Virus record (IMG/VR): IMGVR_UViG_3300033145_001465
Span: 1-42,549 of that record
Length of the DNA: 42,549 nucleotides
From: a virus
Direction: 5' to 3' (one strand)
Part shown: piece by piece, positions 1 to 42,549 of the stretch
Numbering within the stretch: the stretch's first letter is position 1
How the letters are laid out: every line of letters begins with the position of its first letter
Made by a program: the position numbers and the translations under genes
The notes under the pieces: model-generated
What the model saw: the letters and a program-made list of their open reading frames with translations, nothing else
What the model was told of the DNA's origin: nothing
The model's database searches: none

Positions 1-2
1 TA

Positions 3-131
3 GACAGAGATGTAAATGCCACTAGAAATATACTTAAAATAGGGTTGGGAGAATCCGAATTTACGCTTGCGGAGAACTCCGTTAGGAGTTCAGAGAAGCA
101 AGAATATCCAAATGAAGCAAGGCTTTGTTAA
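3..131 (+). pseudogene. tnpB: 3' end of an IS200/IS605-type tnpB, cut by the window edge
   Basis: Read from base 3, the frame gives a peptide starting DRDVNATRNILKIG and stopping at TAA 129-131. This is the signature of the last RuvC motif of TnpB, the RNA-guided nuclease of IS200/IS605 elements, where the Asp of DRDVNA is catalytic, followed by a short basic/polar tail. The rest of the gene, if present, lies left of the window, so I cannot tell whether it is intact. Bases 1-34 are identical to 23809-23842, inside a second, deleted tnpB relic. By family knowledge, the stretch after the stop (132-182) would hold the element's right end and part of its guide RNA, but I cannot delimit either. 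Confidence 0.75.
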
Positions 132-182
132 ATGGGTAAGTCCAACTATACTGTTATTACTATCCTACATGGGGTGGCGTAA

Positions 183-1043
183 ATGTCTTTTTATAAGACC
201 GCAAAAGTTCCAGTTCTGGCGGTAGGCGACGTTGACGGTAGTTTTGGTAGGTTTAATAGTAGGTTAGCTGCGAAAACTGGTCAGGTGTCTCATTTTGCCC
301 GAGAGGGGCTTCATATTAATTTGAGTGACGTTTTAGATCGTGTCCATGATTTATATGATATTAGTCCGAATCCTAAAAATTATGGATTAGTGGCCGCAAG
401 GGCAAACTCAGTTGATGTTCCGAATGATAACGGAGACGCATTTCCACAGGTAGAACTTTTGAGATTCGATCCTCGTTTTGGCCGAAGAGTCTATCGAAGT
501 TATGAGTATCGACCGCACCACATTAACCACCGCTCGGAAAATCCAAAGCTAGCCCGCGGCGTAATAATAGACGCCCACTATAATGCTTCAGATCAATCCG
601 ATCACTTTATTGAAGCACTTGTCGCTTTCGACAAGGAAAAAGACCCAGTTTTAGCTCGGGGTATTAAGGCAGGAACAATCGATGGATTTTCGATGGGGTG
701 TTCCTGTGAGTACACGGTTTGTTCAGTTCCAGGATGTGAAAAGGTTGCGTACTCCCGTTCGGAGTTTTGTGACCATATACGAAACCAGAAAATGTCAAAG
801 GATCGTAAAACTGGTGCCCTAGTTTTTGAAAATTGTTATGGCGTTGAATTTGAAGAATTATCAAGTGTGGGAGATCCGGCAGATGGAACTGCCCGGACTA
901 CTGAATTACTTTTGGCAAGTCGGAATAGGTTATTATCGCAAGAGGATAGGCAAATTGTTCAAAGGTTTGCTCATCGATATCAGAATCGATTACCTGCCGA
1001 GGTTGTAAAAGCTTTGCAAATTGGTATGGAGGGTAAAGTTTAA
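183..1043 (+). CDS. Prohead (capsid maturation) serine protease with Cys-rich insert
   Basis: A 286-residue protein placed directly before scaffold- and capsid-type genes. The segment PHHINHRSENPKLARGVI (about 111-128) and IDGFSMGC (about 166-173) match the conserved His and Ser regions of phage prohead proteases of the HK97/T4 gp21 fold; candidate catalytic residues are His112/113/116 and Ser170. The later SSVGDPADGTA is also typical. Such proteases cleave scaffold and capsid N-termini during head maturation. Just after the Ser is a Cys/His cluster (C173, C175, C180, C185, C196, H198) that looks metal-binding. The start follows a GGGGTGG stretch at ordinary spacing. The stop overlaps the next ATG as TAATG, suggesting translational coupling. 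Family assignment rests on motifs read by eye. Confidence 0.75.
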   Translation: MSFYKTAKVPVLAVGDVDGSFGRFNSRLAAKTGQVSHFAREGLHINLSDVLDRVHDLYDISPNPKNYGLVAARANSVDVPNDNGDAFPQVELLRFDPRFGRRVYRSYEYRPHHINHRSENPKLARGVIIDAHYNASDQSDHFIEALVAFDKEKDPVLARGIKAGTIDGFSMGCSCEYTVCSVPGCEKVAYSRSEFCDHIRNQKMSKDRKTGALVFENCYGVEFEELSSVGDPADGTARTTELLLASRNRLLSQEDRQIVQRFAHRYQNRLPAEVVKALQIGMEGKV

Positions 1044-3313
1044 TGAAATTGACTGCAAAGGATCTTATAAACGAGGAACGTACAGAGAAAGTCGGAGGGG
1101 TATATCCGGAACTTGAAGCCGAATCTCGAGGTTTAGAGGAAGAATCTTTACGAAATAAACGGCGATCAGCGGGTCGGGTTGCTCAAGATAATATTCAAGA
1201 GGGAGATTCGGTAGTGATGAAGGGTTTAACTACTTCTGCTCCTGGTACTGTAATTGAAGTTGATTTGGATCATCATATTCCGGAGGCGAAGGTTAAGTGG
1301 GAAGATGGAACGTCTGGTATTTACGCACTTAGTCAGATAGAGAAACAAGCGGGTCGGGTTGCTCAAATGTCCATGTCGACTGGCGAGGAACGATCGATCG
1401 AAGATTATAAAGACGATAAAGAGGAAGAAGAGGAAGGCCAGTTTAGTGAAGAGGAGGTTGGAATAATGGCGAAGAAATACCCGTATGCTGGGTTATACAA
1501 GAATGTAAAGGTTTCCCGTAAAGCAGGGACTGGATGGTTTACTGTAAGCAATGGAGATAGGGTAGTCGCCTTGGTTCCAGTTCCACGGGATTTACAAGCA
1601 CGAAAAATCACTCCTGATGTTTATGCGAATCAGATCTTAAGGATGATTGCAAGCACGGGTATGGTTAAGACGATCAAACGGTTTGCAGGGCGGATTGCTC
1701 AGTCATCTGATCCTGGCGTTGTGGGAAGCGGAGATAGAGACTTTATCCCGGCCTCTGATCCGGCCTCTGATCAGTCAATATTACCTCGATCTGATTCAGA
1801 TATGATGGTGAAACGAATGCCTGGTCCTGGAGGTACAACTCTTACCGAACAGGGTGATGCTAGAATGAAACACGACCCAAGGGGTATTGGGAACAGTGCT
1901 ATCGACGGTAGAGATACTGATATGCTTGGTGAGACAGCACCGCCTTTGCCTTTGAATGTGACTCAAATGCCCGGTAGTGATATGAGGGAGAAAAGGCTGC
2001 CAAAATCTGTTGACGATAATGTTTTATTTGGTGGTGGTAACGATATGAGATCAGCATCTATTCAGGATTTGCTGGTACACAAAGCTCAGAAAGATGAGGA
2101 CGACGAGAAAGAAAAGGATAAAGAAGATGAGAAAGAGGCTCGTCGGATGAACCCTCATGTACTAGCAGCAATATTGGCAGCTCGGAAAGCTCAAAATAGA
2201 TCTGGACCTGAAACACTACCTTTGCCTGATCCTGATCCTGATCCTGGACCTGAAACACTACCTTTGCCTGATCCTGATCCTGAAATCCCTGGCCAGATCC
2301 CTGACCCAGAAAGTCCGTTTCCCGAACCTGGCCCTGAAATTCCTGGTCCTATAAAGCCAGTACCTATGTCTGCCAGACGAAATCCTTGGTTTAATAGGCA
2401 ATCGGGATCGTTATGGGATACGATTATTGCTCCAATTAAACCTTCGGGGCCGGGGACAATAAATCGACCTTCACAGGAACAGTTGGAACAGGTTGAGGAT
2501 ACAGGGCAACCGACCCCAGAACCGACCCCAGAACCGACCCCAGAACCAACTCCTGAACCTGAAAAGCCCTACGTACCACCGCCGATTTTGGGCCAAAGGA
2601 GTACGGACTTGGTAATTGCGGAGTCTGATTTTCAAGGCGTTATATCTGATCTGGAAGCTCACATGGCAAAGAAAAATGAAAAGGTGTTAGCTACATTTAA
2701 GAAAGCATATACCGAACGCTTCGCCCGCTCAATCTTGCTTGCCTCTGATCGTCAGAGGTTGAATCAGGAAACATGCGCTTTAAAGGTTGCAATGGGCGAT
2801 ACGCTTTATGAGCCTAAGAGGCTTGCAGGTGTACCTCTAGAAGGTTTTAACGAAGATGATATTTATATGTTAGTTGAGGCGGCTTTTGACACGGGATTAA
2901 CTCCGTTTGTTCAATCATTGATACGCCAGGCAATGAAGTTCTTGGATATGCCTCAGGAAGCTTTTTTGGCAATTGAAGCCGATTCAAAGAACTTGAGGCC
3001 TGTTCGAGTGGCCAAGGACGACGAGGACGAAGAAGAAAAGGAAGAAGAAGATAAAGAGGCCAGGCGTAGATTAGCAGCCGACGAAAAAGAGGATGAGGAC
3101 GAAAAAGACGAAGAAGAGAAAGATATGGATTATGGCGATAAAGATGCAAGGATGTACAATCGGTTAGCTGCAAAGGCTGCCCAAGGAAATATGCATCTTG
3201 CCGCCACCCCGACAGTCCATCCAGCTGGTTTGTCACGGCGGCATCCCAATTTACGCACGGCATTAAGGGGAACTCCCCTTGAAGAGAGGTACCCGAAACT
3301 GCTAAATGGTTAG
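1043..3313 (+). CDS. Large acidic low-complexity scaffold-like head protein
   Basis: A 756-residue protein between protease and capsid genes, where phages keep their scaffold. It is modular: charged N-terminus; a small SH3/KOW-like segment (about 50-100, EGDSVVMKG ... AKVKWEDGTSGIYAL); an acidic run (about 120-140); a second basic/aromatic globular segment (about 144-210); Pro/Asp/Glu repeats (about 385-520); a helical segment (about 530-660); and more Glu/Asp/Lys runs near the end. AGR[VI]AQ occurs three times, at about 43, 103 and 215. The next recognisable gene, the decoration-like one, starts 46 bases downstream. Scaffold function is inferred from position, acidity and low complexity; I recognise no named family. 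It could instead be an internal head protein. Confidence 0.5.
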   Translation: MKLTAKDLINEERTEKVGGVYPELEAESRGLEEESLRNKRRSAGRVAQDNIQEGDSVVMKGLTTSAPGTVIEVDLDHHIPEAKVKWEDGTSGIYALSQIEKQAGRVAQMSMSTGEERSIEDYKDDKEEEEEGQFSEEEVGIMAKKYPYAGLYKNVKVSRKAGTGWFTVSNGDRVVALVPVPRDLQARKITPDVYANQILRMIASTGMVKTIKRFAGRIAQSSDPGVVGSGDRDFIPASDPASDQSILPRSDSDMMVKRMPGPGGTTLTEQGDARMKHDPRGIGNSAIDGRDTDMLGETAPPLPLNVTQMPGSDMREKRLPKSVDDNVLFGGGNDMRSASIQDLLVHKAQKDEDDEKEKDKEDEKEARRMNPHVLAAILAARKAQNRSGPETLPLPDPDPDPGPETLPLPDPDPEIPGQIPDPESPFPEPGPEIPGPIKPVPMSARRNPWFNRQSGSLWDTIIAPIKPSGPGTINRPSQEQLEQVEDTGQPTPEPTPEPTPEPTPEPEKPYVPPPILGQRSTDLVIAESDFQGVISDLEAHMAKKNEKVLATFKKAYTERFARSILLASDRQRLNQETCALKVAMGDTLYEPKRLAGVPLEGFNEDDIYMLVEAAFDTGLTPFVQSLIRQAMKFLDMPQEAFLAIEADSKNLRPVRVAKDDEDEEEKEEEDKEARRRLAADEKEDEDEKDEEEKDMDYGDKDARMYNRLAAKAAQGNMHLAATPTVHPAGLSRRHPNLRTALRGTPLEERYPKLLNG
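2204..2283 (+). repeat. 42-base tandem duplication encoding Pro-Asp repeats
   Basis: A 42-base unit starting GGACCTGAAACACTACC is repeated almost twice in tandem (units begin at 2204 and 2246), itself ending in six-base CCTGAT iterations. It encodes GPETLPLPDPDPDP-type peptide in the scaffold-like gene and keeps the reading frame. Confidence 0.9.
2510..2557 (+). repeat. 12-base tandem repeat encoding Pro-Thr-Pro-Glu
   Basis: Three exact copies of CCGACCCCAGAA followed by one degenerate copy (CCAACTCCTGAA), encoding PTPE units in the Pro-rich linker of the scaffold-like gene. The 12-base period preserves frame. Confidence 0.9.
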
Positions 3314-3359
3314 TAGTTTTGCGAGTCATAAAATACTAATTGAAAGGAGGTGACAAAGT

Positions 3360-4115
3360 ATGACAACAGGAAGATTAGAAGCGTTTCCAAGTGCGAATTT
3401 TCCGTTTGCTAACGGTCTTGATTTAGGTCGTTCGGTAATTGGGAGGTCTCTTGGAGCTTATGAGGCGGAACCGACGGCAACGTTTAGGGCTGGTATGCTT
3501 GTATCTCGTAACAGTTCAGGGCTTATTATACCCTCTGTTGGCGCCGATCCAATTGGCGTAGCAAAGTGGAATAAATCACTGGTCTTGAAAGCGGCTATCA
3601 TTGATGAGCCCGTTACTCTCGTTGCAACAACTGCGAGCAATCTTGCTCACGCAACCGTGGAAAATGTAAAGGTGACTGACATCACCGGAGTTACGACCTA
3701 TACTGTCACGACTGATTATGTCATTAATGCAACTAATGGAACGATCACTCGTAATGGTACTGGAGCAATTACATCCGGACAGACTGTTCTGGTAACCTAC
3801 ACGTATCAGCTGACTGAAACGAACCTTGAATTCCAGGGTAGGAACTTCTTTAACTTCATTGACGATGTCAGCAATCAGGCTGGTCGTATAGCAGTGATTC
3901 AGGATTGGAGTTTATTGTTTACTACTCAGTATGATACTTCGAATGCATTCGCGGTGAATACTCTGCTCTATTCTGGTGGAGGAGTGACATCAGCCTTAAT
4001 TGGTCTGTTTAGCACGGATTCTGGTGAAGGGCCAGTGGTTGGCAAGGTAGCCCAGGTCCCGACAGCATCTGACCCGTTCTTAGGTGTTGAAATGGGAGGT
4101 AATCCGTCAGCGTAA
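3360..4115 (+). CDS. Putative capsid decoration/stabilisation protein
   Basis: A 251-residue protein immediately upstream of the major capsid gene, the usual place for a decoration protein. It has a very strong SD (AAAGGAGGTGA, 8 bases before the ATG), fitting an abundant structural protein. Residues about 80-155 look like a beta-sandwich insert (VTTYTVTTDYVINATNGTI ... GQTVLVTYTYQ), a module common in phage virion proteins. The rest is Gly/Ala/Ser-rich with no Cys. AGRIA at about 172 resembles the repeated peptide of the scaffold-like protein. Function is inferred from position, SD strength and composition. Confidence 0.5.
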   Translation: MTTGRLEAFPSANFPFANGLDLGRSVIGRSLGAYEAEPTATFRAGMLVSRNSSGLIIPSVGADPIGVAKWNKSLVLKAAIIDEPVTLVATTASNLAHATVENVKVTDITGVTTYTVTTDYVINATNGTITRNGTGAITSGQTVLVTYTYQLTETNLEFQGRNFFNFIDDVSNQAGRIAVIQDWSLLFTTQYDTSNAFAVNTLLYSGGGVTSALIGLFSTDSGEGPVVGKVAQVPTASDPFLGVEMGGNPSA

Positions 4116-4153
4116 ACCGATAATAAATTTAATTGAGAGGAGGTGAAAGAAAA

Positions 4154-5299
4154 ATGACAGGTAATCCATATCGCAGTAAATCCATTCCGTTCAAAATACC
4201 GAATACTGCAAGTCGTAAAGACGAGAAAATGTATCACGAGGGGACATATAATCCTCACGCATTCGGCGGAAGAACTGAATTGGGTCAGGCAGTAGCATCA
4301 CCTGATAGTCGCATGTTTGATAAGAAAGGCCAGATCAACGCATACGACAATAAGGATGCACTGAATCAGATCGCCTACTTGCTTAATGGTTTAACCCGTG
4401 AGACGCCGGTCAGGCAAGCCCGTAGAGAGGACACGATGTCCAAAGAGGCTCGTAGGGATATTCTGCTCAGCGCTTTGAAGGATCCGACTGGAGAAGGGTT
4501 TGCTATCGTTGGTCAGGAGTTGTTACTCCCGATCAAAGATATCATTGATTACGAAGGTTGGGCTCGGAAAATCTATCGGGTTCGTCCGTTAGCTCAGGGT
4601 GAGCTGTTCCGTATTGCCAAGGATGTCCGTTCAACCGCATGGGTGGTAGGACAGGATGGTCAGGCAATCGAATCCAGGGTCTATGGTCGGTACATTCAGC
4701 CGAGCGAGTTTAAGATTGCTTCGTTCCCTACGGTGGACATTGCTGATATCTATCAGATGAACTTTGATGTTCTGGATAGAGCTCAGGATACTGCCAGACA
4801 AGAGGTCGAACTCCAGGAGGACAAAGCGGCTCTCGCACTGTTGGATCGTGCAGCCCAGACTGTAAATGCCGAGACGTTTTTCTCGACTCTTAGTATTGGA
4901 CCGTTCGAAGATGTTCGGTACCAGGTTGAGCGTTGGAGACTCGTCGTCGAGAAGTTCCTCATTAATCGTGCGGAACTGTCCGATATTGTGAAAACAATGA
5001 GTGCATCGGTAGACCCAGTGACGGAACGTGAATTGATTCTTGCTGGTTACATTGGAAGTATTTTGAATGCGCAGATCATAACTGCCGCAGGCACGGGCGT
5101 TGAAGAGGTAGTTCCGGCTGGAACATTTTATGCTATTACGGGTTCGGAGTATCTTGGTGAAGAGGGAGTTCGTGTTGAACTGTTCAGTGAGCCGTTCAAT
5201 AAATACTCGAACCAGGAACTCGTTAAAGGTTGGGCATTTGCAGAGATCGTCGGATTCGGAATCTCGAATTCTCGGTCTGTTGCCAGAGGTACCAAGTAG
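4154..5299 (+). CDS. Major capsid protein, HK97-like fold
   Basis: A 381-residue protein after protease, scaffold-like and decoration-like genes and before a strong terminator, which is the classic position of the major capsid protein. The first 100 or so residues are polar and charged (N-arm/delta-domain type, with KEARRDILLSALKDPTGEGF near 98-117). The main body contains an E-loop-like stretch and a helical spine (DRAQDTARQEVELQEDKAAL). I chose ATG 4154 because AGGAGGTG lies 8 bases before it; the frame is open back to TTG 4133, but that start would place the SD inside the gene. The leader GGAGGTGAAAGAAAA recurs exactly before the tail-tube gene. Mature N-terminus is unknown; processing by the upstream protease is expected. 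Confidence 0.75.
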   Translation: MTGNPYRSKSIPFKIPNTASRKDEKMYHEGTYNPHAFGGRTELGQAVASPDSRMFDKKGQINAYDNKDALNQIAYLLNGLTRETPVRQARREDTMSKEARRDILLSALKDPTGEGFAIVGQELLLPIKDIIDYEGWARKIYRVRPLAQGELFRIAKDVRSTAWVVGQDGQAIESRVYGRYIQPSEFKIASFPTVDIADIYQMNFDVLDRAQDTARQEVELQEDKAALALLDRAAQTVNAETFFSTLSIGPFEDVRYQVERWRLVVEKFLINRAELSDIVKTMSASVDPVTERELILAGYIGSILNAQIITAAGTGVEEVVPAGTFYAITGSEYLGEEGVRVELFSEPFNKYSNQELVKGWAFAEIVGFGISNSRSVARGTK

Positions 5300-5325
5300 T
5301 ATCCGTAATCGAAACCACTAACTTA

Positions 5326-5360
5326 GTAAGGGCGGCCTGATAATTGGTGGCCGCCCTTAC
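5326..5360 (+). terminator. Strong terminator after the capsid gene
   Basis: A perfect 12-bp GC-rich stem (GTAAGGGCGGCC at 5326-5337 pairing with GGCCGCCCTTAC at 5349-5360) with an 11-base loop, then TTTATAAC. It sits 26 bases after the capsid stop codon and could reduce read-through from the head operon. The stem is symmetrical, so it may act on both strands. Confidence 0.8.
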
Positions 5361-5412
5361 TTTATAACTAACCTGATAAACATCAGAGGCCATTAGCAGT
5401 GGGGATGTAAGT

Positions 5413-6357
5413 TTGAATGATGAAAGCAGCGATTCGAGAACAAGGTCAGAGGTTATTGTCGTTGACAAGGACGGTACGTTTTTATTATCGACGAACCCTG
5501 CCAAAGCTCGTAAGCTACTGAAAAGTAAAGCTGCGGTCTTAATTCAGAAACACCCGCCTGCAATAAAACTGAAGCGAAAAGTTGATTCGCCAGATGTCAG
5601 GAGGAGAAACAAAATGCAAATTCCAAGTTTTACAAAGTTTTTTAGTAAAGAGAAAGATATTTATATCCAGAACGTATCTGGAGGAGTAGTGAGCATGGTT
5701 TTTGGTACTGGAGAACACCAGGAGCCATATACCTTGCAAAATTCAAGAGATCCCGTCATACTTACGAATTTTATTCCGTTTGCTAAGATTAAAGAAAGCA
5801 CAGATTTTCGTAAGATGGCCACGAATGTCCCACCACGTATTGCCGTTTTAACTGAAAAGGAGTATGAAGCCTATTATGCTCGTAAACAGAATATCACTGG
5901 TAAATCCGACGAAGAGTTGAAAAGGGAAGCTGAGCAGGCGAGAATAACTTTTCAGAATCGTCAGAACAAGGTTGATGAGGCTCCGCCAGCTCCGATTCAT
6001 AAAGTGGTTGAGGATGGGAAGTATCAGGGAGAAAAGAAGCGAGTCGAGCCTTTGGAAATAATCCTAGAAGGGGAGACGATTAATCCTCGACTTTTGGGAG
6101 TATGTCAGAAGGTTTCAAGGGAGATCCCACAAGATAAGTGGCCCCCAGCAATTCAAGTTTTGGAAGAGTTGCAGACAATAGCAGATACTGTAGCACTATC
6201 TAGTGAGGATTTGGATTATATTCGTGCGAACGTCCCTTTTAAGACAGTGAGGAAGTGGGCACAGAATTTTCAAAATGCACTTGCAGCAGCGGAAGAAATT
6301 GATGACGGTCTGGATGAGGTTTTAGAAGAGGCTTCTCAGGAGTCCGTCGTAACATAG
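5413..6357 (+). CDS. Phage protein with IscB-type PLMP (RRXRR) N-terminal domain
   Basis: A 314-residue frame opened by TTG 5413. Residues 13-56 (VIVVDKDGTFLLSTNPAKAR, then KLLKSKAAVLIQ ... PPAIKLKRKV) match the layout of the PLMP/RRXRR domain at the N-terminus of IscB nucleases: beta strand, LM-P-like turn, P-x-KARKLL helix, KA-V strand, P-x-xI-L. No RuvC or HNH part follows. Residues 68-314 form a different domain with KFFSKEKDIYIQNVSGGVVSM and a helical, charged C-terminus, more like a virion or assembly protein. A second ATG at 5614 (Met68) has its own GAGGAG SD 7 bases upstream, so a PLMP-less 247-residue product is likely, and may be the main one. The gene stands alone between two terminators. 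Function unknown. Confidence 0.7.
   Translation: MNDESSDSRTRSEVIVVDKDGTFLLSTNPAKARKLLKSKAAVLIQKHPPAIKLKRKVDSPDVRRRNKMQIPSFTKFFSKEKDIYIQNVSGGVVSMVFGTGEHQEPYTLQNSRDPVILTNFIPFAKIKESTDFRKMATNVPPRIAVLTEKEYEAYYARKQNITGKSDEELKREAEQARITFQNRQNKVDEAPPAPIHKVVEDGKYQGEKKRVEPLEIILEGETINPRLLGVCQKVSREIPQDKWPPAIQVLEELQTIADTVALSSEDLDYIRANVPFKTVRKWAQNFQNALAAAEEIDDGLDEVLEEASQESVVT
5601..5616 (+). promoter_or_regulatory. Internal ribosome binding site and second start (ATG 5614)
   Basis: GAGGAG at 5601-5606, preceded by CAG, lies 7 bases before an in-frame ATG at 5614, inside the reading frame opened at TTG 5413. It falls right after the PLMP-like domain and before the second domain, and is better than the site serving TTG 5413. 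It would give a separate shorter protein. Confidence 0.65.
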
Positions 6358-6360
6358 TTA

Positions 6361-6387
6361 TAGGGGCTAGGGTAACCCTAGCCCTAT
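6361..6387 (+). terminator. Terminator-like hairpin
   Basis: GGGCTAGGG (6364-6372) pairs perfectly with CCCTAGCCC (6376-6384) around a 3-base loop, followed by TATTCTATAAAG. It begins a few bases after the stop of the PLMP-domain gene and precedes a fresh SD and start. The T-run is weak, so efficiency is uncertain. Confidence 0.65.
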
Positions 6388-6407
6388 TCTATAAAGTGAG
6401 GTAGAGT

Positions 6408-6779
6408 ATGGCGGATCCAATTGTTTTTGAGGTCATGGGGAGCTTAGGCACCCCAGAATTTTGGGAGAGGTATATTGCAGAGGCTGCAGCTGGACTCCAG
6501 TTTGATGGGACTGCAGGGCAAGGGAAATTTTCATGGGTAGATAGTAGGGGACGAACTTTTGGGCGGTTGTTGCTTGCTGTGGGATCTGAGTCTAAGGCCG
6601 TTACTTTTAATATTGTCGATACGTTAGCACGGAAGTGGCCACTTGATTTTCGTACTGCATCAACTGATACTCGAATAATTATTACTGGCGATATAGTATT
6701 GGAACCTACTGAATACTTAGAGCTGATTACAACTGGTGCAACAGCAGCCATGTATGCTACATTATTATTGAAGAGGTAA
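6408..6779 (+). CDS. Small virion-region protein, unknown
   Basis: A 123-residue protein with GAGGTAGAG as SD before ATG. It is soluble in character, with no Cys, alternating hydrophobic/polar segments (KFSWVDSRGRTFGRLLLAVG, TRIIITGDIVLEPTEYLEL) suggesting a beta-rich fold. It is the first gene after the 6361-6387 hairpin, and is followed 5 bases later by another small beta-rich protein, so the pair may be co-translated. I do not recognise the family; a minor head or decoration role is a guess from its location. Confidence 0.5.
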   Translation: MADPIVFEVMGSLGTPEFWERYIAEAAAGLQFDGTAGQGKFSWVDSRGRTFGRLLLAVGSESKAVTFNIVDTLARKWPLDFRTASTDTRIIITGDIVLEPTEYLELITTGATAAMYATLLLKR

Positions 6780-6784
6780 TTATT

Positions 6785-7186
6785 ATGGGTGGAGAACTAT
6801 TAAAAATTGTCAGTGGTTTGATTGAACAGGGTGACGTTACAATCGATAATCCGTCTATTGAGGTTGAGATTAATGCTGGTAATGATAGTATTATGGTTGG
6901 ATCACAGACGGATGGAGCAAGTGGTCGGTATAACGAGGATATTAGTTCAGCAGTAGCCCCAAGTTGGGGAAGCGTTGAAGCTATTGGGTTCCAGACTCAG
7001 GCGATTATGTTTCAAAACATGGGTGATGAGGCAGTGGAAATAAGTTTTGACGGTGTTAATATAGAAATAAACCTTAGTGCACATGGTAATGCAGGGGACG
7101 CTAAAACGTGTGATAATAGGCACGAGACTGGGTTCTATGTTCGAAGTGTTACTGGCAGTAAGGTACTTCATGTAGAGGCTTGGTAA
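6785..7186 (+). CDS. Small beta-rich virion protein, unknown
   Basis: A 133-residue protein with AGAGG as SD. The C-terminal half, QAIMFQNMGDEAVEISFDGV ... NRHETGFYVRSVTGSKVLHVEAW, resembles small jelly-roll-like proteins found among phage head and fibre genes (pattern N-x-SFDG, then a final strand ending in V-x-AW). One base separates it from the next gene. Role in the virion surface is inferred from this pattern and from neighbours; the family is not certain. Confidence 0.5.
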   Translation: MGGELLKIVSGLIEQGDVTIDNPSIEVEINAGNDSIMVGSQTDGASGRYNEDISSAVAPSWGSVEAIGFQTQAIMFQNMGDEAVEISFDGVNIEINLSAHGNAGDAKTCDNRHETGFYVRSVTGSKVLHVEAW

Positions 7187-7187
7187 G

Positions 7188-8705
7188 ATGAGTGGAATAA
7201 GCCCAGGAGTTACAGATTTTGCCCAAAGGGTATTGGTAGGCCCAGGTCTGAGAGGGATTCAGAATTCATTTGCTACGGTTACAGAGGCCATATCATATAT
7301 AAATGCTTTGTCTGTTCCTGACTCACCTGCTTTGGACCGTAAGTTTGTAATTGATTTAGAAGCAGGCGATTTTCACGAAGCAGGTTTAATTATTCCAGAT
7401 TGGGTATGGATTGAGGGCAAGGGCATGGCACTTACTAGGATTATACAGGATTCCGGGGACGGTAATTTTGATTTTTTGATACAGATGGGCTTATCTGGAA
7501 TTAATAACATTGGATTTTTAAGTTATGTTGTTGAGGGTGCTTGTAATGTATGGAATAGAAATAAAGCCGCGGTTTATGCCTTGACCAAAGAGGCTTATAG
7601 CATTTCAGGTGGCGAAACTTTGTTTGTTTCGAGGGGTGCGGGCTCTCCTATAACGGTTACGTTCCAGGCAGGAGACACTTCCGCGTCGGCATGTGCCAGT
7701 CGTATTAATGGTACGGTAGGTGTGGCTGCGGCAGGTGTAATTGCTAGATCGTTTTTAGGGTATTTAATTGTAGATAGCAATGGACCTGCTCCTACCGAAG
7801 TGCATATAGGTGCGAGCGGGACAGCAAATACTATTTTTGGTTGGCCGGTGGGTGGGGTTGACGGCGAGGTTCCCTCTGGTATCGACGCCCTTAAAGAGTT
7901 TAATAACGTTAGGATGGTATTAATGGGGAGTCCTCCTGATGGCGGGTCGGATTGTTTTGTGGATGATGATTTGAGTCAGATGTTAGTCACATTCCATCAA
8001 AATTTAAATATTCGAAATTTTCAGTCTGGTGGTACGGGTGTTAGGTATCAAGGGAGCGTGGTCGAATATGCGTTTTGTGATATATGGTCCGATGGCGCGG
8101 CGTTTTATTGTATGGAAAATGCCATCACACCTAGTACTAATAATTGGTTAAGTCTGATACAGTGCAAGTTGCAGGATAGTCGGCCAATGTCGGTTGGCGG
8201 GGATTGCATTCAATTCGAGGACGGTCCTGCTGGAGCAACCGGCTATCAGGTTTATATGTATGGCACACATTATAATAGGCAGAGCATAACCGATAATAGT
8301 ACTAACACCAGTTATATTTTTGATATGATTTCACCATTTCAGAGGGAGTTTTTAGTATCGGAAGCTATTTCACAATCCTCACTTGCGACGTGGACTACTA
8401 AGTTAGATGCACGGATAGGGAGTGCATCAAAGGGAAGTTGGAAAGCGTCTATATCATTTGAAGCGAGAGTTACAGCGAATTTGCCTCCGAGAGATTGTTT
8501 AATTAGGTGTGTGGTACTTGGCGTACCGGAACAAGAGATGATTATAACTTCGTCTACATTTCAGACTATTAGTTTTGAGATTAGTTGGGATATTTTGTCA
8601 GATACATCTGATTCATCTGGACCGGTGTTGGAGTTTGCTTCGACGGTAGTAGGGCGCTCTGTTGAGATCAGACGAGCCCGTGCGTCGGTATGGAGGACAG
8701 GATAA
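7188..8705 (+). CDS. Beta-helix (pectate-lyase-like) virion protein
   Basis: A 505-residue protein. The start FATVTEAISYINAL ... KFVIDLEAGDFHEAGLIIPDWVWIEGKGM is the typical opening of phage pectate-lyase-like beta-helices (a TVTEAI-A repeat, then strand ladders and V-EGKG). A separate module at about 137-223 (GGETLFVSRGAGSPITVTFQ ... ANTIFGWPVGG) interrupts the helix; related modules occur in three other virion proteins of this window. The C-terminal third (about 390-505) is a beta-rich domain, perhaps for trimerisation or attachment. Its place in the head module suggests a head-fibre or whisker-like role. Stop and next ATG overlap as TAATG. Confidence 0.6.
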   Translation: MSGISPGVTDFAQRVLVGPGLRGIQNSFATVTEAISYINALSVPDSPALDRKFVIDLEAGDFHEAGLIIPDWVWIEGKGMALTRIIQDSGDGNFDFLIQMGLSGINNIGFLSYVVEGACNVWNRNKAAVYALTKEAYSISGGETLFVSRGAGSPITVTFQAGDTSASACASRINGTVGVAAAGVIARSFLGYLIVDSNGPAPTEVHIGASGTANTIFGWPVGGVDGEVPSGIDALKEFNNVRMVLMGSPPDGGSDCFVDDDLSQMLVTFHQNLNIRNFQSGGTGVRYQGSVVEYAFCDIWSDGAAFYCMENAITPSTNNWLSLIQCKLQDSRPMSVGGDCIQFEDGPAGATGYQVYMYGTHYNRQSITDNSTNTSYIFDMISPFQREFLVSEAISQSSLATWTTKLDARIGSASKGSWKASISFEARVTANLPPRDCLIRCVVLGVPEQEMIITSSTFQTISFEISWDILSDTSDSSGPVLEFASTVVGRSVEIRRARASVWRTG

Positions 8706-9613
8706 TGGCATTATTGAATAAGTGGTATGTAGTAGGACCTGCTGACGTATATGTGATTAAAGAGCAGACGGCAGAGCCTACGGAGTACAGTCCGGGCGTT
8801 CCTGCCGAAAAAGTGGTTCTTTTGGGTACGGTGCGTACCGCCATTGAAATGGCTTCGCCTAATTTAACAAAGTATAGTATGTCAGTTGTAGACGGTGGGG
8901 ATTTGGATTGTGAGGGAGGATGCGGGTGTCATTATTCTATCTTGGGGAGTAAAAACACGGTAGATCCAGATAAGGATAATGACATTACTGAGGGCCATCC
9001 TGTTGGTTGCAAGTGGATGAATACGGTAAATGGTTGTCAATTTGTTTGTGTTGATAATACTGACGGTGCCGCAATTTGGAAGTTTTTGACTCCCGTTCCG
9101 TATGTGGTTAATTTACGTTCAGGCGATTTTATTTTGGTACATGACGCAAATTTCGCTCCGGTAGAGACTTTGACAGGGACTAATATCAGTAGGTACGCTC
9201 ACTCTTTTGATTATGCTACGCAGGAGTATGTTCGTCATGAGTTAACTGTTCCTGGGGACGTAGATCCTAATGGGAATATAAAGATTACATTTAAGTGGAT
9301 TCCAAGAGTCGCACCAAGTCCTTCGCAGGACGTAGTGTGGGAGGTAGAGGGTAATGGTGCGGTGGATGGCGGCGATTGGGATGTCGCACTCTCGTCTATT
9401 GACACGTTAATAAGTCCATCTCCAGCAGCTGGGGATATAAGAATTGATACATTGACGATCTCAGTTACTGCTATGGGTTGGGAACCGAACGAGGATACGG
9501 TATTGAGGTTTTCGAGGGATGCGACCAATGCCCTTGACACCATGGATGATAATGCAGACGAGGATGATGATGCATTACTTCTGGGCATCAAGATTGAGAT
9601 CGATCGGAAATAA
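8705..9613 (+). CDS. Virion structural protein, unknown, Cys-rich N-terminal part
   Basis: A 302-residue protein. ATG 8705 is preferred because GGAGGACAG lies just upstream and the start overlaps the previous stop (TAATG); an in-frame ATG at 8690 lacks this. Residues about 60-110 carry a Cys/Gly-rich stretch (DCEGGCGCHY and CKWMNTVNGCQFVC) that could form disulfides or bind metal. The C-terminal half is beta-rich and acidic and ends near a DDNADEDDDALLLGIKIEI strand. It follows the beta-helix protein and precedes a coiled-coil and a LamG protein, consistent with a surface appendage. No family recognised. Confidence 0.5.
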   Translation: MALLNKWYVVGPADVYVIKEQTAEPTEYSPGVPAEKVVLLGTVRTAIEMASPNLTKYSMSVVDGGDLDCEGGCGCHYSILGSKNTVDPDKDNDITEGHPVGCKWMNTVNGCQFVCVDNTDGAAIWKFLTPVPYVVNLRSGDFILVHDANFAPVETLTGTNISRYAHSFDYATQEYVRHELTVPGDVDPNGNIKITFKWIPRVAPSPSQDVVWEVEGNGAVDGGDWDVALSSIDTLISPSPAAGDIRIDTLTISVTAMGWEPNEDTVLRFSRDATNALDTMDDNADEDDDALLLGIKIEIDRK

Positions 9614-9622
9614 GTGTGTAAT

Positions 9623-9856
9623 ATGGTTTTAGAAGCAAATGGAATAATGGAAAATCAAACCGATGCGGAGCACATCAAAGAGCTTGAGGAAGAGGTTAAG
9701 AATCTTAATTCAGAACTTTTTCTTTATAAGGCCCTTGTATTAGATGTCGAGGGGATTATTCACCATGTTGAGACTCATGGGTCTACACCGGAAGATTTAC
9801 GTGAAGCGGTAATTACCCTAAGGGTCAAAGCGTCCTTGGCGAAGGTAGGCGCATAA
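9623..9856 (+). CDS. Small coiled-coil protein
   Basis: A 77-residue product from ATG 9623; GTG 9614 directly after the previous stop is also possible, and neither has a good SD. The segment HIKELEEEVKNLNSELFLYK (about 17-36) shows heptad spacing of a short coiled coil. The rest is helical (PEDLREAVITLRVKASLAKV). It overlaps the following LamG gene by TAATG, so it may be translated in fixed ratio with it and could act as an oligomeriser or adaptor. Function unknown. Confidence 0.5.
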   Translation: MVLEANGIMENQTDAEHIKELEEEVKNLNSELFLYKALVLDVEGIIHHVETHGSTPEDLREAVITLRVKASLAKVGA

Positions 9857-10518
9857 TGGCCTTACATTTTGATGGTTCTTCTGTTGTCACCGTGGCCTCC
9901 GACGTTTTCCGGGTTGCATCGTCTACTTGGATGGCGTGGGTCCGTCGTACAAATACTACTGATCTTTGCTTTATGGGCTACGTTTATAGTACATCCAGCA
10001 GGTTTTGTCTTCGAGCTTTTGGAACGGATCAATTTAGGTACTATGATGATATTTTAAACGAAGATCAACTCGGGACATTATCCGCCTGTGGGTTTACCGC
10101 TGGTATATGGCATCATATCGCAACGGTTTTTAATTCCGACGGTACAAAGGACTTTTACGTGGACGGCGTAGCAGCAACCCCTTCCGATTCCGATGGGGCA
10201 AATTTAGCTTCAATCCCTTCTGGCGCCAAATGGACTCTCGGCTCATACTCAACCACCGTGGGGCAGTTTGTCGGCGATATCGCCGAAGCTTCTTCTTGGG
10301 ATAAGACTTTGTCTCAAGCCGAAATCCAAACTTTTATGTATAAGAAACTTAACGGCGGAGAACCGAATCTTTTGGTTTATTTGCCTATGGACGATGCTGG
10401 AATTGGAACGAATATTCCCATCAAGAATTTTTCAAATAGTCCAGACGGGGCGATGGTCGGATTTACGGGGAACCCTTGGGTAGGTGGTCCACCCGTGTTT
10501 AAAGAGATAGCAGCTTAA
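9856..10518 (+). CDS. LamG/concanavalin A-like lectin-fold protein
   Basis: A 220-residue single-domain protein. The order FDGSSVVTVASDVFRVASST (about 5-24), FTAGIWHHIATVFNSDGTKDF (about 85-105), YVDGVAATPS, WTLGSYS and the final VYLPMDDAGIGT ... KNFSNSPDGAMVG is that of Laminin-G/concanavalin-like domains (the W-H-A-V ... YVDG signature). These usually bind glycans or act as beta-sandwich attachment domains on phage fibres. It is coupled to the coiled-coil gene by TAATG. Its third codon positions carry more C than neighbouring genes, hinting at separate acquisition. Glycan binding is inferred. Confidence 0.75.
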   Translation: MALHFDGSSVVTVASDVFRVASSTWMAWVRRTNTTDLCFMGYVYSTSSRFCLRAFGTDQFRYYDDILNEDQLGTLSACGFTAGIWHHIATVFNSDGTKDFYVDGVAATPSDSDGANLASIPSGAKWTLGSYSTTVGQFVGDIAEASSWDKTLSQAEIQTFMYKKLNGGEPNLLVYLPMDDAGIGTNIPIKNFSNSPDGAMVGFTGNPWVGGPPVFKEIAA

Positions 10519-10546
10519 TGTATTGTGTAGTTGACAAGGAGTAAAA

Positions 10547-10864
10547 ATGTTTGGTATTAACCCTGAAGGGTGGTTGCAGTTTGGAGCATTAGGGATACTC
10601 GGTTTAGGGATGACAATAGCTTCTTTTGTCGTTTATAAGATTATGTCACAGTTGTTGAGCGCAAGGGCAATAGAGCACTTAGCTTTGATAGAAGCACTAC
10701 AGAATAATTCAGTTGCTCTCGCCACCGTTCAGCAATCACAGCAGCAGGTAGCACAGGCGATTAATGCTATGCAGTCTGTTATTATCGGATGTTTAAAATC
10801 ATCTGTAGTTGGGAGTGTGAACAGTGTTTCGTCGAACGAAGAAGGAAAAGAAGAGACAGGCTAG
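10547..10864 (+). CDS. Small membrane protein with C-terminal helix
   Basis: A 105-residue protein with a good SD (AAGGAG) and ATG. One membrane span at about 12-34 (FGALGILGLGMTIASFVVYK) is followed by a long Gln/Ala-rich helical stretch with coiled-coil spacing (ALQNNSVALATVQQSQQQVA). The size and layout resemble the small one-span proteins found in phage lysis or tail regions. It overlaps the next membrane-protein gene by 41 bases, suggesting one functional pair. A holin or antiholin role is possible but unproven. Confidence 0.55.
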   Translation: MFGINPEGWLQFGALGILGLGMTIASFVVYKIMSQLLSARAIEHLALIEALQNNSVALATVQQSQQQVAQAINAMQSVIIGCLKSSVVGSVNSVSSNEEGKEETG

Positions 10865-11567
10865 TGGGAACGGCGTATTATCTGATACTATGAGCAAGCA
10901 TAGGGAGACATTTAGAGTGTTTATGGAAGATACGCCGAAAATAGATTTAGAATTCTTTAATAACCTAACAAAAGAAGGGACAGATAAGATGGAAAAAGAA
11001 AAGGGAGTCACGTTTTTAGAGTTATTGGTGTTTGTTTTGGTGTTGGCGGTATTTTGGGGATTGGCTGCAATAGGATTTGCTCAGCCAATAACAACTCCAG
11101 AAGTTGTGGTAGTAGCAGAGGAAGCTTCAAAGTGGATGAATCCAGAGAATCTGAATTCTATTGCACAGATAATCATGGTGATTATAGCAATTGCATCACC
11201 GTTTTTGCTTAAGGGGTTTCATGCTTTGATTGCTTTAGCAATGAAGAAAAGTCAGAATGATCTAGTTGATCAGTTGCTATTAAAAGCTGATATAATAATG
11301 CCGGCAGTGGTCAAGGCAGTTTACGAGGATTATGTGAAGGGGATCAAGGTTGGAACTCTCGATAAAAAACTTACTGCTGACGAGATTAAGAACGCCAATA
11401 AGCGAGCTTATGATAAAGTCACAGGGATTTTGGGGCCTGTTGCTATGGCAACCTTATCGAAAAATGGTATGGACTTGCAGCAGTATGTTGAAGGATTATG
11501 TGGAGTTCACGTCGAGGCTGCAAAATTAGAGTTTGGTAAAGTTTCGGAGGAGGATTTAAGAAACTGA
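10824..11567 (+). CDS. Two-span membrane protein, holin-like
   Basis: The frame opens with GTG 10824 (GGGAG upstream); ATG 10989 (Met56, AAGGGA 8 bases before) is an alternative giving 192 residues. From Met56 the protein begins MEKEKGVTFLELLVFVLVLA, a short charged head, then a membrane segment ending GFAQ, like a signal peptide or prepilin leader. A second span lies at about 109-130 (SIAQIIMVIIAIASPFLLKG). The C-terminal 110 residues are soluble and helical (LKADIIMPAVVKAVYEDYVK ... KLTADEIKNANKRAYDKV), reminiscent of LLH-type phage holins. Together with the neighbouring membrane protein it may be the lysis or membrane module; no endolysin is seen beside it. Confidence 0.5.
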   Translation: MFRRTKKEKKRQASGNGVLSDTMSKHRETFRVFMEDTPKIDLEFFNNLTKEGTDKMEKEKGVTFLELLVFVLVLAVFWGLAAIGFAQPITTPEVVVVAEEASKWMNPENLNSIAQIIMVIIAIASPFLLKGFHALIALAMKKSQNDLVDQLLLKADIIMPAVVKAVYEDYVKGIKVGTLDKKLTADEIKNANKRAYDKVTGILGPVAMATLSKNGMDLQQYVEGLCGVHVEAAKLEFGKVSEEDLRN

Positions 11568-11596
11568 TTATTGCCCTGACTGAATTATCGAAAAAT

Positions 11597-11812
11597 TTGG
11601 TCAGTGGCAATATACATCCGGATACGAAAGAACTGGTTCCATTATTGGTAAATCAGGCGGCATATTCACTATTGAAAAAGGGCGACTTACGTAGGGCGGC
11701 GAAAAAATTGAGGAGACTACAGATTGTTTTGGAAGTTGCAAATAGGTCGAAATGTCCTTCTAGTGTTAATGGCATACTTCGTCATCTCCGGAGTTTGCTT
11801 AGCCGATTCTGA
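11597..11812 (+). CDS. Small basic helical protein, unknown; start uncertain
   Basis: A 71-residue product from TTG 11597, ending RRLQIVLEVANRSKCPSSVN and a basic tail. The TTG has no SD. The frame stays open upstream, and a strong GGAGGAGG at 11546-11553 points to initiation at about 11564-11570, where only CTG or ATT codons exist, directly over the previous gene's stop. The frame is -1 relative to that gene, but no canonical slippery heptamer is present. It overlaps the next gene by 89 bases. Real coding is plausible but not certain. Confidence 0.35.
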   Translation: MVSGNIHPDTKELVPLLVNQAAYSLLKKGDLRRAAKKLRRLQIVLEVANRSKCPSSVNGILRHLRSLLSRF

Positions 11813-12158
11813 TTCTGAATATGACAACGATGGTCGATTGATTAATAGTAATATTAGCGCAAAAATCGCAGCCAATTTTCCTGATGTGACATTAGGAACG
11901 GCTGCGATTTTTAGTGCTACGATCTTTACGACTCCGACGATTAACCTGAGATATAGGGTTATTCCATTACCTAATAAATCTTGGGTGAGGTTGGCAACTC
12001 CTGATTATTTGAGTGTGGGATTTGGAGCTGAGCACATATTATCCAGTCTTGGGTGGGAATTGATTCCGGAGTTATTGACGGTTGGCGGAGGAGTTTCATA
12101 TAATACTGTTGATGAGAGTCTTCATGGCCAGTGTAATTTTGAGTTTTTATCTTTTTGA
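11724..12158 (+). CDS. Exported protein with N-terminal signal sequence
   Basis: A 144-residue protein from TTG 11724, with AGGAG 8 bases upstream. Residues about 4-27 form a signal peptide (basic head, hydrophobic NVLLVLMAYFVISGVCLA, then DSDSE). The mature part is acidic at first and then beta-rich, with FDxx-free strands such as TINLRYRVIPLPNKSWVRLA and a Gly-rich end (LLTVGGGVSYNT). It lies after the holin-like gene, so an envelope role in lysis or superinfection is conceivable. No known spanin or endolysin motif is seen. It is followed by a clear SD for the IPT-domain gene. Confidence 0.45.
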   Translation: MFWKLQIGRNVLLVLMAYFVISGVCLADSDSEYDNDGRLINSNISAKIAANFPDVTLGTAAIFSATIFTTPTINLRYRVIPLPNKSWVRLATPDYLSVGFGAEHILSSLGWELIPELLTVGGGVSYNTVDESLHGQCNFEFLSF

Positions 12159-12170
12159 GGAGTAGTACTT

Positions 12171-13115
12171 ATGTATGTAGTACCCAATGTCATAAGGTTT
12201 AATCGGTTTACAGATACGACAGTTTTGTTTTTTGCTGCTTCGGGCGGATCGTATGGACTTATCTTGGACTCTCCGGTGACAGGTCTTGTACCAGGTACTG
12301 ATGTAGCAGTTTATTTCATTAAACCTGGAACTGCTCCGGTATCTTTGACAATTAATGGTACAAATTTTAGGGAGCTAGGGCGGGGAGTCTATGAGTATGA
12401 TTTGTCGGGGAGTCTGTTCGATGAGCAAGGATTTTATGCTCTTGAATTTGTAGACGCAGTAGCTCCAGGCACTACATTTAAAGGGTATACGGCGATGATC
12501 CAAGTTTCTGGAGCACTCGAGTCCCAGTTAGAGAAAGTCTTAGGGTTTGGAGTAGTCCCTATAGATGAAACATATGGAGGTACTATAGGAGATCCAAAGC
12601 CTTTGCAGATACTATCTGGTGGCCAATCTTTGGATTTTGTTAGATTTTACTTGTTTTTAGAGTCGGATTGGGACGCAGGGGATAGGGACGTAGAGACTTA
12701 CTCAAAGGGTATAGGCGAGAGCGGTATAGACGGCGATTGGAAGTGGCCGATTATGATGCAGCCTGAGGATTATGTTTTATTAGCAAATACATCGAAGAAT
12801 GAACTCTTTGAGTTGTCGGAAATAAAAACATTTACAGTAGCAGTTCCGACAACTGATCCGCAACCTACTGTTTCGTTACTATCTCCGAATACTGGGCCAT
12901 CGACAGGTGGGACATTGATAGTTATAAGTGGTACAGATTTTGTCGATGGGGCAACTGTCACAGTCGGTGGAACTGCTGCTACATCTGTCTCGTATATTTC
13001 GAGTATTGAGCTAAGGGTAGTCACTCCAGCTGGGTCGGTAGGAGCTCAAGCAGTTGTCGTTACGAATCCAGATATTCAGTTTGCAAACGTCCCAGGAGGG
13101 TTTACCTACTCATGA
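12171..13115 (+). CDS. Virion protein with C-terminal IPT/TIG domain
   Basis: A 314-residue protein with GAGGAG SD. Residues about 228-313 (PTVSLLSPNTGPSTGGTLIV ... GGTAATSVSYISSIELRVVTP ... VTNPDIQFANVPGGFTY) are a clear IPT/TIG immunoglobulin-like domain, with the I-SP-GPxxGGT-I-ISGTxF start. The N-terminal 220 residues are another beta-rich region (VTGLVPGTDVAVYFIKPGTA) of unknown family. Such domains decorate tail or head surfaces and aid adhesion. It overlaps the next gene by four bases (ATGA), placing it in the neck/tail operon. Confidence 0.65.
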   Translation: MYVVPNVIRFNRFTDTTVLFFAASGGSYGLILDSPVTGLVPGTDVAVYFIKPGTAPVSLTINGTNFRELGRGVYEYDLSGSLFDEQGFYALEFVDAVAPGTTFKGYTAMIQVSGALESQLEKVLGFGVVPIDETYGGTIGDPKPLQILSGGQSLDFVRFYLFLESDWDAGDRDVETYSKGIGESGIDGDWKWPIMMQPEDYVLLANTSKNELFELSEIKTFTVAVPTTDPQPTVSLLSPNTGPSTGGTLIVISGTDFVDGATVTVGGTAATSVSYISSIELRVVTPAGSVGAQAVVVTNPDIQFANVPGGFTYS

Positions 13116-14023
13116 GCATTAATATAACAGGGATATCTGTGATTGAGGATAGAAAACAGGAGATAACATCACCAGAAGGAGTTTTTTCGGTTTTGATCGA
13201 TCAGACAAAGCGCCTGAAGGTATTTTTTGAAGATATTTTGATGCCTGAGCTTGAGGTAGAATCGGAACCCACAGTCCAGAGGTATGACCCACAGGTTATT
13301 GAGTTTATTGAATATGATCCGTGGGATGCGGAGTTAAGGACTGGAAGTCTGGCTGGCGGGGAAGTCAAGAAAGCGGCGAACGGGGCGTACTACTTTGAAA
13401 CGCGGGATGCAGATCCTCCGGCTAGGGTTGATAGTGATACGGCAGACGCAGGAATGCAAACTGTCTTGTGGAAGTCGAGACGGCAGGCCGATTCGGAAGA
13501 GGATCAAGAGCTTCAGTATCTAATTGCATATCCTTTGCATGTAGCAAGATTGTTTCCATTATTAAGAAGTCAGATTGACAAGGCCCAGAAAGATACGTCA
13601 TCAACTGTTGGGTACACTGCTGCACAGATGGTGATATACTTACAGGCGGCACTCGAAACACTCAACGTGCAATCTCCATTGACTGGTTTGACGATGCAGA
13701 ACTACCCGTTCCAGGCATTTACACAGCTTTTGATTGATGTAGCGACCATAATTGCCCTCCAGTCACAGGGAATTTTCGCAATAGATACAGATTTTAATTA
13801 CAGTGATAGTGGATTCAGTTTCGTAATAGATCACTACTCCAAGATCTCGGGGTTCTTGTCCATGCTCGGCTCAAGATTATCCACGCAAATTCCGAATTTT
13901 AAGATGTCATACGCCAGTCACGGTACGTTACACGTGGAGATGGGCCCTTCATATCGCCTTTCAGTTCTTTTGGGTGCGGCACCAAGTGGCTCATTATTCA
14001 GAAACACGTTTGCTGGAGGCTAA
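13112..14023 (+). CDS. Putative neck/head-tail connector protein
   Basis: A 303-residue protein translationally coupled (ATGA) to the IPT gene. The middle is helical (YTAAQMVIYLQAALETLNVQ) and leads into NYPFQAFTQLLIDVATIIAL, then IFAIDTDFNYSDSGFSFVID, a pattern (helical bundle followed by F-YSD-G-S) I associate with virion neck proteins of large phages. It sits after the head module and before the tail-completion genes. Assignment is from position and this pattern only. The decayed HNH gene begins 2 bases after its stop, so it may mark one flank of that insertion. Confidence 0.4.
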   Translation: MSINITGISVIEDRKQEITSPEGVFSVLIDQTKRLKVFFEDILMPELEVESEPTVQRYDPQVIEFIEYDPWDAELRTGSLAGGEVKKAANGAYYFETRDADPPARVDSDTADAGMQTVLWKSRRQADSEEDQELQYLIAYPLHVARLFPLLRSQIDKAQKDTSSTVGYTAAQMVIYLQAALETLNVQSPLTGLTMQNYPFQAFTQLLIDVATIIALQSQGIFAIDTDFNYSDSGFSFVIDHYSKISGFLSMLGSRLSTQIPNFKMSYASHGTLHVEMGPSYRLSVLLGAAPSGSLFRNTFAGG

Positions 14024-14025
14024 TC

Positions 14026-14668
14026 ATGCCGAAAGTCGGATTTAAGCATTCAGAAGAGGCTAAACGTAAGGTCAAAGAAACTTGGGCTAAGAAACGGGCT
14101 GACGGCTACGCAAGCCCTCATAGGGGTAGTAAGCTGTCAGAGGAGCATAAAAAGAAGAATAAAGAAACTCGCAGAGGGTTGGGAGAGTCCTTTGAAGGGC
14201 AGAAAGCATACAGCTGAAGCTAGGGAGAAGATAAGTGAGTCCCATAAGGGCAAAAAGCATTCAGATGAATCTAAACGAAAGATGAGCCTCGCCAAAAGGG
14301 GTAAAGGTCGATGGAATTTGCATCATAAGATTCCAATTCATTGGTTTGTTAAAGAGGGTCTAACAGATCCGAAAATTTTGAATGCTTTGAACAATTTAAA
14401 GCCTCTTTGGCGAGTAGATCATACTGATGAGCATAAAAGTCTCAGAAAGTTTACGAAAGAACAGAAAAAGTTCTGGGTGGAGTTGTTTACTTGGCATGTC
14501 GAGCACTCTCGTCGTAAGCCGATCAATCTTAGCCCTTATCTAATCAGGCAACCGATAGATATAGCCGGGTATAAAGAATTCGAAATAATCTACCCTCTAA
14601 ATATTCCAGTAAGAAACAGCTTATTGATGGAACAAGCTGGAATCTACGATAACCCTTCATACTGTTAA
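14026..14668 (+). pseudogene. NUMOD3-HNH homing endonuclease, frameshifted and internally deleted
   Basis: Two frames together encode one degraded nuclease. Frame one, from ATG 14026, gives NUMOD3-type repeats (KHSEEAKRKVKETWAKKRAD). Near 14167-14172 the reading must shift: the -1-like alternative frame resumes as EGWESPLKGRKHTAEAREK and then KGRWNLHHKIPIHWFVKEGL with the HNH core (HH, N-N-LKPLW, H). An apparent TTG start at 14192 is probably an artefact of the shift. Compared with the intact copy at 31856, about 70 residues between the NUMOD3 repeats and the HNH core are missing. The C-terminal tail (SRRKPINLSPYLIRQPID) matches the third copy. It is inserted between neck genes and is likely inactive as a whole protein. 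Confidence 0.75.
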
Positions 14669-14670
14669 TA

Positions 14671-14704
14671 AAAACCTCTTGAAGTCCACAGGACAAAGCA
14701 GGAG
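14671..14704 (+). repeat. 34-base repeat, copy 1, overlapping an SD
   Basis: Identical over 34 bases to 38579-38612. It starts AAAACCTCTTGAAG and ends GCAGGAG, lying directly after the decayed HNH gene. Its last GGAG is the SD for ATG 14708. It can fold: GTCC-ACA-GGAC as an inner stem and CTCTTG with CAGGAG (one wobble) as an outer stem, which would cover the SD. Confidence 0.85.
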
Positions 14705-14707
14705 CTT

Positions 14708-15715
14708 ATGGGAATACATGGCCGAAACAAAAATTTAGGGAACTACTGGGGCCCGGATATCCGAAGAGAGATCCGTGGCGACAACGTTAGTGAGAAAATG
14801 ATTCGCGCAAATCAACAGCATTTGACTGCGACGGGTTATTTTGCTTGGCTCTACCAGTCTATTGAAAGAAACAATCTTTGCAGTTGTGTTAACGCCCAGT
14901 CGGGTCAAGCATCAGATAATAAATGTTATACTTGTTATGGTACTGCCCGTATTGGCGGTTATGAGAGATACGGTTTTGATACTCAGTTCTTTTCGTCTTC
15001 GGATCTTGATGAGTTAACTCTAGTAAATGTTGAGCAGAATTTAAAGCGGACACCTAAAAGGTTGAAGTTGAAGACTGGTGAAACATCTGGTACAATAGTA
15101 AGTGAAAAATTCAGGGTTGAGAATCCTTTGTTAGCACCCTTCAGTTTTAGATTTAATGCTTATACTCCAGATAGTCAGAATTCGATGAAATTGGTTGAGT
15201 TTGCGATTAATGATGAGGTATCGTGGCGGGATATTGATGAGCTATCTAATTTGAAGATGCATTATGGCGATCTGAGGTTTAAGGTGACCCTGACGAGAAT
15301 AGGAAGTACTATTCAGAGTCCAGAATTTGAGATTTTTAGATTCCATTATCAAAATAATCGGGAGGCTATGCTCAAGATTTCAAGGGGAACTGGATCTCGG
15401 CGAAAAGATAGTCAGAATTGGGGGGAGACTGAGACTGAGGGAGGCCTACGTTTTTGGATAGGGCCTAAGCCATTGATAAGGGGATTTTTAGAACCTTTGA
15501 ATGAGGACGGAAGTGGCATAGTATCGGAATTAGCTCGTACGGAAAGCACTAAGAAGGGCGTCGACCCATTTTTTGAAATTTTAACTGGAACTCGGAAAGG
15601 GGAGAGGTATTTGATATTGACGGTGGCTAGGTCAGAACCTCTTGCAAGGTTAATTTCACAAAGAATGACGGTAAGGTTATTACAGGTAGATGAGATATTT
15701 TATAGGGTATTTTAG
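14708..15715 (+). CDS. Neck/head-completion-type protein with zinc-ribbon-like Cys cluster
   Basis: A 335-residue protein. Residues 58-76 contain C58-x-C60 and C73-x2-C76, ending KCYTCYGTARIGGYERYG; this CxxCYGT-GG segment looks like a zinc ribbon and recurs, to my knowledge, in neck-region virion proteins of large phages. The remainder is beta-rich (NPLLAPFSFRFNAYTPDSQN; DLRFKVTLTRIG). GGAG four bases before ATG serves as SD and belongs to the 34-base repeat, so translation may be modulated by that hairpin. Position between head and tail genes supports a connector role, which remains an inference. Confidence 0.45.
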   Translation: MGIHGRNKNLGNYWGPDIRREIRGDNVSEKMIRANQQHLTATGYFAWLYQSIERNNLCSCVNAQSGQASDNKCYTCYGTARIGGYERYGFDTQFFSSSDLDELTLVNVEQNLKRTPKRLKLKTGETSGTIVSEKFRVENPLLAPFSFRFNAYTPDSQNSMKLVEFAINDEVSWRDIDELSNLKMHYGDLRFKVTLTRIGSTIQSPEFEIFRFHYQNNREAMLKISRGTGSRRKDSQNWGETETEGGLRFWIGPKPLIRGFLEPLNEDGSGIVSELARTESTKKGVDPFFEILTGTRKGERYLILTVARSEPLARLISQRMTVRLLQVDEIFYRVF

Positions 15716-15794
15716 TCCGAGTAACTTTATTAAGTCATCTATTTGTCTTATATCCTATTTATATCGAATAAATTGAATATGTTTGGATTATTTT

Positions 15795-16400
15795 ATGCCT
15801 GAATTCCGCATAATTGTAGACCGAAAGGGTAAGGTAAATCGTTTACGGAATCCTGAGGTCTGGAAAGCCTATCAAAAGCGGGTGGTATGGTCTGTAACCG
15901 AAGAGGCGAAGACCTTTATATCACGTACCGCTGAAAGCTCGTTTAAAAATCCGACTGGTGGCGTTGCTAATGCGTGGTCGACATCCTTTAATGATGTAAC
16001 TATGCAGGGAAATATCCGCAATTCGAAGCCGTACGCATATTATTTGAATGCGGGTATAAAGCGTCAGCAAATGACTTGGTTATTGAATACTCCAGTAAGA
16101 GAGTACGAGGTGTGGCGGCATAGACGAAGGTTTGTTCCATATGGTACATCAGGAGCAACTGTCCATAAATACACTGCTCAGGCTCCAATTCCATTGAAAG
16201 TAGGCGGTGGAACGATCTTTAGGCGGGCTACTGCGAAAAGTATGCAAGAAGGAAAATGGATGCATCCGGGAATTGCTCCAATGGAATTTGTTGAGAGAGG
16301 GTTGGAAGCTTTTAAACGTGAGAGGCTCCCAGAATTGTTTAAGGATATTACGGTAGAGCTACTAGTCACTCCTGATATACCGGAAAGGCCAATAACGTAA
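15795..16400 (+). CDS. Putative tail-completion/minor tail protein
   Basis: A 201-residue protein from ATG 15795; the frame also opens at TTG 15783, and neither start has a clear SD. The C-terminal part GKWMHPGIAPMEFVERGLEA (about 155-174) matches the W-HPG-x-P-F motif seen in HK97 gp10-like tail-completion and minor tail proteins. The earlier KNPTGGVANAWS-type stretch and YLNAGI also fit that group (substrate-like S/T-rich loops around a small alpha-beta core). Stop and next start overlap as TAATG. The location just before tail terminator and sheath genes agrees. Confidence 0.5.
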   Translation: MPEFRIIVDRKGKVNRLRNPEVWKAYQKRVVWSVTEEAKTFISRTAESSFKNPTGGVANAWSTSFNDVTMQGNIRNSKPYAYYLNAGIKRQQMTWLLNTPVREYEVWRHRRRFVPYGTSGATVHKYTAQAPIPLKVGGGTIFRRATAKSMQEGKWMHPGIAPMEFVERGLEAFKRERLPELFKDITVELLVTPDIPERPIT

Positions 16401-17482
16401 TGGGCAGGATAGTAGTAAAGAAAATACCCGCAACAGTTCGTCCTGATGGGGTTCCATTCGGATTTGCTGAGCCTGTGGAGACATTGAAAGACGTTTTTGC
16501 TATAGAAGTGGCAAACTTTTTTAAGAGTAGATCAAAGTTGGACGAAATACCAAATATTGAGAAATTCCATTTTGACGACCCAGCAGATATGGAGGATGAG
16601 CAGGCTGCTCAATTAGCTACTTGGGTTCACATTATTGAGCAGTATCCTGATTTTATGCAGAGGGTTCCATTGATTGCAATTACGACCGCATCGGGTCAAC
16701 AAAGGAAGCTGGGGTTTGGCAATCAGTTTGTTGGAGTATTCTGGAATGTTTCTCTAATCAAGTCTGGCACGTTCGAGCCGTTCGCTTTGGCCGATGAGTT
16801 AGTTTTGAATTTTGAGGTTGATGGTGTAGCTTCTACTTTGACATTTGATGCGACCCAGTTTTTGAATATTAATGCTGTCTCTGCTAAGGATTTATCTGAG
16901 TATATAAATTGGTGGTCACCTGAGTTACAGGCTACAGAATATGAGACAACCGTGAATGGTGAGTCAAGAACGGGTATAGCATTGCAACCCAGCAATCCGA
17001 ATATTCCAGCTGTCCCTACTAGCATAGAAATATTGAGTAGTGGAGATTTAAATACGATTTTAGGTATTGCGAGTGGAACAAAGAGTGATAGTAGGGACGA
17101 CCCACCTTTGCATAGGTTTCAGTATGCAATGCAAATGACGTTAGGATTAGACGTAGGAGCTGAGTCAGAGAACGTGAGAAAGCAGTTGGTCGATATCCTT
17201 GGTTCTTATCTGTTCTTTTATTTGGAAGAGAGGGATTTTACATTTTTCGGTGCGTCGAATATGGAGGATGCGAATGGAGTTATAACACCACAACGATTTC
17301 AGATTATTGTAGGTGAAACAATAGCAAAAGGTGGCGAAGCAGAGGTTCCGAGGCCTGATGGCGATGGCACTCAAAAGATTTTTGTAGACCGATACTCCGT
17401 ACCGGTGACCATGCTTCAATTTCTGGATCGTCCACAAGATGGAGACGACCAGGGAGAAGTTACAAATTTCATAGATCCATAA
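16400..17482 (+). CDS. Pre-sheath tail protein, possible tail terminator
   Basis: A 360-residue protein immediately upstream of the sheath gene, where myophages usually encode the tail terminator or a neck-tail adaptor. It has a central module (about 131-226: ELVLNFEVDGVASTLTFDAT ... GDLNTILGIASG) related to modules in the beta-helix, sheath and fibre-region proteins here. The flanking parts are alpha-beta: VHIIEQYPDFMQRVPLIAIT before, and VRKQLVDILGSYLFFYLEER after. One can read it as a terminator-like fold split by the inserted module. No named family is recognised. Confidence 0.45.
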   Translation: MGRIVVKKIPATVRPDGVPFGFAEPVETLKDVFAIEVANFFKSRSKLDEIPNIEKFHFDDPADMEDEQAAQLATWVHIIEQYPDFMQRVPLIAITTASGQQRKLGFGNQFVGVFWNVSLIKSGTFEPFALADELVLNFEVDGVASTLTFDATQFLNINAVSAKDLSEYINWWSPELQATEYETTVNGESRTGIALQPSNPNIPAVPTSIEILSSGDLNTILGIASGTKSDSRDDPPLHRFQYAMQMTLGLDVGAESENVRKQLVDILGSYLFFYLEERDFTFFGASNMEDANGVITPQRFQIIVGETIAKGGEAEVPRPDGDGTQKIFVDRYSVPVTMLQFLDRPQDGDDQGEVTNFIDP

Positions 17483-17494
17483 GGAGGTAATGAG

Positions 17495-19522
17495 ATGGCA
17501 GGAGGTTACACTCCACCGGGAGTTAGAGTATCGGAAGTTCCCCGAGGCGCAGCAGTCGCTATCGGTACTGTTCCGTTAGCTCTATGCCTGGTAGGTATAG
17601 GAGACAAGGAAAAACAAGAGTCGAATGAGGTGGTCTTGAGAGGTCAGGTGCTACAGGAGACCTTAACTGTATCAGGTTCAAGTCCTCATATTGCAACGTT
17701 AATAAATTCGTCTAATCAGGAGATCAATCAGACTGTCTTGTACAAGGATGATGTGGCATTGCCGGGACAGTCATTCGTTTACGACCTTGCAACCCAGATT
17801 ACGATTAGTGATCTGTTTTATGAAGCAGGGGCAGTCTATAAGATAGATTACGTCACACTTGATCTTTTGACGGATGAGCTACAGTATGATAGCGTAGCAT
17901 CTATTCAGGCTGTAGGATCTGCCCCGGGGCTAACAGATTTTATTTCAGGGACTGATTTTATTCTGACTGGGGATACTGTTGCTTGGCAGGCATACGTTGC
18001 CGCCACGTTGACTGGAGCAGCAGAGACGTATGATTTATCATTGCTGGATACAATTAAGATTGCTCTTGATGGGCGAGGCCCGATCGAGATAACGATCACT
18101 GGAACTGTCCAAACAGCAGTTACAGCATTGGAAGTAGCCGCCGATATTAATACCGCATTAACAGGGTCAGCGCTTTATGGTGCAGGTTATGGAACAGTCG
18201 TAGTAGGAACAACGGGTTCTGTTGTTCTGACATGTCCAAATACAGTACTTACAGCAGAAGGAGAGAGTACAAGTATTGAGTTCTTGGCTCCCTCTGTGAA
18301 AGACGCAACTGTTTTAATATTTGGAGTACCTGTTGGAACGTTTATACAGGGATCTGTAAAAAGGCCAACGGTCGGCGCAACTTACTACGTCACATATAAG
18401 TACGATCGCCCAGCAGACGAGTTCAACACGCCGATTCAGGTATTTAATACTGATGACGCTTTCGCCTTGGTTGGTAACCCTTCGTTGATTAATCAGTTAG
18501 CTATCGCTTCGGAGATAGCATTTTTGAATTCAGCACCTGCTATTTATGTCGTAATAATCGAAGACGCAGACGAAGACGACGTCTATACAGATAATGATTA
18601 CATTGTTGGTATACAGGGCACCGAAGGATTTGGAGGGGTTACTGAGATTGTAGCTCTGTCGACCCGGTTACAGGTTCAGTCGTATTTGGTTGATAGCGTT
18701 ACGCAGCAGTCTTCGGAGAGTGTTGGAAACAGACGTCGAGCGTGGTTTGGTATGGCTCGTGGAACTCTTGTCGGAAATACAACAACTGTAGACACTTTTG
18801 TTTATAGGGCTGCCGTTACACTACAAGTTGTAAATACTTCGCCTGGACGTGGTAGGCTTATCTTGCTTGCCCCGTCTAACGTATCTCGAACCGTTAGATT
18901 GGCTGATGGGACAGACGCATGGATAAGCTTGGATGGGACATATCTTGCAACGGCTGTCGCAGCTTTACAGACCAGTTTCACCAGTATGTCGCAGACTCTG
19001 CTTCGTCGCACATTAGTAGGGTTTAACGCAGATGACTTCCAGACCTATCTGGATCAGGAAGCGGGTATTCTTGGTGGCGGTGGTTGCTTGGTGGTCAGAC
19101 CAGTGGGCGGTATTCCAACGATTATTGATCCACTGACAACTGAGGCTGGAGGGGCCAACGATCCAAATTACAGTGAGATATCTGCTCGGACGCAGGCGGA
19201 TTTAGTGGCTACGTTTTTGGAGGATCGGTTGAATGCTTCATTGGTTGGAGCTGTACCGTCTTCACTCTCAGCATTTACTACAACGGCGAAAGGGTTGATC
19301 GGAGCATTGTTGACTGCTCTTATTACTGCTGGGGAGATTGGGCCCTACGAAGATCAGAATGGGGTGCCAAGGGCGATTGACTATAGTACAGACGTAATAG
19401 TTACGCCGATAGTCGGTGATCGAACAGCATTTAAGTTCAGATTTTATTTTCAAGCTCGTTTTCCGGTCAAAAGGCTGTTCGGTGAATTCAGTGTGGGTGG
19501 AGCAGTGCCCACTTCGGCATAA
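17495..19522 (+). CDS. Tail sheath protein
   Basis: A 675-residue protein with a strong SD (AAGGAGGTAATGAG). The N-terminus, YTPPGVRVSEVPRGAAVAIG, is the classic sheath opening (Y-xPGVxVxE followed by a strand). The C-terminal 130 residues, with DYSTDVIVTPIVGDRTAFKF then RFYFQARFPVKRLFGEFSV, match the conserved sheath subdomain that joins neighbouring subunits. Middle residues about 178-281 carry an inserted module shared with other virion proteins. It polymerises around the tube and contracts on infection. The tube gene follows after 14 bases. Confidence 0.9.
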   Translation: MAGGYTPPGVRVSEVPRGAAVAIGTVPLALCLVGIGDKEKQESNEVVLRGQVLQETLTVSGSSPHIATLINSSNQEINQTVLYKDDVALPGQSFVYDLATQITISDLFYEAGAVYKIDYVTLDLLTDELQYDSVASIQAVGSAPGLTDFISGTDFILTGDTVAWQAYVAATLTGAAETYDLSLLDTIKIALDGRGPIEITITGTVQTAVTALEVAADINTALTGSALYGAGYGTVVVGTTGSVVLTCPNTVLTAEGESTSIEFLAPSVKDATVLIFGVPVGTFIQGSVKRPTVGATYYVTYKYDRPADEFNTPIQVFNTDDAFALVGNPSLINQLAIASEIAFLNSAPAIYVVIIEDADEDDVYTDNDYIVGIQGTEGFGGVTEIVALSTRLQVQSYLVDSVTQQSSESVGNRRRAWFGMARGTLVGNTTTVDTFVYRAAVTLQVVNTSPGRGRLILLAPSNVSRTVRLADGTDAWISLDGTYLATAVAALQTSFTSMSQTLLRRTLVGFNADDFQTYLDQEAGILGGGGCLVVRPVGGIPTIIDPLTTEAGGANDPNYSEISARTQADLVATFLEDRLNASLVGAVPSSLSAFTTTAKGLIGALLTALITAGEIGPYEDQNGVPRAIDYSTDVIVTPIVGDRTAFKFRFYFQARFPVKRLFGEFSVGGAVPTSA

Positions 19523-19536
19523 GGAGGTGAAAGAAA

Positions 19537-20004
19537 ATGACTAATCCACCTGTCACAACTGTTCGTACAAGTCATGGTATATCCATTCAGACGGAGCAGG
19601 GAGTAGTAATAGGTTTTATTCAGAGTTTTCAGCCTGGCCAGAATAGGGGAGTAACGCCTATTTATGAGCTGAATGCAGAGACATCTGGGATTCCGGTCGA
19701 GAATGTCCCTGGAAACGTCGGTAATTTGATACTCCAAGTATCTCGTTATGATATTTATCCACAGAGGATGGAACAGGTTTTCGGAACGAGAGACTTTGAA
19801 ATGCTTTCAGATCAAAATCGACCATTCTTGGTGCGCGAGATTCAAAGAGTGCCCACAGGAGACGGTACATCCTTTACGGAGGAAGTCCGTCAGTATGTTG
19901 GGTGCTGGTTTACTTCTATCGGAAGAAACTATGCATCTAGTGATACCCGCATAGTCATGGTAAGTGCCAGTCTGGCATATTTGAGAAAAGAACGTTTACA
20001 ATAA
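19537..20004 (+). CDS. Tail tube protein
   Basis: A 155-residue protein directly after the sheath, with a very strong SD whose leader (GGAGGTGAAAGAAAA) is identical to that of the capsid gene, fitting a highly expressed tube subunit. The sequence is beta-rich, with PVENVPGNVGNLILQVSRYD and a final YASSDTRIVMVSASLAYLRK, and the size is normal for tube proteins of myophages. The assignment rests on gene order (sheath-tube-chaperone-tape measure) and size more than on a sequence motif. Confidence 0.8.
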   Translation: MTNPPVTTVRTSHGISIQTEQGVVIGFIQSFQPGQNRGVTPIYELNAETSGIPVENVPGNVGNLILQVSRYDIYPQRMEQVFGTRDFEMLSDQNRPFLVREIQRVPTGDGTSFTEEVRQYVGCWFTSIGRNYASSDTRIVMVSASLAYLRKERLQ

Positions 20005-20033
20005 TTAACTTGACCCGAAAGGAGGTTGCATAA

Positions 20034-20498
20034 ATGCAAACACAACCGGAGAGTCGTCACCAGGTATTAAGGGATCTGGCAAGTGACTTGGAAAAGGGAT
20101 TTATTGAGGATACATTTGAGGTACATGGACGCAGATGGACTTTGCGCACTTTGAATGATGGAGAGGAGACCTGGTCCGATAAGTTTGTTGCAGCTTCAAA
20201 CTCAGTTGCTATTATCACGACTAGGAGAGCAGCGAAATTATCGGTGGCCATTCAGGCAGTGAATGACGTTCAATTGAAAGACTTATTTACATTACCTGAA
20301 AGTAACTTCGACGAGAAGAAAGTTAAAGAGTATATAGAAAGCAATTCAGTGCGGCATAGGTTTTGGCTGGCTGAGCAAATGTATGAGTATCTTTCAGAAC
20401 AGCCTGCTAATATGGATGGGTTGGTGATTCAATTACATGCAAAGTTCATGGAGTTGGAGAAAAGGGTTAAGGAGGTTTCAGAGAACCTAAAAAACTGA
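20034..20498 (+). CDS. Tail assembly chaperone, short (gpG-like) product
   Basis: A 154-residue protein between tube and tape-measure genes, with SD AAAGGAGG. N-terminal FEVHGRRWTLRTLNDGEETW is typical of tail assembly chaperones; the rest is helical. It ends KEVSENLKN at TGA 20496. The last codons contain the slippery heptamer A AAA AAC, and a long -1 frame follows, as in lambda gpG/gpGT and its relatives. Chaperones of this kind coat the tape measure during tail assembly and are absent from the virion. Confidence 0.8.
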   Translation: MQTQPESRHQVLRDLASDLEKGFIEDTFEVHGRRWTLRTLNDGEETWSDKFVAASNSVAIITTRRAAKLSVAIQAVNDVQLKDLFTLPESNFDEKKVKEYIESNSVRHRFWLAEQMYEYLSEQPANMDGLVIQLHAKFMELEKRVKEVSENLKN

Positions 20499-20559
20499 TT
20501 AGTGAGTCCCCTAATCTGGAGTTGAAAAGTTACGTAATGTCACGTAAAGGGGGACTCAC
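20468..20559 (+). promoter_or_regulatory. Programmed -1 frameshift signal
   Basis: Three elements are in line. An SD-like TAAGGAGG (20468-20475) lies 13 bases before the slippery heptamer A AAA AAC (20489-20495), correctly phased as CTA AAA AAC before TGA. A perfect 10-bp stem follows: GTGAGTCCCC (20502-20511) with GGGGACTCAC (20550-20559), beginning 6 bases after the heptamer. The loop itself holds a small stem TTACGT/ACGTAA. Upstream SD plus downstream stem is the dnaX type of bacterial -1 stimulator. Confidence 0.9.
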
Positions 20560-21016
20560 AAGTTCTAATGATCTAGAAAGTATGACTCAGATTCGATGGC
20601 TGTTTGAGTATCATAGTCTGGTCAAGAAAGAGACTGAGTATTGGGAGACCGCTCGGCGATTAATTATCTCTTTATTTGGTTTGAATTTGTTCGGAAGAGC
20701 GGGTTTGAGCACATTGGAAGAGGATGAGTTAGGCCGATTTAAGGATGCAGGTATTAACGAAGCAGACCTGTTTTTACCTTTAACAATGTTCATTAATCCG
20801 ATGATGAATGAGAAGCTTATCAGTGGGTATTTTGAGGATCAAGAAGTTGATAAGGCTATGGCCGATATGGATTTTGAACTGTTGGACCCAGATTCATTTG
20901 AAACGGATTTGGAAGTCTTACTTGACGGGAGAGAGTTTAAGGTGGAAGAGGAAGCCAGGACTCCTACTACTTCTGATTCGAAACCGAAAGAGAAGACAAT
21001 TATTATTGAGGATTAG
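20495..21016 (+). CDS. Tail assembly chaperone, -1 frame extension (gpT-like)
   Basis: This frame has no good start of its own: it opens at the slippery site and continues LISESPNLELKSYVMSRKGG. After slippage the fusion is about 327 residues (154-residue N-part plus this extension). The extension is helical (IRWLFEYHSLVKKETEYWET) and ends in an acidic, Ser/Thr-rich tail (KVEEEARTPTTSDSKPKEKT). It stops 2 bases before the tape-measure ATG. In characterised phages the fused form links chaperone to tape measure and tube. An ATG at 20537 is possible as an independent start but lacks an SD. Confidence 0.75.
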   Translation: MISESPNLELKSYVMSRKGGLTSSNDLESMTQIRWLFEYHSLVKKETEYWETARRLIISLFGLNLFGRAGLSTLEEDELGRFKDAGINEADLFLPLTMFINPMMNEKLISGYFEDQEVDKAMADMDFELLDPDSFETDLEVLLDGREFKVEEEARTPTTSDSKPKEKTIIIED

Positions 21017-21018
21017 GT

Positions 21019-23007
21019 ATGCCTGAACCATTATTAGATATTCCAGTACAACTTGAAGGGTTGATGGATGCTCAGAATGAGCTGGTTACATTTGCTGAGC
21101 AATCAACTGCCCATTTTGATGAGTTATCGGGAGCAGTTACTCGTTTAATGCAGAGTCAGGACCAGTTGTTACAGCAACTGAAAGCACAGATTCAGGTTGA
21201 ATCTACAGAGGTGTGGAAGGTTCGTCAGGGAGAGATTGAAGAGACAAAGCAGAAATTGGCAGAGTTAAGGCAAGAGGCTGAGGCTACTGGGGATTCATTG
21301 AAGACAACTGGCGGCGGCGTGATGGAGTGGATAAGCAAAGCACCTGGTGGGTTAATGTCAAAAATGCCGGGCAGTACTTTGATGCAGGGTGGTTTAATTG
21401 GATTACTTCTGTATGGCTTTTCTGAATTGGGTAGAATTGAGACAGAGGCGAATCGTCTTGGCCAGGTTTTTGAAGCGTCTAGTAATAAGGCAGTCGTCGG
21501 AACGAGGGGGGTAGCAGAAAGCTTTAGGCATTTGGAAGAGGAATCTTTAGTAGCTCGAGAACAAATGAGGGGAGTGGTGGAACAGTTTGCAAGGGTTGGG
21601 ATGTCTTCGGAGGAGTTAACACATCATATTCATGACGTAAAAGAGAATATAGCAGCAGCAGCAATGGCTTTTGATGCATTCTTAGAACGTCCAATGGGAG
21701 CTTCGGCTAAAGATATGATTCAGTTGATGGATAGATACAAGCTTTCGAGTAAGGAGTTGATTGAGACTTACGGTGGGATTACTATGGCGGCCCGTGAATC
21801 TGGGATAGGCACTGAGCGGTTTATGGCCGCCGTTTTTGATTCGTCAAGAGCTTTGAAAACATATGGGATAGATATAAAGAGCATATCGGGATTATTGCTT
21901 GATATGCTAAAGAGTGCAGAGAATGTAAACATGGGAGTTGAGGCTTCATTGACTGGTGCAGTAGGACTAGCTCAGGGAGTTTCAAGGTTACCTACGTCTT
22001 GGCAAGCCGTTATTGGACAGGAATTAGCTGGGGGAGACGTAAGCGCACTAGTGGGATTAATGCAATTTCAGCAGGGGTTTATGAAGGCCGGCGGCGGTAA
22101 TCAGGAAGATCTGGCTCGGATATTGCAAATTATGGTTAGTAAGTTAGAAGTTGCTATACCTAGTGGTCTCACCGGTGAAGATCTGAAAGCAGCAAGGTTT
22201 CAGGCTTATAAACAGGTGTTTAATTTATCGCCAGAATCTGCAAGTATGCTAGCCGGTATGACAGATAGGTTGTTGGGAAAGGGTATGGCGGGGCTTGGCG
22301 CAGATTTGAAGATGACAGCACAGGAACAGAAACAGCTTGGTACTGAATTGCTGAGTGAAGCTCAGAGACAGACTAATTGGCAACAGGCTACTAAGTTAAT
22401 TATGGGCGGTATTGGTGATGTGGCTATGGCTATATTAGATATTTTAGCAACTGGTATTGGATCTTTTATGGCTTTTGTAGCTTATGTTCAGGGTTGGATC
22501 GAACGTGATCCTACACAGAGGTTGCAGTCATCTGTGGCACTTCAAGCGTACGCAGATAGGATTAGTGGTAGTACGTCGGACATGATGGCAGGGATAAAAA
22601 AGATAGCGCGGGGCACGGGTGCGTTTGGGTCGTCTAGTCCTTTTGAACCTATAGTAAGGTCTGGCGATATTCTCCGTCAAGGGATGGAACGGAGGTTGGC
22701 GTCGGCCGAAGGACGGGGTACACCAACTGGGGCAATGAGGGGATTTATGAATGAAATGTATACCCTGATTAGTACGGGCAAACCAGTTCCAGATCCACGT
22801 TGGCGGGATACTGATTGGGGAGGATTCTTGTTTGGTGGAGCTGGCGGCCCAGCTTCGAATATTCCACGGGGGGCTGGTACATTATTTACTGGTGATCAAT
22901 CGTCTAATCAAGCAACAGCCTCAGGCGAGTTTATTATTGTTAAGATACCTGTTTCTGAGATCACTGCAGCTCAGGCTGCTCAGCAGAGTCAGACAGAACC
23001 GGAGTAG
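21019..23007 (+). CDS. Tape measure protein
   Basis: A 662-residue protein in the tape-measure position, right after the chaperone. Residues about 25-100 are a long coiled-coil (QSQDQLLQQLKAQIQVESTE), then Gly-rich hydrophobic segments (GSTLMQGGLIGLLLYGFSEL at about 118-137 and IGDVAMAILDILATGIGSFM near 475-494) of the kind that insert in the host membrane. The remainder is helical with Ala/Gly/Met-rich stretches. It sets tail length; at the usual 0.15 nm per residue this suggests a tail of roughly 100 nm (inference). It ends in a polar tail. Confidence 0.75.
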   Translation: MPEPLLDIPVQLEGLMDAQNELVTFAEQSTAHFDELSGAVTRLMQSQDQLLQQLKAQIQVESTEVWKVRQGEIEETKQKLAELRQEAEATGDSLKTTGGGVMEWISKAPGGLMSKMPGSTLMQGGLIGLLLYGFSELGRIETEANRLGQVFEASSNKAVVGTRGVAESFRHLEEESLVAREQMRGVVEQFARVGMSSEELTHHIHDVKENIAAAAMAFDAFLERPMGASAKDMIQLMDRYKLSSKELIETYGGITMAARESGIGTERFMAAVFDSSRALKTYGIDIKSISGLLLDMLKSAENVNMGVEASLTGAVGLAQGVSRLPTSWQAVIGQELAGGDVSALVGLMQFQQGFMKAGGGNQEDLARILQIMVSKLEVAIPSGLTGEDLKAARFQAYKQVFNLSPESASMLAGMTDRLLGKGMAGLGADLKMTAQEQKQLGTELLSEAQRQTNWQQATKLIMGGIGDVAMAILDILATGIGSFMAFVAYVQGWIERDPTQRLQSSVALQAYADRISGSTSDMMAGIKKIARGTGAFGSSSPFEPIVRSGDILRQGMERRLASAEGRGTPTGAMRGFMNEMYTLISTGKPVPDPRWRDTDWGGFLFGGAGGPASNIPRGAGTLFTGDQSSNQATASGEFIIVKIPVSEITAAQAAQQSQTEPE

Positions 23008-23011
23008 ATAG

Positions 23012-23698
23012 ATGTCAACTTTACCTTTTGGTGCAAGTATATCTAGTGTTTTTAATCGCATGCTGTTTCAAGAAGGAACGGCAGCAAATGTGCGAGGAAG
23101 GATTCCGGTCGTATGGGAATCACCTTTGTCTATGAGGGAAGGAAGATCATTACGCATGGTGATCAATCCTCAAGCAATAGAATTTCAACAGGCGAAAAGG
23201 ATAACTCAAAGAGATGTAATTGGTGGAAAGGTATTTTATCATTGGACAGATGCGCGAGGTTTGAATAATGATGTATTAACCTTAACATTTAGGGGGTTAA
23301 CTGGGAGTATTGACCCGAACGTTTTAAGAACTCAGGGAACAGCTGGCCGTCCGTACGCCTTGGGGAACATGGCGAAGCATTTAGCTTGGACGAAATTATA
23401 TCAGATGACTGCAGATCCAATTAGAGACCCACTGACTAATCGGTTGAATCTGACGACTTGCACATTACAGACAGTGTTGATTCCAGTGCCGATCCAGTTT
23501 GAGGGACATTTTCCGGCAGTTATGTCGTTTTCGGATACTGCTGAGCAACCTTATAATAAGGCTTATTCGTTTCAGTTTGTGGTGAAATCGATTACGCCGC
23601 CTTTGAATACGTTGGTATCTCTTATGCAGTTAGCATTTGTCACAGGGGCAGATTTATCTGCCTTACAGAGACCCTTAGCAACGCTATCATCATTATAG
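23012..23698 (+). CDS. Baseplate protein, hub-proximal (gp53/LysM-region type)
   Basis: A 228-residue protein 4 bases after the tape measure, with GGAG SD. The segment MVINPQAIEFQQAKRITQRD followed by GGKVFYHWTDARGLNNDVLT has the form I associate with the tail-tube-initiator or LysM-type baseplate protein that follows the tape measure in many myophages (N-P-x-I, T-x-GG, a W-x-x-G strand). A C-terminal LysM domain is not evident. The baseplate role is therefore inferred from order and this N-terminal pattern. After its stop comes the deleted tnpB relic. Confidence 0.5.
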   Translation: MSTLPFGASISSVFNRMLFQEGTAANVRGRIPVVWESPLSMREGRSLRMVINPQAIEFQQAKRITQRDVIGGKVFYHWTDARGLNNDVLTLTFRGLTGSIDPNVLRTQGTAGRPYALGNMAKHLAWTKLYQMTADPIRDPLTNRLNLTTCTLQTVLIPVPIQFEGHFPAVMSFSDTAEQPYNKAYSFQFVVKSITPPLNTLVSLMQLAFVTGADLSALQRPLATLSSL

Positions 23699-23729
23699 TA
23701 GAATAGGAAGTTATTTAAGAGTAAAACTA

Positions 23730-23876
23730 ATGAAACTAAGAAGAACATACAAGTATAGGCTGAATCCAAATAAAAAGCAGGCTGCTATATTAGAGTCTAC
23801 ATTAGAATTAGACAGAGATGTAAATGCCACTAGAAATATACTGACAGAATATAACACACTTGTTTCCGGGATTTAG
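23730..23876 (+). pseudogene. tnpB: tnpB relic: N- and C-termini joined by an internal deletion
   Basis: ATG 23730 opens a 48-residue frame. Its first part, MKLRRTYKYRLNPNKKQAAI then LESTLEL, is the standard N-terminus of IS605-type TnpB (Y-KYRLxPxxxQ). It runs straight into DRDVNATRNIL, the last RuvC motif, so some 300 or more residues between are missing. The C-terminal part equals bases 1-34 of the window. The frame then reads on into the start of the hub gene and stops at TAG 23874. No SD precedes it. It is not a functional nuclease. Confidence 0.85.
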
Positions 23877-25821
23877 GGTATTCGTCTATGGTCGGGAGAT
23901 CACGGAAGATGTAATAGGTATTACGCTCAACTGGTCAAGCGGTCGATCGCCAAGTACTTGTAATATAATTCTGTCTAATGAGCGAGACAAGTTTCTAATG
24001 ACTGATGACGATATCGTATATTTAACTAGGAATAGCCAGATTGTAGGATCTAAGATGGCAGCAAATGATGATATAGCTTTGTTGCTATCTTCGTATAGCG
24101 ATCCTGATCTTGATTTGAGGGTTGGGAATGCCAGTTTACTAGATAGTATTAGAATGAGGATGAAGTTAGGATCGAGCAATGCTTCGTTATCCGAGGGGCC
24201 TTTTACTTATGCTACTGCTCAGGAGATTGTGGATAGGCTAGTTGAGAATACTCCGGAGTTTTCTATTGTAGATCCAGATTCATTGAAGTCTGATATTATC
24301 ATGGATAAATTGCAGCAGAAGACAGACAAAGGCGAGCAGACGTACGATATTTATTCAGGTCGATCCATTTTTCATGCAATGGACCCGGTTAGGGTATTTT
24401 TCAAAGAGCCGGATCCAGATTTAATTGATCCAAAGACTGGAGAAGTAGTCTGGTATTATATGTTTGCAGGGTGGGTATCATCTATTTCAGAAGAGTATGA
24501 TCCTGGCGGCCAGAAGGTAATGACTCTTTCTTGTGAAGACGTATTAAAGAATTTTCGTTATTCGATGCTAGTTCCTAATATGGCACTATTTGATGCCCCA
24601 CAGTTACAGGATTTAGTGGAGGGTACCACATCGTGGACGACATCATTATTAGCACCAGTTAGTAATCAGAATTTTACAGATTCGGTTTTACAGGTAGTTT
24701 TTGGTAACCAGGAGAAAAAACTTAAGGGGAAGAAGATTATAGACGGCAAAACGGTGGAAGTCGACCTTCTTTTTGACGGTGTTGGACGTTTTGATTCTAT
24801 AAGAACCAAGACATTTATATATCCGACAAGTGGTATATTGCCTGACTATTATCGTAATATGACCCACAAGGTTCAGATTAGTGATTTGACGACGATGGCA
24901 AATTCAGGTAGTAATAATAATCGTACTGTTACAATAACTGAAGCAGGTTTTAGTACATTATCTGTTGAGAATATTATTACTATTATAGGACAAGATCCTT
25001 TTGATAAATATCCTGTTGAAGGAACTGTGAAGATACTGATCCCAGATGAGGAGAGGTTTCCTTTAGATGCTCGGGTGCTAACCGCCGAAATGAATAATAT
25101 TGTTCAGAATCAGTTTCAGTTTTTGAACAAGTTATCTTTGTTGTTCGCTATTGCCGATAGGGTGGGATTTGTATTGTATACTCATCCAAAGGGCGATATT
25201 GTTTTGGAATGTCCATTATTTGATTTTACGCCTCTTGACTTTGGAAAAGAAAATTTGCAGGATTTGATTTTATTTGATGATCGATGCGAAAAAGTGAGCA
25301 CGGTATTTTCTGATCAGAATTTGAAGACTGTTTATATTGCAGATACGGTCCAAGGGATATCAGCAGGACTTACCGGTGCAGGTATTGAGCTGGGTAAGAC
25401 TCCACAAGCTGAAATACTGGAGAGGTTGATTCCACAGTACGGAATTCGCATAGAGCGAGGATCTATGGACAGGGCTTTGGTAAAGCCGGAAGCAGCATTA
25501 GCTTGGGCTAAGATTGCTTTGAGGCAGATGAATGGAAATACTTTTACTGCTGCGCCGACTATGGCCTTGAATCCACGATACTGGTTGAATCGGCCAATGC
25601 TCTGGGAGGCTAGAAGCTCTTTAGGTACACCACAGAAAATCACTCACTCATTGTCTTGGAATGGTGGGGCATCAACAATGGTAGGATTATCGAATATGAG
25701 AGGGTGGAAAGGGCATATGGTAGAAAACCCCGAAGGCAAAGAGATTATTCCAGATTACGAGCCTATTGGAGGAGCCCAGTCTCAGCCTCTTGATTATAAA
25801 GTATTGTTTGGTGGTAGGTAA
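23860..25821 (+). CDS. Baseplate hub-like protein
   Basis: A 653-residue protein located between the tape-measure-proximal protein and the spike, the place of gp27/gpD-type hub proteins. It starts FPGFRVFVYGREITEDVIGI, then GRSPSTCNIILSNERDKF, resembling hub N-terminal tube-like domains, and has further beta-rich parts (QLQDLVEGTTSWTTSLLAPV; YPVEGTVKILIPDEERFPLD). The only start is TTG 23860, without SD, inside the tail of the tnpB relic; the original 5' end may have been replaced by the insertion. ATG starts downstream would cut conserved-looking sequence. Hub identity is by position and fold impression. Confidence 0.55.
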   Translation: MFPGFRVFVYGREITEDVIGITLNWSSGRSPSTCNIILSNERDKFLMTDDDIVYLTRNSQIVGSKMAANDDIALLLSSYSDPDLDLRVGNASLLDSIRMRMKLGSSNASLSEGPFTYATAQEIVDRLVENTPEFSIVDPDSLKSDIIMDKLQQKTDKGEQTYDIYSGRSIFHAMDPVRVFFKEPDPDLIDPKTGEVVWYYMFAGWVSSISEEYDPGGQKVMTLSCEDVLKNFRYSMLVPNMALFDAPQLQDLVEGTTSWTTSLLAPVSNQNFTDSVLQVVFGNQEKKLKGKKIIDGKTVEVDLLFDGVGRFDSIRTKTFIYPTSGILPDYYRNMTHKVQISDLTTMANSGSNNNRTVTITEAGFSTLSVENIITIIGQDPFDKYPVEGTVKILIPDEERFPLDARVLTAEMNNIVQNQFQFLNKLSLLFAIADRVGFVLYTHPKGDIVLECPLFDFTPLDFGKENLQDLILFDDRCEKVSTVFSDQNLKTVYIADTVQGISAGLTGAGIELGKTPQAEILERLIPQYGIRIERGSMDRALVKPEAALAWAKIALRQMNGNTFTAAPTMALNPRYWLNRPMLWEARSSLGTPQKITHSLSWNGGASTMVGLSNMRGWKGHMVENPEGKEIIPDYEPIGGAQSQPLDYKVLFGGR

Positions 25822-25823
25822 TA

Positions 25824-26978
25824 ATGTCGAAAGATTTTTATATAGCTGGGGATCAATACGCAGGCGGGCATCGTAAGAACTGGATGGGAAGAGTTCAGCT
25901 TGGGTTTGTTGTTGCAGTAGATCGGCTACTTGGAAAGGCTGAGGTTAATCTGAAAGACGCTTTAACGCCGCTTGTGGTTGATATATCGTTTCCTGCGTTC
26001 ACACTAAACGGGGCATCATCTTCGTGGTTTAGGTATTTACCTACCGCAGGGGCAGCAGTTTTAATAGCTTTTACACCAGCTGGAAAGCCTGAGATAGTTA
26101 GTTATTCACCTATTGATTACAAGCAGTTAGTTCAGTTCAAAGAGGATGGCCAGTTCAGGGAGTTCAGGGTAATAGCTCCAGGTGAATTTGATTTGAGATC
26201 ATCTGGTGGAGCTGGTTTTTATGCGACAGAGACAGGGGATTATATTACATTTGCAGGACCGACTCAGTTTACGTTGAGTGCAGATGGGAATGACGCAAGA
26301 GGAACTGCCGGGCTGCTGGGTTGGAGTAATACTGGTGGCGAGCTGAGGTTTGGCAATGTTAAGAGGCATTGGGCAGATGGGATAGCAGCTGAGCATGAAA
26401 TTCCATCTGGGTTATTCTCTGAGTTTACTGCTAGGTTGGTTAACCCAATACTGGGAATAACAGAAAAAATTCTATTTCAGGTAGGCGACGTTTTTGATTT
26501 GGATGCTACTGTCCCATATTTACCTGCTCTTGATCCGGAAACTAGGTTACCTTTAAGGGCAAGGCTATATCTATATGATCGTCTTGGCCTCACGAAAACC
26601 TCTGTTGAGGTGAGTGAATTTGGAGATACTACTATTAGCATATCAGATTTAGCACAGGGGTTAGGACTGAAACTTGTAGGGTTGGCGAATAGATTAACCG
26701 TGAATTTTTTGACGGTTATGTTACAGGCAGTAGTGGATTTATCGGTTAGGGCAGGTGCGAATATATCTATAACGGCAGGTGCTAATGTAAGTATAACAGC
26801 AGTTGGGCCTATTTCGATAAATGGGTCGCAAGTCTCGGTAGGGGGTGGAGCACAAGGATTAATGCAAGCGGGAGCTATTCCGGTTTTGATTGCACATACA
26901 CATCCTGATGACGGGGTAATTGCTCCCGGACTTGCTGAGTTGGCATTACACCAAACCTCGATATTGAGGGCAAATTAA
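25824..26978 (+). CDS. Baseplate spike protein (gp5/gpV-like)
   Basis: A 384-residue protein. The N-terminal region, MGRVQLGFVVAVDRLLGKAE followed by LVVDISFPAF and YLPTAGAAVLIAFTPAGKPE, is an OB-fold of the phage spike type. The C-terminal part has repetitive short strands (VRAGANISITAGANVSITAV, then GPISINGSQVSVGG), the beta-helix that forms the needle. It ends with VLIAHTHPDDGV; an HxH near the tip recalls the iron-binding apex of P2-type spikes. The spike pierces the outer envelope on contraction. The order hub-spike-wedge agrees. Confidence 0.75.
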   Translation: MSKDFYIAGDQYAGGHRKNWMGRVQLGFVVAVDRLLGKAEVNLKDALTPLVVDISFPAFTLNGASSSWFRYLPTAGAAVLIAFTPAGKPEIVSYSPIDYKQLVQFKEDGQFREFRVIAPGEFDLRSSGGAGFYATETGDYITFAGPTQFTLSADGNDARGTAGLLGWSNTGGELRFGNVKRHWADGIAAEHEIPSGLFSEFTARLVNPILGITEKILFQVGDVFDLDATVPYLPALDPETRLPLRARLYLYDRLGLTKTSVEVSEFGDTTISISDLAQGLGLKLVGLANRLTVNFLTVMLQAVVDLSVRAGANISITAGANVSITAVGPISINGSQVSVGGGAQGLMQAGAIPVLIAHTHPDDGVIAPGLAELALHQTSILRAN

Positions 26979-27464
26979 ATGGCCGATTGTTCGCCAAATA
27001 TTGAAAGCTGTATAGTAGAGTTTTTGACTACTCTGACTTTGCCTGAGTTAGCTGCTTTGAGAGCGGTAATAGTGAGCGTTTTAACGGTGATAACTCTTTT
27101 GATTAATTTGTTAACTTCAAAGTTGGAACAGCTGAATATTTTGAGGGCTACTTATGCTGTTTTATTGGCGCCAATAGTCGCAGCTCAAGCTGCATTACTC
27201 GCAGGATTAGGGATTTTACCTTTAAGTAGGATCCCAGATTGTATTGGATTAGGCGAATTGATTTTCAATTTGACTGACGTCATTAGGCGGGCAGATCCAA
27301 GGATTCAAACCATTGAAGACCTGTTGGACGGTATAGATAGTTATATAGCAAAGCTTACAGCAGATATTGCTCGGTATACGGATTTTGAAGTGTATGCACA
27401 GCAAATTGTTGACTGTATTGATCAGACGATTTTAGAAATTCAACAGGCGGGGAATCAGCCATGA
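26979..27464 (+). CDS. Small hydrophobic baseplate-region protein
   Basis: A 161-residue protein starting on the base after the spike stop. A strongly hydrophobic helical region at about 20-90 (LAALRAVIVSVLTVITLLIN; APIVAAQAALLAGLGILPLS) is followed by a helical, polar C-terminus with heptad character (QTIEDLLDGIDSYIAKLTAD). Four Cys (C4, C11, C87, C153) may be structural. Overlap with the next gene is four bases (ATGA), so it belongs to the baseplate operon. The long hydrophobic stretch could contact the host membrane or a hub cavity. Family unknown. Confidence 0.5.
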   Translation: MADCSPNIESCIVEFLTTLTLPELAALRAVIVSVLTVITLLINLLTSKLEQLNILRATYAVLLAPIVAAQAALLAGLGILPLSRIPDCIGLGELIFNLTDVIRRADPRIQTIEDLLDGIDSYIAKLTADIARYTDFEVYAQQIVDCIDQTILEIQQAGNQP

Positions 27465-27892
27465 CAACGACATTTAAAATTGAAAATGGTGATGTTCAAT
27501 ATCGAGTGTCTGGTACTGTTAAGACAATCAGTGATGGGGATAAGGTCAGGCAGGATGTTAAAGAGATGCTGTTAATTAATCAAATTGAAGGGTTTGGAGC
27601 ATCTTTGGTGGATTTAATTGCTAAGGTGGATAATCCTGTCCTGATTCAGGGGGCAATAAGTCGTCAGATTACTGGGGCAGTGAACGGACTGATCAGACTC
27701 CAGAGGGGTTTGCAACGAAGTCAGAGGCCAATTTCAGAGTTAATCGATTCGATTCAATTACTTCAAATATCACAGGATAGGGAAGAACCGACTACTTTCA
27801 CTTTTCAGTTGGCACTCAGGACTGTTCAAGAACAGACAATTATTTTGAATGGGCAGGTGTTTCCCACTGTTTTGTCGGCTGGAAGTTTATAG
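27461..27892 (+). CDS. gp25-like baseplate wedge protein
   Basis: A 143-residue protein coupled by ATGA to the previous gene and sitting just before the J-like protein, where myophages place gp25/gpW-like or DUF2634-type wedge proteins. The sequence KTISDGDKVRQDVKEMLLIN followed by EGFGASLVDLI is close in form to the gp25 pattern (a loop G-x-x-R-Q, then a L-TxxG-xxG segment). The rest is helix then two strands (EPTTFTFQLALRTVQEQTII). Identity is from order and this pattern. Confidence 0.55.
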   Translation: MTTTFKIENGDVQYRVSGTVKTISDGDKVRQDVKEMLLINQIEGFGASLVDLIAKVDNPVLIQGAISRQITGAVNGLIRLQRGLQRSQRPISELIDSIQLLQISQDREEPTTFTFQLALRTVQEQTIILNGQVFPTVLSAGSL

Positions 27893-27901
27893 GAGATTAT
27901 T

Positions 27902-29320
27902 ATGCCTGTCCAGAGAAAGTTAGCATCAGATTATAGAGACGAAATAGAAACTGGTATTATTACAAGGGATAATACGGTTGAAACTCAGTTCGGACCGGTT
28001 CGGGATATTATCATTCGTCCTGCAGCAGATGTATTTGAGGATCAGAATGCAGATATAATCTCTGTTGAGCAGTTACAATTATTATCTGATCCTGATCTTA
28101 TTGATTCGGATGATCTAGATGAATTGGCATTTAATAATTGGCAGATTAAAAGGTTGGTAGGATCAAAGGCTACCGGATCTGTAGTCTTTAGAACCTCGGT
28201 ACGCCCATTAGTAGACGCAACAGTTGCAGCAAAGTTCCCGGTTGCTACATTAAGTGATGGGGACACTGGCGAACAGGTTCAGTTTATTACGATCCAGTCT
28301 GTAACATTGCCTGCTGCAACAGCAGATTTATTTTTTAATTCTGATACTGGTTTTTATGAATTGGAATCAGCTATAGAGGCAAAAGAGATAGGAGAAGATG
28401 GGAAGGTTGCTGCTAATAGGATTACTGTCCCGCAGCGCCCATTGGTTGGATTTACAAGTGTAACGAATGTTACGGGAACTGTGGGCGGAACGGATCAGGA
28501 ATCCAATGCGAGCGTGATAGAGAGGATTCAGATAGCTCGTTCTGGTACTGATATTTCGACTCCTGTCGGGATAGAAAGTACAGTTCGAGAAGGGTTTGTG
28601 AATGTCAATGATATTATTGTAGTATATGGAAATGATCCTTTGTTAGTTCGAGCAGTATCAGATGCGGGAGCAGTTGATTCTTATATTAAAGGGGCTGTGG
28701 CAACTCAGACTATAGAATCATTTTTATTTGACGGGGGAGACTCTACTTTTTTAAATCAGCCTGCAGATAGTATTTCAACTGTTTTTGACGGTTTAACGAC
28801 ATTTGTTCAAGGCGTAGATTATCAATTAACAAAAGATACAGGACCCGAAGGAGGAAGTACTAGGGCAGTAGATAAGCTGGAGTGGCTGGCCGGGGCAACT
28901 CCTGCGGTGGGAGTAACAGTGACGGTGACCTTTGACATAAATCAGTTGATAGTAGATTTGCAAACTACTTTTGATTTGCCAATTAACCTTGTTCTGGGTA
29001 GGAATTTACTGTTTAAGGAAGCTCTAGATACTCCTACTACAATTAGTGTGAATTTGTCTGTTCTATCTGGGTTTTCACCGTCAGCCGTCCAAGGGAATGT
29101 TCGCACCGCAATAAAGGCTTATATTGATGGATTGGGATTGGGGGATAATGTGGAACGTTTTGACGTAAGTGCCGAGGTGTTTGCATCTGTCCAAGGGGTC
29201 GATAATCTGGTATATACTATATTCGATTTTTTAGGTGGGTCGGGGGTACAGGATTTGACAATAGAAAAGAATGAGTTTGCAACACTCCAGGATGTAGATT
29301 TGGTGGTGACATTAGTATGA
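27902..29320 (+). CDS. Baseplate J-like wedge protein
   Basis: A 472-residue protein with AGGAG SD. It shows the J/gp6-like plan: a region GSKATGSVVFRTSVRPLVDA (typical G-x-x-xG-V-F), beta domain, GTVGGTDQESNASVIERIQI (the GG-D-ES-xxxxRI motif of baseplate J), then TPVGIESTVREGFVNVNDII. An extra insert at about 270-350 (DGGDSTFLNQPADSISTVFD) interrupts the J core. The C-terminus is alpha-beta. J-like proteins form the wedge ring around the hub. It overlaps the next gene by ATGA. Confidence 0.85.
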   Translation: MPVQRKLASDYRDEIETGIITRDNTVETQFGPVRDIIIRPAADVFEDQNADIISVEQLQLLSDPDLIDSDDLDELAFNNWQIKRLVGSKATGSVVFRTSVRPLVDATVAAKFPVATLSDGDTGEQVQFITIQSVTLPAATADLFFNSDTGFYELESAIEAKEIGEDGKVAANRITVPQRPLVGFTSVTNVTGTVGGTDQESNASVIERIQIARSGTDISTPVGIESTVREGFVNVNDIIVVYGNDPLLVRAVSDAGAVDSYIKGAVATQTIESFLFDGGDSTFLNQPADSISTVFDGLTTFVQGVDYQLTKDTGPEGGSTRAVDKLEWLAGATPAVGVTVTVTFDINQLIVDLQTTFDLPINLVLGRNLLFKEALDTPTTISVNLSVLSGFSPSAVQGNVRTAIKAYIDGLGLGDNVERFDVSAEVFASVQGVDNLVYTIFDFLGGSGVQDLTIEKNEFATLQDVDLVVTLV

Positions 29321-31845
29321 TTATTGGTCAAGAATTAGATCGTACTTTGGAGATAATAAATGATCTCGCCCTAGAGAGTCCAAGGTACGAGATGTTTATA
29401 TCATCTCTGCCAACTGGGGAGTACTATGCTACAGCTGGGCACGTTATTCCGAAACGGTCATCAGCAGATCAGCTTAGGTTAACGGCAGCAGATGCCCCAT
29501 CAAGTTCATTCACAGTATCTGTGAATGGCGTACAGACACGCACGATTATTACTGATGGATCAGGCATCGTGGAATTTTCGGAACTGCTGGCCGCTGGCAC
29601 TCGTCCTGGGTTAGTAACGATTACTGTTACAGAGGTTGCCACATCTAGGGCGCTTATTGCATACTTGACAGTTGCCAATTACGCTGTTTGGGATGCAGCA
29701 TTAACGGATGCAGTACTTGACGTCGATGGAAGCATTCAGGATATTCAGGAAGATACATTTTTGAATGGGGTGGATGCAGAGGATATAGAGCAGAAATTTG
29801 GACGTAGGATTGCAACTCCTAGGGCAGACGCTTGGTCTCTTGATGTATACAAGGATATTTTGAATGAGGTGTTTCAAGCATATGATATATTTAGTGGGAC
29901 ACAAAGGGGATTAGAACAGGTAATAGGAGCAGTGACCCAGGTTCCACCCTTTGACTATTCCAGATTCCTTTTTGGTCCCAGGTGGGTTTTGGGATTCCAG
30001 TATTTGGAAAATAATGAATTCGTAATCGATACAGATTCCGATGGGATACCTGATGACTGGTACGTTGAAACTGCTGGGACGACAATGGCGATTGATACTG
30101 CGGGAGTTGGATTAACGAATTTATTTGCAGATCAGCGGTTAAAAGTCACAGCGGCAGGGGTTTCACCTGAGGCAGTTTTTTCTATATCCTTGCCTTTATT
30201 TAGTCAGTATTTAGGATTTAGTTTTACGGCGAGTGCTTGGGTGGAGTCAGCTGGTTCATTTTCAATAGTGGTAGGAATATCTGATGACGGTGGAGTTTCA
30301 TGGACAGAAAGCGCACCTGTAGTTACGACTACTTCGCCACAGTTTCTTTCGGTAGCAAAGATAATCGATCCAGCAGCTCCTGATTTACGTGTGAGATTGA
30401 GGCAGACTGGATCAGGAGCTGGAAACGTCTGGTATATTGAAAGAGCGGCTTTATTTATACCAGACGTTACTGCATTATATTTAGGGCGTGGGACGATACC
30501 GAGAAGTATTAGGGATTCAAAACTTGGAAGAGCAGTAGTTTGGTGGGCTCCCGATGAGTTGACGGCAGAAGAATTAGCAACATTTGGATTATCTGATTTT
30601 ATTTCGATTGTACAGGGTGGATCAAGTCCTGTAGGTCACGTAGACAATATAGTTCCGGCTCATACTGCCGTAACGGATAGGGAAGCGACTCTGAGATCTC
30701 CGACGGCACTGACAATTGCTGGTATTAAGATTTCACATCTTAGATCAGGTATGCCAGTTGGGTCGGCTTTAATTGATTGGGACACGACTCTTAATCAGTT
30801 AAGTTGGAGAGAGTTTGGTGAGGTTGGGCTGGGTACTCCGGTAACGATAACTCAGTCTGGTTTATATGTTTTGGAGAATGTGGCAGGTCTGGATTCGGTT
30901 GTAGTTTCAGTTGATTTTGCTTTATTAGATCCGGCAATCACTGCTTCGAATGCTGTTATAGTTGTATCGACCTTAGTAGGAACGATGGAGTCAGCTGATT
31001 GGTCGGCAGGCTCAGTGCGGACAAACTTGGCTATAGTGTCTCGAACTCCTGATCGATTTTCATTTTTGGAGCCTGAGCTGATTAGTGCTCAGTCTGAGGT
31101 AGTTTCATTTTCTACTATAACGAGTCAGGCATCGTTATCCGTAGACTCGACCGAGGATCAGGCGGCTTCTGTTTTATTTGAAGATGGGGTGGCAGTACCG
31201 AATACTGGGTGGGCATATGTTAATGAAACAGCTATAAGTATTGTCACATTAAATCCGTTGGCTGAGTATGAATTTAGATATGAAGTTCTCCTGGAATTCG
31301 AGACGGCAGTAATAGATCTGGGAGTTAATTTCGCCTCGTTTGTTTGGTTTTTTGATTGTTACGCTTTTGAGCGATTTGAGAAGGCTACTATTGAGGTGGA
31401 TGCGGTTCAAGAGCTGATAATAGATCCAGCTACTTTACAGGCCGATTTACGATTTAGGAGTACAGAGGATCAAGAGACCAGTGTTTTGAAAAGCAATGTG
31501 GCAGGCATAGAAAGTATACTGCCATCGAAGCTCTGGCAGTATTTGGATGCAACAACAGTGGTTTTATTGAGTACTGGCTATGATCAGAGTGCAACGTACT
31601 CACTAAATTTTAAGGCAGAAAAGATGGAGAGGATTCAGGTTCCAAGACTTGAGTTTACCATATCATCTAGTCCTGCAGGGGTGGTATATGGCCCATATAC
31701 TTCGATAAGCCGCGGTGATGCCATAGACGCCTCGAACAGGTATCACAAAATTAATGTCAAATGTTTTGGGGTCCTTGATGTCGGGGATGTGAAAATTCGT
31801 AGTCTCGTAATTAAAGGTTTTACGTTTATTAATGATAGTATATGA
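29317..31845 (+). CDS. Large multi-domain baseplate/tail-fibre-network protein
   Basis: An 842-residue protein following the J-like gene, where gpI or gp7/gp10-type proteins occur. Residues about 1-220 look like the wedge-attaching part, with helix VYKDILNEVFQAYDIFSGTQ and FLFGPRWVLG. At 237-249, DTDSDGIPDDWY is a calcium-binding thrombospondin-3-like motif opening a carbohydrate-binding-like beta domain. About 460-550 is a repeat module also present twice in the 668-residue fibre protein downstream. Ig-like strands lie at about 60-120. The intact HNH gene begins right at its stop. A host-contact role is inferred. Confidence 0.6.
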   Translation: MIIGQELDRTLEIINDLALESPRYEMFISSLPTGEYYATAGHVIPKRSSADQLRLTAADAPSSSFTVSVNGVQTRTIITDGSGIVEFSELLAAGTRPGLVTITVTEVATSRALIAYLTVANYAVWDAALTDAVLDVDGSIQDIQEDTFLNGVDAEDIEQKFGRRIATPRADAWSLDVYKDILNEVFQAYDIFSGTQRGLEQVIGAVTQVPPFDYSRFLFGPRWVLGFQYLENNEFVIDTDSDGIPDDWYVETAGTTMAIDTAGVGLTNLFADQRLKVTAAGVSPEAVFSISLPLFSQYLGFSFTASAWVESAGSFSIVVGISDDGGVSWTESAPVVTTTSPQFLSVAKIIDPAAPDLRVRLRQTGSGAGNVWYIERAALFIPDVTALYLGRGTIPRSIRDSKLGRAVVWWAPDELTAEELATFGLSDFISIVQGGSSPVGHVDNIVPAHTAVTDREATLRSPTALTIAGIKISHLRSGMPVGSALIDWDTTLNQLSWREFGEVGLGTPVTITQSGLYVLENVAGLDSVVVSVDFALLDPAITASNAVIVVSTLVGTMESADWSAGSVRTNLAIVSRTPDRFSFLEPELISAQSEVVSFSTITSQASLSVDSTEDQAASVLFEDGVAVPNTGWAYVNETAISIVTLNPLAEYEFRYEVLLEFETAVIDLGVNFASFVWFFDCYAFERFEKATIEVDAVQELIIDPATLQADLRFRSTEDQETSVLKSNVAGIESILPSKLWQYLDATTVVLLSTGYDQSATYSLNFKAEKMERIQVPRLEFTISSSPAGVVYGPYTSISRGDAIDASNRYHKINVKCFGVLDVGDVKIRSLVIKGFTFINDSI

Positions 31846-31855
31846 TGGAGTTACT

Positions 31856-32785
31856 ATGTCTGATTTAAGTTTAATTCATATAGAGGAAAGTATCAGAAAA
31901 ATGCCTGAGGGCTATATTAGTCCTTTGAAGGGTAGAAAGCTGTCTGCGGAGACTAGGAAAAAGATGAGCGAAGCTGCCATAGGTAGAAAGGCTTCAGCTG
32001 AGACCAGGAAAAAGATAAGCGAGGTTCAGAAGGGCAAAAAGATTTCAGATGAGTCTATAAAGAAGTGCAAAGAAACCTGGGCTAAGAACGTAGCCGACGG
32101 ATACGAGAGCCCTCATAAGGGTAGAAAGAAATCTGAAGCTCATAGGGAGAAAATAAGCAAGACGTTGAAGGGTAGAAAGCGTTCTGATGAGTTCAAGGAG
32201 AAGATAAGCAAGACGTTGAAGGGTAGAAAGCATACGGCTGAATCCAGGAAGAAGATGAGCAAGGCTCAGAAGGGTAGTAATAGCTCCCGGTGGAATCCAA
32301 ACAGGGAAGAAGTTGCTAGGAATGCAGCGGTATATAGTCTAATGGTACAGTATTTGAATTTACCCTTTCGTGCTAAGGTAGACACTCATGAAGTTATTTG
32401 TTGTTTGGGGTATACAAAAGAAGATTTTGTAACTGTTATTGAAGGTAAATTCTATTCTGATATGGGATGGAAAAATAGGGGCAGGCGGAAGGGTAAATGG
32501 AATATACATCATATTTTGCCTATTTCATGGTTTGTAAAATTTAATGTAACAGACCCGAAAATTTTGAATGCTTTAGATAATTTAAAGCCTCTTTGGCGGA
32601 TGGAGCACACGTCCACACATAAAAGTCTCAGAAAGTGTACGAAAGAGCAGAGACAGCTCTGGGTGGAGTTATTCGTCTGGCATGTCGAGTATTCTCGACG
32701 AAAGCCAATTGGTCTAGAAACCAGATCGCCTATAAGTTTAAGTAATTACATTCTGAGGAAGCCTTTAGATTTAAGAGGAGTATAA
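31856..32785 (+). CDS. NUMOD3-HNH homing endonuclease, intact
   Basis: A 309-residue protein. ATG 31856 is preferred, with GGAG five bases upstream; the frame also opens at 31832 inside the previous gene. Residues about 20-140 carry a string of NUMOD3 modules (repeated KGRK-SAE-RKKMSE units), which bind DNA. About 145-215 is a helical domain (NREEVARNAAVYSLMVQYLN ... YTKEDFVTVIEGKFY), and about 218-265 the HNH core WNIHHILPISWF, NALDNLKPLW, then H-x-x-H. It is free-standing between two tail genes with no promoter of its own. The only uninterrupted member of three related genes, it may drive spread of this locus. Confidence 0.9.
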   Translation: MSDLSLIHIEESIRKMPEGYISPLKGRKLSAETRKKMSEAAIGRKASAETRKKISEVQKGKKISDESIKKCKETWAKNVADGYESPHKGRKKSEAHREKISKTLKGRKRSDEFKEKISKTLKGRKHTAESRKKMSKAQKGSNSSRWNPNREEVARNAAVYSLMVQYLNLPFRAKVDTHEVICCLGYTKEDFVTVIEGKFYSDMGWKNRGRRKGKWNIHHILPISWFVKFNVTDPKILNALDNLKPLWRMEHTSTHKSLRKCTKEQRQLWVELFVWHVEYSRRKPIGLETRSPISLSNYILRKPLDLRGV

Positions 32786-32787
32786 TT

Positions 32788-34794
32788 ATGACAGATCCAA
32801 ATATCGCAGGAGTTCAGAGATCTCTTTTTCCGGAGGGCGTCGAAGTACACGAACGTCATTTGGCTTGGACTGAGTCCACAAAGATTATTGAGATACTCCG
32901 CAGGTTTTTGAATACTACTACTCAAGGGGTATTTTCTGGTTTAGCTGCCTCAATTAACGCAGTTGACGATACTCTTATTGATGTTGCCAGCGGAGATGGA
33001 TATACTGTAGGCTCTGTATTTGCCGAATTAACAGCCGGACAAGTTGGCGTAGCATTAGCAGATTACACATCTAGTACTATTAATTATGTCACATTGGTTG
33101 CAGCGGACGACGATCAGGATCCGGAGCCTCATGAGTTTAACGGAACTGCTCCATATACGAAGGTTGCTCGGACAGCAACTTTCAATATTCTGACAGAGAC
33201 ATCTTATAATGCATTAACGAGCGCCCAGAAGGATCTTCGTCTAATTATTGCTCAGGTAACTGCTCAGGGTGCAGGCATTAGTCTTGTACCCTCAAATATC
33301 GTACAGTCTTCGGCATATATCGATTTATTGACATCGAATCAGCCTTCTGCCATATCAGGAGTGAGGATATCTGAAATTTCGATTACTACTTCATTAGGAG
33401 TAGGCGAACTAGAATTTATTGTTGCCACGACAGATTTGCGATGGAAGGCTCCAGGGGACGCCTTATTTGGAACGGCGGTAACGGTGTCAGCATCTGGTGA
33501 GTATACCTTAGCTAATAATGGGGCAACGAGTTTTATTAAGGTGGTTGTTACTACGGGATCGCTGCCTGGATTAGACGCATCTGATAATATTACTGTTGTA
33601 AACTTATATGGTCAGCTTGTTAATAGGTTAACTGCGGAGGATGATCTTCACAGGAGTAAGGTAGGTTCAGGTCTACCCTCGGAGAATAACCCTCATGGAT
33701 TGAGCGCTGACGATTTAGGTGAGGGGATTTTATCGGTTTTAGAGGAGCATCAGGATCTGGAGCATTCAAATGGGATTGAAGGGCTGAGGGGAGGGTCGAC
33801 GGTAGCATCTTCGATCACTAATGGGGGAGCATCACCTGATTTTATTACGGTAGGAAATGTTTTATCGGGAGAGGCTGCTTATGTCAATGGTGTTACTATT
33901 GTCAATTTGTCTACAACGCAGGTAATCTTTTCGGACGCAGTTTTATTTCAGTCTCTGTATGAGGTTTATCTGGATCAGGGCGCATTTCCAAGGAAAAGTT
34001 TGCGGGCACAGTTTTCAACGAATCCTGTAAATATCCTTGGTTTGGAGCTTGTCGATTTATCTAAGGAGAAGGTTGCAGGTTCATATATTTTAGCGTGGGT
34101 TTTGGCAGATTCTGTCCTTAGTTGGGATGGTGGCGATCCGGTTGAAGTGACTGACGACGGACAGTATATCTTGTATGATTCTGAAAATATTTATTCATTG
34201 ACGGTTGATGTGATTGTGGGATCTTTACCTGGTACTAATAAGTCAGATACAATAGTGGTGACTGATCATATTAATGAGGAGTTCTACTTGTGGCTTGCAA
34301 TAACGACATGGGATGGAGTCCTGGATCTTGTTCAGATTGTAGATAAAAGATTGTTCGGAACGATGGCATATACGCATATTCGAGATGATGCTCGTTTAGA
34401 AAATTTTGAATCTCCGACTGATGAACTAAGATCAAACGGTATTGTTAATGATCCGGATCTGGTGCTATTATCTGGCGCAACAGCTTTGACTCCTGTCGTA
34501 GAATCTGGAGTATCTTATGTCACAGGAAAACGCTTTGTAACAACGCGGCAAGTTGTTACATTAATTGATGGTTCGACGAACTATATCTACATAAATGAAA
34601 CTGGTATAATTCAGGTGGTTCAATCGCAAGATGATTTACCTGATCAAAGAGCTGACGTAGCTACTGTAACGTTGGTGGGCGGGTTAATAACGAGTTTAAC
34701 GGATACGCGGCGGCTAATTGGTCATCTCGATGAACGTTTGGAAGGTCAACTTTCAGTAGATACGTTACGAATGTTAATATGGGCGAATGCCTAG
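32788..34794 (+). CDS. Tail fibre protein with repeated beta modules
   Basis: A 668-residue protein with AGGAG SD. The first 180 residues look like a baseplate-attachment region. SENNPHGLSADDLGEGILSV (about 298-317) contains NPHGL, common in phage tail fibres. Residues 186-272 and 413-492 are two copies of one module (pattern L-W/SW ... VTVSASGEYTL ... GSLPG-SD-I-VV), with a third in the 842-residue neighbour. The C-terminus (about 560-668) is another beta-rich segment. It probably forms a fibre or its connector. Insertion of the HNH gene just upstream separates it from the 842-residue gene. Confidence 0.65.
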   Translation: MTDPNIAGVQRSLFPEGVEVHERHLAWTESTKIIEILRRFLNTTTQGVFSGLAASINAVDDTLIDVASGDGYTVGSVFAELTAGQVGVALADYTSSTINYVTLVAADDDQDPEPHEFNGTAPYTKVARTATFNILTETSYNALTSAQKDLRLIIAQVTAQGAGISLVPSNIVQSSAYIDLLTSNQPSAISGVRISEISITTSLGVGELEFIVATTDLRWKAPGDALFGTAVTVSASGEYTLANNGATSFIKVVVTTGSLPGLDASDNITVVNLYGQLVNRLTAEDDLHRSKVGSGLPSENNPHGLSADDLGEGILSVLEEHQDLEHSNGIEGLRGGSTVASSITNGGASPDFITVGNVLSGEAAYVNGVTIVNLSTTQVIFSDAVLFQSLYEVYLDQGAFPRKSLRAQFSTNPVNILGLELVDLSKEKVAGSYILAWVLADSVLSWDGGDPVEVTDDGQYILYDSENIYSLTVDVIVGSLPGTNKSDTIVVTDHINEEFYLWLAITTWDGVLDLVQIVDKRLFGTMAYTHIRDDARLENFESPTDELRSNGIVNDPDLVLLSGATALTPVVESGVSYVTGKRFVTTRQVVTLIDGSTNYIYINETGIIQVVQSQDDLPDQRADVATVTLVGGLITSLTDTRRLIGHLDERLEGQLSVDTLRMLIWANA

Positions 34795-34803
34795 GAGGTA
34801 AAA

Positions 34804-35253
34804 ATGCCAGACGTAGTAAATGAACGGTTGTTCGGCGAGCATATTGTGATGCTCGCAAATGATGGTGATGTAAACTATCAGGATATTTTAGCTCAAGTAG
34901 TCCTATATGAAGCCCCAGCAGATAAGCGGGCGATAATTAAGGATTTTCGTGTGACTCCAGCTATAATCGATCCGAATAATGTAGATGAGGTTTCATGGCC
35001 AGCCAGTAATGTTACAGCTAACAATATACATTTGAAGTTGGAAAAGTCAACTTTGTTTGTAACTGAAGCAACAAGTCCTGATTTATATCCGAAAGCCTTG
35101 TATATGGGCAATTTTTCGGGGGCTGTTTTGCCTATGTTGGTATTGGAGCCTTTGGAACGTTTGATATTATCTTGGATTTGGAATACGTCAAGCGATCAGA
35201 CGTTTGAGATATTCACATTAGCACGAGTTTCAGGATTGGAGGTTCAGGTATGA
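34804..35253 (+). CDS. Small fibre-region virion protein
   Basis: A 149-residue protein with a strong AGGAGG SD. It is beta-rich (KRAIIKDFRVTPAI; NIHLKLEKSTLFVT; QTFEIFTLARVSGLEVQV) with a plan like the small jelly-roll type proteins among phage fibre or head-surface genes. It overlaps the next gene by ATGA. Location after the fibre gene suggests a receptor-binding tip, fibre adaptor or decoration, without a recognisable family. Confidence 0.5.
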   Translation: MPDVVNERLFGEHIVMLANDGDVNYQDILAQVVLYEAPADKRAIIKDFRVTPAIIDPNNVDEVSWPASNVTANNIHLKLEKSTLFVTEATSPDLYPKALYMGNFSGAVLPMLVLEPLERLILSWIWNTSSDQTFEIFTLARVSGLEVQV

Positions 35254-35972
35254 CTACTGGAGTATTAAATAGGAAAAAGTTGGATCAGATTGTTATCATA
35301 ACAGCAGCCGCAATTGTGACGCCGCCTTTTGATATTAAATGCGTATGGGCTATCCCTTCGGGGCAGCTTGCAGATTTTATGAATGCTAATATGGCGTCGG
35401 AAACGCTCGGAGTGGCAGGAGTAAATCAAAATGCTTTGCCGTTTGAGTTTCAACAGGGTGCAACACCTGCAGTGAAATATGGGGCATGGGCAGTTGTAGG
35501 ATTACGCCAGATGATAACTAAGGCTGATCAGCCTTGGTCTCCTGCTACGGGGTATGATACTCCCGCAGAGCTTATCGGCAATAGTGACGTTTCTTGGCCT
35601 ATTGATCTGACGGCGTTAGCGACTCCGACTCTAGGTTTAAATATTGATGGAGGAGGAGCTTTTGACGTAGATTTTACCACTTCGTCACCTGTAGCAACAG
35701 ATGGGGATTTAAGTAAAGTTGTCAAGGCTCTGAATACGGATGTAACTTTTACTGCTCAAGCAATTGCGTTTGCCGAGGGATTAGGAGCAAATAGGCGATT
35801 GGCCATACAGACTAAAAGCACATCAGGTGGAAGTGTTGTAATAACAACCCCAAGTGCGGGGGACGACGTATCAACGAAATTTGGTTTTATTGTAGGGCAA
35901 TCAGATGCTGGATCTGTACCTACTGAACTGTTCAGATTTCAGGATACTCCTGCAGCATTAATCGTATCTTAG
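35250..35972 (+). CDS. Fibre-region virion protein with shared beta module
   Basis: A 240-residue protein. About 1-100 is one domain with IKCVWAIPSGQLADFMNANM and GAWAVVGLRQM; about 126-216 (TLGLNIDGGGAFDVDFTTSS ... DDVSTKFGFIVG) is the module also found in the beta-helix, pre-sheath and sheath proteins. Coupling by ATGA to the previous gene and an AGGAGG SD for the next place it in a three-gene set. Receptor-binding or adaptor function is inferred from position only. Confidence 0.5.
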   Translation: MTTGVLNRKKLDQIVIITAAAIVTPPFDIKCVWAIPSGQLADFMNANMASETLGVAGVNQNALPFEFQQGATPAVKYGAWAVVGLRQMITKADQPWSPATGYDTPAELIGNSDVSWPIDLTALATPTLGLNIDGGGAFDVDFTTSSPVATDGDLSKVVKALNTDVTFTAQAIAFAEGLGANRRLAIQTKSTSGGSVVITTPSAGDDVSTKFGFIVGQSDAGSVPTELFRFQDTPAALIVS

Positions 35973-35982
35973 GAGGTAGGAA

Positions 35983-36558
35983 ATGGGACAAGAAGTAAAA
36001 CCTTTGATGGCTGGTGGTGAAGGTGACGAGTTATCAGCGGATATTTTAGTTGAGCTGGAGCTACTTAACAGTAAGCAGAGGAATACCTTGGTACAGTTGG
36101 CCAGGTATGATAATACGGATACCGGCGGAGGGAATACGAGAGAGGTCATTCCGGCAGTTCCTGCGGGTGAGCAATATGTTATTACAGGTATGAAGATAGC
36201 TATGGAGTGGTTTACGGCAACGTCCGGGATCAAGACTGGATTTCTCACGAGAAATCCATTATATGGTACGGACGTGAATCTGCGGCCGTGGATTAATAGA
36301 ATTATTGGGTTTACTACTGCAGCCGGTACCAGTGGTAGGGTAGTCGCCTATTTTGATATAGTGAGTGGCTGGGAGGTCACGGATATTGGTTCAGCTGCGA
36401 TTACGACAGTAAAGAATCACCCTCACGGGCCATTTGTGCTTGCCGCTGGGGAGAGTGTCGATTGGACTTGGACGAATGCAGGCACCAGTAGGACGAATGC
36501 CACAATAATGATGTTTACGGGTTATCGTCTGTCTGCAGTGGCAGAACCAATTATTTAA
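35983..36558 (+). CDS. Small virion protein ending the tail operon
   Basis: A 191-residue protein with a strong AGGAGG SD. It has a first helical part (SADILVELELLNSKQRNTLV) then a beta-rich domain (GEQYVITGMKIAMEWFTATS; SVDWTWTNAGTSRTNATIMM), again jelly-roll-like. It is the last of three small fibre-region proteins and ends 31 bases before the next non-virion gene. A terminator-like hairpin 100 bases further on may end this transcript. Family unknown. Confidence 0.5.
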   Translation: MGQEVKPLMAGGEGDELSADILVELELLNSKQRNTLVQLARYDNTDTGGGNTREVIPAVPAGEQYVITGMKIAMEWFTATSGIKTGFLTRNPLYGTDVNLRPWINRIIGFTTAAGTSGRVVAYFDIVSGWEVTDIGSAAITTVKNHPHGPFVLAAGESVDWTWTNAGTSRTNATIMMFTGYRLSAVAEPII

Positions 36559-36589
36559 GGTAAGTTAAATAATCTTGTAACTACTTAGT

Positions 36590-36994
36590 ATGTCTAGGAG
36601 TAAAACAGATTATGAATTGATAGACTACTGTCGAGAACCTCTCCCTGAAAAGAGAGTATGCTCCGCCTGCTATTTTGCAAATTGTAGGCGGAGCATTATT
36701 TATATTACGAAGAATTTAGACACAATTCGTAACCAGATTTGGAAAATCCGAGTATCAAATGGGCCTATCCCACAGCCAGTGGAGATAAGGCACGGGCGAA
36801 GTCCTATTAATTTGAGTCTGCATACTTGTTCCATGTTTAAGAAGATTGTATTTTTAGATGGGGACGACTTTGAAGATGGTCCTGATTACGGCGATTATTT
36901 TGTTCAACACGAACGAGAGATGAGAAGGCGCAGGTATCCGGCGTATTTGGATCATGGTCGAAAACCTTTGGATTTGAAAGGGCACAAAGATTGA
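36590..36994 (+). CDS. Cys-containing small protein coupled to the exonuclease
   Basis: A 134-residue protein. Cys14, C24, C27, C32 and C80 (CREP ... CSACYFANC ... HTCS) suggest a metal site. The C-terminus is basic then HGRKPLDLKGHKD. No SD precedes ATG 36590, but the stop overlaps the exonuclease start (TTGA), which argues that the gene is real and expressed with it. A strong terminator-like hairpin lies within the codons for C24-C32. Function unknown; zinc- or iron-binding is inferred from spacing. Confidence 0.5.
   Translation: MSRSKTDYELIDYCREPLPEKRVCSACYFANCRRSIIYITKNLDTIRNQIWKIRVSNGPIPQPVEIRHGRSPINLSLHTCSMFKKIVFLDGDDFEDGPDYGDYFVQHEREMRRRRYPAYLDHGRKPLDLKGHKD
36658..36696 (+). terminator. 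Terminator-like hairpin inside a coding region
   Basis: A 13-bp stem, ATGCTCCGCCTGC (36658-36670) with GTAGGCGGAGCAT (36684-36696, one G-T pair), 13-base loop, then TATTTATATTA. It is placed 100 bases after the last tail gene, within the Cys-containing 134-residue frame. It may end or attenuate the tail transcript. Confidence 0.5.
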
Positions 36995-38556
36995 AATATT
37001 TATTGATTGACGGTAATCCGATTTGTCATAGGGCATATCATGTATTTAATTTAAGTACTGCAGATAAAGTTCCAACTGGGGTTTTGTTTGGTTCGATCTC
37101 AATTTTGAAGTCTTTATTGGAGAGTCTGGATTATGATGATGTGGTAATCTGTTGGGATAAAGGTAAGAGGCTGAGGAGAGAATTATATCCTGCATATAAG
37201 CATAAGGTATTCACGCCTCCGGCTGAGGGAGAGGAGCCCTATTTCAGACCAGAGGAGTTTTTCCCGCAAGTAGAGCTATTACAAGACTTTTTGCATGATG
37301 TGGGAGCAAAGCAGTTTATGATTGAGGGTGTAGAGGCTGACGACCTGCTCGGGATAATCTCACAGGATCTGAGGGATATGGGTCATACTGTTATGATTGC
37401 AACTATCGACTCAGATATGCAACAGCTAATAGACGGCAAGGATGTCACGGTTTATGATACAAAGAAAAAGCAGGTGCTAGACGAGGCTTGGTTTTTGCAG
37501 ACTTATGGAGTAGAGCCGATTAAGCTCATTGATATAAAAGCTTTGACTGGGGACGGTTCGGATAATATTCCGGGCATTAAAGGCGTAGGGATAAAGACGG
37601 CTTTAAAGATGGTTAGAGGGTTTGACGGGATAGACAATTTATATGAATCGGGTTTACCTGATAAAGCGGATAAGCGTACTCGGTCAGTTTATGAAAACTT
37701 TCAGAGGGTTATGTTCAATAAGTCCTTAATCAAGATTTTTCGATTACCTGAAGAGCTCGGTGAGGAGCAGTCTGAATATTTGAAGCAGTGGTTTTTGAAT
37801 TTTAAAGGGGATCCTCACATAGACAAGGTTGCAGCCCGCGCCTTATTGGAGCATTGGGAAATTCAGAAATTCGCAGATGGTGAGCTTCTCGAATGGTTTG
37901 CAAATTGTTTTGCAGATGAGGATCCAAAGATGAGGAAGGTTAGAGATGCTCAAGTTCTTGACGAAGAGTTATCATCTTGTATATGTTGTAGGGCTATCAC
38001 GGTTCAAAGCGAGGAACCTATATCCCTGATAAATTCTGAGCCTGTTCCGGCTGTTGGGAAAGTTCGAACTGATTGGATGATTATAGGAAGAAATCCAGGC
38101 GAAGAGGAAGACAGGGATGGTGAACCCTTTATTGGAAAAGCTGGTAAAAGGTTGAACAAGATGATCGAGGATATCGGTCAGACCAGAGACGACTTCTGGA
38201 TTACAAATGTAGTGAAGTGTTATAGTCCAGGCAATCGACCTCCGATCTTAGAAGAGATTGAAAATTGTACTAAGTTCTTGCAACGAGAGATCGACCTGAT
38301 CCAGCCTAAGTTAATTGTCACCTGTGGTAAAGAAGCGTTTGAGTCAGTTGTTGGAGTGAGAGACGGCTTTTTAAAGAATGCTGGAGCAGTGATTGACGGG
38401 AAAGATTGTCATGGCCGAGTCAAAGTTCCAAGCTCTTGTTTAGTGATTGTATTCAATCATCCGTCCCACGCATTGAGAAGTCCGCAGGGCGAAGAAACGT
38501 TCAAGATTTGTACATCAGTATTACGTAGGATAATACAGGGGTTAGAAAGCTCTTAA
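36991..38556 (+). CDS. Fusion of 5'-3' exonuclease (FEN/PIN-type) and family-4-like uracil-DNA glycosylase
   Basis: A 521-residue protein from TTG 36991. Residues 1-300 are a T4/T5/Pol I-type 5' nuclease: LLIDGN (D7), WDKGKRLRRELYPAYKHK (D56), EADD (E115, D117, D118), IDSD (D140, D142), then TGDGSDNIPGIKGVGIKTA (D188, D191), the helix-three-turn-helix. Residues about 325-521 are a uracil-DNA glycosylase of the Fe-S kind: GEPFIGKAGKRL (377-388), TNVVKCYSPGNRPP (405-418) and NHPSHALRS (489-497). C330, C333 (or C332), C410 and C426 fit the four cluster ligands. The first UDG motif reads GRNPG where families 4 and 5 have GEAPG or GLAPG. The two activities would act in flap/primer removal and uracil excision. 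Confidence 0.85.
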   Translation: MKYLLIDGNPICHRAYHVFNLSTADKVPTGVLFGSISILKSLLESLDYDDVVICWDKGKRLRRELYPAYKHKVFTPPAEGEEPYFRPEEFFPQVELLQDFLHDVGAKQFMIEGVEADDLLGIISQDLRDMGHTVMIATIDSDMQQLIDGKDVTVYDTKKKQVLDEAWFLQTYGVEPIKLIDIKALTGDGSDNIPGIKGVGIKTALKMVRGFDGIDNLYESGLPDKADKRTRSVYENFQRVMFNKSLIKIFRLPEELGEEQSEYLKQWFLNFKGDPHIDKVAARALLEHWEIQKFADGELLEWFANCFADEDPKMRKVRDAQVLDEELSSCICCRAITVQSEEPISLINSEPVPAVGKVRTDWMIIGRNPGEEEDRDGEPFIGKAGKRLNKMIEDIGQTRDDFWITNVVKCYSPGNRPPILEEIENCTKFLQREIDLIQPKLIVTCGKEAFESVVGVRDGFLKNAGAVIDGKDCHGRVKVPSSCLVIVFNHPSHALRSPQGEETFKICTSVLRRIIQGLESS

Positions 38557-38578
38557 TACTTTACACTTTATTACTGAG

Positions 38579-38612
38579 AAAACCTCTTGAAGTCCACAGG
38601 ACAAAGCAGGAG
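38579..38612 (+). repeat. 34-base repeat, copy 2
   Basis: Identical over 34 bases to 14671-14704. Here it precedes, rather than follows, a NUMOD3-HNH gene. It ends GCAGGAG but no obvious gene starts just after it (only a 12-codon frame from ATG 38632). The same two-part hairpin is possible. The surrounding 38557-38705 is otherwise an AT-rich gap with no gene. Confidence 0.85.
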
Positions 38613-38652
38613 TCCTACGAACTTCCCTATGTTATTCCCTCATTTTACACTT

Positions 38653-38683
38653 TTGAATAGTGTTTAATAGTTTTGTATATAAT
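38653..38683 (+). promoter_or_regulatory. Possible promoter before the third HNH gene
   Basis: TTGAAT (38653-38658) and TATAAT (38678-38683), with a long 19-base spacer, precede the SD AGGAGA of the HNH gene. The -10 is perfect, but spacing and -35 are poor, and the region is AT-rich, so chance is possible. Confidence 0.35.
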
Positions 38684-38705
38684 AATATTGATAGGAGACT
38701 TCAAT

Positions 38706-39497
38706 TTGTTACATGAGCAAAAAGGTAAGCACAAAGAAACCCGGGCCAAAAGTCACTCTGAAGGCTGGATTAGTCCGAATAAGGGCAGGGTCGGCAGAAA
38801 GCACACAGCTGAGACCAGGAAGAAGATGAGTGCGGCTGCTTCCGGAGAGAATAATCCTAATTTTGGCAAAAAGCATACTGCTGAGTCTAAGGCGAAGATA
38901 AGCAAGGCGCTTTCTGGAGAGAATAATCCTAGGTATGGTAGAAAGCATTCAGCTGAGACCAAGGAGAAGATGAGCGCGGCTAAGAAGGGTAAAAAGCATT
39001 CAGCTGAATCCCTGGAGAAGATGAGTGCGGCTAAGAAGGGCAGTAACAGTCCTAATTGGAATCTAAACAGGGAAGAAGTTGCTAGGAGAGCAGCAGTACG
39101 TGGGCTTATGTGGCATTATTTGAATTTACGATTGGGAGCTAAGATAGACGATCATGAAGTTACTAGAATTTTAGGGTATTCAAAGTCGGAGTTTATAGCT
39201 GCTATTGAGGGTAAGTTTTGTTCTGGTATGCAGTGGGGTGATAGGGGAGTGAAGAGGGATAAATGGCAGATGCATCATAAGATTCCCGTATTATGGTTTG
39301 TAAAATTTAATGTAACTGACCCCATGGTTATTAATGCTTTAGACAATTTGAAACTTCTGTGGCACCTGGATCATAGGAAAGAGCACAAACGTGTGCGGAA
39401 GTTCACAAAAGAACAGAAAAGTTCTGGGTGGAGTTATTTGTTTGGCATGTTGAGCACTCTCGACGAAAGCCGATCAATCTTAGCTTTATCTAATTAG
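38706..39497 (+). pseudogene. NUMOD3-HNH homing endonuclease, frameshifted at the C-terminus
   Basis: A frame from TTG 38706 (AGGAGA SD eight bases upstream; an earlier TTG at 38673 has none) encodes NUMOD3 repeats (KGRVGRKHTAETRKKMSAAA), the helical middle domain (NREEVARRAAVRGLMWHYLN) and the HNH core WQMHHKIPVLWF with NALDNLKLLW. At about 39416-39420 the run reads CAGAAAAGTT, while the first copy has CAGAAAAAGTT: one A is lost, so TKEQKKFWVELF becomes TKEQKSSGWSYLF. A second base is missing near 39484. The HNH core is upstream of the break, so some activity might remain, but the conserved tail is gone. Restoring both frames gives homology to the first copy down to about 39530. Confidence 0.8.
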
Positions 39498-39572
39498 GCA
39501 ACCCGTAGACCATCCCAGCAATGAGTACCAATTGATTTATTTAATAAAAGACAAGAAAAGCCTGATTTTTAC

Positions 39573-39601
39573 TTGACAAAGGCCTGATTGTCTATTATAC
39601 T
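39573..39601 (+). promoter_or_regulatory. Sigma70-type promoter, copy 1 of a duplicated module
   Basis: TTGACA (39573-39578), 17-base spacer, TATACT (39596-39601), 39 bases before the first small gene of the cluster. The -35 region and upstream part (39554-39584) match 41258-41288 in 29 of 31 bases. GCCTGAT occurs on both sides of the -35, which could be a binding site. Confidence 0.85.
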
Positions 39602-39640
39602 CTTATTATAAGCAATTAACAAAGGAAGGAGTAAAAGAAG

Positions 39641-39865
39641 ATGGAAGACTTGGTATTACATCGGATAGGCAAGCCGGTAATTAAGAGGGTTAAAATGTAT
39701 CGGTGCTACGTTTGCAAGAAATATTACCTAGAAGACGAACTGGTAATATGCACCGGATGTGGTAAGGTAATGTGCCCAGAACATCCGATGGGGAATAAAG
39801 GCGACGACGACTATTGCGTAACGTGTCATGATAAGCTGCCAACGAAACATGGAGAGCAGCATTAA
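39641..39865 (+). CDS. Small cross-brace zinc-finger protein
   Basis: A 74-residue protein with SD AAGGAAGGAG. Its ligands are C22-x2-C25, C37-x2-C40, C45-x2-H48, C59-x2-C62: eight Cys/His in the order of a two-zinc cross-brace (RING/FYVE/PHD-like) fold, read as YRCYVCKKYY ... CTGCGKVMCPEH ... YCVTCHD. It is the first gene after the consensus promoter, so probably early expressed. Such small zinc proteins often take over host factors or bind nucleic acid; no target can be read from the sequence. Confidence 0.65.
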   Translation: MEDLVLHRIGKPVIKRVKMYRCYVCKKYYLEDELVICTGCGKVMCPEHPMGNKGDDDYCVTCHDKLPTKHGEQH

Positions 39866-39941
39866 TCTACGAATAGCATTCTTATTATATGATGCAGGTT
39901 CCAGTATCGAATCAATGCTCATTAGGAGAAAGGAGTAGAAA

Positions 39942-40151
39942 ATGGGAAGAGGTATTTTAGGTGATCGGGATTGGGATATCTGGAAGCCTAAAGAAACAGC
40001 TAAGAAATCGAAAGAGAAAAAGTGTAGTCGGTGTAATGAAGTATTGAGTACCGAGAATTTTAAGAGGGGCGGCCAATATTTTATGGAGTTTGTTTGCGAT
40101 AAATGTTTTGTAATTGCAAGAACTTTATGGTTAGAAATCGATATGAGGTAG
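39942..40151 (+). CDS. Small zinc-ribbon protein
   Basis: A 69-residue protein with leader AAAGGAGTAGAAAATG. C28-x2-C31 and C52-x2-C55 (KKCSRCNEVLSTENFKRGG ... VCDKCF) form a zinc ribbon of the kind found at the start of many HNH-like or stand-alone phage proteins (CSxC-xx-L---F). The C-terminus is helical. No nuclease residues follow, so it is not an HNH enzyme as it stands. Second gene of the promoter-proximal small-gene cluster. Confidence 0.6.
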   Translation: MGRGILGDRDWDIWKPKETAKKSKEKKCSRCNEVLSTENFKRGGQYFMEFVCDKCFVIARTLWLEIDMR

Positions 40152-40155
40152 AAAA

Positions 40156-40479
40156 ATGAACAAAAAGTTGGAACAGTATAAAGCCGAACGGAGAGCAAAA
40201 TTCAACCAGTTTGTGGATGACCTGATCGATAACGAGTCGGAGTGGGAAGGCGGAGTCCTGATCGATAATGGTATACATGCGGGAAGGAGTACAACGGAGA
40301 TAGTAGCCATAATGAGAGATAAAAAGCAGGGTACATTCTTTCGGGTAATTGGTAAAGAATTTGACTGTGGAGTCCATACTGATTATGGGAGTGTCGATGA
40401 CGCTAGATCATCTGATCGACATATTGTGATAAATGGTTATGGGAGTCATGTTTTTGAAATAGTTAAAAAGGAGGAGTAG
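40156..40479 (+). CDS. Small protein, unknown
   Basis: A 107-residue protein starting 4 bases after the previous stop. The beginning is helical and charged (NKKLEQYKAERRAKFNQFVD) and the rest alpha-beta (GVLIDNGIHAGRSTTEIVAI; DRHIVINGYGSHVFEIVKKE). Its SD, GAGGTAG, overlaps the previous stop. A single Cys is present. No family is recognised. It lies in the early-type small-gene cluster. Confidence 0.5.
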   Translation: MNKKLEQYKAERRAKFNQFVDDLIDNESEWEGGVLIDNGIHAGRSTTEIVAIMRDKKQGTFFRVIGKEFDCGVHTDYGSVDDARSSDRHIVINGYGSHVFEIVKKEE

Positions 40480-40482
40480 AAA

Positions 40483-40614
40483 ATGGTTTATGAAATTTTA
40501 TTGTCAGTTAGTATATATCAAAAGTTTATTGAAATTTTTGCTTCATTACTGGAGTTCGAAGATACGGGCAGTAGGGACGGATTCAAGAGTTGGCGGAATA
40601 AATACGACAATTAA
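40483..40614 (+). CDS. Very small protein, 43 residues
   Basis: ATG 40483 with leader AAGGAGGAGTAGAAA, identical in its core to those of its neighbours, opens 43 codons ending TAA 40612: MVYEILLSVSIYQKFIEIFA, then SLLEFEDTGSRDGFKSWRNK YDN. The first half is an amphipathic or membrane-associating helix and the second polar. The shared SD leader is the main argument that it is a real gene. Confidence 0.6.
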   Translation: MVYEILLSVSIYQKFIEIFASLLEFEDTGSRDGFKSWRNKYDN

Positions 40615-40631
40615 TTACGGAGGAGTAGAAA

Positions 40632-40844
40632 ATGGTGTGTAAACCTTTGACAGTATGTAAAGACGGAAAGAAATGCCCGCAGTTTGTAGAGGGTGAGGAT
40701 GGAGACGTAGCATATTGTAATCTACATGGGTGGGCAGTTCAGGTAGAAAAGCGGGGTATTAATTGGGGGTTAATGTGGGTTGCTGCGGTGATAGCGGCAG
40801 CAACTTGTATGGGTCTATTGGTGGTAGCCTCTCGATTACCATAA
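40632..40844 (+). CDS. Small Cys-rich membrane-anchored protein
   Basis: A 70-residue protein with leader CGGAGGAGTAGAAAATG. Cys3, C9, C15 and C29 plus His32 in the N-terminal part (VCKPLTVCKDGKKCPQF) may bind metal; residues 45-67 are one membrane span (GLMWVAAVIAAATCMGLLVV) with a short tail. The Cys-rich head would be cytoplasmic or external depending on orientation, which cannot be settled. A role at the host membrane in early infection is a guess. Confidence 0.55.
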   Translation: MVCKPLTVCKDGKKCPQFVEGEDGDVAYCNLHGWAVQVEKRGINWGLMWVAAVIAAATCMGLLVVASRLP

Positions 40845-40853
40845 GGAGGAGTC

Positions 40854-41324
40854 ATGAAAGAGAGAGTTGGTATAAGGGATATAGTAAAACGTAAACCAAA
40901 CGACCACAGACAAGCTAAGGAGTTAACTCAGTTCAGTGGTGAGGAAGTTAAAGCGTATTGGCAGAAAGTGGTATGCAAAATGGCTGCCGGGATAGATGAG
41001 ATCACGGAGGATAGGGCTGGCCTTTCAAAGTCTTGGTTTTTCGAGATTACGGGCAATATGTTTCCAAAGTGGAAGGAACTGAAACGAAAATACTTAGTTA
41101 TGTTTATTATGACTACAATAAGCGATAAAGTGGGAGACAGTACAGTCGATAGTTTTATTAATTTATTTGATAGGGTTCGGAAGGTCAAAGTTTTAGAATG
41201 TAAAGACGGAACAGTATTTACTGAAATGGCCATGTGGAAAGAATCAAAGAAAAGCCCAGAAAAGGCCGATTTTTACTTGACAAAGGCCAAAGCATATACT
41301 ATAATATTATTTATCGGTAACTAA
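40854..41324 (+). CDS. Small protein, unknown; 3' end overlaps a promoter
   Basis: A 156-residue protein with AAGGAGGAG SD. It is mostly helical and basic (ELKRKYLVMFIMTTISDKVG; LINLFDRVRK-type amphipathic helices), with IDEITEDRAGLSKSWFFEIT in the middle. Its last 20 or so residues (EKADFYLTKAKAYTIILFIG) are encoded by the second promoter copy, -35 and -10 included, so this C-terminus is probably a by-product of the promoter or the promoter moved in. No family recognised. Confidence 0.5.
   Translation: MKERVGIRDIVKRKPNDHRQAKELTQFSGEEVKAYWQKVVCKMAAGIDEITEDRAGLSKSWFFEITGNMFPKWKELKRKYLVMFIMTTISDKVGDSTVDSFINLFDRVRKVKVLECKDGTVFTEMAMWKESKKSPEKADFYLTKAKAYTIILFIGN
41277..41305 (+). promoter_or_regulatory. 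Consensus sigma70-type promoter, copy 2
   Basis: TTGACA (41277-41282), 17-base spacer, TATAAT (41300-41305): a perfect consensus. AAAGGCC occurs on both sides of the -35 as a direct repeat. It lies in the end of the previous frame, about 40 bases before the ferredoxin-like gene. Confidence 0.9.
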
Positions 41325-41345
41325 TAAAGGAAGGAGTAGAAGTGG

Positions 41346-41552
41346 ATGGCATCAGAAGTAGTAGTTATTAATCAAATGAAATGCGATTCATGTGCCGAAG
41401 GTAAGGTACCTATAGCTCTTTGTTATTTGCGTTGTCAAGAAGAGGGAATAGGCATAACTATTCGAGGTATATATGTTGATCCTAATAAGTGTACGGGTTG
41501 TAAAGAGTGTATTACAGTCTGTCCTAAAAGTGCAATAACGGTGGAGGATTAA
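41346..41552 (+). CDS. Small ferredoxin-like iron-sulfur protein
   Basis: A 68-residue protein with AAGGAAGGAG SD. C49-x2-C52-x2-C55-x3-C59-P (KCTGCKECITVCP, then KSAI) is the canonical 4Fe-4S ferredoxin motif. A second set, C13-x2-C16-x9-C26-x3-C30, is spaced unlike a ferredoxin cluster but could hold another cluster or metal. It is the first gene after the perfect promoter and is one base short of touching the ligase ATG. It could serve as electron carrier or as a stability factor for other Fe-S proteins; the nearby Fe-S type UDG is a suggestive neighbour, nothing more. Confidence 0.65.
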   Translation: MASEVVVINQMKCDSCAEGKVPIALCYLRCQEEGIGITIRGIYVDPNKCTGCKECITVCPKSAITVED

Positions 41553-42549
41553 ATGTACGAACTTTTAGAAAAGCTAGCAATCACCAGTTCTAGAAATGAG
41601 AAGGAGCAGCTGCTTCGAGATTTTCCTGATCCTGAGCGGCTCAAAAAGTTGTTTCAGTATACTATGAACACTTATTGGCAATACGGAATCCATTTGCCGG
41701 ATCAGGAAGGTTTCGGCAATTACTCAGCCGAAAAGGAACTGGAGTGTGAGGATTCGTTTTATTTTCTGCTTGACGAACTCAAGGAGCGGAAAATTACAGG
41801 TAATGCGGCAAAGAACGAAATGCGAAGCTTGCTTATGGAGATGTCCCCATTACAGGCAAAGTGGCTCACAAAAGCTCTGAATCGGAATTTTAAGAATGGG
41901 GTTCAGGGAACGACCATCAATAAAATCTGGCCCGGTTTGATTCCAAGTTTTAAGTTGCAATTATGCAGTAAGTATAAAGGTGGTGATCCTGGGAAGGTGA
42001 TGTTCCTGGAACCTAAGCTGGATGGTATCAGGGTGGTCTTGATAATTGGCCATGACGGCAAGATGGAAATGCTCAGTCGTAATGGTAAGCCGGTGAACAA
42101 CTGGGGGCATATCAAAGATGAAGTGAAAGCAAAAGGTCTCAAGGGATTGGTGATCGACGCAGAGTTGATGGCGGATGATTGGAACCTCTCCGCTGGATTA
42201 GCTCGGAAACATGGGGAAAGGGACGAACGGCTTAAGCTACACGCTTTTGATAGGCTGTCCTATGACGATTTTCAGGCTCAGGATTGTCAGTATATGTTGA
42301 AAGATCGTAGGGCAGCATTAAAAAGGCAGTTCACAGGATTCGAGACGATCCTTGTTACTGATATGATCCTTGTGGAAACGGAAGAGCAGATCATGAAATC
42401 AGCCCAAGAATTTATGGAGGGTGGATATGAAGGAGCAGTCCTCAAGGATCCGGAAAGTCTATATACGTTCAATCGGTCAGCAGTCTGGCAGAAAGTGAAA
42501 TTCGAAGATACTCACGACTTGGAGATAACTGGATTCCAGGAAGGCACCG
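41553..42549 (+). CDS. ATP-dependent DNA ligase, cut by the window edge
   Basis: ATG 41553 (GTGGAGGA SD) opens a frame without stop to the window end (332 residues seen). After a helical N-terminal domain it shows the nucleotidyltransferase motifs in order: I, EPKLDGIR (Lys nucleophile, about 150-160); III, VIDAELM; then FDRLSYDD; IV, EGAVLKD; V, WQKVKF. Then the OB domain begins (DLEITGFQEG). This is an ATP-dependent ligase of T4/T7 kind, sealing nicks in phage DNA replication and repair. It lies in one operon with the ferredoxin-like gene; the exonuclease-UDG fusion is about 3 kb upstream. Confidence 0.9.
   Translation, partial: MYELLEKLAITSSRNEKEQLLRDFPDPERLKKLFQYTMNTYWQYGIHLPDQEGFGNYSAEKELECEDSFYFLLDELKERKITGNAAKNEMRSLLMEMSPLQAKWLTKALNRNFKNGVQGTTINKIWPGLIPSFKLQLCSKYKGGDPGKVMFLEPKLDGIRVVLIIGHDGKMEMLSRNGKPVNNWGHIKDEVKAKGLKGLVIDAELMADDWNLSAGLARKHGERDERLKLHAFDRLSYDDFQAQDCQYMLKDRRAALKRQFTGFETILVTDMILVETEEQIMKSAQEFMEGGYEGAVLKDPESLYTFNRSAVWQKVKFEDTHDLEITGFQEGT

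Follow-up and report, generated by a model that had tools for sequence, protein, structure and literature searches.

Gene and protein organization of the locus

The window, i.e. the whole stretch of DNA analyzed here (42,549 nucleotides; IMG/VR virus record IMGVR_UViG_3300033145_001465), comes from a large uncultured phage. One of its genes encodes, as a single chain, a FEN-type 5'-3' exonuclease joined to a uracil-DNA glycosylase (UDG) of the Fe-S type. The features of this gene and its surroundings are as follows:

36590..36994, + strand: upstream ORF, 134 aa, family unknown; overlaps the start of the fusion gene (TTGA)
36991..38556, + strand: gene of the FEN-UDG fusion, starting with TTG and encoding 521 aa; the end coordinate includes its stop
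36994..37737, + strand: FEN/5'-3' exonuclease domain, residues 2-249; a resolvase-like N-domain followed by a SAM fold (PF02739, PF01367, alignment, Foldseek)
37738..38034, + strand: inter-domain linker, aa 250-348; flexible at 271-310, carries cluster cysteines 1 and 2 (C330 and C333) (AlphaFold, alignment)
38035..38553, + strand: Fe-S-type UDG domain, aa 349-521 (PF03167, TIGR00758); pocket E373, F380, N406, N415 and H490; cysteines C410 and C426
38086..38112, + strand: UDG motif 1, GRNPGEEED, aa 366-374; Arg-Asn replaces the family-4 Glu-Ala/Gly
38673..39497, + strand: NUMOD3/HNH homing-endonuclease-like ORF between the fusion gene and the ligase gene; probably a passenger
41553..42548, + strand: ATP-dependent DNA ligase, its frame still open where the window ends; a homologue of the ligases beside FEN in L364 and L365

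The ORF at 36991-38556 is a single open frame with zero internal stops, and both domains were above their Pfam cut-offs; the original prediction of a FEN and a UDG in one frame was therefore borne out, with exact coordinates. The TTG start lines up with the ATG starts of homologues and shares bases with the stop codon of the ORF before it. AlphaFold2 modeling (38-sequence alignment) predicted two confident domains (pLDDT ~90 for FEN and ~95 for UDG) and a flexible linker at residues 271-310 (pLDDT <50). Structure comparison with Foldseek matched the UDG half to TthUDG (1ui1; TM 0.88) and the FEN half to ExoIX and T5 FEN (TM ~0.8). Several trivial explanations of such a chain could be rejected. 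An assembly chimera is ruled out by the presence of 12 distinct fusions across many metagenomes, one of which (L092) aligns with the window protein across the join, and the idea that an intron cuts the gene short ahead of a polymerase portion does not agree with the homologues, which stop at the same point. PF00476 was absent from both the fusion protein and the window record, indicating that this is not a UDG-PolA fusion.

In the FEN half, 5_3_exonuc_N (PF02739) covered residues 2-173 (E 1.7e-33) and the SAM fold (PF01367) residues 174-249 (E 3.1e-17), both above cut-off. All nine FEN active-site acids (D7, D56, E115, D117, D118, D140, D142, D188 and D191) are present and identical in the alignment of all 12 fusions, which agrees with the earlier description of a complete FEN-type nuclease. 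FEN is a structure-specific nuclease and no general degrader of DNA. The fold and active-site acids are shared with T5 D15, ExoIX/Xni, the exonuclease domain of PolA and SPO1 gp32.85; however, these are either standalone proteins or part of PolA, and none of those examined bears a UDG.

Distribution of the FEN-UDG chain

Single-protein pattern scans of viral_contigs gave no fusion match, and profile-guided scans then recovered 12 distinct full-length FEN-UDG proteins on 16 IMG/VR contigs: the window protein and L092, L273, L275, L362, L363, L446, L450, L451, L453, L454 and L461. Thus, the whole-chain search for the same domain order that had been proposed yielded 11 further distinct phage proteins. 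The alignment of L092 with the window protein extended over residues 1-515 (33% identity, E 3e-81), and identity between the window protein and most fusions was ~30-35% (FEN 26-35% and UDG 28-40% against the other fusions). Domain order is conserved and lengths are similar among these 12 strongly diverged proteins. Since L453/L454 (96% identity) and L363/L451 (72%) form close pairs, fewer than 12 well-separated lineages are represented. The 584-aa FEN-UDG ORFs of L453 and L454 (2785-4536) are ~60 residues longer, and their start may be misplaced.

On the other hand, no place covering 80% of the fusion protein was found among 50,697 phage records, nor was the fusion found among 72,556 plasmid records at the same coverage. 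The scan of bacterial genome contigs considered the best 80 loci, judged by matched residue range only, and does not establish absence from cellular genomes. No report of a FEN-UDG chain was found in the open-access literature. The original view that the two domains are not known as one chain holds in that FEN-UDG is absent from the annotated phage and plasmid sets, but the broader arrangement is not unprecedented, because a UDG on a phage replication enzyme is known from UDG-PolA.

Family, motif 1 and pocket of the UDG half

The UDG domain was recognized at residues 355-504 (Pfam, E 2.6e-29, above cut-off) and the score for the family-4 profile TIGR00758 exceeded its cut-off (134.5 versus 125.3 bits), whereas the equivalog NF040953 stayed under its own cut-off (NCBIfam) and the UdgX profile TIGR03914 reached 91.3 bits against 189.95. 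UdgX is likewise a family-4-derived Fe-S UDG group; however, the window UDG has neither GEQPG nor the KRRIH loop, and YSPGNRPP occupies the loop position. The five pocket residues E373, F380, N406, N415 and H490 correspond to TthUDG E47, F54, N80, N89 and H155, all of which are kept, and four cluster-type cysteines (C330, C333, C410 and C426) were aligned, consistent with a putative Fe-S cluster. Motif 1 of the window is GRNPG and not the GE(A/G)PG by which family-4 UDGs are defined (PMC10359453). The earlier description as a complete family-4-like UDG thus stands for the fold, most pocket residues and the four cysteines, but not for motif 1, which is without the family-4 Glu. Compared with TthUDG/UDGa, the window UDG has the fold, Fe-S cysteines, five pocket equivalents and above-cut-off TIGR00758 score in common, and differs in GRNPG and in the attached nuclease.

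The motif-1 Asn is common to SMUG1 (family 3; GMNPG), Mug/TDG (family 2; GINPG in Mug) and the window (PMC10359453). By profile, fold and cysteine set, however, the window UDG belongs to the family-4 Fe-S group, whereas SMUG1 and Mug have no Fe-S cluster, and the likeness in the motif is probably convergent. In TthUDG, the effects of E41 and G42 are correlated: activity falls by two to three orders of magnitude when either residue is changed alone (~900-fold for E41Q), whereas the QD doublet regains most of it, with a loss of only ~five-fold (PMC5387724). Because these residues act as a pair, an altered motif-1 doublet need not be inactive.

The RN doublet was found in 10 of the 12 fusions. 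It occurs together with the full pocket in eight (the window, L092, L273, L275, L363, L450, L446 and L451), and L453 and L454 deviate at one pocket residue only (N89 to D). The remaining two have lost motif 1 and the equivalents of E47, F54 and N89 (L362; 4983-6437) or of E47, F54, N80, N89 and H155 (L461; 1771-3261), while all FEN acids and the four cluster cysteines remain in both. The four cysteines are present in 11 of the 12 fusions, L092 having Tyr at the second. With the family-4 motif-1 Glu missing and the pocket lost in two of 12 proteins, glycosylase activity cannot be assumed family-wide.

A further comparison covered nine GRNPG UDGs: five intact fusions (the window, L092, L273, L275 and L363), three free UDGs (L277, L298 and L299) and one on PolA (L310). 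R367, N368, E373, F380, N406, N415 and H490 are invariant in all nine, with 23 of the 152 ungapped columns being invariant overall. A random draw of seven invariant positions would have p ~8e-7, a value that is indicative only, since columns are not independent, the seven positions were picked from known biochemistry and R367/N368 also helped define the set. This pattern argues that the base-binding pocket is maintained in most members and against a role as scaffold only, whereas the decayed L362 and L461 argue that something other than the pocket can preserve the UDG domain. The idea that GRNPG, or xNPG in general, is unique to the fusions was rejected: GQNPG is common in viral UDGs, and four of the GRNPG UDGs (L277, L298, L299 and L310) are without FEN. 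Many viral family-4-like UDGs, free and in some cases Pol-fused, carry GQNPG and not GE(A/G)PG as motif 1 (L019, L021, L049, L071, L072, L082, L274 and others).

Exchange of UDG partners among related phages

Fusion of a UDG to PolA has been described in PaBG and its relatives, where FEN is a separate gene (PMC7412058). We found a UDG-PolA match in SPO1 gp31 and the same fusion on many contigs analyzed here. The phage UDG-PolA proteins (gp205 of the PaBG/Lupandier group, SPO1 gp31, the phiLo polymerase and the solved chain 9qhs) resemble the window protein in carrying a UDG on a replication enzyme, but in the window the partner is FEN and not PolA, the UDG is C-terminal and not N-terminal, and motif 1 is GRNPG. 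In addition, a UDG lies at the C-terminus of DnaE (the alpha subunit of DNA polymerase III) in L050 and L051 (IMGVR_UViG_3300009285_014194 and _3300025015_000053; 1476-5495, 1340 aa), and DnaE is thus a third kind of replication enzyme bearing this domain.

Phylogenetic analysis of 116 viral UDG domains placed the four fusions then known in one group with the free UDG L277 nested among them (support 100/79; 100/99 for the same grouping without the window), inside a wider xNPG group (90/95). L277 (3875-4477) is a lone UDG whose gene order is as around the FEN-UDG of L275. No FEN was found in its 170 kb record, and coupling of the two domains is thus not obligatory. Tandem-repeat proteins (QNQTPEIC-like) adjoin the UDG or FEN-UDG gene in L277 (471-2839) and L363 (1829-3958). 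The FEN tree, built from 118 sequences, joined the six fusions known at that stage with the standalone FENs L364 and L365 (support 100/89). Among standalone FENs, those of the L364 and L365 phages are thus nearest to the FEN of the fusion, and these phages also have a ligase homologous to that of the window; they differ in that FEN is unfused, PolX is present and no UDG was found in their records.

Phages whose capsid protein is at least 60% identical to that of the window were also compared. FEN-UDG is present in the window, G002 and G008. In G003 a UDG is present and FEN was not found, and in G010 FEN is present and UDG was not found; these absences are provisional, as all viral records may be incomplete. 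Virus Rctr197k, whose capsid protein is 66% identical and whose structural genes are syntenic with the window, has UDG-PolA, and a local profile search found no FEN. The occurrence of FEN-UDG, FEN only, UDG only and UDG-PolA among capsid relatives indicates that the UDG domain changes partners. The Rctr197k record (KX853510.1), the nearest named relative, has CRISPR arrays annotated at 110803-112317 and 119281-119535.

Gene neighborhood and repair context

In L364 (3741-8558) and L365 (3713-8898), PolX-like, FEN and ATP-dependent ligase genes lie in the same order, a possible base-excision-repair cluster. In G010 and G011 the standalone FEN comes after a PolX-like gene and before an ATP-dependent ligase. 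PolX was assigned from the thumb and HHH domains, which exceed their cut-offs in L364, the palm profile being below cut-off. The capsid proteins of the L364 record and the window share 64% identity, and the window ligase matched the ligases of L364 and L365 with E-values of 4e-48 and 6e-32. The position of FEN-only cousins in PolX-FEN-ligase clusters supports a role in excision repair, and the window ligase may reflect this gene order with the NUMOD3/HNH ORF in between. Further homing-endonuclease-like ORFs are present at 14192-14668 and 31832-32785, so that such ORFs occur both among the structural genes and beside the fusion. The possibility that the HNH ORF marks a group I intron or another RNA of Rfam was rejected, as the window had zero Rfam matches.

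The neighborhood is not constant. PF01068 detected no ligase in G001 or G002, which carry FEN-UDG, or in the UDG-only G003, all of which may be fragments, and G000-G003 and Rctr197k gave no match to either AP-endonuclease family. Downstream of the fusion in G002 are a helicase of the SNF2 type, matches to DnaB and primase that are weak and fall below the Pfam cut-off, and a PolA without UDG. The original suggestion of an excision-repair system with a ligase 3 kb on is thus supported in part, by the repair-type context and the ligase homologues beside FEN-only cousins, but the ligase does not constantly accompany the fusion, and the five records searched for an AP endonuclease gave none. A self-contained base-excision-repair cassette is weakened by the same observations. 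The anti-uracil-DNA role that was also suggested is conjectural.

Proposed function and alternative explanations

The FEN-UDG chain is real and conserved. We suggest, with a probability of roughly 0.5, that it is a bifunctional phage replication/repair enzyme, probably serving to repair or police uracil in the DNA of the phage, in which a FEN is attached to a UDG that recognizes uracil and in most members probably excises it; both activities and the order of steps below are what we infer. The target that the Fe-S-type UDG half would recognize, and in most members probably excise, is uracil or some similar pyrimidine, with the Asn of the Arg-Asn motif possibly near the catalytic water, as in SMUG1/Mug. 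Excision would create an AP site, a host AP endonuclease would nick it, and the FEN half, which may remove 5' flaps, RNA primers or 5'-deoxyribose-phosphate ends and which tethering would bring to the lesion patch, would then trim the 5' end. The gap would be filled by phage PolA (PolX in FEN-only cousins) and sealed by ligase. This explanation is weakened by the replacement of the motif-1 Glu by Arg, since changes at this residue in TthUDG cost activity unless paired, and the lost pockets of L362 and L461 suggest that glycosylase activity is dispensable in some lineages. A more specific version, somewhat doubtful as a whole, is that one clade of large tailed phages has a single-chain enzyme acting from lesion to flap. 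Its UDG, with a catalytic doublet rewired to resemble SMUG/Mug, would pass the product on to the attached flap nuclease and in some lineages would have turned into a non-catalytic Fe-S scaffold for it, related phages having FEN-only, UDG-only and UDG-PolA versions.

The two members with dead pockets make a different role of the UDG half a serious rival, although on balance an unlikely one: it might mainly serve as a DNA-binding or protein-docking scaffold that tethers FEN at the replication fork, with excision residual or lost. The poxvirus UDG, which serves as a processivity factor, offers a comparison. In L362 and L461 the cluster cysteines and FEN acids outlasted the pocket, the canonical motif-1 Glu is missing family-wide, and other replication enzymes (PolA, and DnaE in L050/L051) carry UDG domains as well. 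However, a scaffold would not be expected to keep the full pocket in eight of 12 fusions and all but one residue in two more, nor pocket positions that are invariant across divergent GRNPG UDGs, and separate GRNPG UDG proteins also exist (L277, L298 and L299).

It is improbable that the chain is a neutral by-product of gene fusion in the replication region, whose halves act independently and uncoupled in Okazaki flap removal and ordinary uracil removal. The predicted flexible linker and the varying state of UDG in related phages (on PolA in Rctr197k, on FEN in the window, G002 and G008, free in G003 and not found in G010) are consistent with this idea, but the fusion has been kept in 12 distinct, strongly diverged proteins, more than would be expected were the joining useless. 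About equally improbable is an offensive or superinfection-exclusion enzyme, in which a shifted substrate (e.g. hydroxymethyluracil, or modified DNA of the host or a rival phage) is recognized and the nuclease degrades the DNA. Such a shift would be in line with the xN doublet that motif 1 shares with SMUG1 and Mug (PMC10359453), and Brig1 and Brig3 provide a precedent of UDG-superfamily enzymes repurposed against phage base modifications (PMC13160076). However, the cousins combine FEN with PolX and ligase, i.e. with repair, and the structure specificity of FEN does not suit general degradation of DNA.

Within the collections searched, FEN as the partner of UDG is a new combination of repair components that are each known, and it fits the habit, already familiar from phages, of placing UDG domains on replication enzymes (PolA, PMC7412058; DnaE). 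The Arg-Asn motif 1 is a natural counterpart of the exchange of the motif-1 pair by mutagenesis in TthUDG. Being compact and expressible, the fused protein lends itself to the question of whether base-excision repair changes when a glycosylase is tethered to the nuclease that acts after it, and its family contains built-in controls: intact-pocket members, two decayed ones, one related UDG without FEN and FEN-only cousins. It therefore bears on the question of why phages repeatedly attach UDG to replication enzymes such as PolA, DnaE and FEN.
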